Shown here one piece after another: positions 1 to 64,000 of a stretch of 64,000 nt of DNA. The stretch's first letter is position 1. Every line of letters starts with the position of its first letter. Both the position numbers and the translations under genes were made by a program. This stretch comes from Acidobacteriota bacterium (GTDB taxonomy: Bacteria > Acidobacteriota > Holophagae > Holophagales > Holophagaceae): contig JAJYRN010000001.1 in assembly GCA_021794095.1 (NCBI GenBank), positions 310,001 to 374,000 of the forward strand, written 5' to 3'. Under the pieces are notes generated by a model. It did not search any database. It had not been told where the DNA came from and saw nothing but the letters and a program-made list of their open reading frames with translations.

Positions 1-274
1 CCAGGGAGCGGGGATCCAGCCCCGCGTCCGCGAAGGCCTGGTGGGCCGCCACCCAGGCGAAGCGGGAGGGACGGTCCAGACGTCGCAGCTGCATGGGCGG
101 AATGATGCCGGCTGGGTTGAAATCCGCGCAGGCGGCGGCCCGCCCCCGTCCCAGCGCCTCTGGAAGCTCCGCAAAAAAGGGGGTTCCCGAGCGCAGACTG
201 GCCCGGGCCGCGGCGATGCCATCCCCGCAGGGCAGCACCAGGCCCAGGCCCGTGACCGCGATGGCCCCGCTCAT
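1..274 (-). CDS. beta-ketoacyl-ACP synthase, 5' part only (runs off left edge)
   Basis: This is the first ~91 codons of a ketosynthase-fold protein on the minus strand; the rest lies beyond position 1. The N-terminus reads MSGAIAVTGLGLVLPCGDG, the standard opening of FabF-like enzymes, and continues into the LRRLDRPSRFAWVAAHQAF stretch that precedes the active-site cysteine domain in this family. The active-site residues are outside the window, so it may be a chain-elongating or a chain-length-factor type subunit. Its ATG overlaps the stop codon of the next ketosynthase by four bases (ATGA), which implies translational coupling and one operon with the dehydratase and ACP upstream. Confidence 0.85.
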   Translation of the reverse strand, partial: MSGAIAVTGLGLVLPCGDGIAAARASLRSGTPFFAELPEALGRGRAAACADFNPAGIIPPMQLRRLDRPSRFAWVAAHQAFADAGLDPRSL

Positions 275-1467
275 GCGCCGCTCCAGCGCCGCAGGGCCAG
301 GCAGACGTTGTTGCCGCCGAAGGCGAAGGCATTGACCAGGGCCGCGCGGAGGGCCCGTTCCCGAGCTACCCGGGGCGTGCAATCCAGGTCGCAGAGCGGA
401 TCCGGCTCTTCGAGACGCAGGGTGGGGCTCACCACCTGGTCCCGCAGGGCCAATACCGCCAGGGCCGTGCCGAAGGCCCCGGCGGCGCCCAGGGTATGGC
501 CGAACTGGCTCTTGGAGCTGGTGACGGACACCCGGGCCGCGGCAGGGCCGAGGGCCCGGCGGATGGCCCGGCACTCGGCGCCATCGTTGGCCGGGGTGGC
601 GGTGCCATGGGCGCTGACCAGATCCACGTCGGCGGCCTCCAGCCGGCTGATCCGCAGGGCCATGGCCATGGCCCGGGCGGCGCCCTCGCCTTCCGGATGC
701 GGCGCCGTGGCGTGGTGGGCATCCATGCTGGCGCCATAGCCCAGCACCTCTGCGAAGATGACGGCGCCGCGGGCCCGAGCCTGGTCCAGGGGTTCCAGCA
801 GGAACTGGGCGGCACCCTCGCCCAGGTTCAGGCCCGCCCGGTCCCGGCTGAAGGGGCGGCACTTGGCGGCATCCACGGCCTTCAGGCTGGCGAAGCCCGC
901 CCAGGTGGTGAGGCAGAGGCTTTCCGCCCCGCCGGCCAGGGCCAGGTCCAGTTCGCCGGTGGCGAGGCGCTCCCAGGCCTGGCCCAGCGCCAGCAGGCTG
1001 GAGGAGCAGGCGTTCATCACCGTGGCCCGCGGGCCGAGGGCCCCAAGCCGGGCCGCCAGGGCATCTGTCACCGTGCAGGGACTCTGGTAGGCCACTTCGG
1101 CCGGGGGCCAGCGGCGGCCCGGGAAGCGGCCGGCCAGGTAGGCCTCGGCCACCGGCAGCCCGGAGGTGCCTGCCCCCTGGAACACGCCGATGCGACGGGG
1201 ATCTCCCGCGGGCCCCGAAGTGCGCAGGGCCTCCTCCAGGGCCGCCAGGGCCATGGCCTCGCCCTGGGTCTGGTGCCGCCCGGATGCCTTCGGAACCTCG
1301 GCCGCCATGCAGCTGGGTTCCCGGGGCAGCTCCGGCCGCGTCAGCGGGCGCAGCCCATCCCGGCCCTCCAGCACCGCGGCCCAGGTGGCTTCCCGGTCCG
1401 GTTCCAGGGAAGAGACCAGTCCCAGGCCCGTGATGGCCACCCGGCGCGGGAGCCCCAGGCCGCTCAC
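271..1467 (-). CDS. beta-ketoacyl-ACP synthase (FabF-like ketosynthase)
   Basis: A complete ketosynthase of about 398 residues that would condense acyl-ACP with malonyl-ACP. The catalytic triad is visible: the cysteine in VMNACSSSLLALGQ, the first histidine in VSAHGTATPANDGAE and the lysine/histidine motif SSKSQFGHTLGAAGA. I start it at the GTG at 1467, which overlaps the TGA of the dehydratase gene (GTGA) and puts RRVAITGLGLV at the expected N-terminal position; an upstream ATG at 1497 would add a poor leader. It sits in a four-gene operon (ACP, dehydratase, this gene, a second ketosynthase). The set resembles aryl-polyene or related specialised lipid loci rather than primary FAS II, but only the left-hand neighbours could decide that. 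Confidence 0.88.
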   Translation of the reverse strand: MSGLGLPRRVAITGLGLVSSLEPDREATWAAVLEGRDGLRPLTRPELPREPSCMAAEVPKASGRHQTQGEAMALAALEEALRTSGPAGDPRRIGVFQGAGTSGLPVAEAYLAGRFPGRRWPPAEVAYQSPCTVTDALAARLGALGPRATVMNACSSSLLALGQAWERLATGELDLALAGGAESLCLTTWAGFASLKAVDAAKCRPFSRDRAGLNLGEGAAQFLLEPLDQARARGAVIFAEVLGYGASMDAHHATAPHPEGEGAARAMAMALRISRLEAADVDLVSAHGTATPANDGAECRAIRRALGPAAARVSVTSSKSQFGHTLGAAGAFGTALAVLALRDQVVSPTLRLEEPDPLCDLDCTPRVARERALRAALVNAFAFGGNNVCLALRRWSGA

Positions 1468-1838
1468 AGGCCCTTCACCAGGAGCGAGGCGGTGCACAGG
1501 ACCACGGCCTCCCGGAAAACAGCCCCCTCCACCTTCATGAACCCAGCGAAGGCCCCCACGGGCGCCACCTCCAGGCGCAGCCGATCGCCGACCCGGGCGG
1601 GGGCCTCGAAGCGCGCTTCTGGAACCCCCGCCAGGAAGAGTTGGCGGCCCTCCAGCGCATCTGCCTCCAGGAAGCCGGCGGCCTGGGCCAGCATCTCGAT
1701 CAGGAGGAAGCCGGAGGGCGGCGTGCGGCCCGTCACCAGCGTTTCGGCCACCACCCGCACGCCGGGATCCCGCACCAGCACCCGATCCACCAACAGGAAG
1801 GGGGGGCGGTGGGGCAGGTGACCGGCAGGGTCTGGCAT
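1464..1838 (-). CDS. hot-dog fold 3-hydroxyacyl-ACP dehydratase (FabZ/ApeP-like)
   Basis: A 124-residue single hot-dog domain protein predicted to dehydrate 3-hydroxyacyl-ACP. The FabZ-type catalytic histidine is visible in LPHRPPFLLVDRV near residue 10, and the helix glutamate in FLLIEMLAQAAGF near residue 48. It is shorter than the usual FabZ (about 145-150 residues) and lacks the typical FabZ N-terminal extension, like the small dehydratases of aryl-polyene clusters. It lies 8 bases after the ACP gene and overlaps the downstream ketosynthase start, so the three are almost certainly cotranscribed. A thioesterase role is possible for this fold but the retained His/Glu pair favours dehydration. 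Confidence 0.8.
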   Translation of the reverse strand: MPDPAGHLPHRPPFLLVDRVLVRDPGVRVVAETLVTGRTPPSGFLLIEMLAQAAGFLEADALEGRQLFLAGVPEARFEAPARVGDRLRLEVAPVGAFAGFMKVEGAVFREAVVLCTASLLVKGL

Positions 1839-1846
1839 GGCAGGCG

Positions 1847-2104
1847 TCAGGGCTTGCGGTGCTCGGCGATGAAGGCCGTGAGGGCCTCGACCGAACGAAA
1901 GGCCTTCAGACCGGCGGCCTCATCCTCGATCTTCACGCCGAAGGTCTGCTCGATCCCCAGCACCAGCTCCAGGGCATCTATGGAATCCAGACCCAGCCCG
2001 TCCCCGAAGAGGGGGGCCTGGTCCTCGATCTGGTCCGGTGTCATGCCCTCCAGCTTCAGCCGGGCGATGATCAGCTCTTTGACGCGCAGTGTCAGGTCGG
2101 TCAT
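1847..2104 (-). CDS. acyl carrier protein
   Basis: An 85-residue acyl carrier protein. The phosphopantetheine attachment serine lies in GLGLDSIDALELVLGIE, around residues 36-45. The DSIDALEL form of the motif, rather than the DSLDTVEL form of primary FAS ACP, is common in carrier proteins of aryl-polyene-like pathways. It is the first gene of the minus-strand operon that continues with the dehydratase and two ketosynthases, and its start faces nuoA across a 137-base divergent spacer. Confidence 0.9.
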   Translation of the reverse strand: MTDLTLRVKELIIARLKLEGMTPDQIEDQAPLFGDGLGLDSIDALELVLGIEQTFGVKIEDEAAGLKAFRSVEALTAFIAEHRKP

Positions 2105-2241
2105 GGATGTCCCGGCAGATCCCTGGAAACCCTGATTCTACCGGAACCCCGCACGGCCGGGGCTTGTGATCTAGACACGCCCCGGGAAGCGCCAAAGGCG
2201 GCTAAGCTGATCCTTCGCGGATTCCTCCGCCCGAGTGCGCC
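2105..2241. promoter_or_regulatory. divergent promoter region of ACP operon and nuoA
   Basis: The spacer between two divergent start codons must carry promoters for both directions. Reading towards nuoA, a TAAGCT hexamer at 2203-2208 lies 33 bases before the ATG and matches the TAnnCT element seen before many genes in this window. I cannot find a convincing -35 element for either direction. Confidence 0.4.
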
Positions 2242-2622
2242 ATGGCCCAAACCGTCCCGCCATTCCTGCCGGTCCTGATCCTCTTCCTGGTCGCCGCCGT
2301 CACCGCAGTGGCCATCCTGCTGCTGTCCGGCAAGCTCCTGAACCGCTTCAAGCCGCATAATCCCCAGGCCGCCAAGCTCACCCCGTACGAATGCGGTGTA
2401 CCGCCCATCCAGACCGGCGCCCGGCACAAGTACTCGGTGAAGTTCTACCTGACCGCCATGCTCTTCATCCTGTTCGACGTGGAAGCCGCATTCCTGCTGC
2501 CCTGGGCGGTGAACTACCGGCACGCCCTCTGGACCTTCGGCGCCATGCTGAGCTTCATGGCCACCCTGCTGGTGGGCTTCATCTATGCCTGGGGCAAGGG
2601 CGCCTTCGAGTGGGAGCGTTGA
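2242..2622 (+). CDS. nuoA: NADH-quinone oxidoreductase subunit A
   Basis: A small membrane subunit of complex I, 126 residues with three hydrophobic segments (about residues 8-30, 66-88, 93-115). The loop after the first helix carries the family signature [11 protein letters not shown] and the second helix FLTAM-type sequence with [12 protein letters not shown], including the acidic residues thought to line the quinone-side channel. It opens the nuoABCD block and overlaps no gene; nuoB begins one base after its stop codon. Confidence 0.95.
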
Positions 2623-2623
2623 G

Positions 2624-3232
2624 ATGTCCGAGATGAACATCAACGACGCGGTGATGACCACCCGCCTCGACGCGGTGGTGAACTGGGGCCGCAAGAACAG
2701 CCTCTGGCCCATGCCCTTCGGCACCGCCTGCTGCGCCATCGAATTCATGAGCATGGCCGCGTCCAAGTACGACCTGGCCCGCTTCGGCGCGGAAGCCATG
2801 CGCTTCAGCCCCCGGCAGAGCGACATGATGCTGATCCTGGGCACCATCACCAACAAGATGGCGCCGGTGCTCCGCATCATCTACGCCCAGATGGCCGAAC
2901 CCAAATGGGTGCTCTCCGTGGGCGTCTGCGCCAGTTCCGGCGGCATGTACCGCACCTACGCCACCCTCCAGGGCGTGGACCGCGTGGTGCCCGTGGACGT
3001 GTACGTGCCCGGCTGCCCTCCGCGCCCTGAGAGCATGCTCTACGGCGTGATGAAGCTGCAGGAGAAGATCGAGAAGGAATCCCTCTCCATGCGCAAGGAC
3101 CACATCGCACGGTTCTACGAGAGCCTCGCCCGCCAGGAGGCGCGGCAGGCCGAGCGGGGCCTCACCAGCCAGCAGACCATCCGCGAGATGCTGATGGACG
3201 CGGCCGAACAGGGCCAGGGCGCGATCTTCTAG
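2624..3232 (+). CDS. nuoB: NADH-quinone oxidoreductase subunit B
   Basis: The peripheral-arm subunit that binds cluster N2, the last iron-sulfur centre before quinone. About 202 residues. The N2 ligands are visible as the tandem cysteines of [10 protein letters not shown] and the cysteines in [10 protein letters not shown] and [12 protein letters not shown] start at the ATG at 2624, two bases after the nuoA stop, giving [10 protein letters not shown]; an in-frame ATG at 2585 lies inside nuoA and would add an unlikely leader. The C-terminal ~40 residues are longer than in many homologues and rich in charged residues. Confidence 0.95.
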
Positions 3233-3245
3233 GCGGGGGCGGACC

Positions 3246-3734
3246 ATGGTGATCGAGCAGATTGACGCGCAGCTTCCCGGCGTGATCGCGGACCGGCACG
3301 CCTTCCGGGGGGACCAGACCGCCGTGGTGCCGAAAGACCGCTTCCTGGAAGTGGTGGACTTCCTCTATCGCGAAGGTTTCCAGTTCCTGGTGGATGTCAC
3401 CGCCGTGGACTGGCCTGAGCGGGCCCAGCGGTTCGACGTGGTGTACCACTGGCTCAACCTGGCCAGCCAGGAGCGCCTCCGGATCAAAGTCCCCGTGGCA
3501 GATGGCGAGGCCATGCCCAGCCTGGTGAGCCGCTTCAAAACCGCCGACTGGTACGAGCGGGAGGTCTTCGACCTTTTCGGCATCCCCTTCGAGGGCCATC
3601 CCAACCTCACGCGGCTGCTCACCTGGGACGATTTCCCGGGCCACGCGCTGCGCAAGGACTTCCCCTTGGACGGAGGCGACGCCTTCTGCATGGAAGGGTG
3701 CACCGCCCCCTACAACCGCGGCGAACGGGCCTGA
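3246..3734 (+). CDS. nuoC: NADH-quinone oxidoreductase subunit C
   Basis: The 30-kDa-type peripheral subunit of complex I, 162 residues. It shows the conserved stretch YEREVFDLFGIPFEGHPNLT and the terminal LRKDFPL motif of the family. It is a free-standing nuoC, not fused to nuoD as in enterobacteria. It sits 13 bases after nuoB and 10 bases before nuoD. Confidence 0.94.
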   Translation: MVIEQIDAQLPGVIADRHAFRGDQTAVVPKDRFLEVVDFLYREGFQFLVDVTAVDWPERAQRFDVVYHWLNLASQERLRIKVPVADGEAMPSLVSRFKTADWYEREVFDLFGIPFEGHPNLTRLLTWDDFPGHALRKDFPLDGGDAFCMEGCTAPYNRGERA

Positions 3735-3744
3735 GGACGCGACC

Positions 3745-4944
3745 ATGGATTCCATCGCCCTGACCAAGCAGCAGCTCGACGGCGATCGCATGATCGTCAA
3801 CATGGGGCCCTCCCACCCCGTCACCCACGGCACCCTGCGCATCGTCCTCGAACTCGAAGGCGAGACCATCGTACGGGCCACGCCGGAAATCGGCTACCTC
3901 CACCGCGGCGTGGAGAAGCTGGGCGAGAGCCTCAGCTACCAGCAGTTCATCCCGCTGACCGACCGGCTGAACTACACCTCCAGCCTGATGAACAACGTGG
4001 GCTACACCCTGGCGGTGGAGAAGCTGCTGGATGTGAAGCTCCCCCGCCGCGCGGAACTCATCCGGGTGCTGGTGTCCGAACTGGCCCGCATCGGCGACCA
4101 CATCGTCTGCGTGGGCATCAACGCCGTGGACATCGGCGCCTTCAGCGCGTTCCTCTACCTGTTCAAGCAGCGCGAGACCATCTACGACCTCTTCGAAATG
4201 GCTGCCGGCCAGCGGCTCCACACCAGCTTCACCCGTATCGGCGGCCTCATGCGCGACATTCCCGAGGGCTTCGTGCCCCTCACGGAGCGCTTCCTGGTGG
4301 AGTGCGAGGCTGCCATTGACGAGCTGGAGCGCCTGCTCACGCGCAATCCCATCTGGCACGACCGCACCAAGGGCGTGGGCGCCATCAGCGCCGAGGACGC
4401 CATCAACTGGGGCTACACCGGCCCCTGCCTCCGCGCCGCGGGCGTGCCGCAGGACCTGCGCAAGGCCCAGCCCTACCTCGGCTACGAGACCTATGATTTC
4501 GACATCCCCGTGGGCACCACGGGGGACGTCTTCGACCGCTACCTGGTCCGCGTCGAGGAGATGCGCCAGAGCCTGCGCATCATCCGGCAGGTGCTGGACC
4601 GCCTGGAACCCGGGCCCATCATCGTGGACGACTACAAGGTGGCCCTGCCGCCCAAGGAGAAGGTCTACACGCGGATGGAAAGCCTCATCCACCACTTCAA
4701 GCTCATCATGCACGGCATGGAGATGCCCGTGGGCGAAGTCTACAGCGCCACCGAGGGCGCCAACGGCGAACTGGGCTTCTACATCGTCAGCGACGGCGGG
4801 AAGAACCCCTACCGCATCCGGGTCCGCCCCCCCTGCCTGCCCATCTTCAGCAGCTTCGACAGCCAGGTGAACGGGTGCCTTATCGCCGACGCCGTCGCCG
4901 TCCTCGGCGCCATGAATGTGATTGCAGGCGAGCTCGACCGCTGA
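3745..4944 (+). CDS. nuoD: NADH-quinone oxidoreductase subunit D
   Basis: The 49-kDa-type subunit, 399 residues, forming the quinone-binding cavity with NuoB. The quinone-site motif NMGPSHPVTHGTLR is present near residue 26 and the RIGDHIVCVG and GRQRLHTSF-like regions follow in order; the C-terminus ends in the conserved AVLGAMNVIAGELDR. It is the last gene of the first nuo block. The next complex I gene, nuoE, is 1.6 kb downstream, separated by marR, yceI and a CDGSH gene. Confidence 0.95.
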   Translation: MDSIALTKQQLDGDRMIVNMGPSHPVTHGTLRIVLELEGETIVRATPEIGYLHRGVEKLGESLSYQQFIPLTDRLNYTSSLMNNVGYTLAVEKLLDVKLPRRAELIRVLVSELARIGDHIVCVGINAVDIGAFSAFLYLFKQRETIYDLFEMAAGQRLHTSFTRIGGLMRDIPEGFVPLTERFLVECEAAIDELERLLTRNPIWHDRTKGVGAISAEDAINWGYTGPCLRAAGVPQDLRKAQPYLGYETYDFDIPVGTTGDVFDRYLVRVEEMRQSLRIIRQVLDRLEPGPIIVDDYKVALPPKEKVYTRMESLIHHFKLIMHGMEMPVGEVYSATEGANGELGFYIVSDGGKNPYRIRVRPPCLPIFSSFDSQVNGCLIADAVAVLGAMNVIAGELDR

Positions 4945-4965
4945 GGTTCCGATCCAGCCGGCGCT

Positions 4966-5454
4966 TCAGCCTTCGAGTTCCGCCAATTGCTCCCGGTGGT
5001 CATCTCGCAGACGCTCCAGCAGGCTGAGGAGTTGGTCGCGCTCCGCCGGGGAGAGGCAGTGGTCCACCCGGGCGGAAAGGGCCTGGTGGCGCGCCCGGAG
5101 GCGGGCCTCCAGCGCCTGCCCCTTGGCCGTGAGCTGGACGCGGCTGCCCCGGCGGTCCGCGGGATTCTCGCAGCGCTTGACGAGGCCCCTGGCTTCGAGC
5201 CGATTCACGAGGCGCGGCACGTCCGCGAAGCGGAAGATCATGCGGCAGCGGAGGTCCTTCACGAGGTAGCCCTCCCTGGGTCCACCCTTGAGGATGCGCA
5301 GGACGTTGAACTGCTGATCTGAGATCTCTTCCCGTTCAAACAGTCCCTTGTCGAACAGCCGGGTCAAGTATTCCCGGCCCAGCAGCAGGGCCAGAGCCAC
5401 CTCCTGGCCGGGCTCGAAGGACTTGGTGATCTGAAGTTCCTCGCGCAGGTGCAT
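4966..5454 (-). CDS. MarR family transcriptional regulator
   Basis: A winged-helix regulator of about 162 residues. The DNA-binding region runs from SDQQFNVLRILKGGP through FADVPRLVNRLEARGLVKR to the wing NPADRRGSRVQLTAKGQ, the standard MarR order. I start at the ATG at 5454 (MHLREELQI); the longer open frame to 5550 would overlap the divergent promoter. It is divergent from a YceI-family gene, and MarR/YceI pairing is common, so it is probably a repressor of yceI and of itself. It converges with nuoD and splits the complex I genes. Confidence 0.9.
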   Translation of the reverse strand: MHLREELQITKSFEPGQEVALALLLGREYLTRLFDKGLFEREEISDQQFNVLRILKGGPREGYLVKDLRCRMIFRFADVPRLVNRLEARGLVKRCENPADRRGSRVQLTAKGQALEARLRARHQALSARVDHCLSPAERDQLLSLLERLRDDHREQLAELEG

Positions 5455-5502
5455 GCCACCGCTCCTCGCCTTCAAGCATGGCACATTTTTTTGAAAAAGG
5501 AT

Positions 5503-5531
5503 GTTGCAACTCTTGTTTCCGAGCCTAGACT
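5503..5531 (+). promoter_or_regulatory. promoter and possible MarR operator before yceI
   Basis: A TTGCAA element at 5504-5509 and a TAGACT element at 5526-5531 are separated by 16 bases, a plausible sigma-70 promoter for yceI. The -35 lies inside the perfect 8-bp palindrome GTTGCAAC (5503-5510), and an AT-rich run with TTTTTTTGAAAAA lies just upstream at 5486-5498. A repressor bound here would block the promoter and the divergent marR start. The promoter is read from sequence; the operator role is inference. Confidence 0.45.
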
Positions 5532-5568
5532 GTATTCCATGGTGAAACACCTAATCCAAGGAGGCTTC

Positions 5569-6150
5569 ATGCGTCACCCCTTCCGCATCCTCTTCGCGGC
5601 CCTCGCACTGGCGGCCCTGCCCGCCACGGCCCAGGACGTCTACAAGATTGATCCCGTCCACAGCGAGATGGCCTTCACCATCCGGCACCTCCTGGCCAAG
5701 ACCAGCGGCCGTTTCACGAAGTTCTCGGGCGAGATCCACCTGGACAACAAGGACATCACCAAGTCCACGGTGACGGTCACCATTGACGCCGCCAGCATCA
5801 ACACCGACAGCACCATGCGGGATAACGACCTGCGCAGCCCCAGGTTCTTTGATGTGGCGAAGTACCCCACCCTCACCTTCACCAGCACCGCGGTGAAGGA
5901 AGTGGCCAAGGGCAAGCTGGAGATCACCGGCACATTCACGATGCACGGGGTCACGAAGCAGATCACCTTTCCCATCACCAATGAGGGAACCGGCCAGGGG
6001 ATGCAGCCCGGGAGCGTGGTGGCGGGCTTCATTGACGGCGCCCTGACCCTTGACCGGGATGACTATGGCATCACGACCTATGATGGATTGGTCGGCCGAC
6101 ATGTGGCGATCACCCTGAACGTTGAAGCGGACAAGGTCAGTGGAAAGTGA
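5569..6150 (+). CDS. YceI-family periplasmic lipid-binding protein
   Basis: About 193 residues with a cleavable signal peptide (MRHPFRILFAALALAALPATAQ) followed by a lipocalin-like YceI domain that binds polyisoprenoid-type lipids. Family marks include YKIDPVHSEMAFTIRH after cleavage, SINTDSTMRDNDLRSPRFFD in the middle and GTFTMHGVTKQITFPI. I chose the ATG at 5569 because an AAGGAGG ribosome site sits 5 bases before it. It is probably controlled by the divergent MarR protein and cotranscribed with the CDGSH gene 10 bases downstream. Confidence 0.92.
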   Translation: MRHPFRILFAALALAALPATAQDVYKIDPVHSEMAFTIRHLLAKTSGRFTKFSGEIHLDNKDITKSTVTVTIDAASINTDSTMRDNDLRSPRFFDVAKYPTLTFTSTAVKEVAKGKLEITGTFTMHGVTKQITFPITNEGTGQGMQPGSVVAGFIDGALTLDRDDYGITTYDGLVGRHVAITLNVEADKVSGK

Positions 6151-6160
6151 GGAGGCAGCC

Positions 6161-6403
6161 ATGAGCGAATCCGAACCCAAGATCGCGGCCAAGGTTCCCG
6201 CGGTGCTGGATCTGGAACCCGGCACCTACTGGTGGTGCGCCTGCGGCCTGAGCGCCAAGCAGCCCTTCTGCGATGGCGCCCACAAAGGCAGCGGCTTTCA
6301 TCCCATGAAACTGGAGATCACGGAACCCGGGAAGAAGGCCCTCTGCCAGTGCAAGCACTCGAAGACGGCGCCCTTCTGCGACGGAAGCCACCGCAACCTC
6401 TGA
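6161..6403 (+). CDS. CDGSH-type iron-sulfur protein (double motif)
   Basis: An 80-residue protein with two CDGSH-type zinc-finger-like motifs, each binding a [2Fe-2S] cluster with three cysteines and one histidine: CACGLSAKQPFCDGAH and CQCKHSKTAPFCDGSH. There is no signal peptide or membrane segment, so it should be cytosolic. The start at 6161 has a GAGGAGG site just before it and follows the yceI stop by 10 bases. Its role is unknown; in this position it may serve redox or iron-sulfur functions linked to the yceI operon. Confidence 0.9.
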   Translation: MSESEPKIAAKVPAVLDLEPGTYWWCACGLSAKQPFCDGAHKGSGFHPMKLEITEPGKKALCQCKHSKTAPFCDGSHRNL

Positions 6404-6515
6404 GAAGCCCCCAGGAGACTGGCTGTCCTTCTTGGATCGTGATGGGGGGCACGGGGTTTACCCGGGCCCCCCGTCTGCGTTTCGGGCTAAACTGGCCCCT
6501 CATGCGAGTGCGCCC

Positions 6516-7091
6516 ATGAACCACCCCCAGCCTCCCGAAACCTCCCCGGAACCCCTCGCACCCGGCCAGCGACTGCCGGAAAGCGAGGTCAAGGAGTTCA
6601 GCCCCGAGGCCCTGTCGGAAATCCAGGCCATCATGGCCAAGTACCCCGACAAGATGGCTGCCACCCTGCCGGCCCTGCACATCGCCCAGCGCGAGTTCGG
6701 CTTCATCAGTCTCTCAGCCATGAAGGCGGTGGCCAAGGCCATCGGCATTCCCGAAGGCCACGTCTTCGGCGTGGCCACCTTCTACACGATGTACCAGAAG
6801 GCCCCCGTGGGTCAGTACCACTTCCAGGTCTGCACGAACATCAGCTGCGCCCTGAAGGGAGCCGCCCAGCTTCTCGAGAAAGTCTGCGAGAAGACCGGCG
6901 TGAAACCCGGCCAGGGGCCCAGCCCCGACGGCCTGTGGAGCGTCGAGGAAGTGGAGTGCCTCGCGGGCTGCAGCATGGGCCCCTGCATCCAGGTGAACCA
7001 CGATGTCTACGATGAGCTGGTGGACGAGCAGAAGCTGATCGAAGTCATGGAAGCCTGCAAACGCGGCGACTACCGCCCCTGGGCGCATTGA
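6516..7091 (+). CDS. nuoE: NADH-quinone oxidoreductase subunit E
   Basis: The 24-kDa-type thioredoxin-fold subunit of the NADH dehydrogenase module, about 191 residues. The four [2Fe-2S] (N1a) ligands are seen in VCTNISCALKG and ECLAGCSMGPCI. The start at 6516 gives MNHPQPPETSPEPL, a proline-rich leader of about 30 residues before the domain. A TAAACT hexamer at 6488-6493 suggests a promoter just upstream, separate from nuoABCD. The gene ends exactly where an AT-rich island begins. Confidence 0.95.
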   Translation: MNHPQPPETSPEPLAPGQRLPESEVKEFSPEALSEIQAIMAKYPDKMAATLPALHIAQREFGFISLSAMKAVAKAIGIPEGHVFGVATFYTMYQKAPVGQYHFQVCTNISCALKGAAQLLEKVCEKTGVKPGQGPSPDGLWSVEEVECLAGCSMGPCIQVNHDVYDELVDEQKLIEVMEACKRGDYRPWAH

Positions 7092-7839
7092 AACTTAATA
7101 GAGGCCAATCTATGCGGTCAATTTGGGATGAATTGGCTGATCTTGCCAACACCTATAGCAAATGCATAGGAAACGACTCCATTCCCCAAAATCTTTGGAT
7201 TGGAAGAATCAATAACGAGATGGGTTTAGCCCCTCTGCCAATTGACACATCTTCTACCATAGAGATTCAAGTAGCTATCGTTGGCCTTGAACCAGCAGCC
7301 CCTCCCCCTCAGCACAATCAGTATGAAAATAATAAAGAAATTTTATACAACTCTTCCGTACATTGGGCTTCTCTAGGAAATGGCAATCACAACTCGACTC
7401 CGTTTTGGAATGGAGTTCGCTTGTTAGCAGAAAAAATTAATTTTTCTTTGCGAAAAGATAATCAAGCTGGAGATATAAATTTTTTATTTATTAATATTTT
7501 CCCTTTTTATAACAACAGGAATCAAGATCTAGCTCGATTAACTTGCCATCACTTGAAAAAATTTGCACTTAGGGGTGCAAAAATCATTGCACTTGGAAAC
7601 ATGACACAAAATATTCTACAGGCCAATAATATTAAATTTTTGCAGGCTTACCACCCCTCATCGCCTAATGGTTTCTTTTATAGATCACTCATTTTAATTG
7701 ATATCTAAAATTTCCACCACAAGGATTTAGAATCTTTATACTCAAGTAGCAAAACACCTCCGGAATGTACATTTACCAAGTTCTTTTGGCATTAATTGCT
7801 ACTTATCTGGTTTAATGTCAATCAGCTTAGGACTAAAAA
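7092..7839. other. AT-rich island inserted between nuoE and nuoF
   Basis: Base composition drops abruptly at the nuoE stop codon and returns to G+C-rich at the nuoF start. For example, positions 7441-7500 hold only 11 G or C in 60, against about two thirds in the flanking genes. The island carries one ORF (7112-7708) and a 131-base AT-rich stretch before nuoF. I see no terminal inverted repeats, no target duplication and no integrase, so the mode of entry is unknown. Confidence 0.85.
7112..7708 (+). CDS. unrecognised protein, possible uracil-DNA glycosylase-like fold
   Basis: A 198-residue ORF with codon and base use wholly unlike its neighbours. Two features recall the uracil-DNA glycosylase superfamily: an early strand-loop VAIVGLEPAAPPP (about residues 60-72), where that family has its GxxPG-type motif, and a late AYHPSSPNGFF, where it has the HPS motif, preceded by a KIIALGNMTQNIL strand-helix. 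Aspartate or asparagine catalysts are not clearly placed, so this is a weak fold suggestion and not a function. The ATG at 7112 has AGAGG eight bases upstream; a TTG at 7088 overlapping nuoE is an alternative. It looks like recently transferred cargo. Confidence 0.6.
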   Translation: MRSIWDELADLANTYSKCIGNDSIPQNLWIGRINNEMGLAPLPIDTSSTIEIQVAIVGLEPAAPPPQHNQYENNKEILYNSSVHWASLGNGNHNSTPFWNGVRLLAEKINFSLRKDNQAGDINFLFINIFPFYNNRNQDLARLTCHHLKKFALRGAKIIALGNMTQNILQANNIKFLQAYHPSSPNGFFYRSLILIDI

Positions 7840-9210
7840 ATGGTCGCCATCCGAACCAAGCCTGATCCCCAGATCTACACCTTCCCCGGCTTCGGGTCCG
7901 AGAAGTTCCCGAACCTGATGCTCCGCGGCGCGGGCGACCTGGACAACTGGCACCTCAAGGTCTACGAGCAGAAGCACGAAGGCTACGTGGCCATGAAGAA
8001 GGCCCTCCAGATGGAGCCCGTGGCCGTGACCGATGAGATGAAGGCCTCGGGCCTCCGAGGCCGCGGCGGCGCGGGTTTCCCGGCCGGCCTGAAATGGTCC
8101 TTCATGCCCAAGGACTCGCCCGAGCGGACATTCACCCGCTACCTGGTGTGCAACGGTGACGAGGGCGAGCCCGGCACCTTCAAGGACCGCGTCATCCTCG
8201 AATACAACCCCCACCAGCTCATCGAAGGCATGATCATCGGCGGCTGGGCCATGCAGTGCCAGCTCGGCTTCGTCTACATCCGGGGCGAGTTCCTCTGGCT
8301 CATCGAGAAGCTGGAGGCCGCCATCCAGCAGGCCCGCGACGCCGGTTACCTCGGCAAGAACATCCTGGGCACGGGCTGGGACTACGACATCATCGTCCAC
8401 CGCGGCGCCGGGGCCTACATCTGCGGCGAGGAGACGGCCCTGCTGAACTCTCTGGAAGGCCGCCGTGGCGAGCCCCGCGTGAAACCGCCCTTCCCGGCCG
8501 CCAAGGGCGCCTTCGGCCAGCCCACCACCATCAACAATGTGGAGACCCTGGCCGCCGTACCTCCCATCCTCCGTATGGGCGGCGCCGAATACACCAAGAT
8601 CGGCTCCCCGAAGAACAGCGGCACCCGCATCTTCGGCGTGAGCGGCCATGTGAAGCGCCCCGGTATCTACGAGCTACCCATGGGCACGCCCCTGAACTTC
8701 CTGGTGGAGGAACTGGCGGGCGGCTCCGGCACAGGCCGGAAGATCAAGGCCATCATTCCCGGCGGCTCCAGCTGCCCCATGCTGGACGAGAAGGATTTCG
8801 ACGTCCCCATGGACTTCGACAACCTGAAGGCCCGGGGCTCCATGGGCGGATCCGGCGGTGTCATCGTCATGGACGAGAGCGTCTGCATCGTGCAGGCCAC
8901 CCTGCGCCTCATCCGCTTCTACGCCCACGAGAGCTGCGGCCAGTGCACCCCCTGCCGCGAAGGCTGCAACTGGATGGAGATGGTCCTCTACCGCATCGAG
9001 CACGGCGAGGGCCGCATGGAGGACCTCGATCTGCTGGCTGGCCTCACCCCGCGCATCGGCCTGCGCACCCTCTGTCCCCTGGGCGATGCCGCCTGCGGCC
9101 CCATGGACTCGGCCCTCCAGAAGTTCCGGCACGAGTTCGAACACCACATCACCCACAAGACTTGCTATGCCCAGGGCTCGCGGCTGCTGTCCAAGGCGGG
9201 TGCGCACTAG
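7840..9210 (+). CDS. nuoF: NADH-quinone oxidoreductase subunit F
   Basis: The 51-kDa-type subunit that binds NADH and FMN, 456 residues. Visible marks are the FMN/NADH glycine-rich GLRGRGGAGFPAGLKW, the GAYICGEETALLNSLEG region and the N3 [4Fe-4S] ligands ESCGQCTPCREGCNW with a distal cysteine in LRTLCPLGDAACGP. With NuoE it forms the electron-input module. The gene is followed by a strong hairpin, so the transcript ends here and nuoG onward must lie elsewhere. Confidence 0.96.
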   Translation: MVAIRTKPDPQIYTFPGFGSEKFPNLMLRGAGDLDNWHLKVYEQKHEGYVAMKKALQMEPVAVTDEMKASGLRGRGGAGFPAGLKWSFMPKDSPERTFTRYLVCNGDEGEPGTFKDRVILEYNPHQLIEGMIIGGWAMQCQLGFVYIRGEFLWLIEKLEAAIQQARDAGYLGKNILGTGWDYDIIVHRGAGAYICGEETALLNSLEGRRGEPRVKPPFPAAKGAFGQPTTINNVETLAAVPPILRMGGAEYTKIGSPKNSGTRIFGVSGHVKRPGIYELPMGTPLNFLVEELAGGSGTGRKIKAIIPGGSSCPMLDEKDFDVPMDFDNLKARGSMGGSGGVIVMDESVCIVQATLRLIRFYAHESCGQCTPCREGCNWMEMVLYRIEHGEGRMEDLDLLAGLTPRIGLRTLCPLGDAACGPMDSALQKFRHEFEHHITHKTCYAQGSRLLSKAGAH

Positions 9211-9227
9211 CCTCCGCCGTTCCGAAC

Positions 9228-9263
9228 CCACGAAAACGGGCGCCGCGGCGCCCGTTTTCGTGG
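9228..9263. terminator. hairpin terminator after nuoF
   Basis: A perfect 17-bp inverted repeat: CCACGAAAACGGGCGCC at 9228-9244 pairs with 9247-9263 around a two-base centre. The left arm supplies AAAA and the right arm TTTT, so it can serve the nuo transcript and the convergent gene at 9278. Confidence 0.8.
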
Positions 9264-9277
9264 TGGAGAAGCGCGCC

Positions 9278-9775
9278 TCAGCGCCCGAAGGTCATGGTGT
9301 AGGTCAGGGGCTTGGGGATCTTCGGACTGGTCACCGTGACAAGCAGGGTGAGCGTCTTGCCGTCGGGGCTGAGGTGGAAGACGTTGGTCCGGTGGCCCTC
9401 GTCATTCTGGAAGGTCTGGATGAGCTGGTTCCCCTGCACGTGGGCCGCCACCATGAACTTCTCGCCATCCTCGCGGGTCCAGGGCGCCTCCTGGCCGTTG
9501 CCCGGCATGAGGATGGGGTTCCGGTCATCGAGCTTGACGGACACCTGCTGGGGCGTGATGGAGAGGGTGAGCTTCTGGTAGGCCGGATTGACGTTGGAGA
9601 GCTTGTAGCGGGCGATGGGGCGGGTGATGAAGTTCATGTCCGCGGTGCAGGCCTGGATGGCGGCATGGATGTCGTCCATCCCGGTGCGGTGCCAGAGACC
9701 ATCGAGGCTCTGCGCCTGCGCAGACAGGGAGAAGGCCACAAGGGCCGGAAGGACGAGGGACTTCAGCAGTCGCAT
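9278..9775 (-). CDS. secreted protein of unknown function
   Basis: A 165-residue protein starting at the ATG at 9775 with a clear signal peptide (MRLLKSLVLPALVAFSLSAQAQ). The mature part looks like a small beta-rich domain with SLDGLWHRTGMDDIHAAI near the start and repeated amphipathic strands such as QKLTLSITPQQVSVKLDD and TKTLTLLVTVTS-like segments near the end, reminiscent of lipocalin-like proteins, but I recognise no family. It is a single gene between the nuoF terminator and argF, exported to the periplasm. Confidence 0.7.
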   Translation of the reverse strand: MRLLKSLVLPALVAFSLSAQAQSLDGLWHRTGMDDIHAAIQACTADMNFITRPIARYKLSNVNPAYQKLTLSITPQQVSVKLDDRNPILMPGNGQEAPWTREDGEKFMVAAHVQGNQLIQTFQNDEGHRTNVFHLSPDGKTLTLLVTVTSPKIPKPLTYTMTFGR

Positions 9776-9826
9776 GGAGGCTCCGTTCGGGATGGGTGGA
9801 ATCACCATAGCATTGCCTGACGCAGA

Positions 9827-9848
9827 AAGGGCCCCATCCAGGGCCCTT
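9827..9848 (-). terminator. possible terminator after argF
   Basis: AAGGGCCC at 9827-9834 pairs with GGGCCCTT at 9841-9848 around a six-base loop. On the minus strand the hairpin is followed by a short T-rich run, 23 bases past the argF stop. Confidence 0.5.
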
Positions 9849-9870
9849 CCTCCGGGTAGAGGGAACGGCC

Positions 9871-10863
9871 TCACCCGAGGGTGGCGACCATCACGGCCTT
9901 GATGGTGTGCATGCGGTTCTCGGCTTCGTCGAAGACCACGCTGTGGCGGCTGCGGAACACCTCGTCGGTGACTTCGCGGATGTCGTGGCCCTTCTCCTTC
10001 ATCTCCTTGGCCAGCTTGGTCTCGAAGTCGTGGAAGGCGGGCAGGCAGTGGAGGAACTTCACGTCGGGGTTGCCGGTCTTCTGGATCATCTCCAGGGTGA
10101 CCTTGAAGGGGGTGAGCAGCTTCACGCGCTCGGGGATCTGATCCTCCTCGCCCATGCTGGCCCACACGTCGGTGTAGATCGCGTCGGCGCCTTTCACGGC
10201 GGCGTCCACATCATCCGACACCTCGATCACGGCGCCGGTCTCCGCCCCGGCCCTGCGCGCGGCCTCCAGCACCTTCGGATCCGGCACCAGGGCCTTGGGG
10301 CCCAGGGCCACCATGTGCATGCCGGTCTTGGCGGCGCCGTACATCAGGGCGTAGCTCATGTTGTTGCGGATATCACCGCAGAAGACCAGCTTCATCTTGT
10401 GGAGCGGTTTGGCGACATGCTCCTCGAGGGTGAGGAAGTCCGCCAGGATCTGCGTCGGGTGGTCCGTGTCGGTCAGGCCGTTCCACACGGGCACGCCGCT
10501 GTGCTTCGCCAGGGCCTCGACGATCTCCTGCTTGTAGCCCCGGTATTCGATGCCATCGTAGAAGCGGCCCAGCACCTTGGCGCTGTCCTCGATGGATTCC
10601 TTCTTGCCCACCTGGGAGCTGGCGGAATCCAGGAAGGTGACGTGGGCGCCCTCTTCGAGCGCGCCGACTTCGAAGGCGCAGCGGGTGCGGGTGCTGGTCT
10701 TCTCGAAGAGCAGCACGATGTTCTTGCCCTTGAGCAGGTCGTTAAATACCCCCATGCGCTTCTTGGCCTTCAGATCCCGGGACAGGTCCAGGAGGTAGCG
10801 CACCTCCAGCGGGGTGAAGTCCATCAGGGTGAGAAAACTGCGACCCTTGAGGTTGACGGCCAT
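9871..10863 (-). CDS. argF: ornithine carbamoyltransferase
   Basis: Makes citrulline from ornithine and carbamoyl phosphate in arginine synthesis. 330 residues, the family's usual length. Carbamoyl-phosphate site [16 protein letters not shown] near residue 55, the [15 protein letters not shown] motif near residue 134, and the ornithine-site motif [10 protein letters not shown] near residue 272 are all present. It stands alone here, without other arg genes. A TACTCT hexamer upstream on the minus strand may be its -10 box. Confidence 0.95.
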
Positions 10864-10972
10864 GGAAGCCTCCCGATCTCGATGAAACCTCAGAGTATGC
10901 CCAGCTCATAAATCCAGGGAGCTGAAAGAGGCCCCCGTAGCAGGGGTTTGACAGTCTGTCAGCAAGGGTTCG

Positions 10973-12517
10973 TCAGAGGGCAAGGCCAAGCAGAGGAGGC
11001 TGTAGCTGAACCGGCTCATTCCGAGTCGAACCTATCCAATCCTTCAGGCCGCTTTCATCTATCACGAACATCGGAATCGGCAGGCGGATGAGTGCTTTAG
11101 GCTCGACCTTGATGGCGCCTCCCCCATAGCTCTTCCCCACCTGGATGAGCCCCTGCAATGTGGCAGGGTGGTTGAGCGCTTTCCAAAGGCAGTCGAGGAA
11201 GGCCGGATCCCGGTGCCTTGGGTACAGGCATAGAAACCCCGTGAGAGGAACCACGCCTACCTCGTTCCTGATAAATCGGGTGTGCCGACGGCCCAGGTAA
11301 GAGAAGAGAAAGGGGGGCGGGGTCCGAGACTCCATCTTGTACCAGGGATTGCGCATGGAGATGAGAGCGCGCGATGGAAGTCCCTGTGCTTCCCCCTCTT
11401 TTAAGTAGTCCTGAACGGTCTTCGGGAAGAGATATTGCTCTCGTCCATCTAGGGCAAGCAAGTACGTCGGTACTCCAGCCGCTTCTAGAGCTTCAAGGTC
11501 GGTGGAGCGTACAGCCTCTGACTTCACATCCCGCGTCTTCCCAACGGCCCGAACCAGGAGGTCATCGGGGATTCCCAAGGCTTGTGCCCTGCCATGGGTC
11601 ATAAAGAAAAAGTCATTTGCGCCTGTGGCGATACCACGAAGCGTGGTGGCAAAATGAGAGAGGGGAATAACCTCCTCCTGGTCGGCCCTGGGAGCCCTCC
11701 CAACACCTCGCTCCACGGCCTCGACGAGGGGGAGGCTTACCACCTCGAAAGATTCGAGGCCGACGAGGGGAAGCCCCTGCTCAACCCACTGGTCGAAAGC
11801 CGCGGTTCCTGGTTCCAGACAAGTAGCCTGAAGCATGGACTCCGTCGGGGGGAGGTTCGAGATGAGCAAGACCAGGGGGTTCGTGTCTACACCAGGAAAT
11901 GGCGTAGCTGCTGGGGCGAACCGCACCACGGCGTGGATCCGGTAGGTTCTGTTGATCCATTGCCAGAGGGTGCGTGCGAATACGCCTTCTGCGACATCCG
12001 AAGGAACGATGAATGCCAACTGTTGGCCCGGATGGAGCAGGCTGAGGGCGTGGATCAGGAAAAAGACATGCAGCCCGGCGCGGCCATCGATGCGAAGTCC
12101 GGCTTGGGCCGCCAGGATCCGCAACCGGGCTTTATCTTCAGAAGACAGACGATGATGGCGCACATAGGGCGGGTTGGACACAATCCCCATGGGTTTTGGA
12201 AGAGTGGAGACCGTGAGGAAATCCACCGGTTCCACCCCCGCCAATTGAGCTTCCGTCAGCCCATTCTCCCTGGCTTCAGCGAGTGGCCCTGCGTGCGGCT
12301 CACACCCGAGGTAAGCCCTCCCGAGATCGAGATCGGGCCGGAGGCCGTGAAGGCCATTCCCGAAAGCAGCGGCTCCCACACCAGCATCGTAGATTGAATC
12401 GCCTCGGTTCAGGGCAAAGCGCACCATGGGCCGAGCAACCCAGGAGGGCGTCCAGAATTGGCCTTTGTCGCGGAGCCGCTCCCTGGCCTGCCACCTCGGG
12501 TTTTGTTCCTTCTGCAT
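10973..12517 (-). CDS. type II N6-adenine DNA methyltransferase
   Basis: A 514-residue methylase that should protect host DNA by adenine-N6 methylation. Near the N-terminus KGQFWTPSWVARPMVRFAL and the SAM-binding motif DAGVGAAAFGNG are visible, then the catalytic motif IV as SNPPYVRHHRL (about residue 115). The order, SAM motif before NPPY and a long C-terminal half for target recognition, fits the gamma-type M.TaqI/Eco57I-like enzymes. It is divergent from a small HTH regulator and a nuclease-like gene, the usual layout of C-protein-controlled restriction-modification systems. Its G+C is lower than the surrounding genes, consistent with transfer. Confidence 0.88.
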   Translation of the reverse strand: MQKEQNPRWQARERLRDKGQFWTPSWVARPMVRFALNRGDSIYDAGVGAAAFGNGLHGLRPDLDLGRAYLGCEPHAGPLAEARENGLTEAQLAGVEPVDFLTVSTLPKPMGIVSNPPYVRHHRLSSEDKARLRILAAQAGLRIDGRAGLHVFFLIHALSLLHPGQQLAFIVPSDVAEGVFARTLWQWINRTYRIHAVVRFAPAATPFPGVDTNPLVLLISNLPPTESMLQATCLEPGTAAFDQWVEQGLPLVGLESFEVVSLPLVEAVERGVGRAPRADQEEVIPLSHFATTLRGIATGANDFFFMTHGRAQALGIPDDLLVRAVGKTRDVKSEAVRSTDLEALEAAGVPTYLLALDGREQYLFPKTVQDYLKEGEAQGLPSRALISMRNPWYKMESRTPPPFLFSYLGRRHTRFIRNEVGVVPLTGFLCLYPRHRDPAFLDCLWKALNHPATLQGLIQVGKSYGGGAIKVEPKALIRLPIPMFVIDESGLKDWIGSTRNEPVQLQPPLLGLAL

Positions 12518-12613
12518 GGTGCGGATCCCGTCATCAACTTGGCTGATCGTCTATGGGCATCTGAACTGCCTGGTCATAGTTTCATCCATACACTCGAGTG
12601 GCCAGGGTGATTT
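12518..12613. promoter_or_regulatory. divergent control region of the restriction-modification cassette
   Basis: This 96-base spacer separates the methylase ATG from the controller TTG. It holds a perfect 10-bp palindrome CACTCGAGTG at 12591-12600, 13 bases before the controller start, and a looser CTATG...CATAG dyad at 12551-12579. C proteins bind dyads of this kind (C-boxes) next to their own start, so one of these is the probable operator. Which one is inference. Confidence 0.5.
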
Positions 12614-12832
12614 TTGAGCAAAAGTGACCTGAAGAAATCATTGGGCATCCGCATCCGATCCATTCGATCGGATCAAGGCTTGACGCAAGAGGAGCTTGCC
12701 CACAATTCAGGGCTCCACGTCACCTATCTATCCATGATCGAGCACGGGAAGCGGAACCCGTCGCTGCAGGTCCTCCAAGGTGTAGCCAAGGGCTTGAAGA
12801 TCTCCCTCTCAACGTTGCTCGAAGGGCTATGA
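12614..12832 (+). CDS. restriction-modification controller (C) protein, XRE-type HTH
   Basis: A 72-residue single-domain helix-turn-helix protein: the HTH covers LTQEELAHNSGLHVTYLSMIEHG, split in the middle by the turn, about residues 23-45. Its size and position just upstream of the nuclease gene and divergent from the methylase match controller proteins such as C.PvuII, which delay nuclease expression until the host is methylated. The start is a TTG at 12614. The stop codon is one base from the nuclease ATG, so the two are translationally linked. Confidence 0.85.
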   Translation: MSKSDLKKSLGIRIRSIRSDQGLTQEELAHNSGLHVTYLSMIEHGKRNPSLQVLQGVAKGLKISLSTLLEGL

Positions 12833-12833
12833 C

Positions 12834-13730
12834 ATGGCCAAGGGCAAGGGCAGAGGCCTTGATTTCGAGCATCGTTTTCGAACCAGCCGATGGGCAGAGG
12901 ATCTTCTTCAGGATGCGCTGAACAGATCCGGCAGGTTCCTCTGTTTCAAGCTGGGGCTATCCCAGGTTGCCGTGGATAACCGGCCCGATCCGGGAGATGC
13001 CACATTCAAGGAGCCCGATTTGGTGATCTTCCATCCCCAGGATCTCACCGGGGAGGAGCGCCAGTGGCTTGAGCAGACCGACCTGACCCAGATGCTCCCA
13101 AGGAATTTATTGGGAGACCCGTTTGTTCGTGTATTGCTGGCCAAGGCCCGGTGCGCCATCGAGGTGGAATTCTCCCCTTACAAGGCCTCAGAAATGAAGG
13201 ATCGCGCCTGGATCCCCAAACATCCTGACGACCTTCTCAGGCGACCCCGCAAGCACGCCAACCCACCAACAGCACCCAACATCTGGGTGAAGCTGGAAGA
13301 TCTGCCCAGGCTTCGGGCATGGGAACGCGCCTTCAACATCCCCATTATCGTGGCCCATCTGTTCGATCAGGAAGCTTTCGCAGTGCCGTTGGCGACCTTG
13401 ATTCATCTGGAAGCCCATTGGCCCGACAGTGCCGAAGAGGCGGTACACCTTCAGCTGACAACTGGAATTTTCAGGAAGATTCAATCCTACGACCGAGTGG
13501 ATGCACAGGGGGCTGGGGAGACCAAGGTTGTATTCGTGGTCAGTCCTGCCGCAGCCCAGCTGGTGGGCACCTTGACTGGCGTGGCGGTGACTGCCCAGAT
13601 CGGCTTGAGTTCGTCTAAGAAATACGTGGCCCATGTGCTGTTCCAAGGCGGAACCCTGACCTTTTCAGATACCTTCCTGGATTTCCTGTCGGCCCGACAC
13701 GCGCTAGATTCAAAACCTTTGACCCCTTGA
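12834..13730 (+). CDS. probable type II restriction endonuclease
   Basis: A 298-residue protein identified mainly by position, between a C protein and no other gene, divergent from the adenine methylase. A PD-(D/E)XK-like pattern can be read: KEPDLVIFHPQDL (about residues 61-73) followed by CAIEVEFSPYKASEMKDR (about 105-122), where the acidic pair and a lysine could bind metal. I do not recognise the exact family; AccI-like or BsuBI/PstI-like enzymes are candidates. Target sequence cannot be read from the protein. Composition is lower in G+C than the neighbours. Confidence 0.7.
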   Translation: MAKGKGRGLDFEHRFRTSRWAEDLLQDALNRSGRFLCFKLGLSQVAVDNRPDPGDATFKEPDLVIFHPQDLTGEERQWLEQTDLTQMLPRNLLGDPFVRVLLAKARCAIEVEFSPYKASEMKDRAWIPKHPDDLLRRPRKHANPPTAPNIWVKLEDLPRLRAWERAFNIPIIVAHLFDQEAFAVPLATLIHLEAHWPDSAEEAVHLQLTTGIFRKIQSYDRVDAQGAGETKVVFVVSPAAAQLVGTLTGVAVTAQIGLSSSKKYVAHVLFQGGTLTFSDTFLDFLSARHALDSKPLTP

Positions 13731-13955
13731 GGGTTTCAACCAGGCTGGTCCAGGCGAGTCGGTATCCGGAGGGCATCCACCGGCAGCAGTTGTTGGTCAC
13801 GGCCTTGCGGCTCCATCGCGTCGGGAACAGGAAGCATCTGGCACCCTCCATCCGGCCGCCCACCTTCTCTCTGGCATCCAGAAGGAATGGACGTATAGTC
13901 ATGCCCACCGATTCCATCCGTTCCTGTACGTGTGCTGGGTCGGCAGGAGGCATGC

Positions 13956-14384
13956 ATGCGGTCCCTGAAGCAGCTGATTGACGGCAAGAAATCCCTGGTG
14001 GCCGTGGGGCCGGGCGACTCGGTGTACCAGGCCCTGACGCTGCTCTCCCAGTACGACATCGGCGCGCTGGTGGTGCTGGACCAGGGGAAGCTGGTGGGCA
14101 TCTTCTCCGAACGGGACTATGCCCGGAAGATCATCCTCAAGGGCAAGGCTTCGAAGGACACGCTCGTCCGGGAGATCATGAGCGACAAGGTGAGCTGCGT
14201 CACCCTGGATCAGACGGTGCCTCAGTGCATGGCCCTGATGACCGACAAGCGTGTCCGGCACCTGCCGGTGCTGGATGGTCAGGATCGCGTCCTTGGCATC
14301 CTGTCCATCGGTGATCTGGTGAAGGAGACCATCGCCGACCAGCAGTTCACCATCGAGCAGCTGGTGACCTACATCCAGAACTGA
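13956..14384 (+). CDS. CBS-domain pair protein
   Basis: A 142-residue cytosolic protein consisting of two CBS domains, which usually sense adenine nucleotides or SAM. The first covers VAVGPGDSVYQALTLLSQYDIGALVV, broken here by the GALVVLD strand, and the second begins at VSCVTLDQTVPQCMALM and ends LGILSIGDLVKE. The ATG at 13956 follows a CAGGAGG site; the frame upstream has no better start. It stands alone between the restriction cassette and a convergent GDPD gene. The 225 bases before it show no gene or structure I can support. Confidence 0.88.
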   Translation: MRSLKQLIDGKKSLVAVGPGDSVYQALTLLSQYDIGALVVLDQGKLVGIFSERDYARKIILKGKASKDTLVREIMSDKVSCVTLDQTVPQCMALMTDKRVRHLPVLDGQDRVLGILSIGDLVKETIADQQFTIEQLVTYIQN

Positions 14385-14390
14385 GCCAGC

Positions 14391-15050
14391 TCAGAGCCCA
14401 TCGGCGATGAGCACCGCGGGCGTGAAGGGCAGATCCTTCGCTTCCGCCGGGGTCTTCATGCCCCAGAGGGCGAGGCGGTCCGCATAGGGGGCCCAGAGTT
14501 TCGGATTGGCCTGCACGGCCTTGAGGGGCGGGTGGAACCAGAGGGCCGTGGGCAGGTCGGCCAGCTCCTCCGCCGTGAGGTCCATCGCCTCGTCCATCTC
14601 CCAGAGGAACCCGCAGCGCGCGGCTTCGCAGGCGGCCCAGAGCTGGAGCACCTCGCTGGGCTCGAAGCTGCTGAAGAGCACGCGATCCAGGGCTTCGGCG
14701 GCCTCCACGGCGGCCAGGGCCTGCTGCCAGCCGGGCTCGCCCTTCAGCTCCACGTTGATCAGCTTCGCGGGCAGGTCCAGCACGTCCGCCAGGCGCGGCA
14801 GTAGCTCACCGTTCTTCAGGAGCGGCAGCTCGGCGGCCTTCATCTTCCGCAGGATCCCAGTGCCCTGCGCCGTGCGCCCGAGGTCGTCGTCGTGCAGCAC
14901 CGCGCACACGCCATCGCGGGTGGGCTGCACATCCAGCTCGAAGCCATCCATCCCCGCCGCCAGCGCGGCGCGGAAGGCCTCCATCGAGTTCTCCAGGTGC
15001 GCTGAGGACAGGCCCCGGTGGCCGAGCAGCAGGGAACGGGAAGTGGGCAT
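14391..15050 (-). CDS. glycerophosphodiester phosphodiesterase
   Basis: A 219-residue cytosolic GDPD-family hydrolase that would release glycerol-3-phosphate from glycerophosphodiesters. The catalytic and metal residues are visible: LLGHRGLSSAHLENS near the start, the ELDVQPTRDGVCAVLHDD block with the EXD and HD pairs, and a late NVELKGE strand. It follows the prolyl aminopeptidase gene by 11 bases in a minus-strand run of genes, and converges with the CBS gene. No signal peptide is seen, so it is UgpQ-like rather than GlpQ-like. Confidence 0.9.
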   Translation of the reverse strand: MPTSRSLLLGHRGLSSAHLENSMEAFRAALAAGMDGFELDVQPTRDGVCAVLHDDDLGRTAQGTGILRKMKAAELPLLKNGELLPRLADVLDLPAKLINVELKGEPGWQQALAAVEAAEALDRVLFSSFEPSEVLQLWAACEAARCGFLWEMDEAMDLTAEELADLPTALWFHPPLKAVQANPKLWAPYADRLALWGMKTPAEAKDLPFTPAVLIADGL

Positions 15051-15061
15051 GATGGTTCCTT

Positions 15062-16036
15062 TCAATCCTGGCGGTAACCCGCGAAGCGGTCGGTCGCGGC
15101 CACGAGCGCCCGGGAGACGCCGGGCTCGGTGGCGCTGTGGCCCGCGTCGGGGACGATGACGAGGTCGGCTTCGGGCCAGGCCTGGGAGAGCGCCCAGGCG
15201 CTTTCGATGGGACAGACCATGTCGTATCTTCCCTGGATGATGGCCCCGGGCAGACCCTTCAGCCGGTGCGCATCGCGCAGAAGCTGGGCCTCCTCCAGCC
15301 AGCCCTGATTCAGGAAGTAGTGGCACTCGATGCGCGCGAAGGCCAGCGTGGTGTCGTCCTGGCCATAGGTGGCGATGAAATCGGCATCGGGCAGCAGCTT
15401 GCTGCTCGCGCCTTCCCAGAGGCTCCAGGCCCGGGCGGCGGGCAGGTTCACGGCCGGATCCTCGCTCAGCAGCCGCTTCGCGTAGGCCCGCAGGAAATCC
15501 CCGCGTTCGACCTCGGGGATGGCGTCGCGGTAGGGCTCCCAGGCGTCGGGGAAGACCCGGCTGGCGCCTTCCTGGTAGAGCCAATCCACCTCGCGCTGGC
15601 GAAGGAGGAACACGCCGCGCAGGATCAGCTCCGTTACCCGCTCCCGGTGCGCCTCCGCGTAGGCGAGGCCCAGGGTCGCACCCCAGGAGCCGCCGAACAC
15701 CATCCAGCGCGCAATTCCCAGGTGTTCGCGGATGCGCTCGATGTCGCCCACCAGATCCCAGGTGGTGTTCTCGCGCACCTCGGCATAGGGCGTGCTCTGG
15801 CCACAGCCGCGCTGGTCGAACAGCACGATGCGATATACCTCCGGATCGAAGAAGCGCCGGTGTTTGGCGCTGGTGCCGCCCCCGGGCCCGCCGTGGAGGA
15901 AGACCACGGGCTTGCCCTGCGGGTTGCCGCTCTCCTCCACATAGACCTCGTGCAGCCCCGACACCTTCAGACGGTGGGTCGCAAACGGTTCCAGGGCCGG
16001 GTAGAGCCAGCTGACGGGATCCTTGCGAAGGGTCAT
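15062..16036 (-). CDS. pip: prolyl aminopeptidase (proline iminopeptidase)
   Basis: An alpha/beta hydrolase of 324 residues that removes N-terminal proline from peptides (family S33). The oxyanion region FLHGGPGGGTS, the nucleophile elbow VFGGSWGATLGLAYA, the aspartate in IIQGRYDMVCP and the histidine in VPDAGHSATEP are all in order. The length matches bacterial monomeric Pip. It starts at the ATG at 16036, 11 bases after the EamA transporter gene. Confidence 0.93.
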   Translation of the reverse strand: MTLRKDPVSWLYPALEPFATHRLKVSGLHEVYVEESGNPQGKPVVFLHGGPGGGTSAKHRRFFDPEVYRIVLFDQRGCGQSTPYAEVRENTTWDLVGDIERIREHLGIARWMVFGGSWGATLGLAYAEAHRERVTELILRGVFLLRQREVDWLYQEGASRVFPDAWEPYRDAIPEVERGDFLRAYAKRLLSEDPAVNLPAARAWSLWEGASSKLLPDADFIATYGQDDTTLAFARIECHYFLNQGWLEEAQLLRDAHRLKGLPGAIIQGRYDMVCPIESAWALSQAWPEADLVIVPDAGHSATEPGVSRALVAATDRFAGYRQD

Positions 16037-16047
16037 GCGGGAACCTC

Positions 16048-16935
16048 CTACACGATAAAGAGGGCGGCGGCGCCGGCCAGGGCGAGCGCCGTGCCCAGGA
16101 TGGCATGGACACCCACTTTCTCCTTGAACCCGAAGTGGGCCACGGGCAACAGCAGCACGGGCGACAGCGACATCAGGGTGGCCGCCACGCCCATGGGGGC
16201 CTTGGCGATGGCGACGAGGGAGAGGATCACGCCCAGCACGGGGCCCGTGGCCGCTCCGAGGAGGATGAGGCCGGAGGCGCGGCGATCCTTCAGTCCGGCC
16301 AGGGTGCTGGGGATCCGGCGCCGCAGGCCGAAATAGATCAGCAGGGCGGCCAGTCCTGCGCTCACGCGCACGAGGTTGGCGGAGAAGGGCGAGTAGCCGC
16401 CCGCCAATCCGTAGAGGCTGAAGAGCAGCCCCACCGCCTGGCCCAGCGCCCCGCCGATGCCCAGCCACACGCCCCGCCAGCGGTGCGGATGGACCTCGCG
16501 ATCGCCCTCGCCCCAGACCACCCACGCGATGCCCGCCAGGGTCACCCCCATGGCCAGCAGCCGGGGCAGGCTCAGGCTCTGCTTCAGCCAAATCCAGGCC
16601 AGCAGCACGCTGAAGACCGGCGACAGCGTCATCAGCAGCATGGCAAGGCGGGCGCCGACGAGCAGGAAGGCCTCGAACAGCACCGCATCGCCCAGGGCGA
16701 AGCCGATGAACCCGGACAGCGACAGCCAGCCCAGGCGGGCCGCGCCCGCATGCACCGGAAAGAGGCTGCCGTAGAAAACCAGATGCGCCGCGGCCAGCAT
16801 CACCCACGCCATGAGCAGGCGCAACAGGTTCACGGAGGCCGATCCCACCCGGCGCCCCGCCAGGGTGAAGCACACGCTGTTCAGCGCCCAGGAAACGGAT
16901 GTCAGAAGGGCGGCGGTTTCGCCGACGTAGGGCAT
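16048..16935 (-). CDS. EamA/DMT-family membrane transporter
   Basis: About 295 residues with ten hydrophobic segments arranged as two EamA repeats, typical of drug/metabolite exporters. The first repeat ends in VFSVLLAWIWLKQSLSL and the second starts near VWLGIGGALGQAVGLLFSLYG. I start at the ATG at 16935 (MPYVGETAAL); the frame is open to 16956. Substrate unknown. It is the first of a minus-strand group with pip and the GDPD gene, and a TAGCCT hexamer at 16966-16971 may be its -10 box. Confidence 0.87.
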   Translation of the reverse strand: MPYVGETAALLTSVSWALNSVCFTLAGRRVGSASVNLLRLLMAWVMLAAAHLVFYGSLFPVHAGAARLGWLSLSGFIGFALGDAVLFEAFLLVGARLAMLLMTLSPVFSVLLAWIWLKQSLSLPRLLAMGVTLAGIAWVVWGEGDREVHPHRWRGVWLGIGGALGQAVGLLFSLYGLAGGYSPFSANLVRVSAGLAALLIYFGLRRRIPSTLAGLKDRRASGLILLGAATGPVLGVILSLVAIAKAPMGVAATLMSLSPVLLLPVAHFGFKEKVGVHAILGTALALAGAAALFIV

Positions 16936-16968
16936 GGCAGGCTCCGGCCCAACCATCTTGTCACGAGG

Positions 16969-18159
16969 CTAGACGAACAGTTCCAGGATGCCGTTGCTGA
17001 CGAGCATGCCGCGGGAGGTGAGGCACACGCGGTCCCCGTCCCAGTGGACGAGGCCCGCCTCGGCCAGGGCCCGGAGCCGGGCCTCCCAGGCGTCCACCAG
17101 GGGCACCCGATTCGCGGCGGCGGCGCGGCGGCGGAGCTCCGCCCAGTCCACGCCCCGGTTCAGGCGCAGGCCCAGGAGCGGGATCTCGGAGAGCGACTCG
17201 ATGGCATCGAGTTCCTGGATCTCCGGCGTGCCCCGGTCCTCGATCCAGGCCAGGATGACGGCGGATTCCGTCCACCGGAGGTCGCCCAGTTGGGAGGCGG
17301 CGCTCGGCCCCAGGCCCAGGTAGGGCCGCCGTTCCCAGTAGCGCGAATTGTGGCGGGACTCCGCACCGGGACGGGCGTAGTTGCTGATCTCGTAGGGCGG
17401 CAGGCCGAGGCGGGGCAGTTCGGCCTGGAGGGCCTCGAACACATCGGCCACTTCGTCCTCCGTGGGCAGGGCAAGCCGGCCCGCCTCCACCTCCGCCTTG
17501 AGTGGACAGCTTTTGTCAAGATCCAGCAGGTAGATGCTCAGATGTTCGAGGCCGGTCCCGGCGAGGGTGCGGGCGTCCTCCACGACCTTGGCCAGCGATT
17601 GCCCGGGAATGCCCACCATGAGATCCGCGCTGCGCCGCCGGAAGCCGGCCCGCTCGGCCAGGGCCAGCGCGTCGAGCGCCTGGGCCGCGCCATGGATGCG
17701 CCCCAGCCGGGCCAGCAGCCCGTCGTCCAGGGCCTGCACCCCGAGGCTGATGCGGTCCCAGCCCAGTTCCCGGGCCGCCTGCAGCCAGTCCAGACCAACA
17801 GTGCCGGGATTCGCCTCCAGGGTGGCCTCGGCGAGGGGACGGAGATCGAAGGCCGCCCGGAGATCAGCCGTGAGAGCAGCCAGCTCCTGACGCGTGAGCA
17901 GGGAAGGCGTGCCGCCCCCGAGGTAGAGGGTATCCACGGCGGGGTGCCCCAGGGCCTCGCCCCAGGCCCGGATCTCGCGGCGCAGGCGGGCCACGGTGGC
18001 GGACTGGAGCGCCCGGTCGCGGGTGGTGGTGAAGGAGCAGTAGGTGCAGCGGTCCAGGCAGAAGGGGATGTGCAGGTAGAGGCCGATCGGCTCCCGCTGG
18101 GCGGCCGCGCGCAGGTGGTCAGCATGGCGGCCGAGGGGCCCTGCACGGTCAGGGATCAA
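16969..18159 (-). CDS. hemW: HemW-like radical SAM protein
   Basis: A 396-residue radical SAM protein of the HemN/HemW family. The cluster-binding motif is PFCLDRCTYCSF (CX3CX2C) about residue 35, followed by LYLGGGTPSLL and the ANPGTVGLDWL strand. HemW proteins are heme chaperones, not true coproporphyrinogen dehydrogenases; the short N-terminus before the first cysteine fits HemW. The start overlaps the end of the upstream gene by 11 bases, so the pair is cotranscribed. Confidence 0.9.
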   Translation of the reverse strand: MIPDRAGPLGRHADHLRAAAQREPIGLYLHIPFCLDRCTYCSFTTTRDRALQSATVARLRREIRAWGEALGHPAVDTLYLGGGTPSLLTRQELAALTADLRAAFDLRPLAEATLEANPGTVGLDWLQAARELGWDRISLGVQALDDGLLARLGRIHGAAQALDALALAERAGFRRRSADLMVGIPGQSLAKVVEDARTLAGTGLEHLSIYLLDLDKSCPLKAEVEAGRLALPTEDEVADVFEALQAELPRLGLPPYEISNYARPGAESRHNSRYWERRPYLGLGPSAASQLGDLRWTESAVILAWIEDRGTPEIQELDAIESLSEIPLLGLRLNRGVDWAELRRRAAAANRVPLVDAWEARLRALAEAGLVHWDGDRVCLTSRGMLVSNGILELFV

Positions 18160-18880
18160 TCACCACCCGTTTCACATCGCGCCGGAGGGCGGCCACTTCC
18201 GCGGGGAAGCGCCAGGGCGGCTGCAGCGCATGGGCGGCGTCTTCCACCGCCTGGTAGCGGTGCAGAAGGAGGGCCTCGTTCGCGGGGCTAAGATCCCGGC
18301 CGCCGAGATGCAGTTCCAGCAGTTCGAGATTCTGGCGAAGGCGCCGGGCCTGCGGCTGGTAGAGGAACGTGGCCAGGAGCACCTGTCCGAAGGCCAGGCC
18401 CAGCAGGAGAAAGGCGCCGAGGATGGGCACGCGGAGCGCCAGGGCCTGGCCCAGGGCCAGCCACCAGCCCAGCAGCCCCAGGAGGGCCACGGCCAGCACG
18501 GGCAGGATGGGGCGGGCCCACAGGCCGCCATTCCACAGGCAGTCATCCACCAGAGAATCGGCGACTGCCTTGAGGATGCGTGTATCGTCCCGGCTCCGGG
18601 CCACGGCGAGCCGCTGATCCACGGCCTCCCAGGCCGCCCGCTGGACGGGGCTGAGGCCCGCCTCCCGCTGGTGGAGCGGGCGGCCGTGGCGTGGCTCCGA
18701 TGGCCCCATGCGCCCGGGTTCCAGCGCCGGTGGAGGCGGCGCCTCGGCCACGGCCGCACCCGGGGGGGGCGGTGTATCGGTGACGTGGGGCTGCCCCTGG
18801 GCATCGCGCCAGTGGTACATGGGCCGTGGCTGCACCAGCAGCGCCAGGGCGAACAGGCCCGCGCCCAGGCTCATGGCCAC
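18149..18880 (-). CDS. DUF4124-type membrane protein
   Basis: A 243-residue protein. An N-terminal hydrophobic segment is followed by MYHWRDAQGQPHVTDTPPPP, the pattern of DUF4124 domains, then a proline/alanine linker, two central hydrophobic helices (about residues 125-145 and 150-172) and a charged helical tail. It should be anchored in the inner membrane with the DUF4124 part outside. The start is GTG at 18880 or ATG at 18874. It lies 3 bases after gmhA and overlaps hemW. No function is known for the family. Confidence 0.75.
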   Translation of the reverse strand: MAMSLGAGLFALALLVQPRPMYHWRDAQGQPHVTDTPPPPGAAVAEAPPPPALEPGRMGPSEPRHGRPLHQREAGLSPVQRAAWEAVDQRLAVARSRDDTRILKAVADSLVDDCLWNGGLWARPILPVLAVALLGLLGWWLALGQALALRVPILGAFLLLGLAFGQVLLATFLYQPQARRLRQNLELLELHLGGRDLSPANEALLLHRYQAVEDAAHALQPPWRFPAEVAALRRDVKRVVIDP

Positions 18881-18883
18881 GGC

Positions 18884-19447
18884 TCAGAAGGCGGCATCCA
18901 GGGCCTCGCACCAGAAGTGGTAGACCATCTGGTGCACTTCCTGGATGCGTGCCGTGACCGTGGAGGGCACCACCAGGGCATCGTCCACCTGGTCCTTCAA
19001 CTTGCCTCCATCGCGGCCGAGGAGGCCCAGGGTGTGCAGGCCCAGGCCCTTCGCGGCCTCCACGGCCCGAAGCACATTCGGGCTGTTGCCGGAGGTGGAG
19101 ATGCCGATCAGCAGATCCCCCGGGCGGCCGAGGGCCTCCACCTGCCGGGAGAAGATCTGGTCGAAGCCGTAGTCGTTGCCGATGGCGGTGAGGGCGGAGG
19201 TGTCCGTGGTGAGGGCGATGCCGGCCAGGGCCCGGCGCTCCTTGAGGTAGCGCCCGCTCAGCTCGGCGGCCAGGTGCTGGGCGTCGGCGGCGCTGCCGCC
19301 GTTCCCGCAGACGAGGATGCGGCAGCCGCGCCGCAGCCGTTCGGCCATGTCGTCCGCCTGGCGGAGGATGTGCCCCACTTCCGCCTCGAAGAAGGCTTGT
19401 TTGAGGACGATGGAAGCCTGGACCTGCGCGAGGAGGGTCTGTCGCAT
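18884..19447 (-). CDS. gmhA: phosphoheptose isomerase
   Basis: A 187-residue SIS-domain enzyme that turns sedoheptulose-7-phosphate into D-glycero-D-manno-heptose-7-phosphate for LPS core or S-layer sugars. Marks: [20 protein letters not shown] near residue 55, [14 protein letters not shown] near residue 118 and the terminal [15 protein letters not shown]. The longer open frame upstream overlaps the divergent cytochrome gene, so the ATG at 19447 is the start. It supports an outer membrane with heptose-containing glycans. Confidence 0.93.
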
Positions 19448-19535
19448 GGCTGGGATTGTGACAGGAAATGCGGTCCACATTTCTGGGCAAGGCTGGCAGA
19501 CTGCGGGAGTACCTGCCCAATACGAGGCCCGCCCC

Positions 19536-20606
19536 ATGGAGTGGTTCGCCGCCAAGCATGCCCTTCTGGCCCACCTGCCGGTGGCGGCCGGACTTCTGCT
19601 GCCCCTGGCCCTGGTGGCCGCTCTGCGGCCCGGGCGGGGCATCCGGCCCTGGTGGACCGCCTGCCGCTACCTCGGCTGGGCGGGCCTGCTGGGCCTGCTG
19701 ACCTCCCTGTTCAGCGGCTGGGCCCTGGCCCGCGCCCAGGGATACCTCATCCCCGGCCATTGGCTGCCGCAGGGTGCCACCCCGGATCTGCAGCGGCACC
19801 TCCTCTACTCCGCGGCGGCCCTGCCAGTGGCCGTGGCCGGCCTGTGGGCCATGCATCGCCCGCGCAAAGAACACCAGGGGCTGGGCGTCCTGCCGCTCTT
19901 CCTGGGGCTGATCTGGGCCTCGCTCGTCCTGATGGCCGGCTGGACCGGCGAACAGCTGGCACACCCGGGCCCGGGCCTCGCCCGCCTGCCCCTCCCTCAG
20001 CCCGCGCCGGCCGCCCCCGTCCCGTCCCGTCCCGTGCCGCCCCCGGTGAATCCCGAAGCGGCTCTCCCCATCCGCGCCCTGGACTATGCGGCCCTCCAGC
20101 CCATCGGGACCGAACTCATGAAATCGCAGGCTCATGGCGGGCGCTGGATCCGCCTGTGGGCGGACGATGCCGCCGCGGCGGCCTACCGCACGGGGAGTCC
20201 CCTGCCCGAGGGCTCCCTCGTGGTCATGAGCAGCGTGGAGGACCGCTGGGGGCGCCCCGGACCGGACCCAGGCCCCCTCTATGCCCTGGAGATGAAGGGC
20301 GGGCAACCCCGGCTCACCTTCTACTGGCCGCGGGTGCCCGCAGCCCGCCTCGCCGAGACGGGGGGACAGGCGCGCGTCTACTGGCGCAGCCCGGATCCTC
20401 ACCTGGACGCCTGTCTGGCCTGTCACGCCGGTGGTCTGCTGACCGATCCGATGACCCGCAGCCGGTGGAAGAGCCCATCCCAGCCGAAGGGCGCCGTGCC
20501 CCCGGCTCCGAAACCTTCCACGCCGCCGGCAGGGACCGGCAAGAAGCCAAGCGGGGTCGCGCCTGGAACGGCCCCTTCCCCGGGCCCCGCGATGCCTAAT
20601 CAATGA
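19536..20606 (+). CDS. membrane-anchored cytochrome P460-like protein
   Basis: A 356-residue protein in two parts. The first ~140 residues hold four hydrophobic segments, beginning [19 protein letters not shown], similar to DUF2231-type membrane domains. After a long proline/alanine linker comes a globular part with [17 protein letters not shown] and a single heme-attachment motif CLACHAGG about residue 293, placed like the CxxCH of cytochrome P460 domains. The tail is proline-rich and disordered. It probably shuttles electrons or detoxifies small nitrogen or oxygen species at the periplasmic face; that is inference. No partner genes adjoin it. Confidence 0.7.
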
Positions 20607-20812
20607 CGAATTTGCCGGTATCAATGATGGTGATCTCGGTACCATCCCGCGCTTCGGCCAAATCCAGGTTGAAAAGCCAAGGCAACCGGTGATGGACGGT
20701 GATGAACGGTGATGAAACGATCATCAGCACGCATGCTTCGATGGCGTGGATCGGCAGTATCAGCCTGGGTCTGCCATGGAGCCCATGTGCAGGTTGCAGC
20801 AGCCAGAGGCAA
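20596..20812 (-). pseudogene. 3' remnant of an unrecognised minus-strand gene
   Basis: Reading the minus strand, an open frame of ~70 codons ends LAEARDGTEITIIDTGKF plus three residues and TAG at 20596-20598, overlapping the convergent cytochrome gene by 11 bases. The last ~35 codons look like genuine coding sequence, whereas no start codon or upstream body exists and the frame closes about 16 bases from the group II intron 3' end. I read it as the tail of a gene lost by rearrangement. I cannot name the family. Confidence 0.35.
20688..20717 (+). repeat. three tandem copies of a 10-base unit
   Basis: GGTGATGGAC, GGTGATGAAC and GGTGATGAAA follow one another directly. A 15-base part (20698-20712) recurs in inverted orientation at 22431-22445, ending exactly at the group II intron 5' boundary. 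Confidence 0.7.
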
Positions 20813-20869
20813 GGTCAAGCAGCTCTTAGTCGGGTAGGCCGGGGTGGTTGCCCACCTCGGCCCCCCTCG

Positions 20870-20902
20870 GATCCGGGCGTGCGGGACTACCGCACCCGGC
20901 TC
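20870..20902 (-). ncRNA. group II intron domain V
   Basis: A 33-base hairpin on the minus strand with the invariant AGC near its 5' side and a TAGT-type loop, 41 bases before the proposed 3' splice site. This is the catalytic heart of the ribozyme and the strongest mark that fixes the class and orientation of the element. Confidence 0.85.
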
Positions 20903-20908
20903 TTCGCA

Positions 20909-21836
20909 TCACGGGTTCGCTGCGTGGTTCAGGAGTGATCGGTAGGTGATGGGTTTGGGCAAAGGATATCGCTCAAGGATGCGATTCATCTTGCCCCAGT
21001 TGACCTTCGCCCGCTGGGACCTCCGGTCCAGCCATTTCCTCCAGAGCCTCGTCACCCGATAGTGAAAGTTGCCCAGCGACTTCGAGTTTCCGGTGATCCC
21101 GTAATACTGGAAGTGCCCGCGCAGTTTCTGCCATAAGGCCCGCTGTTGCTCCTTCAGTGGCCGGTGCCGATTCCTGCTCATCCATTCGCCTATTCGCTTG
21201 ATTGCTCGGCTGAATCGGCTCTTGGCGGTCTTTCGTTTTACCACCCATCTCCCATTCTTCGAGGTTCCCCAGTAATGGGTGAACCCCAGGAAGTCGAAGT
21301 GCCCCGGTCGCCTGTCCGGCGGGTCCTTTGGGCCTCGTGGCTTGCTGAATTGCACAAGTCTTGTCTTCTCCGGGTGGAGTGTAAGACCGTACTTCTCAAA
21401 CCGCTTGGGCAACACTGCATGCACCCTTCTGGCATCCACCTCCAGTTCGAAGCCCATGATGAAATCGTCCGCATACCGAACGAGGAAGGCCCGGCCTTGC
21501 AGCCGTGACTTTACCTCCCTCTCGAACCACACATCGAGAACCTCGTGCAGGTAGATATTCGCCAACAGAGGTGAAATGACGCCACCCTGCGGGGTTCCGG
21601 TCTCGGGATGTGTGATGCACCCCTTGTCCAGGACTCCCGCTTTCAGCCACTTCCCGATCAGGCGTTTGATCACCCCATCTTGCATCCGTTTGGCCAGGAT
21701 TTCTCGGAGATGCGCATGATCCAGCTTGTCGAAATATTGCCGGATGTCCGCGTCCAGAACCCACCCCCCATTCATACCCATCAACTGCTATCCGTCGTTG
21801 TTTCGTCGAGACGCTTGTGGGATCTGATGCTCCCAT
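20909..21836 (-). pseudogene. ltrA: group II intron reverse transcriptase/maturase, internally deleted
   Basis: The C-terminal 291 residues are intact from GGWVLDADIRQYFDKLDHAHL, split at the DIR core, through the catalytic YADD (FLVRYADDFIMGF) to the maturase domain ending KPITYRSLLNHAANP. The N-terminus is found separately at 21836 as MGASDPTSVSTKQRRIA, the usual opening of these proteins. The roughly 110-120 residues between (RT0 and RT1 blocks) are missing, and the two parts are in different frames at about 21786. A TTG at 21784 could restart translation, but without RT0-RT1 the enzyme should not prime. No HNH endonuclease domain is present. Confidence 0.85.
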
Positions 21837-22430
21837 CGTCTTTCCCTCCGACAGTTCCGTGATCCGGCAGCCCCTTCGCTCCGACGGGTCCCTACGGACT
21901 GGTTCCCCGCCTTCCTCGCTACTACTGGCTGCTCCGACTTCCCGATGCCCCTCCCGCCGCGCTTCGTTGCCTTCGTTTGGCGGTACCACCCAAGTGCCCG
22001 TTGTTCGTCTCTCCCATGGGCGTCGGCACGCCACCCAGAGCCAGGGTTCTTTGGTTCGTGGCTTCCCCAACCACGCTGTGTCGATGGAGACACCTGGATC
22101 TCCCAGGTTCCTGTGGAACCCCTATGCCCACATGCCCTGCTCTTTGACCCCGACGGAACCCTTGGGCCTAGCCCTTACGACCCGCAGGTGCTGCCTTCCG
22201 GACAGTGAACGCCGTCGGCTTCCGTACTCAGATGCTTTCGGGGCTCGATCACACGGCCTATGGGCCCCCTGTCTACGCTTCGCAGAGTCGGTCGCCCTTC
22301 CCTACGCAAGACTCGGTTCCGGCTGCTGGCCTGCTTTGCCGGGCGGGCACTTTGACCCGCTGGGTCCCCTTACGAGGTTTCCGTTTGACTATGTCATCCT
22401 TCCTCCCCGCCCAGGCTTGGCCTGGCGCAC

Positions 22431-22544
22431 TCACCGTTCATCACCGGCAACAGGCCGTTTGCCGTTCTCTGCGTCTTCTGTGCGCCTCTGCGTGCGCTGT
22501 GTTCCCGCTCGTTGCCCCTGGAAGCAAAGCTCACGACCTCGGGA
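22431..22544 (-). other. spacer between ftsK and the intron
   Basis: The 5' exon side of the intron. On the minus strand CGGCAA and TTGCCG form a 6-bp hairpin with an 8-base loop ending 15 bases before the intron, possibly the ftsK terminator. A low-complexity run with repeated CTCTGCG/CTTCTGTGCGCCTCTGCG units occupies about 22467-22500 on the plus strand. No gene is seen. Confidence 0.4.
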
Positions 22545-25088
22545 CTACTCGGCCTCGACCAGGACTTCCCGGGGCTTGCCGGCGCCGCGGTCGGGGCCGA
22601 CGATGCCTTCCTCTTCCATGCGGTCAATGAGCCGGGCAGCGCGGCCGTAGCCGAGGTTGAGCTTGCGCTGAAGGAGGCTGGTACTTGCTTTCCGCTCGCG
22701 CCGCACCACGGCGAGGGCCCGCACGTAGATGTCATCCACGCCGCCCGCATCGTCTTCGTCGAGCAGGGCCGCTTCCTCCTCGGTCTCCATGGCGCTGATG
22801 AGGGCCTGGTTGTAGTCCGGCCGGCCCCGTTCCCGCAGCCAGGTGACGAGGCGCAGGGTCTCCTCCTCCGTGAGGAAGGGCGCGTGGATGCGCTTCGGAT
22901 GGCTGGCACCATTGGGTAGGAAGAGGGCATCGCCCGCGCCCAGCAGTTGTTCGCCGCCGCCGGCATCGAGGATGGTGCGGCTGTCAATCTTGGTGCGCAC
23001 CCGGTAGCTGAGGCGGCTGGGCAGGTTGGCCTTGATGACGCCCGTGACCACATCCACGCTGGGGCGCTGGGTGGCGAGGATGAGGTGGATGCCCACGGCG
23101 CGCGCCTTCTGGGCGATGCGGGCGATGCTGTCCTCCACCTCGCTGCGGGCCACCATCATCAGATCGGCCAACTCGTCAATGACCACCAGCACGTGGGGCA
23201 GCGCCTCCAGGGAAGCGGGGCGGTCGGGCCAGCGGGGATTCGGCGTGCGTTCGGAAAGGTCGAGATGGCCGCCGGCCTCGGCGACCTTGACGTTGAAGCT
23301 CTTGAGGTCGCGCACGGAGAGCAGGGCCAGCCGCCGGTAGCGGTCCTCCATCTGGGCCACCACCCACTTGAGGACGCGGCCAGCCTCCTTCATGTCCGTC
23401 ACCACCGGGGCCCACAGGTGCGGGATGTCCTCGTAGACGCCCAGTTCCACCATCTTGGGATCCACCAGGATGAGCTTCACCTCGTCGGGCAGGGCGCGCA
23501 CGAGGATGGAACAGATCATGGCGTTCACGCCCACGCTCTTGCCGCTGCCGGTGCTGCCGCCGATGAGCAGGTGCGGCATCTTGTTCAGGTCGGCCACCAC
23601 GGGATTCCCGGCGATGTCCTTGCCCAGGGCCAGCTGGAGCAGGCCGCCCGCGTTGCGGAAAGCAGGGCTGTCAATGACCTCGCGGAAGGTGATGATCTCC
23701 CGCACGGGGTTGGGCACCTCGATGCCCACGAGGTTCTTGCCGGGAATGCGGTCCATGCGCACCGCCTCGGCCTGGAGGGCCAGGGCCAGATCCTCCTCCA
23801 TGCCCAGGATGCGCGACAGCGGGATGCCAGCGTCGGGCTGGAACTCGAAGACGGTGACCACCGGTCCCGGCTGCATCCCGGTGACGGCGCCCTTGATCTT
23901 GAATTCGGACAGTTTCTGTCCAATGTGATCCTTGATATTCTCCAGCAGGGCCGGATCCACGCGGGCGTGCTGGCCGGGCGGATCGAAGAGGCGGCGCGGC
24001 GGCAGCGTCTCCCGTTCCGCCAGGGTGGGCTTGGGCGGCTCCGGCGGAGGCGGCGCGGGGAGCGGCCGGGCGGGCGTGGGCTCCGTCAAGGGCAGCGGCG
24101 GTTGTACGATCTCCCGGCCGAAGCGATCCCGCGCCACCCGGGCCTGCGCCACAGTGGGTTTCGGTGGTGGAGGCGGGGGCGCCTGGGCGAGCAGGCGGGC
24201 CCGGTAGGGGCCCTCGGTTGGACGCAGCACAGGTGTGGGCGGCTGGGCCTCGAGCACGGGACCGGTGGCGTCCAGCCGGAGGGACTGGATGGGGGGCAGG
24301 AGATCCTCGGCCCGCAGGAGCGGCTGTTTCTTCCGCAGGTCGGCGGTCTCCAGTTCGGCCCGGAGCAGCGACTCACGCTGGTCTTCCAGGCCCTGCTGGC
24401 GCGCGGCCAAGACCTGGAGATCCCGGGCATCGCCGGCATCAAGCTCGGGCTGCTCCCCACTGCGGTTCCGCAGGAAGGGGCGCTGGATCATGCTCAGGAA
24501 GCCGCGGACCCCCCGGCGGGGCATGGGGCGCAGCCAGGGCCAGGCCCGTTCGCCCAGCCAGCGGGCCAGCAGGCGGCCCAGGGCGCGGGTGAGGGAGGGC
24601 GCCAGCACCAGGGCGCAGATGACGAAATCCAGGGCCACCAGCAGCGGCAGGCCCACGGGGCCAAGGATGCGGCGGTGGGGCGGCCACAGCATGCTGCCCA
24701 GCCAGCCGCCCCAGCCGCCCCAGCGGAGCTGAAGGCTGCTACCAGCGGCATCCTGCCAGACCCGCGCGCCCAGGCCGCCCAGGGCCGTCCAGGCGCCCAG
24801 GGCGAGACCCAGCCAGGCCAACCGCCCGGGCCAGCGGGCCCCTTTCCGGGGCCAGGCTTCCCACAACAGGTAGAACGGCACGATCCAGGCCCCCACCCCG
24901 GCAAGGGTCTGCAGAAGCCCGGCCAGCATGGCGCCCAGGGTGCCGCAGAGGTTGTGGACCGGCGCCACGGCGGAACCCTGGGTGAAGGGATTGGGATCCA
25001 GCGGGTAGTAGCTGGCCAGCGAGAGGATGAGCAGCAGCGCCAGGAACGCGCCCAGCGCCCGCAGCACCCACCGGCCGACTCCCTGCAA
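22545..25088 (-). CDS. ftsK: DNA translocase FtsK
   Basis: A DNA pump for chromosome segregation at the division septum, about 847 residues. Four membrane helices lie in the first ~200 residues, then a charged proline-rich linker, the motor domain with Walker A GGSTGSGKSVGVNAM near residue 510 and Walker B KLILVDPKMVELG, and a C-terminal gamma winged-helix domain ending in NLGYGRAARLIDRMEEEGIV. The start is a TTG at 25088 preceded by GGAGG; the frame open to 25199 overlaps the upstream deacetylase gene. The gene ends just before a group II intron insertion, which does not interrupt it. Confidence 0.95.
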   Translation of the reverse strand: MQGVGRWVLRALGAFLALLLILSLASYYPLDPNPFTQGSAVAPVHNLCGTLGAMLAGLLQTLAGVGAWIVPFYLLWEAWPRKGARWPGRLAWLGLALGAWTALGGLGARVWQDAAGSSLQLRWGGWGGWLGSMLWPPHRRILGPVGLPLLVALDFVICALVLAPSLTRALGRLLARWLGERAWPWLRPMPRRGVRGFLSMIQRPFLRNRSGEQPELDAGDARDLQVLAARQQGLEDQRESLLRAELETADLRKKQPLLRAEDLLPPIQSLRLDATGPVLEAQPPTPVLRPTEGPYRARLLAQAPPPPPPKPTVAQARVARDRFGREIVQPPLPLTEPTPARPLPAPPPPEPPKPTLAERETLPPRRLFDPPGQHARVDPALLENIKDHIGQKLSEFKIKGAVTGMQPGPVVTVFEFQPDAGIPLSRILGMEEDLALALQAEAVRMDRIPGKNLVGIEVPNPVREIITFREVIDSPAFRNAGGLLQLALGKDIAGNPVVADLNKMPHLLIGGSTGSGKSVGVNAMICSILVRALPDEVKLILVDPKMVELGVYEDIPHLWAPVVTDMKEAGRVLKWVVAQMEDRYRRLALLSVRDLKSFNVKVAEAGGHLDLSERTPNPRWPDRPASLEALPHVLVVIDELADLMMVARSEVEDSIARIAQKARAVGIHLILATQRPSVDVVTGVIKANLPSRLSYRVRTKIDSRTILDAGGGEQLLGAGDALFLPNGASHPKRIHAPFLTEEETLRLVTWLRERGRPDYNQALISAMETEEEAALLDEDDAGGVDDIYVRALAVVRRERKASTSLLQRKLNLGYGRAARLIDRMEEEGIVGPDRGAGKPREVLVEAE

Positions 25089-25129
25089 CGCGCCTCCGCG
25101 ATGATCGGCTTTCAGTGTAGCGCAGGTAT

Positions 25130-26605
25130 TCAGCGCGGACCGGCGACCCGTGCGGGTTTCGCCTGGGTGAGCAGCGCCAGGCGGCGGCGGGGATCCCACA
25201 CGGGCTTGCCCAGTTCCCGGAAGAAGGTGCCGGCGTTCACGAAGCTCCAGCCTTCGGCCCGGGCCCGATCCATGAAGGCGCCCAGTTCCTCGGCGGGCCG
25301 GTCGGAGGCCGGACGCCCGGAGCCCAGGTGCATGAGCACGATGAGGCCGTTGGCGTCATGGTTCAGGCGCTTCTCCAGGCGCGCGATGATGACAGGGCCA
25401 GGGTGGTAGAGCCCGCGGGTGGCGGTCGTGGCCCAATCCAGCGAATCGGCCCCTTCGCTCCAGCCCACGTGGCGGTAGCCGACCTCCTCCGCCCAGCGCC
25501 GGATCTCAGGCGTCTCCTCGCCGTAGGGCGCGCGCCAGTAGGGATCCATGGGACGGCCCGTCACCCGCAGCAGCTCCGCATCCGCGTCCAGCAGTTCCTT
25601 CTGGATGCGGGCCTTGGTCCAGGCCGGATCCCGCCGCATGCCCGGCGCAAAGTGCGGATGGTCCATGGTGTGGTTGCCGATCTCGTGGCCCTCGGCCACC
25701 ATGCGGCGCACCACCTCCGGGTAGCGCCGGATGAACTGGCCGGTGAGGAAGAAGGTGGTATGGACGCCCCGCGCCTTCAGGATGTCCAGGATCTCCGTCG
25801 CCACCTCGTCCCCCGAGCCACCGTCGAAACTCAGGAGCATCTGCTTGCCGGTCCGGGGCCCGCGGGTGAGGTTGAACCCTTCGCCCATGCCAGGCCAGGG
25901 CCCTGCAGCGCCGGGCTGCGGCCGCTTGATCGCCGGAGCCCGCGGCACAGGAACCTTGGGTGCAGGGGGTTTGGGCGCTGGCACCGGCAGGCGCACCGAC
26001 CAGGACTTCCGAGGCGCCGGCGCCACGGGAACCCGCTGATCCGGGCGCAACGCGGGCGCGGCTCCGCGGGGATGCAGCGCCCGCTGCCGGGAAGGCAGGA
26101 TCCGGGCGCGGCTGGTCACCGAAGGCGGGGGCGGCATGGGCGCCGGTGCCGGAACCGGCGCGGGCCTGGGCACGGGCGCGGGTTTGGGCGCCGGTGCCGG
26201 GGCGGGAATCGGCCGAGGTGCGGGCGTGGGGCGCGGGGGCGTGCTGGGGGGCGTCTGGGGACGGGTGCTGAACACAAAGCGAGCCAGGATCTGGCCCGAG
26301 GCCGTGCGCAGCACGGCGGTCTCCCCTTCCGGCGGACGGTAGAGCTCCCAGCGCACGGGCCCAGCCTCGGCGAAGCGGGATTCCCGGATGGAGGGGCCTT
26401 CCAGCACCAGATCCGTGGGCGCCTTCACCTCGCCCTCGATGACCGCCACGCCCCCGAGCGGGTGCCAGGTCCAGGGGGTGGTCTCCGGGGCGGGAGCCGG
26501 CGCTGCCTGGGGCGCTGCGGGGGGCGGGGCCGGATGCCGTCCGCAGCTCCAGGCCAGGGCCAGGGCGGCAAAGGCGGCCGCAGAGGTGGCGCGCCGGGGG
26601 CTCAT
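25130..26605 (-). CDS. polysaccharide deacetylase lipoprotein with proline-rich linker
   Basis: A 491-residue predicted lipoprotein: the N-terminus ends in a lipobox-like LALAWSC at about residue 20. A small N-terminal domain is followed by a long Pro/Ala/Arg-rich linker (about residues 110-240) that could span the cell wall. The NodB-like domain begins at QMLLSFDGGSGDE and has the metal histidines in GHEIGNHTMDHPHF and the YWRAPYGEETPE motif. The first motif reads SFDGG in place of the usual TFDDG, so one metal-binding aspartate is changed, as in some family members. It overlaps the QueD-like gene by four bases (ATGA). Confidence 0.88.
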   Translation of the reverse strand: MSPRRATSAAAFAALALAWSCGRHPAPPPAAPQAAPAPAPETTPWTWHPLGGVAVIEGEVKAPTDLVLEGPSIRESRFAEAGPVRWELYRPPEGETAVLRTASGQILARFVFSTRPQTPPSTPPRPTPAPRPIPAPAPAPKPAPVPRPAPVPAPAPMPPPPSVTSRARILPSRQRALHPRGAAPALRPDQRVPVAPAPRKSWSVRLPVPAPKPPAPKVPVPRAPAIKRPQPGAAGPWPGMGEGFNLTRGPRTGKQMLLSFDGGSGDEVATEILDILKARGVHTTFFLTGQFIRRYPEVVRRMVAEGHEIGNHTMDHPHFAPGMRRDPAWTKARIQKELLDADAELLRVTGRPMDPYWRAPYGEETPEIRRWAEEVGYRHVGWSEGADSLDWATTATRGLYHPGPVIIARLEKRLNHDANGLIVLMHLGSGRPASDRPAEELGAFMDRARAEGWSFVNAGTFFRELGKPVWDPRRRLALLTQAKPARVAGPR

Positions 26606-26952
26606 CGCCCGGTTCCGGGGCGGCACAGGGCCCAGTAGTTGGCCTTCTCGCGGACCTTCACGGCCCGGGCGTCCAGCCCCGCGCCAAGCAGATGTTCCAG
26701 GGCCCGCCAGGCCAGCAGCTCGGCGGTGGGATTGCGCCCGGCGCACTCGGGAAGCGCATTGAGCAGGTGGTAGTCCACGCCGGCGACCCAGGCATCCAGG
26801 GCCCTGGCGAAGGCCGCTTCCTCGGCTTCCGAGGTCAGCTCCACCGTGGCTTCCAGGTTCCAGTTGTGGCCATGTCGCGCCTCCACGAACCCAGGCAGGT
26901 CATGGAAGTGGTCCGCGACGAAGGGGCGATGCAGGGTGAGCTGGAACGGCAT
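26602..26952 (-). CDS. 6-pyruvoyl-tetrahydropterin synthase/QueD-like protein
   Basis: A 116-residue T-fold protein of the PTPS/QueD family. Zinc histidines are visible in FVADHFHDLPG and ARHGHNWNLEATVEL, the D/H pair in GVDYHLLNALP, and a late glutamate in VKVREKANYW. The catalytic cysteine that normally precedes HGHNY by a few residues is absent (FVEARHGHNW), so it may not be a classical QueD. It lies 20 bases after the HD gene and is coupled to the deacetylase gene, with no other queuosine genes nearby. Confidence 0.8.
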   Translation of the reverse strand: MPFQLTLHRPFVADHFHDLPGFVEARHGHNWNLEATVELTSEAEEAAFARALDAWVAGVDYHLLNALPECAGRNPTAELLAWRALEHLLGAGLDARAVKVREKANYWALCRPGTGR

Positions 26953-26972
26953 TGGCTGAGTATAGCGGCCAG

Positions 26973-27641
26973 TCATCGGGCGCCGCCGTCGAGTTCGGCG
27001 CGGAGATCCTCCAGGTAGCGCAGGAGGACGGCGTGGCGGGCTCCGGCGAGCCTCCGGCCAGTGGGCGTGCGCATCCCGTCCGCGAGTTTCAGGAGCTTGC
27101 GTTCGAAGTGGTCCAGGCTCCAGGCCTTGTCGTCCAGGTCGCGCGCCTTGGCCCAGGGATCCTCGGGATGCCAGAGCCCGGCGCCGAAGCTGGCGCCGGT
27201 GGCGAAGACCCGGGCGATGCCGATGGCGCCGAGGGCCTCCAGCCGGTCGGCGTCCTGCACCACTGCGGCTTCGAGGCCGGCGGGGATGCCCCCGCCACTC
27301 CAACTGTGGCTGGCCACGGCTGCGGCCACGGCCTCCGCGTGGGTTTCCAGCCCCGGCGTCTCCCGGCACCACTGCGGCACCAGCTCCGCGGCCAGGCGGG
27401 CCGTAAGCGGAGATTCGGGGTGGTTCTTGGGGCGGTACACCAGGTCGTGCAACAGGGCCGCGGCGAGGCAGACGTCCGCCTGGGCGCCCTCCTCGGCGGC
27501 GATCCGCTCCGCCAGCTTCGCCACGCGCAGGATGTGCCCCAGGTCGTGGGCGGCATCCCGCCTGAAGGGTTCCCCGGCCAGATGGGCCCGCAGCCGGACC
27601 AGGAGCGGGGGCAGCCAGGGGCGGGCGTCGAGGGTCAGCAT
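26973..27641 (-). CDS. HD-domain phosphohydrolase
   Basis: A 222-residue metal-dependent phosphohydrolase of the YedJ/HD type. Metal ligands are seen as the first histidine in DLGHILRVAKLAE, the HD pair in LAAALLHDLVYRPKN, and the later aspartate in VVQDADRLEALGAIGIAR. Substrate is unknown; relatives act on nucleotides or small phosphoesters. It begins a minus-strand operon with the QueD-like and deacetylase genes; a TAGCCT hexamer lies 6 bases upstream of its ATG. Confidence 0.87.
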   Translation of the reverse strand: MLTLDARPWLPPLLVRLRAHLAGEPFRRDAAHDLGHILRVAKLAERIAAEEGAQADVCLAAALLHDLVYRPKNHPESPLTARLAAELVPQWCRETPGLETHAEAVAAAVASHSWSGGGIPAGLEAAVVQDADRLEALGAIGIARVFATGASFGAGLWHPEDPWAKARDLDDKAWSLDHFERKLLKLADGMRTPTGRRLAGARHAVLLRYLEDLRAELDGGAR

Positions 27642-27720
27642 CCTTCCAGGCTAGAGGAAAGCAGGCGCGCCCGTCAGGGGCCCCACGCGATGCCGTATCC
27701 TGGTTCTCCCCGGGGGACTC

Positions 27721-29517
27721 ATGCGGATCTGGACCACGTTCCTTCTCAGCCTGGCGCTGGCCACCGGGGCCTGGGCCCAGCGGGCCATCGTGGGCTTCGA
27801 TCCCGTGAAGGATGTGGGCCTGGCCTTCCAGAAGGGGGCCGTGGTGGTGACCGTGCCCGCGGGCGCCCACCTGAACGTGGCCTTCATGACCGTGGAGAAG
27901 CAGGGCGGGCCTGGCACCCTGACGATGGGGAAGCTGCCCCCCGGCGATGGCAAGGACGACTTGGGTGATCCCATCTGGCATGGGACGGTGCGCATCCCCG
28001 TGACCGGCGCTGGCCTCGCGGGCACCGTGACCCTGGCCGTGACCTACCAGCCCTGCACCGAGGGCGAGGGCGGCGTGTGCTACCCGCCCACCACGCGCAC
28101 CATCTCGGTGAAGGCCGCGGAGATTCCGGCGGAGAAGGGGGCGGAGAAACCTGCGGTGGTTCCGGCAGGGAAACCAAAGGCGGAGGCCAAGGCCGAGACT
28201 CCGGTCCCTGCCACCCCGACCGCGAAACCGGCGGCGGTGGTGGAGGCCCCCGCCGCGGCTCCCATTGCGCCCCAGCCGGCCACGCCTGTCCCCGCCCCGG
28301 CGCCCACACCCGGATCCAGCCTGCTCTGGTCCTTCGTGCTCATGTTCCTGGCGGGCCTTGGTGCCTCGCTGACACCCTGTGTCTATCCCATGATCCCCAT
28401 CACCATGGCCATCATCGGCGCCAAGGGCGGTGGCCGGGCCAAGGGCTTCATCCTGTCCCTGGCGCTGGTGCTGGGCATGGCGGTGACCTACACCACCCTG
28501 GGCGTGGTGGCCGCGAAGAGCGGCGCCGCCTTCGGGGCTTTCGCGCAGAGGCCGTCGTTCCTCATTCCCGTCTCCCTGCTCTTCGCGGTGTTCTCGCTGT
28601 CCCTCTTCGGGGCCTATGAGTTCCGCCTGCCGGCGGGGCTGGCGGCAAAACTCCAGGGCGACGGCTCCCGCTCGGGCCTGGGCGGGGCCTTCGTCATGGG
28701 CCTGGTGCTGGGGCCCCTCTCCGCGCCCTGCGTGGGCCCCATCGTGGGCTCCGTGCTCGTGGGCATCGCCCAGCACGGACAGGTGTGGCTGGGAGCCGCC
28801 CAGCTCTTCGTCTTCTCGCTCGGCATGGGCGTGCTGTTCATGGCCGTGGGCATCTTCAGCGCGGGCCTGCCCCGCAGCGGCGACTGGCTCACCCGCTTCA
28901 AGCAGTTCATGGGTTTGGTGGTGCTGGGCTTCGCGGCCTGGAACGTGCGGCTGGTCGTGCCCGAGTGGTTGAATCCAGCGATGTGGGCGGTGGTGCTGCT
29001 GGTGGGCGCGGGCGTCCTCGGCGTCTTCGAACCCGCGGCGGGCCTGGTGCCTTCGCTTCGCCGCGCGGCCGGTCTGCTGGCCCTGACCCTGGGCCTGCTG
29101 CTGGGCGTGAAGGCCGTGGAGTCGGGGCTGGGCGTGCGCCTGCTGCCCCAGGGGAGCGGCGCTGTGGCGCAGGCCCCGGCCGCCAGCCTCTGGCTGGACA
29201 ACGACTACGAGGGTGCCCTGGCGAAGGCCAAGGCCGAACACAAGCTCGTGCTGGTGGACACCTACGCCCAGTGGTGCGCCCAGTGCAAGGAACTGGACGA
29301 GAAGACCTGGCCCGATCCCGCCGTGCAGGCCTGGATCCGCGATCACGCCGTGGCCGTGCGCCTCGACACGGACAAGGTGCGCCCCGACCTCGCCACGAAA
29401 CTGAAGATCCAGAGCTACCCCACGGTGCTGCTGCTGGATGCCGACGGCCACGAACTGCGCCGCAGCCTGGGCTTCCAGAAGCCGCCCGCCATGCTGGCGT
29501 GGCTGGACGGGAAATAG
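27721..29517 (+). CDS. dsbD: thiol:disulfide interchange protein DsbD
   Basis: Passes electrons from cytosolic thioredoxin across the inner membrane to periplasmic thiol proteins. 598 residues: signal peptide to about residue 19, a periplasmic alpha domain with the cysteine pair CTEGEGGVCYPP near residue 112, an Ala/Pro-rich linker, eight membrane helices (about 198-470) with CVYPM and CVGPI motif cysteines, and a C-terminal thioredoxin domain with YAQWCAQCKELDE near residue 515. All three redox pairs are present. It faces the TlpA-like gene across a shared terminator; TlpA is a likely client. Confidence 0.93.
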   Translation: MRIWTTFLLSLALATGAWAQRAIVGFDPVKDVGLAFQKGAVVVTVPAGAHLNVAFMTVEKQGGPGTLTMGKLPPGDGKDDLGDPIWHGTVRIPVTGAGLAGTVTLAVTYQPCTEGEGGVCYPPTTRTISVKAAEIPAEKGAEKPAVVPAGKPKAEAKAETPVPATPTAKPAAVVEAPAAAPIAPQPATPVPAPAPTPGSSLLWSFVLMFLAGLGASLTPCVYPMIPITMAIIGAKGGGRAKGFILSLALVLGMAVTYTTLGVVAAKSGAAFGAFAQRPSFLIPVSLLFAVFSLSLFGAYEFRLPAGLAAKLQGDGSRSGLGGAFVMGLVLGPLSAPCVGPIVGSVLVGIAQHGQVWLGAAQLFVFSLGMGVLFMAVGIFSAGLPRSGDWLTRFKQFMGLVVLGFAAWNVRLVVPEWLNPAMWAVVLLVGAGVLGVFEPAAGLVPSLRRAAGLLALTLGLLLGVKAVESGLGVRLLPQGSGAVAQAPAASLWLDNDYEGALAKAKAEHKLVLVDTYAQWCAQCKELDEKTWPDPAVQAWIRDHAVAVRLDTDKVRPDLATKLKIQSYPTVLLLDADGHELRRSLGFQKPPAMLAWLDGK

Positions 29518-29520
29518 CGA

Positions 29521-29544
29521 AGGGGCCCGCGGATGCGGGCCCCT
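29521..29544. terminator. bidirectional hairpin between dsbD and the TlpA gene
   Basis: AGGGGCCCGC at 29521-29530 pairs perfectly with GCGGGCCCCT at 29535-29544 around a GGAT loop. It lies between two convergent genes and would end transcription of dsbD; T-runs are short on both sides. Confidence 0.7.
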
Positions 29545-29563
29545 GCCGAAAAACGGCGGTGTC

Positions 29564-30604
29564 CTACTTGCCCAGGAACTTCGCCAGGGTCTTCTCCAGG
29601 TTCTCGCCGCGGAGCTGGCCGCCGGAGGCGACGATGATGCCCTCGGGCGAGATCAGCAGGGGCTTGGGAATGCCCTGCACGCCGTAGGCCTGGGCCACGG
29701 GGGCCTTGAAGCCGCCCGCCACGAAGGCGTGGTCCCAGGGCATGGGGGTGGCGGCCTGTTTGCGGAAGGGCGCGATGAATTCGGGCTTGGCGTCGAAGGA
29801 AAGGGACAGGATCTGGAAGTTCCGCCCCTTGAAGTGGGCCCAGGCCTGGTGCAGGTAGGGCATCTCGGCGCGGCAGGGCGGGCACCAGGTGGCCCAGAAA
29901 TCCAGCAGCAGGTACTTTCCCTTGAAGGAGGCCAGGGTGTAGACGGTCTCCGGATGGCCCAGGGCCGGCAGGCTGAACGCAGGCGCGGGGTGGCCAAGGG
30001 CGGTCTTCTGGTCGCTGGCCCGGATGGCCGCCGCCTGCTTGGCCTCACGGCTGTCCGGGAAGTCCTTCTGGAGCGTCTCGTAGGCGGGCTTCCAGGCGGC
30101 CTCGTCCTTGGCGTCCAGCCGGTCCCAGAAATAGTCGAAGAGCAGACCCCGGCGGACGGCGGGATCCGGGTTGTGGTCCCGGGCCTCGGTCACGTAGGGC
30201 CCCCAACCGGGGGCCTTCTCATCCGCGAAGGCCTCGACCAGGCTGGGGTCCAGGCTCCAGGCCGGGGCCGTGGCGGGCACTTCCTTCCGGACCTGGGCGA
30301 GGAGGGCGGGCGAGGGATCCACCTTGGCGTACTCCATCAGGAACAGGCGGCTCACCAGCAGCGCCTGGCGCACCTCGGGCCGGGTCTCGGTTTGGAGGCG
30401 GGCCTCCAGACCGGCCAGCTCCTTCGTGCAGTCGCCCTTGAAATCCTTGCGGTTGCCGCCGGCCTTCATGAACGCGGCCCGGTCGGCCAGCACGGCTTTG
30501 ACCTTGGCGCGGGCGGCCGCGAGGATGGCCTGGGCGTCGGCCGCGGCGGGTGCGGGCGCCTGGAGGGCCTGCAGGACGAGCAGTAGAGGCAGCACGAAGG
30601 GCAT
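29564..30604 (-). CDS. TlpA-like thioredoxin-family periplasmic protein
   Basis: A 346-residue exported protein. A hydrophobic leader (MPFVLPLLLVLQALQAPAPA) is followed by an alpha-helical N-terminal part of ~190 residues and a C-terminal TlpA/AhpC-type domain with the redox motif FWATWCPPCRAEMPYL near residue 240 and the cis-proline GIPKPLLISPEG. Such proteins reduce disulfides or assist cytochrome maturation and receive electrons from DsbD, which is encoded opposite. I start at the ATG at 30604; a TATCCT hexamer at 30630-30635 may be the -10 box. Confidence 0.9.
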   Translation of the reverse strand: MPFVLPLLLVLQALQAPAPAAADAQAILAAARAKVKAVLADRAAFMKAGGNRKDFKGDCTKELAGLEARLQTETRPEVRQALLVSRLFLMEYAKVDPSPALLAQVRKEVPATAPAWSLDPSLVEAFADEKAPGWGPYVTEARDHNPDPAVRRGLLFDYFWDRLDAKDEAAWKPAYETLQKDFPDSREAKQAAAIRASDQKTALGHPAPAFSLPALGHPETVYTLASFKGKYLLLDFWATWCPPCRAEMPYLHQAWAHFKGRNFQILSLSFDAKPEFIAPFRKQAATPMPWDHAFVAGGFKAPVAQAYGVQGIPKPLLISPEGIIVASGGQLRGENLEKTLAKFLGK

Positions 30605-30642
30605 GGGGGCTCCGGAGGAGACGCCCAGCAGGATACCTCTGC

Positions 30643-32175
30643 TCACGAGGATTTGCGTAGGCCCTGGAGCAGGTCCAGCCCCTCTTCCGTGCGGCTCAGG
30701 TACCAGGTGAGGGCCTGGCCGTCCACGAGGTGGACGGCGGCCTCCGGGAAGCGGCGCTGGAGGTCCGCGGCGTGGCGGCGGTTGAAACGGTAGGGCTCCG
30801 TGGGCAGGAGGAGGACCTGGGGGGCCAGGCCCGCGAGGGCCGCATCGTCCAGGGTGGGGTAGCCCTCGGGGCCGATAGGAGTGAACCCGGACTGCCGCAG
30901 CAGGTCGCCCAGGTAGGTGTCGGGCCCCGCGCTCATCCAGGGATCCCGCCAGATGAGGACCAGGGCGCGCGGCCCCTGGCGCCTCCGGCCCTTCAGGCGG
31001 ACCTCCAGGGAGTCCGCCCGCGCCTCACCGGACGCGGGGACGCCGAGGACGTCGCCCAGACGCCGCAGCTCGGCGGCGGCCTCCTTCAGGGTGCGGATCT
31101 CCAGGGCCAGCCAGGGGATGCCCAGGCTCGTGAGGGCCTCCGCGGCGGATCTCGGATTCTCGTCCTTCTCCAGGATCACCAGATCCGGAGCCAGGTCGCG
31201 GATGCGGCCCAGATCCGGATCCTTGGTGCCGCCCACCATCGGCACGGTGTTGCGGATCCACTTCGGCTCGATGCAGTAGCGCGTACGCCCCACCAGCCGG
31301 GCCGCCAGCCCCCACTGCACGAGGAGTTCCGTCACCGAAGGCACCAGGCTGACGATGCGAGAGGGGATTCCAGGTGCTTGACTGGGCCCTGGGCTCGGGG
31401 GGCGTTCCCGCCCCCCGAGTGAGACAAAAGAGGGCGGTGAGGCAACCCATCCTGGTGCGCCCCTTCCCCTCACTCCAGAAGGCCGAGGGCCTTCTGGAGC
31501 AGGCGTGAGCCGTACGCCCGAATGCGGATCCACAATCTTCCCCAGGCCCGTGGGGCACAGGTCCAGCAGGGGGCAGACGGCGCAATCGGGGCGCCGGGCG
31601 TCGCAGACCCGCCGGCCGTGGAAGATGAGCTGGTGGTGCAGCTCGATCCAGTCCTCGCGCGGGAAGATCCGGCAGAGGTCGGCCTCCACCTTCTCGGGCG
31701 TGGAGGCCTTCGAGAGGCCCAGGCGGCGGGCCACGCGGAAGATGTGGGTATCCACGGCCAGCGCGGGCACCCCAAAGGCGTTGGCCAGCACCACGTTCGC
31801 AGTCTTCTGGCCCACGCCGGGCAGGGCGGCCAGCGCTGCGGGATCCGAGGGCACCGCGCCGCCGTGGCGGGCCATGAGCGCTTGGCCCAGGCCAAGGAGG
31901 TTCTTCGCCTTGTTGTGGAAGAAGCCCGTGGAGCGGATGAGGGCTTCGACCTCCTCCTGGCGCGCGGCGGCCAGACTCGCGGCATCCGGGAAGCGGGCGA
32001 AGAAGGCAGGCGTGGTGAGGTTCACCCGGGCATCCGTGCATTGGGCGCTGAGGATGGTGGCCACCACGAGCTGGAAGGGATCGGCGTGGTCCAGGGCGCA
32101 GGCGGCGTCCGGGTAGGCGGCCCTGAGGCGCGGCTGGAGGCGGGTGGCAGCAGGGACAGACGGGAGCCGGGGCAT
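30643..32175 (-). CDS. nth: endonuclease III fused in frame to a BtuF-like metal/cobalamin-binding domain
   Basis: One uninterrupted 510-codon frame encodes two unrelated proteins. Residues 1 to ~212 are a complete Nth DNA glycosylase/AP lyase: HhH motif LPGVGQKTANVV with its catalytic lysine, the aspartate in VDTHIFRVARRLG, and the [4Fe-4S] ligands CDARRPDCAVCPLLDLC. Residues ~269-510 form a helical-backbone substrate-binding domain (IVSLVPSVTELLVQWGL ... APDLVILEKDENP) without a signal peptide. The ~57-residue linker is encoded by hairpin-forming DNA and has no obvious fold. I find no good start codon for the second part, so it is a true fusion or depends on readthrough of a former intergenic spacer. 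Confidence 0.85.
   Translation of the reverse strand: MPRLPSVPAATRLQPRLRAAYPDAACALDHADPFQLVVATILSAQCTDARVNLTTPAFFARFPDAASLAAARQEEVEALIRSTGFFHNKAKNLLGLGQALMARHGGAVPSDPAALAALPGVGQKTANVVLANAFGVPALAVDTHIFRVARRLGLSKASTPEKVEADLCRIFPREDWIELHHQLIFHGRRVCDARRPDCAVCPLLDLCPTGLGKIVDPHSGVRLTPAPEGPRPSGVRGRGAPGWVASPPSFVSLGGRERPPSPGPSQAPGIPSRIVSLVPSVTELLVQWGLAARLVGRTRYCIEPKWIRNTVPMVGGTKDPDLGRIRDLAPDLVILEKDENPRSAAEALTSLGIPWLALEIRTLKEAAAELRRLGDVLGVPASGEARADSLEVRLKGRRRQGPRALVLIWRDPWMSAGPDTYLGDLLRQSGFTPIGPEGYPTLDDAALAGLAPQVLLLPTEPYRFNRRHAADLQRRFPEAAVHLVDGQALTWYLSRTEEGLDLLQGLRKSS
31394..31419. repeat. CTCGGGGGGCG hairpin inside the nth fusion linker
   Basis: CTCGGGGGGCG at 31394-31404 pairs perfectly with 31409-31419 around a TTCC loop. 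The same stem with a different loop recurs at 40815-40838, so it belongs to a dispersed palindromic repeat family rather than to coding sequence. Confidence 0.75.
31473..31499. repeat. 12-bp perfect hairpin inside the nth fusion linker
   Basis: CTCCAGAAGGCC at 31473-31484 pairs perfectly with 31488-31499 around a GAG loop. It lies just after the end of the Nth domain, where an intrinsic terminator would be expected if nth once ended there. Confidence 0.6.
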
Positions 32176-32200
32176 CGCATCAGCATAGTGCGTGGAACCA

Positions 32201-32293
32201 GACGCGGCGTCCCGGCTTGGCCGGGACGCCGCGTGGGGGTGCACGAGGGGGGACATTGCGAGCCGTAGGCGAGTAGGCGGTCCCCCCTCGTTC
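32201..32293 (+). repeat. ~93-nt two-hairpin intergenic repeat, copy 1
   Basis: The first stem pairs ACGCGGCGTCCCGGC with GCCGGGACGCCGCGT around a TTG-type loop (32202-32234). The second pairs CGAGGGGGGAC (from 32244) with GTCCCCCCTCG (to 32290) around a ~25-base loop. A second copy lies inverted at 56704-56797. Here it fills the spacer between the divergent nth and folD genes. Confidence 0.8.
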
Positions 32294-32323
32294 AAGTCAG
32301 TAGAATGAAAGCCGAGGTGCCGC

Positions 32324-33184
32324 ATGCCGTCCACCCTCACGGGAAAGCTCGATTGCCAGGAGACCGCGCAACACTACCTGCGGCTGGTGAAGGCCAATGT
32401 CCAGAAGCTGGGCTTCGCCCCGGGGCTGGGCGTGATCCTGGGCACCGATGATCCGGGCAGCGTCACCTACCACCGCTGGCTCATGAAGGACTGCGAGGAT
32501 CTGGGCCTCGCGGCGGCGGATCTGCGCGTCCAGAACGGCATGCAGCTGGTCAAGCTGATCGCCCGCCTCAACCAGGATGAGAAGACCCATGGGATCTTCA
32601 TCTTCTATCCCCTGCGCTATGCCGAGATCAAGGACGACGAGGTGATGGACCTGGTGGATCCCGGCAAGGACATCGAGGGCCTGCACGCCATCAACATCGG
32701 GTTCCTGAACAAGTACCGGAAGCGCCTGGACGACGGTTCCCAGCACCGCTGCATGACCCCCTGCACCGCCCGCGCCATCGTGAAAACCCTCAAGCGCGGC
32801 TTCGGGGATGCCTGGCTGGCGGGCAAGACCGTGCTGGTCATCAACGACAGCCTGCGCATCGGCCGGCCTCTGACGGCCATGGTCGCCAACCTGAAGGGCA
32901 CCCCCATCCTCTGCCACGCCAACACGAACAAGGATCATCTGGAGGCTTTCATCCGCGTGGCCGATGTCATCGTCAGCGCCGTGCCCGCGCCGGGCTACCA
33001 GATCCGTACGGATTGGATCAAGCCCGGCGCCCTCTGCTTCGACCTGAGTGGCGACGGCAACTTCGACTACGAAGCCCTGGAACGCCGCGGTATCCCCTAC
33101 ACCGACACCACCAAGAACAGCGTGGGGAAGGTGACTCGGGCCATGGCCCTGCTCAACCTCACCTACGCTGCGGGGGCGGAGTAG
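32324..33184 (+). CDS. folD: FolD-family methylene-THF dehydrogenase, probably monofunctional
   Basis: A 286-residue folate enzyme of the FolD family, about normal length. The family's substrate loop reads DDPGSVTYHRWLMKDCEDLG: the tyrosine (Y49) is kept, but the lysine four residues later, essential for cyclohydrolase chemistry, is a leucine (L53). The usual VQLPLP strand reads FIFYPLRYAE, and the cofactor loop reads VINDSLRIGRPLTAM, in place of GRSxxVGxP. The DPGKDIEGLH and NSVGKVTRAM motifs remain. These changes recall monofunctional NAD-dependent dehydrogenases of the yeast MTD1 type. A separate cyclohydrolase would then be needed elsewhere. Confidence 0.85.
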   Translation: MPSTLTGKLDCQETAQHYLRLVKANVQKLGFAPGLGVILGTDDPGSVTYHRWLMKDCEDLGLAAADLRVQNGMQLVKLIARLNQDEKTHGIFIFYPLRYAEIKDDEVMDLVDPGKDIEGLHAINIGFLNKYRKRLDDGSQHRCMTPCTARAIVKTLKRGFGDAWLAGKTVLVINDSLRIGRPLTAMVANLKGTPILCHANTNKDHLEAFIRVADVIVSAVPAPGYQIRTDWIKPGALCFDLSGDGNFDYEALERRGIPYTDTTKNSVGKVTRAMALLNLTYAAGAE

Positions 33185-33203
33185 CGGCCGGGCCGCGCCC
33201 GCA

Positions 33204-33878
33204 TCAACCCTTGGCGTAGCGCTGGAGCTTCACCAGATCCAGGATCCGCACCACGGGGAACGTGCTCTGGATGAGCGCCAGGTCCGTCAGCAGGCGGAGG
33301 GCACGGCTGAAGGCTTCGCGGCTGGCGCCGATGCACTGGGCCAGATCCTCCTGGGTTTCCTGGAACTCCACCAGGGAACGGGCGGGGTTGGCTTCGTGGG
33401 CTTCGATGAGCAGCTGGGCCACTCGCTCAGGCACGCTGTGAAGGCTGAGCGTCTCCACCAGGGTGACGAGGTGGCGCACCTTGGCGGCGAAGTGCTGGAT
33501 GAGCATCTCGGCCACTTCCGGGTGGCGGTGGACCACCTGGCGGAGCGGCGCCGCAGGGATGAGCCAGCATTCCGTCTCGCCATGGGATTCGGCGCTGGAG
33601 GCGATGGGCACGCCGTCGAAGACCGCCACCTCACCGACACAGTCCCCGCCCTTGAGGAACTGGAGCACCTGCACACGCCCTCGGCCATCCGTGCGGAAGA
33701 CCTTCAGGCCGCCCTTGACGACCACGTACACGCCGGGAATCTGATCGCCCTGGGTGTACACGCGGGCGCCATCGGGAAAACGCCGCAGTTCAGCGATGCC
33801 GGCCAGTTCCTCGGCGGCCGCCATGGGCAGCCCGGCCAGGAATTCGATCCGTCGGAGGTTGAGGACTGCTTGGGGCAT
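33204..33878 (-). CDS. Crp/Fnr family transcriptional regulator
   Basis: A 224-residue regulator with an N-terminal cyclic-nucleotide-binding fold (GDQIPGVYVVVKGGLKVFR, LKGGDCVGEVAVFDG) and a C-terminal winged helix with the recognition part DLAQCIGASREAFSRALRLL near residue 180. There is no FNR-type cysteine cluster. The sensor arginine region is GVPIASSAES, unlike the RTA of true CRP, so the ligand may not be cAMP. It converges with folD, and a good Crp/Fnr-type dyad lies in its own promoter, suggesting autoregulation. Confidence 0.9.
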   Translation of the reverse strand: MPQAVLNLRRIEFLAGLPMAAAEELAGIAELRRFPDGARVYTQGDQIPGVYVVVKGGLKVFRTDGRGRVQVLQFLKGGDCVGEVAVFDGVPIASSAESHGETECWLIPAAPLRQVVHRHPEVAEMLIQHFAAKVRHLVTLVETLSLHSVPERVAQLLIEAHEANPARSLVEFQETQEDLAQCIGASREAFSRALRLLTDLALIQSTFPVVRILDLVKLQRYAKG

Positions 33879-33924
33879 GGGACTCCACGGCGCAACAGTC
33901 CGTTATCGCACAAAATCCTGGTTC

Positions 33925-33940
33925 TGTGACCAGGATCACG
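33925..33940. promoter_or_regulatory. Crp/Fnr-type binding dyad upstream of the regulator gene
   Basis: TGTGACCAGGATCACG matches the TGTGA-N6-TCACA consensus at nine of ten dyad positions. It lies 47 bases upstream of the ATG at 33878, a normal place for autoregulation by the gene product. Confidence 0.5.
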
Positions 33941-34047
33941 CAGCGGACGCCCCGGTAAAGAATATCTTCAAGATCTTCCGCCACTTCCGTTTTGACACCT
34001 TGCAAGAAAAATAGCCCCGTTCTCCTCGGACCCGCAGGTCCGAAGAG

Positions 34048-34614
34048 CTATTTCACCCGTTCCATGAAGGTGCGGTCCACGGTGTTCACCCGGACCTTCT
34101 CCCCGGCCTCGATGTAGGGGGGGACGCCCACCGTGATGCCGTTCTCCAGCTTGGCGGGCTTGTACGAGCCCGTGGCATTGGCGTTCTTCATGACCGGCTC
34201 AGTCTCGAGGATCTCCAGGACCACCGACGCCGGCACGGTGATCGAAAGGGCGGTGCCCTCGTAGAACTCGATCTCGCACAGCATGTTGGGCTGGAGGAAG
34301 ACCAGGTCGTCGCCCAGGACTTCCTTGTGGACCTCGGTCTGCTCGTAGGTCTCGTTGTTCATGAAGACGAGGTGGTCGCCGTCCTCGTAGAGGTACTCCA
34401 GCATGTGCTGCTCGAGGCTGGCCTTGTCCACCTTGTCGGAGCTGCCGAACCGGTTCTCCCGGTTGATGCCGTCCTTGAGGCGCTTCATCTTCACCACCAC
34501 CCGGGCCGGCAGGTTGCCGGGGGTCTGGTGCTCGACGCTGATGACGCGGCAGAGTTCGTTCTCGAAGTTGACGATCATCCCGGCGCGAACCTGGGTGGCG
34601 TTGATGAAGGGCAT
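34048..34614 (-). CDS. efp: elongation factor P
   Basis: Relieves ribosome stalling at polyproline stretches, which are frequent in this window's proteins. 188 residues in the standard three-domain layout: KOW-like domain with INATQVRAGMIVNFENELC, then two OB domains ending in EAGEKVRVNTVDRTFMERVK. The tip loop reads VVVKMKRLKDGINREN-like, in which the residue to be modified is a lysine or arginine region (PARVVVKMKR). TATCCT at 34638-34643 lies 23 bases upstream and may be its -10 box. Confidence 0.95.
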   Translation of the reverse strand: MPFINATQVRAGMIVNFENELCRVISVEHQTPGNLPARVVVKMKRLKDGINRENRFGSSDKVDKASLEQHMLEYLYEDGDHLVFMNNETYEQTEVHKEVLGDDLVFLQPNMLCEIEFYEGTALSITVPASVVLEILETEPVMKNANATGSYKPAKLENGITVGVPPYIEAGEKVRVNTVDRTFMERVK

Positions 34615-34678
34615 GGGGGCTCCCGGGAGGGTTCAGCAGGATACGGCGATGGGCTCGGCTCTGGCGGATGGTGCGTTT

Positions 34679-34750
34679 AAAAACCCCTCGCCGGGCCCCG
34701 GCTGTGAAGGCTCCCGGAGGAGCCTTCTTAGCCACCCGGCGGGGGTTTTT
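34679..34750 (-). terminator. nested terminator after tRNA-Val
   Basis: AAAAACCCCTCGCCGGG at 34679-34695 pairs with CCCGGCGGGGGTTTTT at 34735-34750 with one bulge, enclosing a second hairpin (GAAGGCTCC / GGAGCCTTC). On the minus strand the structure follows the tRNA and ends in GGGGTTTTT, a classic intrinsic terminator that also shields efp. Confidence 0.85.
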
Positions 34751-34824
34751 GGTGGGCGTACCAGGATTCGAACCTGGGACTTCTACCGTGTGAAGGTAGC
34801 ACTCTACCGCTGAGTTATACGCCC
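34750..34824 (-). tRNA. tRNA-Val (CAC)
   Basis: Full cloverleaf on the minus strand: acceptor GGGCGTA with TACGCCC, D stem ACTC/GAGT, anticodon stem CTACC/GGTAG with loop TTCACAC (anticodon CAC, reading GUG), T stem CCAGG/CCTGG with loop TTCGAAT. The 3' ACCA is encoded, its CCA at 34750-34752. Confidence 0.97.
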
Positions 34825-34879
34825 GCGGTCGTTCAGGCTACCTCAACCCGGAGCGGTTTCCAAGGGTGAAGTCCCGGCC

Positions 34880-36094
34880 TCAGCCCTCCAGCGCCCTGCG
34901 CAGCGCTCGGGCGAACCGGGGCGCATCCGCGGCCCGCAGCCCGCAGATCCCCACCCGCAGCCCGCCCTGAACGGGCACGGCGAACACCCCTTCGGCCTTC
35001 AGGCGCGCGCAGATCCCCAGGGAGTCGTCCAGGGGCAGGGTCACGAAGAAGCCACCCTGCCAGGGGGCGGGAGCCAATCCCTCGGCCGCCAGCGCCGCGT
35101 TCAGGGCCAGGGCCCGGTCCTCCAGCACCTCGGACCAGTGCCGGTGCTCCGCGGCGAGATGCGCCTGGGCCTTGCCTTCCCGCATGAGGCGCGCCATCAG
35201 CGACTGCGGAGCCCGGGCGCAGTTGGACCAGAGCCCCCGGGCGGCCGTGACCAGGGCCGCCTGGAGATCCCGGTCCGGGAACCACGGGAACGCCAGCGCC
35301 CCGGCCCGGGCCCCGTAGAGGGTGAAGGCCTTGGACAGCGAAAGGGCGCCGCCCACCAGCACCCGGCCGGCCTCGCCCAGCCGTCCATAGTCCGCCAGGG
35401 CCGCGGCCACCTCGGAGGGATCCCGGGCGTAGTCGGGGTAGGCGAGGTCCAGCAGCAGCGTCACGGGACCGCGTTCCGCCAGCTCCGTCAGCAGGGCCGC
35501 CAGAGCCGCCCGGTCGGCGGGGGCCAGGCTCCGGCCCGTGGGGTTGTGGCAGGGATCATTGAGCCACACCAGGAGGCGCCCCTGGGACGCCAGCTGGGCT
35601 TCCGCGGAGGCCCGCCAGGCGGCTCCATCGAGGGCGGTTCCCGCAGCGGGCCAGGGCGCCGTCTCCAGACGCACTCCCCCCTCGGCGGCGATGGTGGGGT
35701 AGGCCGCCCAGCAGGGGCCGGCCGTCAGCACGGCCTGCCCCGGCTCCAGGAACATGCGCAGGGACAGCGAGAGCGCCCCGCCCCCACCGGGCGTGGCACA
35801 GGCGGAGCCTGCGGTTCCCAGCTCCGGCCAGTGGCGCTGGACCAGGGCGCGCAGGTAGGCGGGATCCCCGGCGATGGGCGCATAGGGCGCCACCTCCAGG
35901 GCGGTGAGCTGGCGCCAGAGCCCCATGATCGAATCCAGCACCACCAGCTGGCCCGCCTCGTCGAGCAGGGCGCCCACGGTGGCATCCAGCACGGGCCGGC
36001 CCGTCGCCGCCAGGGCCAGCGCCTCCGCATGCAAGGCAAAGATCGGATCGTCGGCGGGGAGGCCGCGGCGGGAGGGGATGAGATGGGCGGACAT
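34880..36094 (-). CDS. class I PLP-dependent aminotransferase
   Basis: A 404-residue fold-type I aminotransferase close to the aspartate/aromatic group. Cofactor residues are visible: the NDPCHNPTGRSL motif near residue 180, the aspartate/tyrosine in LLLDLAYPDYA, the Schiff-base lysine in GGALSLSKAFTLYGARAG near residue 255, and the substrate-carboxylate arginine in GGLRVGICGL near the end. Amino-acid specificity cannot be read. It lies 10 bases after the LysR gene on the same strand, so the two may be cotranscribed. Confidence 0.9.
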   Translation of the reverse strand: MSAHLIPSRRGLPADDPIFALHAEALALAATGRPVLDATVGALLDEAGQLVVLDSIMGLWRQLTALEVAPYAPIAGDPAYLRALVQRHWPELGTAGSACATPGGGGALSLSLRMFLEPGQAVLTAGPCWAAYPTIAAEGGVRLETAPWPAAGTALDGAAWRASAEAQLASQGRLLVWLNDPCHNPTGRSLAPADRAALAALLTELAERGPVTLLLDLAYPDYARDPSEVAAALADYGRLGEAGRVLVGGALSLSKAFTLYGARAGALAFPWFPDRDLQAALVTAARGLWSNCARAPQSLMARLMREGKAQAHLAAEHRHWSEVLEDRALALNAALAAEGLAPAPWQGGFFVTLPLDDSLGICARLKAEGVFAVPVQGGLRVGICGLRAADAPRFARALRRALEG

Positions 36095-36104
36095 GGGGTC
36101 CAGC

Positions 36105-37022
36105 CTACCGCTCCAGGCGCGGGGGATGGGCCCGGGCGTGCCGGAGGAAGGCCCCCGCCTGTCCGGATGCGCCCCCCCCGCCCTGCACCCAGGAAAAGGC
36201 GCGGGGAATGTGGAGATCTGTCAGGGCCACGACCTCCAGGAGGCCCTGGCGCGCCTCGCGCTGGATGCTCCAGCGGGACAGGAAGCCGATGCCCAGCCCC
36301 AGCAGCACGCAGGACTTGATGGATTCGGTGTCGCCCACCACCAGATCGGACGCGCGCGGCGCCCGGGCCACCCGGGCCCGGCGGAGGGCCCGCTCCACCA
36401 CGGCCCGGGTGCCCGAGCCCGATTCCCGCCAGATGAGGGGCACCGTCGCCAGATCGCCAGCCTCCCGGACCTCGGCCAGGGGCTTGGGCCCGCGGCTGGC
36501 GCGCACTGGCACCAGTTCATCCTCCAGATAGGATTCGAGCGCGAGCCCCGGGGCCCGGGTGAGGCCCTCCACCAGGGCCAGCGGCGTGCGGCCCTCCCGC
36601 ACCCACTGGAGCACGGTTTCAGTGTTCCCCACCTCGAGCACCAGGGGCGCCGGCCGGTGTTTCACCAGGAAACCGCGCAGCAGCGACGGGAGGACGTAGG
36701 CCGCAGCGGTGGTACTGGCCCCGAGGCGCAGCTCGCCGCCCATGCGGGTCGCCCCCTGGACCCGCTCCCCCGCCTCCTCCAGCAGGCCCCGGACCTTCCG
36801 CGCGTAATCCAGGAGCAGGCGCCCGGCCTCGGTGAGTTCCACCCCCGAGGCGTGGCGCGTGAACAGGGGGCGGCCGACTTCGGTCTCCAGCTGGCGGATC
36901 TGGGCGGTCACCGCGGGCTGGGAGAGGTGCAGGTCGCGGGCAGCCCCGGAGACCTGGCCGGACTGGGCCACCACGCGGAAGGTTTCCAGGCGCCGGGGAT
37001 CCAGGGTGGTAGGCATCGGCAC
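36105..37022 (-). CDS. LysR family regulator (YeiE-like)
   Basis: A 305-residue LysR-type activator. The N-terminal HTH is clear in SGQVSGAARDLHLSQPAVTA and the substrate-binding domain starts at GGELRLGASTTAAAYVLPSLL, which with the VGNTETVLQWV segment resembles CysB/YeiE-type sulfur or anion sensing members. It is divergent from a YeiH-family membrane protein across 65 bases, the arrangement also seen for yeiE and yeiH, so it most likely controls that gene. Confidence 0.9.
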   Translation of the reverse strand: MPMPTTLDPRRLETFRVVAQSGQVSGAARDLHLSQPAVTAQIRQLETEVGRPLFTRHASGVELTEAGRLLLDYARKVRGLLEEAGERVQGATRMGGELRLGASTTAAAYVLPSLLRGFLVKHRPAPLVLEVGNTETVLQWVREGRTPLALVEGLTRAPGLALESYLEDELVPVRASRGPKPLAEVREAGDLATVPLIWRESGSGTRAVVERALRRARVARAPRASDLVVGDTESIKSCVLLGLGIGFLSRWSIQREARQGLLEVVALTDLHIPRAFSWVQGGGGASGQAGAFLRHARAHPPRLER

Positions 37023-37087
37023 TCCATCAGCTTTTTAGATAGTACATCGGCATATACGATTCGTTTTTTGAATATCTTGCCTCCAGG
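37023..37087. promoter_or_regulatory. divergent lysR/yeiH control region
   Basis: An AT-rich 65-base spacer with the dyad ATCG-N7-CGAT (CATCGGCATATACGATTCG) and an ATAG-N8-CATAT stretch, of the T-N11-A kind bound by LysR proteins. A shared operator for both genes is the natural reading. Confidence 0.45.
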
Positions 37088-38083
37088 ATGGACCCCATGA
37101 GCGAAGCCGCCACCCTCCCCCGCCCCGCCTCCAGCCTCGCCACGCCCCTCCTGATCCTCGGAGCGGTCCTGGCCCTGGCCCCCTTCGTGTCCGCCGCCGA
37201 AGCCCTCTTGGCCGGCATGGCCATCTCCCTGATCTTCGGCAACCCGAAGCAGGAGCTGACCCGGACCTGGACCCATCGCATCCTGCCCCTGGCCGTGGTG
37301 GGCCTGGGGGCCGGCATGAACCTGCGCACGGTCGCCCGGGTGGGGCTCCACGGTCTCGGCATCACGGCCATGAGCCTCACCTTCGTCATCCTCCTCGGCC
37401 TCTGGCTGGCCCGGATATTCAAGGTGGACCGCGACGCCGGCCTTCTCATCGCCGTGGGCACCGCCATCTGCGGCGGCGCCGCCATCGCCGCCGTGGCGCC
37501 CGTCATGCGGGCCCGGGGCCACCAGGTCTCCGTGGCGCTGGCCACGGTCTTCATGCTCAACGCGATCGCCCTGCTCATCTTCCCGCCCATCGGCCACTTC
37601 TTCCACCTGGGCCAGACCTCCTTCGGCCTCTGGGCCGCCCTGGCGATCCACGACACCAGTTCCGTGGTGGGCGCTGGCCTCGCCTACGGCAAGCACGCCC
37701 TGGAAGTGGCCACCACCGTGAAGCTGGCCCGGGCCCTCTGGATCGTGCCCGTGACCATGGGCGTCGGGATGATCCACGCCCGGAACAACAAGGAAGCCGC
37801 GGCGGACGCCATGCCCGTGAAGAAGCCCTGGTTCATCGCCGGCTTCCTGGCCATGGCCGCCCTGGTGACCTGGGTGCCCGCCCTTCACAACGCCGGCCAC
37901 CTGGTGGCCCTCGGCGCCAACCACGCCCTGGTCCTGACCCTCTTCCTCATCGGCGCCGGCCTCAGCCGGGAGGCCCTCCGCACCGTGGGCTTCCGCCCCT
38001 TCCTGCAGGGCCTCATCCTCTGGCTGATCGTGGCCTCCCTGGGGCTCACCCTGGTGAAGACCGGCATCCTGACCGTGGGGTAG
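37088..38083 (+). CDS. YeiH-family putative sulfate/anion exporter
   Basis: A 331-residue membrane protein with about ten hydrophobic segments of the UPF0324/YeiH family. Signature stretches are LPLAVVGLGAGMNL near residue 75, VGTAICGGAAIAAVAPV in the middle and AALAIHDTSSVVGAGLAYG. Members are described as putative sulfate exporters, but transport has little direct proof. The start may be the ATG at 37088 or 37097. The divergent LysR gene is its likely regulator, and a carbonic anhydrase-like gene follows. Confidence 0.88.
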   Translation: MDPMSEAATLPRPASSLATPLLILGAVLALAPFVSAAEALLAGMAISLIFGNPKQELTRTWTHRILPLAVVGLGAGMNLRTVARVGLHGLGITAMSLTFVILLGLWLARIFKVDRDAGLLIAVGTAICGGAAIAAVAPVMRARGHQVSVALATVFMLNAIALLIFPPIGHFFHLGQTSFGLWAALAIHDTSSVVGAGLAYGKHALEVATTVKLARALWIVPVTMGVGMIHARNNKEAAADAMPVKKPWFIAGFLAMAALVTWVPALHNAGHLVALGANHALVLTLFLIGAGLSREALRTVGFRPFLQGLILWLIVASLGLTLVKTGILTVG

Positions 38084-38105
38084 ACTCTCCGGTCTGGAGA
38101 GCGTC

Positions 38106-38687
38106 ATGATCCGCCCCTTCCAAGGCATGGTCCCGCGACTCGGCGCCCGGGTGTTTGTCCCCGACAGCGCCCTGATCCTGGGCGATGTCACCCTCGGCGA
38201 CGATGTCAGCATCTGGTTCAACTGTGTCCTGCGGGGCGACGTGAACTGGATCCGCATCGGGGCCCGCACGAACATCCAGGACGCCTGCTGCCTCCACGTC
38301 ACCAACGGAAAGTGGCCCCTCCTCATCGAGGCGGAGGTGAGCCTCGCCCACAACGTGATGCTGCACGGCTGCACCCTGCGGCGGGGCGCCCTGGTGGGCA
38401 TGAGCACCACCATCATGGACGGCGCCGAGATCGGCGAGGGCTGCCTCGTGGCCGCCGGCAGCCTGGTGCGGGAGGGCTTCCAGGCGCCGCCCCACACGCT
38501 GGTGGCCGGCTGGCCCGCCACGGTGAAGCGCGACCTGACGCCCGACCAGCGCGCGCTCACGGAGAGCGTGTGGCAGCGGTATGTCCGGTACAAGGAAGCC
38601 TACTTCCAGGATGGCTGGCCCGTGGCGGAAGCGCCAGTCATCGCCGACCCGCAGCCCGGCTTCGCGGAAGGCCATCCGTACCCTTAA
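38106..38687 (+). CDS. gamma carbonic anhydrase-like protein
   Basis: A 193-residue left-handed beta-helix protein built of hexapeptide repeats. Family marks: VAGDVTLGDDVSIWFNCVLRGD-type start (ILGDVTLGDDVSIWF), the arginine-aspartate pair LRGDVNWIRIG, and zinc histidines in CLHVTNG and SLAHNVMLHGC. It is likely to bind zinc; activity as a carbonic anhydrase is unproven for most family members. It lies 22 bases after yeiH on the same strand. Confidence 0.88.
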   Translation: MIRPFQGMVPRLGARVFVPDSALILGDVTLGDDVSIWFNCVLRGDVNWIRIGARTNIQDACCLHVTNGKWPLLIEAEVSLAHNVMLHGCTLRRGALVGMSTTIMDGAEIGEGCLVAAGSLVREGFQAPPHTLVAGWPATVKRDLTPDQRALTESVWQRYVRYKEAYFQDGWPVAEAPVIADPQPGFAEGHPYP

Positions 38688-38728
38688 GGCTGCCGGGCAG
38701 GAGAACCTCCGGCTACACTCTCCCGATC

Positions 38729-39802
38729 ATGTCCCCCCTGCTGATCCTCCGCGTCCATGCCGATCATCGTCTGGGCCTTGGGCACGTGGCCCGGGCCTTG
38801 GCCATCCAGGCGGCCTGGCAGGCCCAGGGCGGGAGCGCCTGTCTCGCCGTGTCGGGTGATGCCCGGGCCCGTCGCGTCGGGGGCGGACGGCATCCCTTCC
38901 TCGACGAGCCCCTGCCCTGCGAGGCGGTGGATCTTGGCGAGTCCCTCGACGCGTCGCTGCCGGCGGCCCTGAAGGAGCGAGCCAGCCTCGCGCTGGTGGA
39001 CCAGTGGGACACCACGGCGGCCTTCCTGGGCGCCCTGCGCCCCCTCAAGGTGGCGGTGATGGAGGACGACACCGATGCCCACGAGGTGGCGGATCTGCTG
39101 TTTCAGCCCTACCTGGAGGGCGTGACCTGGCCCGACCATCCCGTGAAGGTGGTGGACGGCCGCAAGGTGCGCCCCTTCGAGACCCGCCACGGTGCCTGCC
39201 GGGTGCTGCGGGGCTCGCCCTTCATCGTGGTGGACCGCGCGGCGCTGGACCTGCGCCCCAAGCGCATGCCGATGCAACCCCTCGCCATCCACAAGCTGCT
39301 GGTCACCTTCGGGGGCAGCGATGGCCCCAACCTCGCCCAGCGCGCCTTCGACCTGCTGGCCCGCCTGGTGGCCGAGGATCGCTGGCGGGGGAGTTGCACC
39401 CTGCTCGCTCCGAACGGGATCGTCGGCACACCGTTCCCGGGGTGCTCCGTCGTCCAGAGCCTGCCGGGCCTCACCCGCCGCCTGCCGGAGTTCGACGCCC
39501 TCTGGTGCGCCGCGGGGGTCACCCTCGCCGAGGCCCTGTGCCTGGGCATTCCGGCGGCGGTGTGGGGCCAGAACGAGCGGCAGCACGGCATCCTCGGGGA
39601 TCTGGCCCTGGCCAATGGCTGCTTCAACCTGGGCCTGGGCACCGAGGTGGCTCCCCTCATCGCCGCGGAAGCCCTCACCGGCTGGCTGGGGCCCGAAGGC
39701 CAGGACAGTCGCCAGGAGCAGGTCCGCGACGGCATGGCCCTGGTGGACGGCCTCGGCGCCTCGCGCGTGGCCCAGGAACTGAGGCGGCTGGTCGAGGCCT
39801 AG
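38729..39802 (+). CDS. PseG-like GT-B glycosyltransferase/nucleotide-sugar hydrolase
   Basis: A 357-residue protein beginning at the ATG at 38729. The N-terminal glycine/histidine motif HRLGLGHVARALAIQAAW and the C-terminal nucleotide-site LLVTFGGSDGPNLAQRAFDLL and LWCAAGVTLAEALCLGIP are as in PseG and MurG-like GT-B enzymes. PseG hydrolyses a UDP-sugar in pseudaminic acid synthesis, but none of the other pse genes is here, so the substrate remains open. It follows the carbonic anhydrase gene by 41 bases. Confidence 0.78.
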   Translation: MSPLLILRVHADHRLGLGHVARALAIQAAWQAQGGSACLAVSGDARARRVGGGRHPFLDEPLPCEAVDLGESLDASLPAALKERASLALVDQWDTTAAFLGALRPLKVAVMEDDTDAHEVADLLFQPYLEGVTWPDHPVKVVDGRKVRPFETRHGACRVLRGSPFIVVDRAALDLRPKRMPMQPLAIHKLLVTFGGSDGPNLAQRAFDLLARLVAEDRWRGSCTLLAPNGIVGTPFPGCSVVQSLPGLTRRLPEFDALWCAAGVTLAEALCLGIPAAVWGQNERQHGILGDLALANGCFNLGLGTEVAPLIAAEALTGWLGPEGQDSRQEQVRDGMALVDGLGASRVAQELRRLVEA

Positions 39803-39827
39803 GTCCCCGGGCCGCGGAAATCCATCC

Positions 39828-39856
39828 TTGACCCGCAGGAACACCAGCGATAAGCT
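39828..39856 (+). promoter_or_regulatory. promoter of the rplM operon
   Basis: TTGACC at 39828-39833 and TAAGCT at 39851-39856 are separated by exactly 17 bases. The transcript would have a leader of about 60 bases before rplM, with a GCCCTGCGGCGGGTGTC-type GC hairpin in it that might allow L13 control. Confidence 0.65.
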
Positions 39857-39925
39857 TTTCCTTCTGCGAATTCACCGCCCTGCGGCGGGTGTCTTCGCGG
39901 CCCGAGCACGCATCCGGAGCAGGCC

Positions 39926-40360
39926 ATGAGCACGTACTTCCCGAAAGCCAATGATCTGAAGCGCCAGTGGTTCCTCGTGGATGCCACCGGGGTTCCCGTC
40001 GGTCGCCTCAGCAGCGCCGTGGCCGAGGTTCTGTCCGGGAAGAACAAGCCCACCTGGACCCCCTTCCTCGACACCGGCGACCACGTCATCGTCATCAATG
40101 CCTCCAAGGCGGTGCTGACGGGCAAGAAGGGCGTGCAGAAGATGTATCGCCGCACCACCACCCAGCCGGGCTCCATGGTGGAGACCCGCGCCGAAGTGAT
40201 GCAGGCCACCTACCCCGAGCGGATCATCGAAAGCGCTGTCAAGGGCATGCTCCCCAAGGGCCCCCTGGGGCGGGCGATGTACCGCAAGCTGAAGGTGTAC
40301 GCGGGCTCCGATCATGAGCACGCCGCCCAGCAGCCCCAGATCCTGACCATCCAGAAGTAG
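39926..40360 (+). CDS. rplM: 50S ribosomal protein L13
   Basis: 144 residues, the standard size. Clear marks are [20 protein letters not shown] at the start, [19 protein letters not shown] and the terminal [20 protein letters not shown]. It forms the usual pair with rpsI 13 bases downstream. Confidence 0.97.
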
Positions 40361-40373
40361 AGCAGAGGTTCCC

Positions 40374-40766
40374 ATGGCCATCACCCAGAACTACGGAACC
40401 GGCCGCCGCAAAAGCGCTGCGGCGCGCGCCTTCCTCCGCCCCGGAACCGGCAAGATCACCGTCAACGGGCGCACCCTGGAGAGCTACTTTCCCAATGCCG
40501 TGCTCCGCATGATGGTGCACCAGCCCCTGGTGCTGGCCGATCTCGACGGCAAGTTCGACATGGCCATCACCGTGACCGGCGGCGGCCCCGCGGGCCAGGC
40601 CTCGGCCATCCGCATGGGCATCTCCCGCGCCCTGCTGAGCTACAACGACCAGCTCAAGTCCCTCCTGCGCGGCGCCGGTCTCCTGACCCGCGACCCCCGC
40701 ATGAAGGAGCGCAAGAAGCCCGGTCAGAAGGCCGCGCGGCGCCGGTTCCAGTTCAGCAAGCGCTAG
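40374..40766 (+). CDS. rpsI: 30S ribosomal protein S9
   Basis: 130 residues. [20 protein letters not shown] at the start, [19 protein letters not shown] in the middle and the C-terminal tail [13 protein letters not shown] that reaches the P site are all present. It is followed by a terminator and a structured spacer before rpsB. Confidence 0.97.
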
Positions 40767-40772
40767 TCCTCG

Positions 40773-40795
40773 CTTTTTCGGCTTCACCGAAAAAG
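40773..40795 (+). terminator. terminator after rpsI
   Basis: CTTTTTCGG at 40773-40781 pairs perfectly with CCGAAAAAG at 40787-40795 around a CTTCA loop. A second AAAAGCTTTTT run lies just after it. Confidence 0.7.
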
Positions 40796-40814
40796 ATACT
40801 CAAAAGCTTTTTAT

Positions 40815-40838
40815 CTCGGGGGGCGCCAGCCCCCCGAG
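40815..40838. repeat. CTCGGGGGGC hairpin before rpsB
   Basis: CTCGGGGGGC at 40815-40824 pairs perfectly with GCCCCCCGAG at 40829-40838 around a GCCA loop. It shares its stem with the hairpin at 31394-31419. Confidence 0.75.
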
Positions 40839-40847
40839 CTTCACCGG

Positions 40848-40886
40848 GCCGCCTAGGCGGCCGATTCGAGGCGGAAAATTCCGCCT
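40848..40886 (+). promoter_or_regulatory. two further palindromes in the rpsB leader
   Basis: GGCCGCCTAGGCGGCC (40848-40863) is a perfect 16-base palindrome, and AGGCGGAA/TTCCGCCT (40869-40876 and 40879-40886) forms an 8-bp hairpin with an AA spacer. Both lie within 90 bases of the rpsB start and may be a leader RNA for S2 control or part of the repeat element upstream. Confidence 0.45.
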
Positions 40887-40937
40887 TCCATCCCACCCGC
40901 GGCACCTTCGATCCGCCGCTTGAACCGGGAGGCCAGC

Positions 40938-41690
40938 ATGGCTGCCATCCAGATGAAGGAACTCCTCGAGGCCGGCGCCCACTTCGGGCACCAGACCAAG
41001 CGCTGGAATCCCAAGATGAAGAAGTACATCTTCGGGGCGCGCAACAGCATCTACATCATTGATCTGCAGAAGACCCTGCGCCTGTGGAACCAGGCCGCGA
41101 ACTTCCTGACCAAGGCCGCCGGCGAGGGCAAGAGCTTCCTCTTCGTGGCCACCAAGCCCCAGGCCCAGGAGCTGATCGCCGAGCAGGCCCAGCGCTGCGG
41201 CGCCTTCTACGTGAACAACCGCTGGCTGGGCGGCATGCTCACCAACTTCTCCACCATCAAGAAGAGCCTGGAGAAGTTCCGCGACATCGAGGCCACCCTG
41301 GCGGACCCCGCCCGCACGGCCCTGCTCTCCAAGAAAGAGCTGCTGAACCTCGACCGCCAGCGCCTCAAGCTCGAGGCCTCCTTCCACGGCATCCGCGACA
41401 TGCGCGCGCTGCCTGAGGTCATTTTCGTCATTGATCCGCACCGCGAGGATATCGCCGTCACCGAAGCCAAGAAGATCGGCATCAAGGTGGTGGGCATCGT
41501 GGACACCAACTGCGATCCCGACATGGTGGACTACGTCATCCCCGCCAACGATGACGCGATCCGCTCCATCCTGCTCTTCTCCGAGCGCGTGGCGGATTCC
41601 ATCCTCGAGGGCCGCCAGTCCTTCCGGGACAAGGGCGACAGCGACGAGATGAAGAAGATGATGGCTGAAAAAATGGAAGTGGAAGGCTAG
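40938..41690 (+). CDS. rpsB: 30S ribosomal protein S2
   Basis: About 250 residues. MKELLEAGAHFGHQTKRWNP at the start, FLFVATKPQAQELI, YVNNRWLGGMLTNF and VVGIVDTNCDPDMVDYVIP follow in order. The ATG at 40938 has GGGAGG upstream; an in-frame ATG at 40920 is less likely. It heads the rpsB-tsf-pyrH block. Confidence 0.97.
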   Translation: MAAIQMKELLEAGAHFGHQTKRWNPKMKKYIFGARNSIYIIDLQKTLRLWNQAANFLTKAAGEGKSFLFVATKPQAQELIAEQAQRCGAFYVNNRWLGGMLTNFSTIKKSLEKFRDIEATLADPARTALLSKKELLNLDRQRLKLEASFHGIRDMRALPEVIFVIDPHREDIAVTEAKKIGIKVVGIVDTNCDPDMVDYVIPANDDAIRSILLFSERVADSILEGRQSFRDKGDSDEMKKMMAEKMEVEG

Positions 41691-41699
41691 GAGCGAACC

Positions 41700-42350
41700 A
41701 TGGCATTTACCGCCCAGGATGTGAAGGCGCTGCGCGAGAAGACCGGCCTCGGCATGATGGACTGCAAGAAGGCCCTGGAAGAGAACAACGGCGAAATGGA
41801 AGCCGCCATCGAATGGCTGCGCAAGAAGGGCCTGGCGGCCTCGGCCAAGAAGGCGGACCGGATTGCGGCCGAAGGCATCGTCGAGGCCTACATCCACCCC
41901 GGCGGCCGCGTCGGCGTGCTGGTCGAGGTCAACACCGAGACCGACTTCGTGGCCCGCAACGAGGCCTTCCAGCGCATGGTGAAGGAAATCGCCATGCACA
42001 TCGCCGCCGCCGATCCCGCGCCCCGCTTCGTGGCGAAGGACGAGGTCACCCAGGATTTCCTCGACACCGAGAAGCGCATCGCCATGGAGCAGGCCCTGGC
42101 CACCGGCAAGCCCGCCAATATCGTCGAGCGCATCGTCGAGGGCAAGATGAACAGCATCTTCAAGGAGGTCTGCCTCCTCGAACAGCCCTTCATCATGAAC
42201 CCCGATCTCACGGTGCAGCAGTACCTCAGCCAGAAGACCGCCGAGATCGGCGAGAAGCTCAGCATCCGCCGCTTCTCGAAGTACGTCATGGGCGAGGGCC
42301 TCGAGAAGCGCAGCGAGAACTTCGCCGCCGAAGTCGCCGCCGCCAAGTAG
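41700..42350 (+). CDS. tsf: elongation factor Ts
   Basis: 216 residues, the short single-core form similar in size to the Thermus protein rather than the ~280-residue enterobacterial form. The UBA-like start VKALREKTGLGMMDCKKALE and the nucleotide-exchange motif VEVNTETDFVARNE are intact. Nine bases after rpsB. It ends in a strong terminator, so pyrH may need its own promoter or readthrough. Confidence 0.96.
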   Translation: MAFTAQDVKALREKTGLGMMDCKKALEENNGEMEAAIEWLRKKGLAASAKKADRIAAEGIVEAYIHPGGRVGVLVEVNTETDFVARNEAFQRMVKEIAMHIAAADPAPRFVAKDEVTQDFLDTEKRIAMEQALATGKPANIVERIVEGKMNSIFKEVCLLEQPFIMNPDLTVQQYLSQKTAEIGEKLSIRRFSKYVMGEGLEKRSENFAAEVAAAK

Positions 42351-42366
42351 GCCGTCCCTCCCCGCG

Positions 42367-42401
42367 ACAAAAAGGGCGGCCGTTCCGGTCGCCCTTTTTG
42401 T
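42367..42401 (+). terminator. terminator between tsf and pyrH
   Basis: ACAAAAAGGGCG at 42367-42378 pairs perfectly with CGCCCTTTTTGT at 42390-42401. The right arm gives the T-run. Confidence 0.85.
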
Positions 42402-42403
42402 AG

Positions 42404-43138
<735 letters not shown>

Positions 43139-43144
43139 AGGCCC

Positions 43145-43930
43145 TCAGGGCAGTTGCCCGATGCTGCGGGGCACCTGGCCGAGCTTCGGGAAGATCTGAA
43201 TGACCCGCTCGTACAGCTGGGGGCTGCTGACGGTGTTCAGGACAGCGTCATGTTCGATCTCGAGCCCCACGTCGAGGGTCTGATCCGCGCTTTGGTTCAC
43301 CACCTGGATGAACGCGGCGATGGCCTCTGGGGACGATCTGAGAATCCGCTCCGCCAGGGCCTCGGCCTCCTGGAGCGCCGCCCCCGCGGGGGCCACCCGG
43401 TTGATCAGGCCGAAGGCGTGCATCTGCTCGGCCGTGTAGGCATCCGCAGTCAGGTACATCTCGTAGGCCCGGGCCCGCCCCACGATCCGCGGCAGGCGCT
43501 GGGTGCCCCCCCAGCCCGGAACGAAGCCGAACTGCAGTTCAGGCATCTTCAACTTCGCGGAAGCGGCCATGACCCGGAGGTGGCAGCTCATCAGAAGTTC
43601 CACGCCCCCGCCGAACACATCTCCCTGCACCGCTGCGATGACCGGCAAAGGGTAGCGCTCGATCCGGTTGAAGACGTGGTTCCCGAGATCCTCGGACGCC
43701 CGTCCATTCCAGTACAGGACACTCTGATCCATCAGGTTGCCGCCGCCGCTGAACACCTCGCCTGCGGCTGTCAGGATGACCGCCCGGGTCCGGCCTCCAT
43801 CCAACGTCTCATCCAGGAAACGGTCCAGCTCCCGGAGCAGGCCCTGGCCCACCAGGTTGGCAGGTGGATCGCTGATTCGGCAGATCCGAAGGGCACCCTT
43901 CGATTCGATGACAAGTCTCTGGTACCCCAC
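43145..43930 (-). CDS. enoyl-CoA hydratase/isomerase family protein
   Basis: A 261-residue crotonase. The oxyanion loop is AAVQGDVFGGGVELLMSC, whose glutamate is one of the two catalytic acids, and the second is in LKMPELQFGFVPGWGGTQRL. Both being present supports a true hydratase acting on enoyl-CoA in fatty-acid degradation or a related route. It stands alone between pyrH and a divergent FAD oxidase gene. Confidence 0.87.
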   Translation of the reverse strand: MGYQRLVIESKGALRICRISDPPANLVGQGLLRELDRFLDETLDGGRTRAVILTAAGEVFSGGGNLMDQSVLYWNGRASEDLGNHVFNRIERYPLPVIAAVQGDVFGGGVELLMSCHLRVMAASAKLKMPELQFGFVPGWGGTQRLPRIVGRARAYEMYLTADAYTAEQMHAFGLINRVAPAGAALQEAEALAERILRSSPEAIAAFIQVVNQSADQTLDVGLEIEHDAVLNTVSSPQLYERVIQIFPKLGQVPRSIGQLP

Positions 43931-44064
43931 AGGAACTCCTGTAAAACATGGGAATAGGGCACCCCAAAACCTTCAGAGGCGTTTGGAATGGAGATGCGGA
44001 GCTGATTGGATGTCTCATCTTACCGGACCGGTTGGAATCCGTCACACTGGACGCAGGATCTTCC

Positions 44065-45402
44065 ATGCGCGCCTTCCCCGCCCTTCCAGATGCCACGGTA
44101 CTCGCGGAGCCGGAGCTCCTGGAGGCCTTCCGCCACGATGAATCGCACCTCGTAGGGTGTCTGCCGCTGGCGGTGGTGCGGCCCCACGCCCCGGCGGCGC
44201 TCCGGGAGCTGGTGCGGCTGGCGAAGGCCGAGGGCTTCGGCCTGGTTCCGCGCGGCGCCGGAACCGGCAAGGCCGGGGGCTGCGTGCCCACCGCGCGCAC
44301 GGTCGTCGTGGACCTCTCCGCCTGGCCCGGGAGCCTGTCGGTGAGCCCTCAGGACCTCAGCCTCCAGGCTCCGGCCAGCGCGCTCCTGCGGGACGTGAAG
44401 GCTGCCGCCTCCGCCGAGGGCTTCTTCTATCCGCCCGATCCCAACTCCTGGGAAAGCTGCGCCCTGGGGGGCACCCTGGCCACCAATGCGGGCGGACCCA
44501 ATGCGTGCAAGTACGGCATGACCCGCCACTGGGTGCTGGGGCTGGAGGTGCTGCTCGCCGACGGCGAGGTCCACCATCTAGGCATCCGCAGCGTGAAGGC
44601 CAACGCCGGGCCGAACCTGGCCCAGCTGTTCATCGGCAGCGAAGGCATCTTCGGCCTCATCCTGGGCGCCACCCTGCGCCTGACGCCGAAGCCACGGGAA
44701 TACACGACCCTCCTGCTGCCCGTGAAACGCTGGATGGATCTGCTGGACCTGCCCGGCCGCCTCTCCGCGGCGGGCTTCCTGCCCAGCGCCTTCGAGTTCT
44801 TCGATCCCGCGGTGCTGGCGGAACTGCGTGCCCACGGTCCGGAGGAAGCCCGCCGCCTGCCCGGCGAGGCCCTGGCCATCCTCGAATTCGACGAGCGGGG
44901 CTGCACCTCGGATGACTTCCTGGAAGCGCTCGCGGATCTGCTGGGGCCCGTGGCCGATGGCCTGGAGATGGCCTCCGACGCCCGCCAGCGCGAGGGCATC
45001 TGGGCGGTGCGCCGCATCACCAGCGCCTTCCTCAAGGAGCGCCACCCGAAGAAGGTGAGCGAGGACATCGTCGTGCCCCGCAGCCGGCTGCGGGAGTTCT
45101 TCGAGCGACTGGAAGGCACGGGCATCCGCACCGTGAGCTATGGCCACCTGGGCGACGGGAACCTGCATGTGAACCTGCTGGCCGCCGGCGAAACGCCGGC
45201 CGATGAGCTGGAGGCCCAGCTCATGACGCTCTTCCGCCTCGCGATGGAGCTGGGCGGTACCCTCAGCGGCGAGCACGGCATCGGTCTCGCCAAGCGGGAC
45301 GCCTTCCTGGCCCTGGCGGAGCCGGGACACATCGAAACCCTGCGCGCCCTCAAGCGGAGCCTGGATCCCGCGGGCATCTTCAATCCGGGGAAGGTGATCT
45401 GA
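44065..45402 (+). CDS. GlcD-like FAD-linked oxidase
   Basis: A 445-residue flavoprotein of the glycolate/D-lactate dehydrogenase group. The PCMH FAD-binding motif GLVPRGAGTGKAGGCVPT near residue 65 and SCALGGTLATNAGGPNACKYG near residue 140 are clear, and the C-terminal cap ends with SYGHLGDGNLHVNLL and SGEHGIGLAKRDAF. No iron-sulfur partner (GlcF) lies nearby, so it may use another acceptor. The ATG at 44065 is preferred; the open frame to 43948 reaches into the divergent promoter. Confidence 0.9.
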   Translation: MRAFPALPDATVLAEPELLEAFRHDESHLVGCLPLAVVRPHAPAALRELVRLAKAEGFGLVPRGAGTGKAGGCVPTARTVVVDLSAWPGSLSVSPQDLSLQAPASALLRDVKAAASAEGFFYPPDPNSWESCALGGTLATNAGGPNACKYGMTRHWVLGLEVLLADGEVHHLGIRSVKANAGPNLAQLFIGSEGIFGLILGATLRLTPKPREYTTLLLPVKRWMDLLDLPGRLSAAGFLPSAFEFFDPAVLAELRAHGPEEARRLPGEALAILEFDERGCTSDDFLEALADLLGPVADGLEMASDARQREGIWAVRRITSAFLKERHPKKVSEDIVVPRSRLREFFERLEGTGIRTVSYGHLGDGNLHVNLLAAGETPADELEAQLMTLFRLAMELGGTLSGEHGIGLAKRDAFLALAEPGHIETLRALKRSLDPAGIFNPGKVI

Positions 45403-45415
45403 GCCCTGCGCCGAT

Positions 45416-46072
45416 TCAGGGCTTGGCCCGGTGCTTCAGATGGTCGGCGACGAACCAGGCGAGGCCCGCGAGCACCAGCGTGCCGATGACTGCATCGAGC
45501 CGGTGGAAATAGCCGCCGAGGGTGTCCCACTTCTCGCCAAGTTTGTAGCCGACCCACGCCAGGCCCAGGCACCAGGGCAGGCTGCCCAGGAAGGTGTAGA
45601 GGTGGAAACGGGTGCGGTCCATCTTCGCGATGCCGGCCGGCAGGGCGATGAAGGTGCGCACCACGGGCAGCATCCGGCCCAGGATGATGGCCTCGGAGCC
45701 GAACCGCTCGAAGAACCGGTGGGCCTGATCCAGGTGGCCCGTGTGGAGCCAGACGTAGCGCCCGTACTTCTCCACCGCCCGGCGTCCGCCCCAGGCGCCA
45801 ATCTCGTAGGCAGGCAGGCTGCCCAGGTTGCAGCCCAGGGCGCCGAAGAGGCCTGCGATCCAGATCTGCGCCACGGGATGGCCCGCACCCAGGCCGAAAA
45901 ACGTGAGCTTCCCCTGGAAGGCGAGGAAGCCCGCGAAGGGCATGATCACCTCGCTCGGCAGGGGGATGCAGGCGCTCTCGAGGGCCATGAGCAGCATGAC
46001 GCCCAGGGGTCCCGCGGTGGCCATGAGGGCCAGCATCCAGGCGATCACGGGGGCGAGGAGTTTGTGCAGCAT
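45416..46072 (-). CDS. DedA family membrane protein
   Basis: A 218-residue inner-membrane protein of the DedA/SNARE-associated group, some members of which flip lipids such as undecaprenyl phosphate. Marks are ESACIPLPSEVIMPFAGFLA near residue 32 and ILGRMLPVVRTFIALPAGIA near residue 130 with the conserved arginines. It converges with the GlcD-like gene and is divergent from smpB. Confidence 0.9.
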   Translation of the reverse strand: MLHKLLAPVIAWMLALMATAGPLGVMLLMALESACIPLPSEVIMPFAGFLAFQGKLTFFGLGAGHPVAQIWIAGLFGALGCNLGSLPAYEIGAWGGRRAVEKYGRYVWLHTGHLDQAHRFFERFGSEAIILGRMLPVVRTFIALPAGIAKMDRTRFHLYTFLGSLPWCLGLAWVGYKLGEKWDTLGGYFHRLDAVIGTLVLAGLAWFVADHLKHRAKP

Positions 46073-46116
46073 GGCGGTGGCCCAAAAGGATAAGTCTAGG
46101 CGGATACACTGGTTCC

Positions 46117-46572
46117 ATGAGTGAGGATCTCGTCCGGAACCGCAAGGCCCTGCACGACTACCACGTCCTGGAGACCTGGGAGGCGGGCATCGCCCTGCTG
46201 GGCACGGAGGTGAAGGCCCTGCGCACCGGCCGGGGCCAGCTTCAGGATGCCTATGTGGACGCCGTGGACGGTGAGCTGTGGCTGAAGCAGGCCCACATCT
46301 CGCCCTACGAGTTCGGCACCTATGCCAACCACGAGCCCCTGCGCCCCCGCAAGCTGCTGCTGCACAAGGCGGAGATCGTCAAGATGACCGCCAAGGTGGT
46401 GCGCAAGGGCCTGACGCTGATTCCGCTGGCCCTCTACCTCAATGCCAAGGGCACGATCAAGGTGCGGATCGCCCTGGCCGAAGGCAAAGGCCACGGCGAC
46501 AAGCGCGAGGCCCTGAAGGAACGCGAGCAGAAGCGCGAGCTGGACCGCATCCGCAAGGGGGCGCGGGAATAG
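46117..46572 (+). CDS. smpB: SsrA-binding protein
   Basis: The tmRNA partner in trans-translation, 151 residues. NRKALHDYHVLETWEAGIAL, LGTEVKALRTGRGQLQDAYV and the basic C-terminal tail EREQKRELDRIRKGARE are standard. A TACACT hexamer lies 6 bases before the ATG, so the mRNA may have a very short leader. The tmRNA gene itself is not in the window. Confidence 0.96.
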   Translation: MSEDLVRNRKALHDYHVLETWEAGIALLGTEVKALRTGRGQLQDAYVDAVDGELWLKQAHISPYEFGTYANHEPLRPRKLLLHKAEIVKMTAKVVRKGLTLIPLALYLNAKGTIKVRIALAEGKGHGDKREALKEREQKRELDRIRKGARE

Positions 46573-46584
46573 CGGCTGCCCCCA

Positions 46585-47217
46585 TCAGGCCCAGCCCCGC
46601 CGCGCGAAGTCGGTCAGACGATCCTCGGCACCTCGCAGGGCCAGGGCCCGGGCCACGTAGCGGCCGATGGGATCGGCCTCCAGGTTCACGGGGTCGCCGG
46701 GGCGCAGGCCTGCCAAGGCGGTGCGCTTCACGGTCTCGGGGATGAGGGCCACAGTGAACCAATCGGCGCCGCAGTCCACCACGGTGAGCGAGATGCCATC
46801 CACAGCCATGGAGCCCTTCGGCGCCGTCATGGGCGCGAGGTCGGCAGGCAGCGAGAAGCGCCAGATCCCCTCGTCCACCGGACGCGACAGCAGTTGTCCA
46901 ACCGCGTCCACATGTCCGGCCACCAGGTGTCCATCCAGGGGATCACCCACGCGCAGGGCGGGTTCGAGGTGCACCGTGGCGCCCAGGGCCAGGCGACCGA
47001 GGGTCGTTTTTGCCAGGGTCTCCTCGCTGAGGTCCGCCTCCCAGGCGCGGCCGTCCACGGCGACACTGGTGAGGCAGGCGCCGTTCACGGCGATGCTGGC
47101 CCCCAGCTCCGCCCGGGCCAGCAGATCCGCCGGCGCCGCAATGCGGATCCGCGCGCCGCCGGGCCGGGAAGACCGGGTTTCGAGGGTGCCGAGCTGCCTG
47201 ATCAGGCCCGTGAACAT
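46585..47217 (-). CDS. ribE: riboflavin synthase alpha chain
   Basis: Makes riboflavin from two dimethylribityllumazine molecules. 210 residues in two lumazine-binding repeats: MFTGLIRQLGTLE at the start, IAVNGACLTSVAV, DGHLVAGHVDAVGQLLSR and the second repeat KGSMAVDGISLTVVDCG. No FMN riboswitch is seen before it and no other rib genes adjoin. It follows the permease gene by 16 bases on the same strand. Confidence 0.95.
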   Translation of the reverse strand: MFTGLIRQLGTLETRSSRPGGARIRIAAPADLLARAELGASIAVNGACLTSVAVDGRAWEADLSEETLAKTTLGRLALGATVHLEPALRVGDPLDGHLVAGHVDAVGQLLSRPVDEGIWRFSLPADLAPMTAPKGSMAVDGISLTVVDCGADWFTVALIPETVKRTALAGLRPGDPVNLEADPIGRYVARALALRGAEDRLTDFARRGWA

Positions 47218-47233
47218 GGAACCTCCTGGCCCA

Positions 47234-48811
47234 TCATCGCGAGGGAGCGGCCGTCGCGAGCCGGCTCTTCCGGGAGCCGTAGAAGAGGTAGATCACCAGT
47301 CCGATGACCAGCCAGATGAAGAAACGGTACCAGGTGAGGGCCGGCAGGCCCCGGGCGATCCACACGCAGCCCAGGATGCCCAGGGGCGCGAGCACCCAGG
47401 CGAAGGGCATCACGAACTTGCGGGGCGCCTCCGGCCGGCGCTTGCGGAGAATGAGCACCGCCGCGCAGACGATGACGAAGGCGAAGAGGGTGCCGATGTT
47501 GGCCAGTTCCACCACCTCGTCAATGTTCAGCAGGGCCGCCGGGATGGCCACCAGGAAGCCCGTCAGCACTGTGGCGTGGGAGGGCGTCTTGAAACGCTCA
47601 TGCACATGGCCGAACCAGGGCGCGAGGAGGCCGTCCCGGCTCATGCTCATGAAGATGCGCGGCTGGCCCACCTGGTACACCAGCAGCGCGGCGGTGGTGG
47701 CGATGACCGCCCCGAAGCTGATGACGGCGGCGATGCCGGTCAGGTGGTGCTGGGTGAAAATGTAGGCCAGGGGATCCGCGATGCCGCCCAGTTTCGTGTA
47801 GTGCAGCATGCCCGTCACCACCAGCGCCACGGCCGCGTAGATGACGGTGCAGATGCCCAGGGACCAGAGGATGCCCCGCGGCAGATCCTTCCCGGGATCC
47901 CGGCATTCCTCCGCCGTCGTGCTCACCGCGTCGAAGCCGATGAACGCGAAGAAGATGATGGCCGCCCCCGCCTGGATGCCGCCCCAGCCGTGGGGCACGA
48001 AGGGGTGCCAGTTGCCGGGATTGATGAAGCGTGCGCCCAACCCGATGACCGCCAGGAGAATCATCACCTTGAGCACCACCATGACGCTGTTGACCCGGGC
48101 GCTTTCCTTGATCCCGATGTAGCAGAGCCAGGTGATCAGCACGGTGATGACCACCGCCAGCAGGTTGATGGTGATGGGGAAGCCGCCGATCGTCGGCGCG
48201 GACTTCAGAACATCCCAGTTGGCGAAGGTGGCCGCGCCGTTCGCGAGGCCCACCTTGGCCTGGGCCAGAACCTGCAGCTTGGCGGAAAGGCCCAGCGCCG
48301 GCGCGTGCTCCGCCAGTTTCAGGGCCGAGCGCGGATCCATGCCCAGCCAGCCGGGGATGTCCACGTGGAAAACGGAGGACAGGAAGCTGCGGGCGTAGTC
48401 ACCCCAGGAGATGGCCACGGCCACGTTGGAGATGGCGTACTCGAGCAGCAGATCCCAGCCGATGATCCAGGCCATCAGCTCGCCCAGGGTGGCGTAGGCG
48501 TAGGTGTAGGCGCTGCCTGAGACAGGGATCATGGAGGCCATCTCGGCATAGGCCAGGGCCGTGAAGCCGCAGATGACGGCCACGATGAGGATGCTCAGCA
48601 CCAGGCCGGGCCCCGCGGGCAGGCGTCCATCGGCCATGTTCCCCGCCGCGGCCGTGCCGATGCTGGAGAAGATGCCGGCGCCGATGATGGCCCCGATGCC
48701 GAACATGGTGAGGTCGAAGGCCCCCAGGTTCTTCTTGAGCTGGTGCTCGGGCTGCTCGGCACTGGCGCGAAGTTGTTCCAGGGATTTGGTGCGGAAGAGG
48801 CGATCGAGCAT
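47234..48811 (-). CDS. APC-family amino acid permease
   Basis: About 525 residues with some twelve to fourteen hydrophobic segments. The first helix carries FGIGAIIGAGIFSSIGTAA, the substrate-site glycine motif of the APC superfamily, and FFAFIGFDAVSTTAEECRDP marks helix six. The overall layout is that of cationic amino acid transporters (YfnA/CAT-like). I start at the ATG at 48811; an in-frame ATG at 48835 is possible. A cytosolic N-terminus of ~40 charged residues precedes the first helix. Confidence 0.9.
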   Translation of the reverse strand: MLDRLFRTKSLEQLRASAEQPEHQLKKNLGAFDLTMFGIGAIIGAGIFSSIGTAAAGNMADGRLPAGPGLVLSILIVAVICGFTALAYAEMASMIPVSGSAYTYAYATLGELMAWIIGWDLLLEYAISNVAVAISWGDYARSFLSSVFHVDIPGWLGMDPRSALKLAEHAPALGLSAKLQVLAQAKVGLANGAATFANWDVLKSAPTIGGFPITINLLAVVITVLITWLCYIGIKESARVNSVMVVLKVMILLAVIGLGARFINPGNWHPFVPHGWGGIQAGAAIIFFAFIGFDAVSTTAEECRDPGKDLPRGILWSLGICTVIYAAVALVVTGMLHYTKLGGIADPLAYIFTQHHLTGIAAVISFGAVIATTAALLVYQVGQPRIFMSMSRDGLLAPWFGHVHERFKTPSHATVLTGFLVAIPAALLNIDEVVELANIGTLFAFVIVCAAVLILRKRRPEAPRKFVMPFAWVLAPLGILGCVWIARGLPALTWYRFFIWLVIGLVIYLFYGSRKSRLATAAPSR

Positions 48812-48870
48812 GGGAGCCTTGGGGGAAGTCCCCATGCTAGCAGCGGCCCAGGGACGCTAGGCTGGGGGGT

Positions 48871-49824
48871 ATGTGGCTCTGGAAGGACCGCCGCCTGCGC
48901 CTGTCCCTCACCGGGCTGGGGGGACAGTATCTGCTCGCGCTGCTGGCCGTGGGGGCCTTCGCCGTGAACACCGGCAACAACCTGCTCTACCTGGTGTTCT
49001 CCCTGATGCTCGGCCTGCTCCTGGTCTCCGGCATCCTGAGCCGCCGGGCCCTGAGCGGCCTGGAGCTGGCCGGTCTGGAGGAAGGCCACCTGTTCGCCCA
49101 GGTCCGGGGCGGCCTCCGGCTCCGGTTCCGGGATGCGGCCCGGCGGCGGCCCCGGGGCCTGGAACTCCATCTGAGCCTGGATGGGGGGCGGGTCGAACCC
49201 GGGTTCCTGGGTGCCTCCGACGCCACGGGAACGGCCACGGTCGTGCTTCAGGCCCGCGCCGGACGCCGGGGCTGGAACCACCTCCGGGCGCTCGAACTGC
49301 GTACCCGGTACCCCTTCGGATTTCTCGAAAAGGTGCGGATCCTTCCCCTCGACCAGCGGGTGCTGATCCTCCCCCATCCCCGCACCCCGCCACCCCGCCC
49401 GGGGGGCTGGCGGGGCGAAGGCCAGCGCACCCGACCGCATCCCGGCAGCAGCAGCCCGGAGGGTGCCCGGCCCCTGCGCCTGGGCGATGCCCCGGCCCGC
49501 ATGCACTGGAAGCGGACCGCCCAGCGCCGGGAGCCCTGGGTGCGCACCTTCGAAGAGGAGCGCCCCCTGGGCATCCATCTGCGCCTGGACCTTGATGCGT
49601 GGCTCCCTGGGCGGGCCTTCGAGCGGGAACTGGAGCACCTCTCCGGCACCATCCTCCAGGCCCGCCTCCAGAAGCGGGAGGTGAGCCTGGATCTTCACGG
49701 CCCCGAAGGCACCCAGAGCTTCCACGGCCACACCCCCTGCTGGCGCGCCCTCGCCCTGGCGGAAGCCTCAGGCCGTGCCGTGCCGGACGGGATCGGCATG
49801 CCGGAACCCCTGGCCATGCTTTAA
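48871..49824 (+). CDS. DUF58 domain membrane-anchored protein
   Basis: A 317-residue protein with two hydrophobic helices at the start (about residues 18-34 and 38-56) and a DUF58 domain in its second half, recognisable by RPLRLGDAPARMHWKRTAQR followed by PWVRTFEEERPLGIHLRLDLD. DUF58 proteins usually sit beside MoxR ATPases, transglutaminases or VWA proteins; none is adjacent here. TAGGCT at 48858-48863 may be a -10 box, only 7 bases before the ATG. Confidence 0.85.
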   Translation: MWLWKDRRLRLSLTGLGGQYLLALLAVGAFAVNTGNNLLYLVFSLMLGLLLVSGILSRRALSGLELAGLEEGHLFAQVRGGLRLRFRDAARRRPRGLELHLSLDGGRVEPGFLGASDATGTATVVLQARAGRRGWNHLRALELRTRYPFGFLEKVRILPLDQRVLILPHPRTPPPRPGGWRGEGQRTRPHPGSSSPEGARPLRLGDAPARMHWKRTAQRREPWVRTFEEERPLGIHLRLDLDAWLPGRAFERELEHLSGTILQARLQKREVSLDLHGPEGTQSFHGHTPCWRALALAEASGRAVPDGIGMPEPLAML

Positions 49825-49836
49825 GCTGAAGGAATC

Positions 49837-50286
49837 ATGCCCCACCCTTCGTTCGACACCGCCGAGTCACCGGACTGGAACCCGCTGCTGGAGGCGGCCT
49901 GGTCCGCCCGGGGCCGGGCTTACGCGCCCTATTCCCACTTCCAGGTGGGCGCGGCCCTGCTCACCGCCTCCGGCGACGTGGTGGCGGGATGCAATGTGGA
50001 GAACGCCGCCTATCCGGTGGGCCTCTGCGCCGAACGCGGCGCGCTGAGCGCCGCGGTGGCCCGGGGCCTCGTGCCGGGGGCCCTCGTCGCCGCCGTGGTG
50101 GTCACCGACGCGGAGCGCCTGACCCCCCCTTGCGGGGCCTGCCGGCAGGTGCTCGTGGAATTCGCGGACGATCTGCCCATTCTCCTGGCCAATCGCCACA
50201 CACGGCAGCTCCACCACCTCGCGGACCTCCTGCCCCACAGCTTCAGCGGCAGGCATTTCCAGGCCCCGCCGCAGGAGCCGCGCTAG
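49837..50286 (+). CDS. cdd: cytidine deaminase
   Basis: A zinc enzyme of pyrimidine salvage, 149 residues. The catalytic glutamate and first zinc cysteine are in GLCAERGALSAAV and the other two cysteines in PPCGACRQVLVEF. AYAPYSHFQVGAALLTASG is the usual N-terminal motif. It begins 12 bases after the DUF58 gene, so they probably share a transcript. Confidence 0.95.
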   Translation: MPHPSFDTAESPDWNPLLEAAWSARGRAYAPYSHFQVGAALLTASGDVVAGCNVENAAYPVGLCAERGALSAAVARGLVPGALVAAVVVTDAERLTPPCGACRQVLVEFADDLPILLANRHTRQLHHLADLLPHSFSGRHFQAPPQEPR

Positions 50287-50324
50287 ACTTTCCGGACCCC
50301 AGGAACGCATGACCGAGGCAGCGA

Positions 50325-52982
50325 ATGGCCATTGACCGCAACAAGGTGAAGAAGGAAGCCGACAAGTTCCTCGCGGCCGGGAAGGTGGACCGGGCCATCG
50401 AGGAGTTGCGCAAGCTCCTCGAGGACAACCCCAAAGACCTGGTCACCATGAACACCATCGGGGATCTGTACCTGCAGATCCGGCGGATCCCCGAAGCCGT
50501 GGAAGTCTTCCGCCGCCTGGCCATCGCCCATGAGCGGGAGGGCTTCGCCCTCAAGGCCGTGGCCATCCTGCAGAAGACCATGCGCTCGGCCCCCGACGAC
50601 ATTGACATCGCCCAGCGGCTGGCGGACCTCTACCGGCAGACGAACAAGATCAAGGAGGCCGTGCAGGTCCACCTCCAGGTGGCCGAGCACTTCCAGAAGA
50701 AGGGGCTCATCAAGCGGGCCCTGGAGGAGTTCGCCAAGCTGGTGGACCTCGATCCCAAGAACCTGAAGAACAAGGTCCGGCTGGCCGACCTCTACAACAA
50801 GGAGGGCATGAAGGACCGCGCCGCGGCCATCTACCTCGAGGTAGCCGAGTCGCTGGCCATGGAGCAGATGCACGCCGAGGCCCAGCAGATCATGGAACGG
50901 GCCAAGGCCATGGTTTCCACGCCCCAGGTCTTCCTCACCCAGAGCCGCCTGGGGGTGATCCAGGGCGATTACGCCACCGCCGCCCAGCATCTGCGGACGG
51001 GCCTGGAGACCAATCCCCGGAATACGGATCTGCTGGAGGCCCTGGCCGAAATCGAGTTGCGCAGCGGCCACCCGGACCGGGCCCTGGAAGCCCTGGCCGA
51101 AATCCCCCAGCTGCCGGAGAAGGCCCTGCCCCTCTGCGAGAAGTCCCTGCGGAACCTGGCCGCGGCCGACCGCGCCGAGGAGGGCCTCCGCCTCTTCACC
51201 CCCATCGCCCGGGAGCTGGCCCGCCGGGGCTCCGGCGAGCTGGTGGCCCGGAGCCTGCGCGGGGCGCTCCAGGGGTCCATCAGTGCGGAAGCCTGGCTCC
51301 TGCTCGCCGAGATCGCCCACCAGAGCGGCAACAAAGCGGAACGGGAGCAGGCCCTCCAGAGCGCCTACGCCCTGGCCAAATCCCACGGGGATGTGCCCCT
51401 GGCCGGCCGCTTGGCCGAGCAGCTGGAGACCCTGGGCGTGGCGGCCGGGCAGGAGCCCCCCCCCAGTGACGGCCTGGCCTCCATGCCTGGATTCGGCGCC
51501 ACGCCCCTCGCTCTGCCTGCCTCCATCGAGATCACCCGGCACGGGGGTGAGACCGAGATGGATCCGGTCCGCCGTCTGCGCATCGAGCAGATCTCCCGTG
51601 AAGCCGAGGCGCTGCTCCGCAGCGGCAGCAGCGACCGGGCCGTTGAAACGTACAAGAAAGCCCTGGAACTGGATCCAGCCGACCTCACCCTCATCGAAGC
51701 CATCGTCGCGGTGCACCGCTCCACGGGGCACCTGACCAAGATCCAGATGCAGTACGTGCAGAGCGCCCAGGCCCTGGCCGCCCTCGGCAAGAAGCGCGAA
51801 GCGGCGCACCTGCTCGACAAGGCTGAACAGATCTTCCCGGGCTCCACCCGCATCCATCGCCGCACCCTGGGCCTTCTGGAGCCGGGCGCCGCGGCCCCGC
51901 CGCCCGCCCCCGCCACGCCGGAACCCATCGCCCTGCCCGCCTCCACCGCCGCGCCGGAGGTGCCCATTGCCCTGGATCTTACGGGGTTCGAGGTGGCTGG
52001 ACCAGAGGCCCTTGAATCCGCGCCAGCATCCGTTCCCGAGATGGCGCTGCCCGTGTTGCCGGACTTTGGCCCAGCTCCCGAGCCGGTCCTCCCCCTGGCG
52101 GAGATGGACGACTTCAGCTGGATGGAATCCACCCTGACAGAGCTTCCGGAAGTGGTCGCCACCCCCAGCCTGCCCCCCTCCGCGGAACCCCCGACGGCGC
52201 CTCTGCCCGAATGGCCGCCGGAAGCCGCCCTGGAACCCGGGCACCCGGCCCCCCCTGCGCCCTCGGCCGACGAGCTTGAGAGCCTGCTCGGCGACATTGA
52301 TTTCCAGCTGGACTACGGCAGTCCGGAAGAGGCCAAGCTCGAGATCGAAGCCGCCCTGCGGCAGTTCCCGGAGCATCCCGACCTGATGGACCGGCTCCAG
52401 CACGCTGAGACCGCCCTCCAGAAGCTGGGGCACGCTGCCCCGGCCAGCGCCCTCGACGAAAGCGAGCTGAGCGCCTCCTTCTTCGACCTCACCGATGTCC
52501 TGGGCACCGCCTTGATGGATGCCGGCGAGGGCGAGGAGATGCACGACACCACCGATGTGGTGGAGAAGATCCAGAGCGTGGATGAACTGTTCAGCGCCTT
52601 CCGCGAAGGCGTCGAGAAGCAGGTCAAGGGCGACGACTACGACACGCACTACAACCTGGGCATCGCCTACAAGGAGATGATGCTCATTGACCCAGCCATC
52701 GAGGAATTCAAGATCGCCATGCGGGATCCCGAGCGCACCCTGGAATGCTGCTCCATGCTGAGCATCTGCGAGCAGGCCCGGGGCGGCCTGGATCAGGCCG
52801 TGGACTGGCTGCACCAGGGCATCGAGGCCCCGGGCTTCCCACCCGAGGACAGCATCGGCCTGCGCTACGATCTCGCCGAGATCCTGCTTCAGCAGGGCCA
52901 TCAGGCCCTGGCCCTGGAAACCTTCCGGCAGGTCTACGACATGGATCCTGACTACCGGGATGTCGCGGCGCGGCTAGCTTGA
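50325..52982 (+). CDS. large TPR-repeat protein
   Basis: An 885-residue soluble protein with TPR repeats across residues ~1-460, an acidic and proline/alanine-rich middle (about 520-645), and a second short TPR array near 760-880. Repeat starts such as RAIEELRKLLEDNPKDLVTM and the DTHYNLGIAYKEMMLIDPAI segment show the TPR pattern. It has no signal peptide or enzyme motif. Such proteins scaffold complexes, often for gliding, pili or secretion, but the neighbours (cdd, fmt) give no hint. Its 3' end coincides with a repeat block described separately. Confidence 0.85.
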   Translation: MAIDRNKVKKEADKFLAAGKVDRAIEELRKLLEDNPKDLVTMNTIGDLYLQIRRIPEAVEVFRRLAIAHEREGFALKAVAILQKTMRSAPDDIDIAQRLADLYRQTNKIKEAVQVHLQVAEHFQKKGLIKRALEEFAKLVDLDPKNLKNKVRLADLYNKEGMKDRAAAIYLEVAESLAMEQMHAEAQQIMERAKAMVSTPQVFLTQSRLGVIQGDYATAAQHLRTGLETNPRNTDLLEALAEIELRSGHPDRALEALAEIPQLPEKALPLCEKSLRNLAAADRAEEGLRLFTPIARELARRGSGELVARSLRGALQGSISAEAWLLLAEIAHQSGNKAEREQALQSAYALAKSHGDVPLAGRLAEQLETLGVAAGQEPPPSDGLASMPGFGATPLALPASIEITRHGGETEMDPVRRLRIEQISREAEALLRSGSSDRAVETYKKALELDPADLTLIEAIVAVHRSTGHLTKIQMQYVQSAQALAALGKKREAAHLLDKAEQIFPGSTRIHRRTLGLLEPGAAAPPPAPATPEPIALPASTAAPEVPIALDLTGFEVAGPEALESAPASVPEMALPVLPDFGPAPEPVLPLAEMDDFSWMESTLTELPEVVATPSLPPSAEPPTAPLPEWPPEAALEPGHPAPPAPSADELESLLGDIDFQLDYGSPEEAKLEIEAALRQFPEHPDLMDRLQHAETALQKLGHAAPASALDESELSASFFDLTDVLGTALMDAGEGEEMHDTTDVVEKIQSVDELFSAFREGVEKQVKGDDYDTHYNLGIAYKEMMLIDPAIEEFKIAMRDPERTLECCSMLSICEQARGGLDQAVDWLHQGIEAPGFPPEDSIGLRYDLAEILLQQGHQALALETFRQVYDMDPDYRDVAARLA

Positions 52983-53273
52983 TGTTCTCCGGGGGTTCCG
53001 CGCTTCGCGCATACCCCCGGACCCCCGCGCCTTGGCCCGGCAAAGCCGCGCCAAGGCTTTCCTCGCTCTCCGCGTTCCGGGGGGTTCCGCGCTTCGCGCA
53101 TACCCCCGGACCCCCGCGCCTTGGCCCGGCAAAGCCGCGCCAAGGCTTTCCTCGCTCTCCGCGCTCCGGGGGTTCCGCGCTTCGCGCATACCCCCGGACC
53201 CCCGCGCCTTGGCCCGGCAAAGCCGCGCCAAGGCTTTCCTCCGTTCCGGGGGTCGCTTCGCGGCGCGGCTAGC
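52963..53273. repeat. ~88-bp tandem repeat array bounded by 16-bp direct repeats
   Basis: Three near-identical units start at 52989, 53077 and 53166, with a partial fourth at 53247. Each unit folds into two hairpins: CCGGGGGT/ACCCCCGG enclosing GCGCTTCGCGC, and CCTTGGC/GCCAAGG enclosing CGGC..GCCG. The block is flanked by identical 16-base direct repeats, TCGCGGCGCGGCTAGC, at 52963-52978 and 53258-53273. The left copy is the end of the TPR gene; the right copy contains the fmt stop codon. Long reading frames through the block are artefacts of its composition. Confidence 0.85.
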
Positions 53274-54192
53274 CTAGGCGGCGACTTCCGTGGGCGCCCC
53301 AGGGCTGGAGGGCCTGAAGGGCGGGCTGGACGGGCTTGCCGGGGCGCTGGAGGCGGGTCAGCTCCAGGGCGCCTTCGGGGGTGGTCAACCACACGCCGTC
53401 CTCGCGCCCCCAGAGGATCTGGCCAGGCTCGCGGTAGCAATGGCGGATCGCACCCACGCCGCAGAGCTTCAGTACCTGATCCTCCACCGCCAGCTCGGTG
53501 CCCGGCCAGGGCCACAGGGCCCGCACCTGGCGATGCAAGTCCGCGGCGGGGCGGCGCCAATCCACCCGGCCCATCTCCCGGGTCAGTTTCGGGGCGTAGG
53601 TCGCTCCGGAAGCATCCTGGTCCACGGGCGCACCGTGTCCGGACAGCAGGATCGGCATCTGATCCTGGAGCAGGGCGGCTGCATCCTCGGCAAGGGCCTC
53701 CAGCAGTCCCTCCGCCGTATCGGCCAGGCCGATGGGCCGTTGCGACTGGGCCAAAACCGGGCCCTCATCGAGCCCTGGGGTGAGGCGCATGAGGCTCACC
53801 CCGGTGGCCTCGTCGCCCGCCAGGATGGCGTGATTGACCGGCGCCGCGCCGCGCCATCGGGGGAGCAGGGAAAAGTGCAGGTTCCAGACGCCCAGGGGAC
53901 AGGAATCCAGCATCCATGCCGGCAGCAGGTGCCCGTAGGCCACGACCACCGCCAGATCCACCCCAAGGGCCTGCCAGTCCGCCTTCGCTTCCGGCGTTTT
54001 CCAGGTAAGGGGCTGGAAGACGGAAAGGCCCTGTTCGAGCGCGGCGGTCTTCACCGGAGGCGCCTCCAGGTGCCGTCCCCGGCCAGCGGGGCGGTCGGGA
54101 TTGCAGAACACCGCCGTCACCCCCTCCCCGGCCAGGAGCCGGAGCGCCGGCACGGCCACGCGGGGGGTGCCCAGGAAGGCGATGCGGGTCAT
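53269..54192 (-). CDS. fmt: methionyl-tRNA formyltransferase
   Basis: Formylates initiator Met-tRNA. 307 residues, normal. Marks are MTRIAFLGTPRVAVPALRLL, the folate-site loop LLPRWRGAAPVNHAILAGD with the catalytic asparagine-histidine in GVWNLHFSLLP, and TGVSLMRLTPGLDEGPVL. Its stop codon lies inside the right-hand 16-base direct repeat of the tandem array. It is paired with def 18 bases upstream, the usual arrangement. Confidence 0.95.
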   Translation of the reverse strand: MTRIAFLGTPRVAVPALRLLAGEGVTAVFCNPDRPAGRGRHLEAPPVKTAALEQGLSVFQPLTWKTPEAKADWQALGVDLAVVVAYGHLLPAWMLDSCPLGVWNLHFSLLPRWRGAAPVNHAILAGDEATGVSLMRLTPGLDEGPVLAQSQRPIGLADTAEGLLEALAEDAAALLQDQMPILLSGHGAPVDQDASGATYAPKLTREMGRVDWRRPAADLHRQVRALWPWPGTELAVEDQVLKLCGVGAIRHCYREPGQILWGREDGVWLTTPEGALELTRLQRPGKPVQPALQALQPWGAHGSRRLG

Positions 54193-54210
54193 GGCTGCCT
54201 CCGTTCAGGC

Positions 54211-54717
54211 CTAGGAGCTCCGGACCATCTTCTGGAACCGGCGCTGGAGCACCTGGCGTTTCACCGGACCGAAATACTCCACAAAGAGCCGGCCCCGCAG
54301 ATGGTCAATCTCGTGGCAAAAGGCCCGGGCCAGCAGATCCTCGCCCTCGACTTCATGCCAGGAGCCATCCTTGGCCCGGTTCCGGAGGGTCACCTTCCGG
54401 GGACGCTCCAGCACCTCGCGGATGCCCGGAATGGACAGGCAGCCCTCGGGCCCCACCTGCCGGCCTTCTTCCTGGATGATCTGAGGATTGATGAGCACCA
54501 GCTTTTGATCCGGATCCTCGCCCGTGGAGCAGTCAATGACGGCCAGGTTCAGGTTCACGCCCACCTGGGGCGCGGCCAAACCGACACCCTCCTCGGCCAG
54601 GGCCGTCTCGAACAGATCCGCCACGAGCTGCTCCAGCTCGTTGGTCCATTCGCCCACATCCTCGCTGTTCAACTTCAGGCGGGGGTCTCCCCACGTAATC
54701 ACGGGCCGGACTGCCAT
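54211..54717 (-). CDS. def: peptide deformylase
   Basis: Removes the formyl group from nascent proteins. 168 residues from the ATG at 54717 (MAVRPVITWGDPRLK). All three motifs are intact: EGVGLAAPQVG, EGCLSIPG and the metal-binding FCHEIDHLRGRLF. It is the first gene of the def-fmt operon and divergent from the PpiD-like gene. Confidence 0.96.
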   Translation of the reverse strand: MAVRPVITWGDPRLKLNSEDVGEWTNELEQLVADLFETALAEEGVGLAAPQVGVNLNLAVIDCSTGEDPDQKLVLINPQIIQEEGRQVGPEGCLSIPGIREVLERPRKVTLRNRAKDGSWHEVEGEDLLARAFCHEIDHLRGRLFVEYFGPVKRQVLQRRFQKMVRSS

Positions 54718-54793
54718 CCATCCTCTCCAGCATTCCAGTGTAATCCAACGCGCTCCCTTTGGTAATCTGGGAGGTCTGTCCACTGGGGCCCCT

Positions 54794-56701
54794 ATGCTGC
54801 GTTCGTTCCGCCAAGTCTTCCAATCCAATCGCATGCCCGTGGCAGCCATCTTCATGTTGGTGCTGGTCAGCATGGTCATCTACCTGGTGCCCTCGGGCCG
54901 GATGGATACGCCCGAGACCGTGGTGGCGCGGGTCTACGGCCACGACATCCTGCTCCGCGACCTGCTGGAACGCGAGTCCGAACTGTCCCAGCGCTTCGGC
55001 AGCCAGGCCAGCGGGGACGCCATGAAACCCTTCATCCAGTCGCAGGCGCTCCGCGACCTGATGGACCAGAAACTCATGGAGGAGTTGGCAGTCCGCCATC
55101 ATGTGGTGGTGACTGATGACGAAGTGGCCCTGCGCATGCGGGCCTTTCTCCGGCAGTACCCGATCCTCCTCGACGGCAAGGGCAACCTGAAACCCGCCGC
55201 GGAACTGGAGAAGATCTTCCGGGAGACCGGCTTCAATCCGGCCACGCAGGAGCGCGCCCTGCGCAGCGATCTCATCCGCGCCAAGCTCATCCAGCAGGCC
55301 GCCCTGGTCGTACCGGTGGATGCCACCTGGCTGAATCTGGAAAACCAGGTCCGGAACGGAAAGGTCGGCTTCGATCAAGTTCTCCTGCCCGTGGATACCG
55401 CCGCCATCGCCGATCCGGGCGACGGCCCCCTGGAAGCCCTCTACCAGGCCAGCGGCGACCGCTTCCTCCAGGGCCCACGCCGGGTGATCCAGGTGGCCGT
55501 CGTGGACCGCGCCTCCCTGGGCAGCGCCCTGAACGTGGATGACGCCGCGCTCCAGGCCGCCTACGCGGCCCACAAAAATGACTACGTGGAACTGAAGGCC
55601 CGCCACATCCTCTTCAAGGCCACCACCGACGCCGAAGTCAAGGCGGCCACCCAGAAGGCGCTGGCCCTGCGGGCGAAGCTGGTGAAGGGCGAGGATTTCG
55701 GCAAGGCCGCCGAGGCCTTGAGCGAGGATCCCACCGCCAAGGGCAACGGCGGTGAACTGGGCTGGTTCCACTTCGCGCAGATGGTGAAGCCCTTCTCCGA
55801 GGCGGCCGCGGCGCTGAAGGTCGGCGAAATCAGCCAGCCCGTCCGCACCCAGTACGGCATCCACCTCATCCAGCTCGAGGGCCGCAAGGACAAGACCTTC
55901 GACGAGGTGAAGGATCAGCTCCGCAGCTCCATTCAGGATGAGCGGTTCGCGGCCCGGGCCCAGGAGCGTCTGGACATGGTCCGCAAGCGCGCCAATGGGG
56001 GCGATCTGGCCGCCGCCGCCCGGAGCGCAGGCTGCCAGGTCATCCTGAGCCAGCCGTTCGCCAACGCCCCCGATGCGGCCAGCGCGGGCCTTCCCGAACT
56101 GCCCCAGTTGGCCGGCGAGGCCTTCAGCCTCAAGGTGGGCGAGACCTCCAAACCCGAGAAGGCCGGCGACCGCTACGTGCTGTTCCGGGTCCAGGCCGAG
56201 CTTCCCGAGGCCGTTCCGCCCTTCAAGGACATTCGCGCCCAGGTGCTGGCCGCCTGGAAGCTGGAGGAGGCCCGGAAGCAGACCATGGCCAAGGCCCTGG
56301 CGACCCTCAAGGGCGGCGACCTGAAGGCTCTGGGCGGCACCTTCACCACCCAGGCGCCCGGCCCCATCAGCGCCCTCAAGGATCTGGGCGCACTTCCGGC
56401 CGTGCAAAAGGCGCTGCTCGATACGCCCGTGGGCCAGCTCACCGCGCCCGCCTGGAACACCGACGGCCAGCTCTGGGCCGCCAAGATCACCTCCCGAGAA
56501 GCGCCGCCCGCCCTCACCTTCGAGACCCGACGGACCCTCATCCAGCAGATCCAGGGGGACGAGGCGCGGAAACTGCTCTCCGCTGAACTGCAGTTCCTCG
56601 ACCGCCAGGGCCGGGAACGCGGCGGCCTGCGCAGTTTCTATGGCCAGTTCGGCGGCATCTACGTCAACACGGACGCCCTCAAGGCCCTGCTCCAGCGTTG
56701 A
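54794..56701 (+). CDS. PpiD/SurA-like peptidyl-prolyl isomerase chaperone
   Basis: A 635-residue inner-membrane-anchored periplasmic chaperone. One N-terminal membrane helix (about residues 14-33) is followed by a SurA-N-like helical domain, a parvulin domain starting near residue 265 (ELKARHILFK ... GGELGWFHFAQMVKPFSEAA ... RTQYGIHLIQLEG), and a second degenerate parvulin-like region. It probably helps fold envelope proteins as they leave the Sec channel. The ATG at 54794 follows a TAATCT hexamer at 54763-54768. Confidence 0.88.
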   Translation: MLRSFRQVFQSNRMPVAAIFMLVLVSMVIYLVPSGRMDTPETVVARVYGHDILLRDLLERESELSQRFGSQASGDAMKPFIQSQALRDLMDQKLMEELAVRHHVVVTDDEVALRMRAFLRQYPILLDGKGNLKPAAELEKIFRETGFNPATQERALRSDLIRAKLIQQAALVVPVDATWLNLENQVRNGKVGFDQVLLPVDTAAIADPGDGPLEALYQASGDRFLQGPRRVIQVAVVDRASLGSALNVDDAALQAAYAAHKNDYVELKARHILFKATTDAEVKAATQKALALRAKLVKGEDFGKAAEALSEDPTAKGNGGELGWFHFAQMVKPFSEAAAALKVGEISQPVRTQYGIHLIQLEGRKDKTFDEVKDQLRSSIQDERFAARAQERLDMVRKRANGGDLAAAARSAGCQVILSQPFANAPDAASAGLPELPQLAGEAFSLKVGETSKPEKAGDRYVLFRVQAELPEAVPPFKDIRAQVLAAWKLEEARKQTMAKALATLKGGDLKALGGTFTTQAPGPISALKDLGALPAVQKALLDTPVGQLTAPAWNTDGQLWAAKITSREAPPALTFETRRTLIQQIQGDEARKLLSAELQFLDRQGRERGGLRSFYGQFGGIYVNTDALKALLQR

Positions 56702-56703
56702 TA

Positions 56704-56797
56704 GAAACGAGGGGGGACCGCCTGCTCGCCTGCGATTCGCGATGTCCCCCCTCGTGCACCCCCACGCGGTGTCCCAGCTAAGCCGGGACACCACGTC
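56704..56797 (-). repeat. ~93-nt two-hairpin intergenic repeat, copy 2 (inverted)
   Basis: The reverse complement of this segment aligns along its whole length with 32201-32293. Both stems are kept despite base changes: the C-G pairs of copy 1 in the first stem become T-A pairs here (GGCGT/ACGCC against GGTGT/ACACC). It supplies the last codons and stop codon of the ABC ATPase gene. Confidence 0.8.
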
Positions 56798-57482
56798 TGG
56801 CTCCGTCCTGCCCTGAACCGGCGTCCCGATGCAGGGCCAGGGTGCAGTCGCACAGGCCCGCGACGGACCTCCGGTCATGGCTGGCCATCAGGAGGGTCAG
56901 GCCTTCGGCCTTGAGATCCAGCAACAGGGCCCGCAGGTGGCTCGCCAGGGTGGGATCCAGGGCCGAGAAGGGCTCGTCCAACACCAGCAGCGCCGGTTCC
57001 AGCATCAGCGCCCGGGCCAGGCAGAGGCGCTGGGCCAGGCCTCCGGACCAGGCGGCGGGAAGTTGGCTCAGCGTGGCCTCCGGGAACTTCACCCGCGCCG
57101 CCATCTGCGCAGCGGCTTCGCGCCGGGAGGCGGGCGTGCCGCGGCCCTGGATCTCCAAGGGTTCCGCCAGGATCTCCCACCCCGTGCGATGGGGCGGCAG
57201 GCTGGCGTGGGGATCCTGGAAGACCGCCTGCATCCGCGCGCGCCGGGGCCGCCGGTCCCGTTCCGGCACGCCCGACCAGGGCAACCCGTCGAGTCGCACC
57301 GCGCCCTCGGCAGGCTCCAGGAGCCCCAGCACGAGGAGCAGGAGTGTGGTCTTGCCCGCGCCGCTCTCGCCCACCACGCCCAGCGCCTCGCCCGGGGAAA
57401 GACTGAACGACACGTCCCGCAGCACCCAATCCCCGCCCCGCCGGAAGCCCAGGGCCTCGGCGGAAAGCAGGGGCTGAATCAG
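56778..57482 (-). CDS. ABC transporter ATP-binding protein
   Basis: A ~234-residue ATPase of the oligopeptide/nickel (DppF/OppF-like) style. Walker A is [17 protein letters not shown] near residue 38, the Q-loop [13 protein letters not shown], a weak signature [15 protein letters not shown], and Walker [17 protein letters not shown] with the H-loop MASHDRRSV. The frame has no ATG before the domain; translation may begin at CTG 57482 or ATT within the serS stop region, so the start is uncertain. The last ~10 codons and TAG lie in the intergenic repeat. No permease gene is nearby. Confidence 0.75.
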
Positions 57483-59011
57483 CGGATCACCTCGGCGCCC
57501 AGGTAGGGGCGCAGGGCTTCGGGCACGACGATACTGCCGTCGGGCTGCTGGTCGTTCTCCAGGACGGCCACCCAGGTGCGGCCCACGGCCAGGCCGCTGC
57601 CGTTGAGGGTGTGCAGATAGGCCGGCTTGCCGTCCTTCGGCCGGCAGCGGATGTTGGCGCGGCGGGCCTGGAAGTCGCCGAACCAGCTGCAGGAGCTGAT
57701 CTCGCGGTAGGTATTCTGCGAGGGCAGCCACACCTCCAGATCGTAGGTCTTCTGGCTGCTGAAACCCATGTCGCCCGTGCAAAGCAGCACCCGGCGGTAG
57801 GGCAGGCCCAGGGCCTCCAGGATGGCCTCGGCGTTGCCGGTGAGCCGCTCCAGCTCCGCCTCCGCCTGCTCGGGCCCGGTGAAGGCCACCAGTTCCACCT
57901 TGTGGAACTGATGCTGGCGGATGATGCCCTTGGTGTCCTTGCCGTAGCTGCCCGCCTCGCTGCGGAAGCAGGGCGTGAACGCACAGTGGCGCAGCGGCAG
58001 CGTCTCCGCGGGCAGGATCTCATCCCGGTAAAGGTTCGTGACGGGCACCTCAGCGGTGGGGATGAGATACAGAGGATTTGTGCGCCGGCCTTGTTTCTCG
58101 ATCTCTCGGAATCGCTCGAAAAGATCTCGATAAGTTGCCTCCTCCTCCCAATTAGCACCGGGAGCCCAGGCTTGAATATTCTCTCTTATAAATTCTTTTA
58201 AACGAGTCGTTTTGTCAGTTCCAAAATTCCAAATCAACTGATCAACAATTTTATAATTAACGATAACTTCAAGAACTAATTTATTTTCAGCGATTTGTTG
58301 ATAAGTAAACTTTACATTTCCAATCTCATACAGATGCTCTGGAGCAAATTCACCCGGAATTTTGAAGAGGTCCTGCTCGAACTTCGGCAGCTGCCCCGTG
58401 CCGTACATGCTCTCGGCGTTCACGAGGTAGGGCGGGATCACCTCCTCATAGCCCGCGGCGGTCTGGCGGTCGAGCATGAAGGCGATGAGGGCCCGTTCGA
58501 GTTTCGCGCCCAGCCCCTTGAGCACCGCGAAGCGCGCCCCGCTCAGTTTCGCCGCGCGGTCCAGGTCGAGGATGCCGAGCTTCGTGCCCAGCTCCACGTG
58601 ATCCAGCGGCGTCTCGATGGCCGGGATCTGGCCCCAGCGCTTGATCTCCACGTTGGCGTGCTCGTCCTTTCCCTTGGGCACGCTCGGATGCGGCAGGTTG
58701 GGCAGGCCCGCCAGGAAGTCGCGGAACGCGGCCTCGGCCTCGCGCTCGGCCAGTTCCAACGCCTTCAATTTGTCGCCCACCTCCCGCTGCGTTGCGATGA
58801 GGGCATCGGCGTTCTCCTTGGCCCGCTTGAGGCGGCCCACCTCCTCGCTCACGCGGTTGCGCTCGGCCTTCAGGGCCTCGGCCTCCTGGAGCACGGCCCG
58901 GCGCCGCTCGTCCAGGGCGCGGTAGCCCGCGGTATCCAGCACGTAGCCCCGGTCCGCCAGGCGGGCTGCCACGGCGTCGAGATCGTTGCGCAGGAGGTTG
59001 GCATCGAGCAT
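57479..59011 (-). CDS. serS: seryl-tRNA synthetase with ~90-residue insertion
   Basis: Charges tRNA-Ser. At 510 residues it is longer than the usual ~425. The N-terminal coiled coil covers about residues 28-100. Motif 2 and 3 regions are intact: [41 protein letters not shown], and the terminal [18 protein letters not shown]. Between FEQDLFKI (residue 218) and [11 protein letters not shown] (residue 312), where most bacterial enzymes have about ten residues, an extra stretch is inserted, coded by AT-rich DNA. The reading frame is unbroken and the flanks fit normally. Confidence 0.93.
58079..58360 (-). other. AT-rich in-frame insert within serS
   Basis: About 280 bases of low G+C (17 G or C in the 60 bases 58201-58260) inside an otherwise G+C-rich gene. 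It encodes roughly residues 219-311, with stretches such as [20 protein letters not shown] and [15 protein letters not shown] that suggest a small alpha/beta domain. There are no intein splice motifs at its edges. It lies next to the active-site motif 2 and could touch the acceptor stem. Confidence 0.8.
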
Positions 59012-59116
59012 GTCGGATTCCGGAAATCCTTCATTCTACCGGGCGGTGGCGGGGCCGCGCGGCCGTGATCTTGAGTCCATGAGCCAGCTGCCGATACACC
59101 GGCCCAGGAGGCCCCC

Positions 59117-59884
59117 ATGCGCGACCCGGTCCGGATCGGTTCTCTGCTCCTGCTGGCGGGAGCCCTGCTTTTCAGCCAGAGCGCTTCCAACGGCATCAGC
59201 GGCGGCTACGTCGGCAGCAGCCGGTGGTTCACCGAGATGCGGGCATCGGCGGCCAACCGGGCGATGCTCCAGACCCTGGCCGGGCCCGGGCACTCCACCC
59301 GGACGGTCCCGCCGGGCTACGTGGAATTCGCCGGCCTGCTCGCCTTCCCCCAGGGCAATCCCTTCCCCGGCGGGCGCCTGCCCGATCTGCGCATCCGGTG
59401 CGCGAACCCCCAGGTAGACCCGGTTGAGCGGGCCCCCTTCCTGGACCGCACCGGAGGCTTCTACACGGTCCTGAAGCGCGGCCAGACCTACGTTTTCTCC
59501 TGGATGTACTACTTCGGCAGCAAGCAGGCCTTCCTGAGCCTGCGGGTGCCACCCGACGCCCCCTCCCCTTGGCGGAAGGTGCTGGTGGTGCCCACGGCGG
59601 CCCCGCGGCCGGCTTCCACGGCCACGGCCGCAGCCCCTCCCGCCCCAGCGGCAACACCCGCCCTCAGCCTGGCCGAGGCCAGCCGCTTCGACCTCTCCGG
59701 CTTCCCTCCCCAGCCCACCACCTTCGAGGAGCAGCAGGTGCAGGAGGCCATCCGCACGGCCACCACCTCGCCCCTGAAGGCCTTCGCCCACCGGAAGCTG
59801 GCAGCCTATTACGCCCACAAGGGCGATCCGGCCCGCGCCCGGGAGGAGGCCGCCAAGGCCGATTTCTGGAGCCAGCAGCCGTAA
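59117..59884 (+). CDS. secreted protein of unknown function
   Basis: A 255-residue exported protein with a signal peptide (about residues 1-23). The mature part has a WFTEMRASAANRAMLQTLAG helix, a beta-rich middle with GGFYTVLKRGQTYVFSWMYYF, an Ala/Pro linker and a short TPR-like C-terminal helix pair (LKAFAHRKLAAYYAHKGDPA). I recognise no family. It is divergent from serS and stands alone. Confidence 0.7.
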   Translation: MRDPVRIGSLLLLAGALLFSQSASNGISGGYVGSSRWFTEMRASAANRAMLQTLAGPGHSTRTVPPGYVEFAGLLAFPQGNPFPGGRLPDLRIRCANPQVDPVERAPFLDRTGGFYTVLKRGQTYVFSWMYYFGSKQAFLSLRVPPDAPSPWRKVLVVPTAAPRPASTATAAAPPAPAATPALSLAEASRFDLSGFPPQPTTFEEQQVQEAIRTATTSPLKAFAHRKLAAYYAHKGDPARAREEAAKADFWSQQP

Positions 59885-59892
59885 CCCGCACC

Positions 59893-59930
59893 CTCAGGAC
59901 TGCGACCACACGCCCCCGGGCACCTGCGCC
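59893..59930 (-). pseudogene. duplicated 3' end of the asparaginase gene
   Basis: CTCAGGACTGCGACCACAC at 59893-59911 is identical to 61960-61978, which is the 3' end of the asparaginase gene. Read on the minus strand it gives GGVWSQS and a stop, as in the real gene (DGVWSQS). The rest of the gene is absent here, so this is a duplicated tail or a trace of an insertion event. Confidence 0.5.
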
Positions 59931-59943
59931 CCCGCATCAAGGT

Positions 59944-59987
59944 TGTTCGAAGGAGGTTGGCGCAAGCACATCAGCCTCCTTCGAACA
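59944..59987. repeat. 13-bp inverted repeat between two secreted-protein genes
   Basis: TGTTCGAAGGAGG at 59944-59956 pairs perfectly with CCTCCTTCGAACA at 59975-59987 around an 18-base loop. It may be a terminator for the convergent genes or an element end. Confidence 0.5.
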
Positions 59988-60041
59988 TCCCACCAGCGGG
60001 GTCAGCAGCCCATGAAAGAACCATGGAGGGATCAAAGGCCC

Positions 60042-60656
60042 CTACAGCTTCATCAAGCTGAACGCCTTGCTATCTGAATCAATCCCCAAATAGTAGGTCT
60101 TATCAATGTTGGTCACATCTCCCCACATGGTGGAGGAGAGGAATGAGAAGGACCAGCTTTCGTTGTAGCCGACCCCCCCGGGAGACGATCCCACCTGGAA
60201 GGTGAAGTTCTGGACGCCATTCACCAGAGTGGGCTTGGCGCCCCACCCCACGCAGAGGGTGACGGGCTTGGTCGTGTCCAGTTGCAGGTTGGTGTAGTAG
60301 TCAATCGAGGTGGCCGCGAGCGTAGGTTCTGGGGAACCGGGCTGATTGTTCGCATTCGGGATCTGGGTCTGGGTGACCTCGCTCAAGCCGAACTCGCAAT
60401 CAAGGATCTGGAGCGTGATGGGATCCCGTTTCAGGACCATCCAGGGTTTCCCGGTCACCTGGAGCGCCCGGTCGCCGTAAATGTTAAGACTGTAGTAGCT
60501 GTTCGGGATGGACCCCTTCCAGAACTCGTAGGTTGCGGTGGGGTTGGTCGGCACCGTTGAGGTGCCCGTTGACGAGCCTGCGCCCCCGCAGGCGAGGGTG
60601 GAGAGAAGCAGCAGCGCGGCGAGAGCCGCGAGCCAATGGGTGGCCGGGCGTTCCAT
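60042..60656 (-). CDS. predicted lipoprotein, unknown function
   Basis: A 204-residue lipoprotein: the leader ends LLLLSTLACGGAG with the lipid cysteine near residue 23, followed by a Ser/Thr/Gly spacer. The remainder is beta-rich (ATYEFWKGSIPNSYYSLNIY, NFTFQVGSSPGGVGYNESWS). Codon use is slightly less G+C-rich than that of enzymes around it. It lies 21 bases after a second lipoprotein gene on the same strand, so they form a pair exported to the outer surface or outer membrane. Confidence 0.7.
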   Translation of the reverse strand: MERPATHWLAALAALLLLSTLACGGAGSSTGTSTVPTNPTATYEFWKGSIPNSYYSLNIYGDRALQVTGKPWMVLKRDPITLQILDCEFGLSEVTQTQIPNANNQPGSPEPTLAATSIDYYTNLQLDTTKPVTLCVGWGAKPTLVNGVQNFTFQVGSSPGGVGYNESWSFSFLSSTMWGDVTNIDKTYYLGIDSDSKAFSLMKL

Positions 60657-60677
60657 AGGGTCTCCTTCAGAGTGCGG

Positions 60678-61838
60678 CTAGAGGCTGTAGGCCATCAGGA
60701 CGGTGTCCTTGATGGACCAGATGTTGGTCTTGAAGTAGAGGATGTTCGCGCCCCCATCGGACTTGCAGTAGTTCGACAGGATGCCGCCAGACACGGGGTC
60801 CACCTGCTGGAAGTTGGGATTGTTGAACACCCAGAGGTACCCGCCGCCAAAATCCAGGCGGGTGGCTTGGCCGGCGGTGGTGAGCAGCGCGGGGGAGAGG
60901 GGGACCTGGGTGCTGGTGGCCGGATCGAATTTGACGATCACATGACTCACCTGCGCGGGAGAGGCGTAATTCCGGTCAATGGCGGCATAGAGATTCGTGC
61001 CGTCGCTGGCCAGTCCCTGGATGATGGGGATCTCTCCCGTGAGGCCTGCGGAAACCGGGATGGCCGCTTCGGCGAGCCCCGTGGCCAGGTTCACCCGGAA
61101 GACACCCTGCGGGAAGTTCCCGTTCACGTCAATGTATGTGCCCGAGGCCCAGAGCGCACCGTTGTGCCAGGCGATATCGGCGATGAACTGGATCCCATTC
61201 ACGGTGGTGCTGCCGGGAGCCATCGGCACCAGTGGGACATTGGTGGTGCTGAGGATCTGCCCACTCGACGGATCTATCTTGAACAAGGTGCCGTAGGTGG
61301 ATGAGAAATCAGTCTGGGTCCAGAGGTAGATGGAGGTCCCGTCCGTGGCGAGGGCCTTGAACATCGCGTTGGAAACCACCGCTCCCAAATTGAGTTGCTG
61401 GACCAGGGTGATGGGATTGCAATCGCTGGTGATGAAACTCCAGGAAAAGGGACTGGCCAAGGCGTTGCCTGCCAGATCCTTTATCCCCGTGCTGAGGGTC
61501 GCGGTGTAGGAGAGGCTGTTGCCCAGCTTCGTGGCTGGCGTGAAGGTGGCGGTGGTTCCCGCGATGGCGACCGTGCCCGGAATCGCGGTTCCCGCCTGGG
61601 TCAGCGAGAAGACGCTGGCAGGAGTTGTGGCCGTGATGTTCTCGCTGAAGGTGGCGCTGACCAGCGTATTGGCCGGCACGCCCGAAGCCAGGTTGGCGGG
61701 GCTCGTGCTGAGGACGGATGGGGGCGTGGTGTCCTGGGGGGAGGTTCCCGAACCCGAGCTGCTGGAGCCCCCACCTCCACAGGAGATCAGAAGAGCTGCT
61801 GCCAGGCAGCAGGTTAAAAACACCCGTGGACCCAACAT
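60678..61838 (-). CDS. lipoprotein with Big_5-like domain and beta-propeller-like repeats
   Basis: A 386-residue predicted lipoprotein. The lipobox is LLISCGGGG near residue 20. Residues ~38-140 are an Ig-like Big_5 domain with the typical PPSVLSTSPANLASGVP start, SATFSENI and YTATLSTGIKDLAGN. The rest (about 150-386) has repeated strands such as ATDGTSIYLWTQTDF, WHNGALWASGTY and GLASDGTNLYAAIDR, as in YVTN/NHL-type propellers. Likely surface-exposed and adhesive or sensing; function unknown. First gene of the lipoprotein pair. Confidence 0.8.
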   Translation of the reverse strand: MLGPRVFLTCCLAAALLISCGGGGSSSSGSGTSPQDTTPPSVLSTSPANLASGVPANTLVSATFSENITATTPASVFSLTQAGTAIPGTVAIAGTTATFTPATKLGNSLSYTATLSTGIKDLAGNALASPFSWSFITSDCNPITLVQQLNLGAVVSNAMFKALATDGTSIYLWTQTDFSSTYGTLFKIDPSSGQILSTTNVPLVPMAPGSTTVNGIQFIADIAWHNGALWASGTYIDVNGNFPQGVFRVNLATGLAEAAIPVSAGLTGEIPIIQGLASDGTNLYAAIDRNYASPAQVSHVIVKFDPATSTQVPLSPALLTTAGQATRLDFGGGYLWVFNNPNFQQVDPVSGGILSNYCKSDGGANILYFKTNIWSIKDTVLMAYSL

Positions 61839-61960
61839 GGGCGCTCCTATGATTATTTATTTATAGGCCCACTATAAGTCGTTCCCCCGACAAAGCAATC
61901 CCCGCCCGAACGCTCCTAGGCACCCCCGACCCAGAGCAGGGCGCCTCCAAAGGGTCACGC

Positions 61961-62971
61961 TCAGGACTGCGACCACACCCCGTCAGGCATGGGCTCCCCA
62001 GCCCAAGCGGTGGCGAACGCGTCGCGCACCTCCGCCACGCCGCCGCCCGCGCCCAGGATCAGCCCCAGCTTCGCCAGGGCCGCCCAGCGGGTGTGGAGCC
62101 CGCCGGAGACGGCGCCCGCGTTCAGCAGGGCCTGGCCCATCTCATAGGCGGAGAGGTCCACGCCGCCGGAAGGGCACTGGGAGGTGACCACCACGGGCAG
62201 CTGCCGCCGCTGGCAGTCCGCCAGCAGGGCCCGCAGGTCGGTGCGGCCCATGGGCAGGTTGCCGGCGCCGAAGGCCTGGATGAGCACGGCCCGGGCGCCC
62301 TCGGGCACGGGGCTCCAGACCATGCCCGGATGGGGCGTCAGGGTGTGGATGGCCAGATCCAGGGCATCGCCGACGCCTGCGGGTACCTGGCGCAGGAACT
62401 GGCCCACCTCGGGATGGAGCAGGATCTCCGCGCCGATCTCGGCCAGGGGCGCGAGGTTGGGGCTCTGGAAGGCTTCGAACTGGTGGACGCTCAGCTTGTC
62501 GGCGGCCACACCCCGGAGCCAGTGGGTGCCGAAGCAGATGCCGATTTCGGGGATCCCCCGGCAGGCCAGATCCACGGCGTTGACGAGGTTGCTGCGGGCG
62601 TCGCTGCGCACAAAGGCCAGGGGCCGCTGGCTGCCGGTGAGTACCACGGGCTTGCCCAGGTCCGGGAGCAGGAAACCCAGGCAGGCGGCCGTGAAGGCCA
62701 TGGTGTCCGTGCCGTGGATGATGACGAAGCCATCGTAGTCGCGCTCCGCCTGGCGCACCCGTTCGGCCAGGGCGAGGATATCCGCGGGCTCCACGCAGGA
62801 CGAGTCCTGGTTGAAGGGCACCTCCACCGCCAGCCTCGCCAGTTGGCCCAGTTCCGGCACCTGTTCCTGCAGGTGGTCCAGGAAGCGGCCCGGCGCCAGG
62901 GAAGCGGGTTCGCCGCTGGGCGTCATGCCCAGGGTGCCGCCGGTATGGAGGAGAAGAATGCTGCGTGTCAT
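61961..62971 (-). CDS. ansA: L-asparaginase, type I-like
   Basis: Hydrolyses asparagine to aspartate. 336 residues. The two catalytic threonine motifs are LLLHTGGTLGMTPSG at the start and VIIHGTDTMAFTAACL near residue 85, and VLTGSQRPLAFVRSDARSN follows. There is no signal peptide, so the enzyme is cytosolic (AnsA type). A copy of its last codons occurs 2 kb away at 59893. Confidence 0.92.
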   Translation of the reverse strand: MTRSILLLHTGGTLGMTPSGEPASLAPGRFLDHLQEQVPELGQLARLAVEVPFNQDSSCVEPADILALAERVRQAERDYDGFVIIHGTDTMAFTAACLGFLLPDLGKPVVLTGSQRPLAFVRSDARSNLVNAVDLACRGIPEIGICFGTHWLRGVAADKLSVHQFEAFQSPNLAPLAEIGAEILLHPEVGQFLRQVPAGVGDALDLAIHTLTPHPGMVWSPVPEGARAVLIQAFGAGNLPMGRTDLRALLADCQRRQLPVVVTSQCPSGGVDLSAYEMGQALLNAGAVSGGLHTRWAALAKLGLILGAGGGVAEVRDAFATAWAGEPMPDGVWSQS

Positions 62972-63006
62972 GGAGCCCCCGGCTCCACCCTAGCGAAAAC
63001 CCCCAC

Positions 63007-63855
63007 TCAGATCACCTCCAGCCCCAGCCTCCGCTCCACACCTTCCACCTTCCGGATCCGCGCGGCGCCCTGGCCACCGATGAGGAGCCGGCAGTCGGCC
63101 GGCAGCCGCGCCAGCAGGTCCAGCAGCAGGCGCCGCGCGGGTTCGCCGGAACTCTGCAGGGAAAGACTGAGGGCCACGCGATCCACCTTCAAGGCCTGGG
63201 CGGCGGCGGCGATGCTGGCCACCGGGAGATCCACCCCCAACAGCTCCGTGCGTGCGCCGCTGGCGGCGTAGACCAGGGCCGCCATGAGCAGGCCGAGACG
63301 GTGCCGCTCGCCTGGCAGGGTGGCCAGCAGGACCGCGCCCCGGCCGGGCAGGAGTGGACAGGCGAGCCGTTGTTCCCGCAGCAGATCCTCCAGCACTTCC
63401 GTGAGCAGGTGCTCGTGATGGATGCCAAGCCGGCCTTCGGCCCAGGCGATGCCCACCCGATCCAGCAGGGGCGAGACCACCTCCTGGAGGAAGGCTTTCC
63501 ACCCACGCCGCTGCTGGGCCTCCGACAACAGGCGCCGGAGGGCGGAGCTGTCCATGGCGCCCACGGCTCCGAGCAGGGGGTCGAGTTCGGCCCCGCCTTC
63601 GCGGTGGAGGAGCTGCCTCAGGGCCGCCTCGCCATAGCGGGCCACGGCGGAGGGCCGGTGCCCCGCCGCCACCGCCTCGGCCAGCAGACGCAGCCGGTGC
63701 AGATCCTCGGGCCGGTAGCGCCGATGGCCGGAGGGCAGCCGGATGGGCTCCGGAAACCCGTAGCGCCGCTCCCAGACCCGGATCACATCCGCCGAAAGCC
63801 CGGTTTCCGAGCAGAGATCGCCGATGCTCATCAGGCCCGCGTGCCCCTCCCCCAC
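63007..63855 (-). CDS. MerR-family regulator with cobalamin-binding domain (CarH/LitR-like)
   Basis: A ~282-residue regulator. The N-terminal MerR helix-turn-helix is MSIGDLCSETGLSADVIRVW and WERRYGFPEPIRLPSGHRRY. The middle helical bundle has the W-x9-EH motif (WAEGRLGIHHEH, about residue 150) typical of B12 photoreceptors, and the C-terminal Rossmann-like domain carries ERHRLG, the E-x-H-x2-G variant that coordinates cobalt. By analogy with CarH it may repress carotenoid or stress genes in the dark. The GTG at 63855 has AAGGAGG five bases upstream; ATG 63831 is an alternative. No carotenoid genes are in view. Confidence 0.85.
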   Translation of the reverse strand: MGEGHAGLMSIGDLCSETGLSADVIRVWERRYGFPEPIRLPSGHRRYRPEDLHRLRLLAEAVAAGHRPSAVARYGEAALRQLLHREGGAELDPLLGAVGAMDSSALRRLLSEAQQRRGWKAFLQEVVSPLLDRVGIAWAEGRLGIHHEHLLTEVLEDLLREQRLACPLLPGRGAVLLATLPGERHRLGLLMAALVYAASGARTELLGVDLPVASIAAAAQALKVDRVALSLSLQSSGEPARRLLLDLLARLPADCRLLIGGQGAARIRKVEGVERRLGLEVI

Positions 63856-63918
63856 ATCCACCTCCTTCGGCCCAGATTAGGAGGAGGGTGCAGGCGGGGC
63901 CACGTTATTTGAAGGGCA

Positions 63919-64000
63919 TCAGGCTCCCGTCACCACGGCGGCCTTCACTTCGTCGAAGCCATGCTCGCTGGTGCAATTCAGGACCACCGCGCACTGGCCC
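63919..64000 (-). CDS. 3' end of an unidentified gene (runs off right edge)
   Basis: An open frame on the minus strand entering from the right edge and ending in TGA at 63919-63921. The visible 26 residues read CAVVLNCTSEHGFDEVKAAV and a short tail. Composition and frame look coding, but too little is visible to name a family. Confidence 0.6.
   Translation of the reverse strand, partial: GQCAVVLNCTSEHGFDEVKAAVVTGA

Follow-up and report, generated by a model that had tools for sequence, protein, structure and literature searches.

A probable horizontally acquired gene for a uracil-DNA glycosylase-like protein in place of the nuoE-nuoF spacer of an acidobacterial genome

A single gene in an AT-rich island lies between nuoE and nuoF in the window, the stretch of 64,000 nucleotides analyzed here (Table 1). 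The island has a G+C content of 36.2% against a window mean of 67.5%, and it exactly fills the space from the nuoE stop codon (TGA, 7089-7091) to the nuoF start codon. The initial annotation had described a sharp change of composition at these two codons within a respiratory operon; the coordinates are exact, the open reading frame (ORF) does lie between these codons, and Pfam confirms both neighbors. In a scan of the window, every 748-nt stretch with 40% G+C or less falls at the island, and the lowest G+C fraction elsewhere in this comparison is 0.548, found at the island's shoulder. The codon-position G+C of the ORF (0.43, 0.35, and 0.33) differs from that of nuoF (0.63, 0.45, and 0.91).

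The island holds one real ORF. None of 20,000 first-order Markov sequences of equal composition reaches 198 codons, which shows that the ORF is not due to chance, and the ribosome site that had been noted before it is the AGAGG sequence. The original GGAG-type ribosome site of nuoF has gone with the insert, and the AGGA of the island stands at a similar spacing instead. No promoter or terminator in the island stands out over shuffled sequences. Upstream, between nuoD and nuoE (4966-6403), there are genes for a MarR-like regulator (minus strand), a YceI-like protein, and a CDGSH-type iron-sulfur protein, named by inspection.

Table 1. Features at the nuoE-nuoF junction (positions in the window)
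Feature	Position	Strand	Evidence
nuoE, 191 aa, left neighbor	6516..7091	+	PF01257, E=1.1e-45; 97% identity to G027
AT-rich island, 748 nt, in place of the 13-nt spacer of the nearest relatives	7092..7839	+	Composition; junction comparison; single copy in own genome
AGAGG, ribosome-binding site of ORF, 7 nt 5' of ATG	7100..7104	+	Sequence reading
ORF, 198 codons, predicted UDG-like orphan protein	7112..7708	+	Random-sequence test; motifs and fold match
Motif GLEPA, residues 58-62	7283..7297	+	Aligned to VGLAPAA (family 5) and VGEAPG (family 4) profiles
Asn128 in FINIFPF, at the place of the UDG base-recognition Asn	7493..7495	+	Invariant with phage UDG-like family
HPSSPNG, residues 181-187, at the C-terminal HPS motif of UDGs	7652..7672	+	Aligned to YHPSQQNTFT (family 5)
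AT-rich untranslated tail, 131 nt, with 9-bp inverted repeat 7744-7752 / 7796-7804	7709..7839	+	Not attC; fold z about -1
AGGA, replacement ribosome site of nuoF, 7 nt 5' of ATG	7829..7832	+	Sequence reading
nuoF, 456 aa, right neighbor	7840..9210	+	PF01512, PF10589; 98% identity to G027

Comparison with related genomes shows that the ORF was acquired in the lineage leading to this species alone (unless the sister has lost it), and that it took the place of the spacer from stop codon to start codon. Among 47 congeneric genomes nuoE was located in 46, and 44 nuoE-nuoF junctions are readable besides the window's own. The ORF is present at none of the 44. In a tree of nuoE and nuoF from 43 species, the species of the window is sister to G027 with support of 100/96. 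The G027 spacer is 13 nt long (TCGGAGCAAGCAC), and no trace of it is left at either end of the island. It is this short spacer in the sister, together with the absence of the ORF from the 44 congeners, that places the gain on the branch of the species. The gene is found in one species and in no related species with a readable junction, and it is therefore a recent foreign arrival. The earlier suggestion that a gene had entered the operon is thus supported, as an insertion specific to this lineage.

Searches of 60 relatives, about 297 genomes of the phylum, and plasmid and phage records found nothing related to the ORF, and a pattern scan across species genomes gave no relative either. Several candidate matches were rejected as chance. 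The match in L032 is antisense to another ORF, the one in G106 is also antisense, those in G562 and G654 contain internal stops, and the plasmid DNA matches of 25-46 nt are due to low complexity.

Motif and profile comparisons suggest, with moderate confidence, that the protein is of the uracil-DNA glycosylase (UDG) type. It has no family over cut-off in Pfam, NCBIfam, PHROGs, or PADLOC (PADLOC 2023), and the PF03167 profile gives no match at E<=10 and stays below its curated cut-off. Faint UDG-like motifs had been noted in the ORF, and both GLEPA and HPSSPNG are found where they were placed. GLEPA falls at the place of the UDG motif that carries the catalytic Asp or Asn, and the ORF has Glu60 there, which is unusual. 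It comes after model strand 53-58, in agreement with UDG motif A, which follows the first core strand and has the pattern G-x-[D/N/E/A]-P-[G/A/Y]. The C-terminal HPS/HPA motif of UDGs, located after the last strand, is represented by YHPSSPN. His181, Pro182, Ser183, and Asn186 are invariant with a phage UDG-like family described below.

Only 3 of 5,000 shuffled versions of the ORF score as high against a profile built from 19 UDG-like cellular proteins of the relatives, and none of 5,000 reaches the ORF score against the family-5 UDG profile. Both profiles align VGLEPAA and the HPS motif in the right order, and both tests are independent of how the phage hit was chosen. Family-4 UDGs alone are not significant by hhalign or HMM comparison, and with two other UDG-like groups the ORF scores below the level of the cellular and family-5 profiles.

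A family of phage proteins resembles the C-terminal part of the ORF. A scan of viral contigs with this part led to an ORF of a T4-like phage (L096 4806-5177), which has KIIALGNM...NNI..L..HPS.N in the same register and 52% identity over 33 residues. The phage family matches the PF03167 UDG profile with E=6.4e-4, just under the curated score, and hhalign joins the island ORF to it at 86.5%. The family was picked by means of an exact 8-residue match; masking of these residues leaves the score against the phage profile alone without significance, since 196 of 5,000 shuffles equal it, although the 25 residues that follow them, kept in fixed register, beat 200,000 shuffles. L096, L097, L111, and L125, which are contigs of T4-like phages, share an ungapped KIIALGNM...NNI..L...HPS.N with the ORF, and the phage contigs have a low G+C content (33-39%) like that of the island. 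However, the phage proteins do not have the approximately 50 N-terminal residues, their middle part is shorter, and overall identity is 22-33%.

The phage family itself (L096 4806-5177; L097-L109; L111; L125) is apparently undescribed. Its members are about 120 aa long and have the UDG motifs GHSPG, NLV, LGN, and HPSGLNRIWND. In the full-length alignment of the ORF with the phage proteins the middle was misaligned, so only C-terminal pieces were used. A PDB profile search with the family found only leucine-rich repeats and other unrelated chains.

Structure prediction is suggestive of a UDG fold but is not proof of it. The AlphaFold2 (AF2) model of the ORF alone is unusable (pLDDT 37). Addition of eight phage rows over residues 123-194 gives a model with pLDDT 50, pTM 0.54, and the strand-helix order of a UDG, and these rows are shallow and may have steered the model. 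When the 1000 best Foldseek chains were re-examined with VIA-align using this poor model, ranks 1-10 were all UDGs (Z 6.9-5.6 over 129-150 residues), including the SMUG1 proteins of Geobacter, Xenopus, and human, Bradyrhizobium UNG, vaccinia D4, and the M. tuberculosis UDG. The first unrelated row has a Z of 5.5, and values below 8 on a poor model can reflect only a common arrangement. Foldseek itself finds nothing significant and has no UDG in its top 50. The earlier hint of a UDG has survived the phage-family match, the shuffle tests, and the ten best fold matches.

The ORF shares with the UDG superfamily (PF03167; families 3 SMUG1, 4, and 5) G-x-E-P-A at the place of motif A, the Asn in N-I-F-P-F, the strand-LG element, the HPS motif, and, in the model, the order of helices and strands and the top VIA-align rows. 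It differs from the superfamily by the lack of a significant family match, by Glu at the Asp/Asn place, by being an orphan in everything searched, and by its location inside nuo. It is possible that the same recent horizontal gain brought in a protein that is not a UDG, such as a phage moron, a toxin, or a selfish ORF, in which GLEPA and HPS arose by chance. An orphan of this kind would agree with the lack of a family in the four libraries, the insignificance of the masked phage profile, and the low confidence of the AF2 model. However, the occurrence of the motifs in UDG order, the near absence of shuffles that reach the family-5 and cellular profiles, and the ten best structural rows make it unlikely.

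No new kind of mobile element is needed to explain the presence of the gene. The initial annotation had described an insert without visible integrase or repeats, and searches for both came back empty: there is no recombinase or integrase gene with the island, terminal repeats and a target duplication were not found, and the island ends have no common direct or inverted word of 7 bases or more. An IS element or transposon was rejected for lack of terminal inverted repeats and target duplication. An integron gene cassette was rejected because the island has no GTTRRRY or RYYYAAC attC core and its 3' tail folds no better than shuffles. About 400 kb more of the same genome contains no similar insert at an operon junction, but mostly AT-rich intergenic stretches and one AT-rich gene region. 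An AT-rich gene at L175 12315-13346 (contig C8 of G000) encodes about 344 residues at approximately 40% G+C within a lower-G+C stretch and is another likely foreign gene in this genome.

Seamless replacement of the spacer is usual at this junction, since the history of the genus includes at least nine switches from one spacer state to another. The 44 congeneric spacers include 30 of 9-14 nt, 3 of 69 nt, and 11 that consist of a 102-103 nt REP-like linker, and the changes were counted by placing these states on the nuoE and nuoF tree. Stop-to-start swaps recur, and recombination within the conserved genes on either side presumably brings them about. Seamless ends are also expected from selection, since an insertion beyond the 13 bases would damage a complex I subunit. 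The proposal that the seamless ends could be the mark of an unknown route by which single genes move is therefore not supported. By itself seamlessness does not point to a new route, and ordinary recombination with selection for intact nuoE and nuoF fits. Among the nuoE-nuoF junctions (for example L010, L011, L025, L029, L186, and L197), the linkers of the 11 congeners hold a REP-like palindrome, and most genomes of the genus have further copies of this palindrome at other places.

Three further explanations fare poorly. A single-gene mobile element of an unknown kind with a precise preference for the space between a stop and a start codon would account for the seamless ends and for a second AT-rich seamless replacement in the same window, in serS. 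It is very unlikely given the single genomic copy, the absence of terminal repeats, target duplication, attC core, and recombinase, the lack of a similar insert in the additional 400 kb, and the frequent swapping of this junction by other sequences. An assembly chimera or contaminating sequence might be suspected because the gene is found in one assembly only. This is highly improbable, as the island is inside a 411-kb contig, the listed values for the genome are 99% completeness and 0.1% contamination, and the island ends exactly at the stop and start codons and supplies a ribosome site for nuoF. That the gene belonged to nuo ancestrally and disappeared from every relative examined is a formal possibility with nothing further in its favor. 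It is very improbable, as 44 congeneric junctions spread over all sides of the tree lack the gene, which would have to be lost in every other branch and has a foreign composition.

The serS gene (57479-59011, minus strand; further loci L132 and L144) contains a variable insertion slot, and this is the second AT-rich, seamless, lineage-specific replacement in the window, here within an essential gene. At 58073-58360 an AT-rich domain of about 96 residues takes the place, in frame, of an 8-residue loop after DLFK, and this domain is 58% identical to one at the same place in G023. The AT-rich domain that the serS of G061 has there is unrelated to these and about 115 residues long, and the other congeners in which the loop was read keep the short form (29 loci examined). 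The domain has no Pfam family, and besides the G023 homologue nothing else was found in 396 phylum genomes, plasmids, viral contigs, and phages. Elsewhere in the window, an ORF at 20909-22070 (minus strand) resembles a group II intron reverse transcriptase.

On balance we favor horizontal acquisition of a gene for a phage-type, UDG-like glycosylase that would be transcribed together with nuo. On the branch to this species, horizontal transfer would have brought in one AT-rich gene with a composition like that of phages, and the short nuoE-nuoF spacer would have been replaced by ordinary recombination, either illegitimate or homology-flanked. The gene may have been kept because its landing site comprised the only freely changeable bases between nuoE and nuoF. 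Transcription from the nuo promoter would reach it by read-through, and its own ribosome site would serve for its translation. Its protein most likely has the UDG fold and would flip a base out of DNA and remove it, either in an accessory role in base repair or in an attack on phage DNA that contains unusual bases.

Members of the UDG superfamily flip a base out of DNA and hydrolyze the glycosidic bond, and the ORF protein would use Glu60 at the GLEPA place, Asn128, and His181 for base excision. Two other PF03167 proteins, one of them a family-4 UDG, are already encoded by the host, which makes a simple repair need less obvious. A role in defense is possible. It is suggested by the foreign origin, the phage-type relatives, analogy with Brig-type glycosylases, and a restriction-modification-like locus 3 kb away. 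Brig1 and Brig3 are anti-phage glycosylases that attack phage DNA with modified bases (PMC11078745, PMC13160076). By description they resemble the predicted ORF product in being small UDG-type proteins with an accessory gene, and in many cases they have no counterpart in databases and are encoded close to restriction genes. However, the ORF is in a respiratory operon rather than a defense island, and its glycosylase activity is only predicted. The restriction-modification-like locus (10973-13730) encodes an Eco57I/MTase_II-type DNA methyltransferase and a 298-aa ORF without a family, perhaps its restriction partner. It lies between argF and a CBS-domain gene and is absent there in three congeners (G065, G001, and G063).

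A bolder proposal is that the ORF opens a new branch of anti-phage DNA glycosylases of the Brig-like kind, as its first known member, with its expression guaranteed by a housekeeping operon, and that defense genes travel singly by replacing the spacers of conserved operons and not in defense islands. We regard this as doubtful. The ORF can also be compared with the ORFan genes found inside operons (reviewed in PMC10138114), which likewise have no homologues in close relatives and occur in a conserved operon. It differs from them in that the empty site and the exact spacer replacement are visible. The locus is a clean and datable case of the entry of a foreign orphan gene into a conserved operon, in which one can see the sister species, the junction without the gene, and exactly which spacer was replaced. 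If the protein is not a base-excising enzyme of the phage type, the gene is an ordinary operon ORFan. If it is such an enzyme, it would represent a divergent branch of UDGs with Glu at the usual Asp/Asn place and would be a candidate for defense against modified phage DNA.
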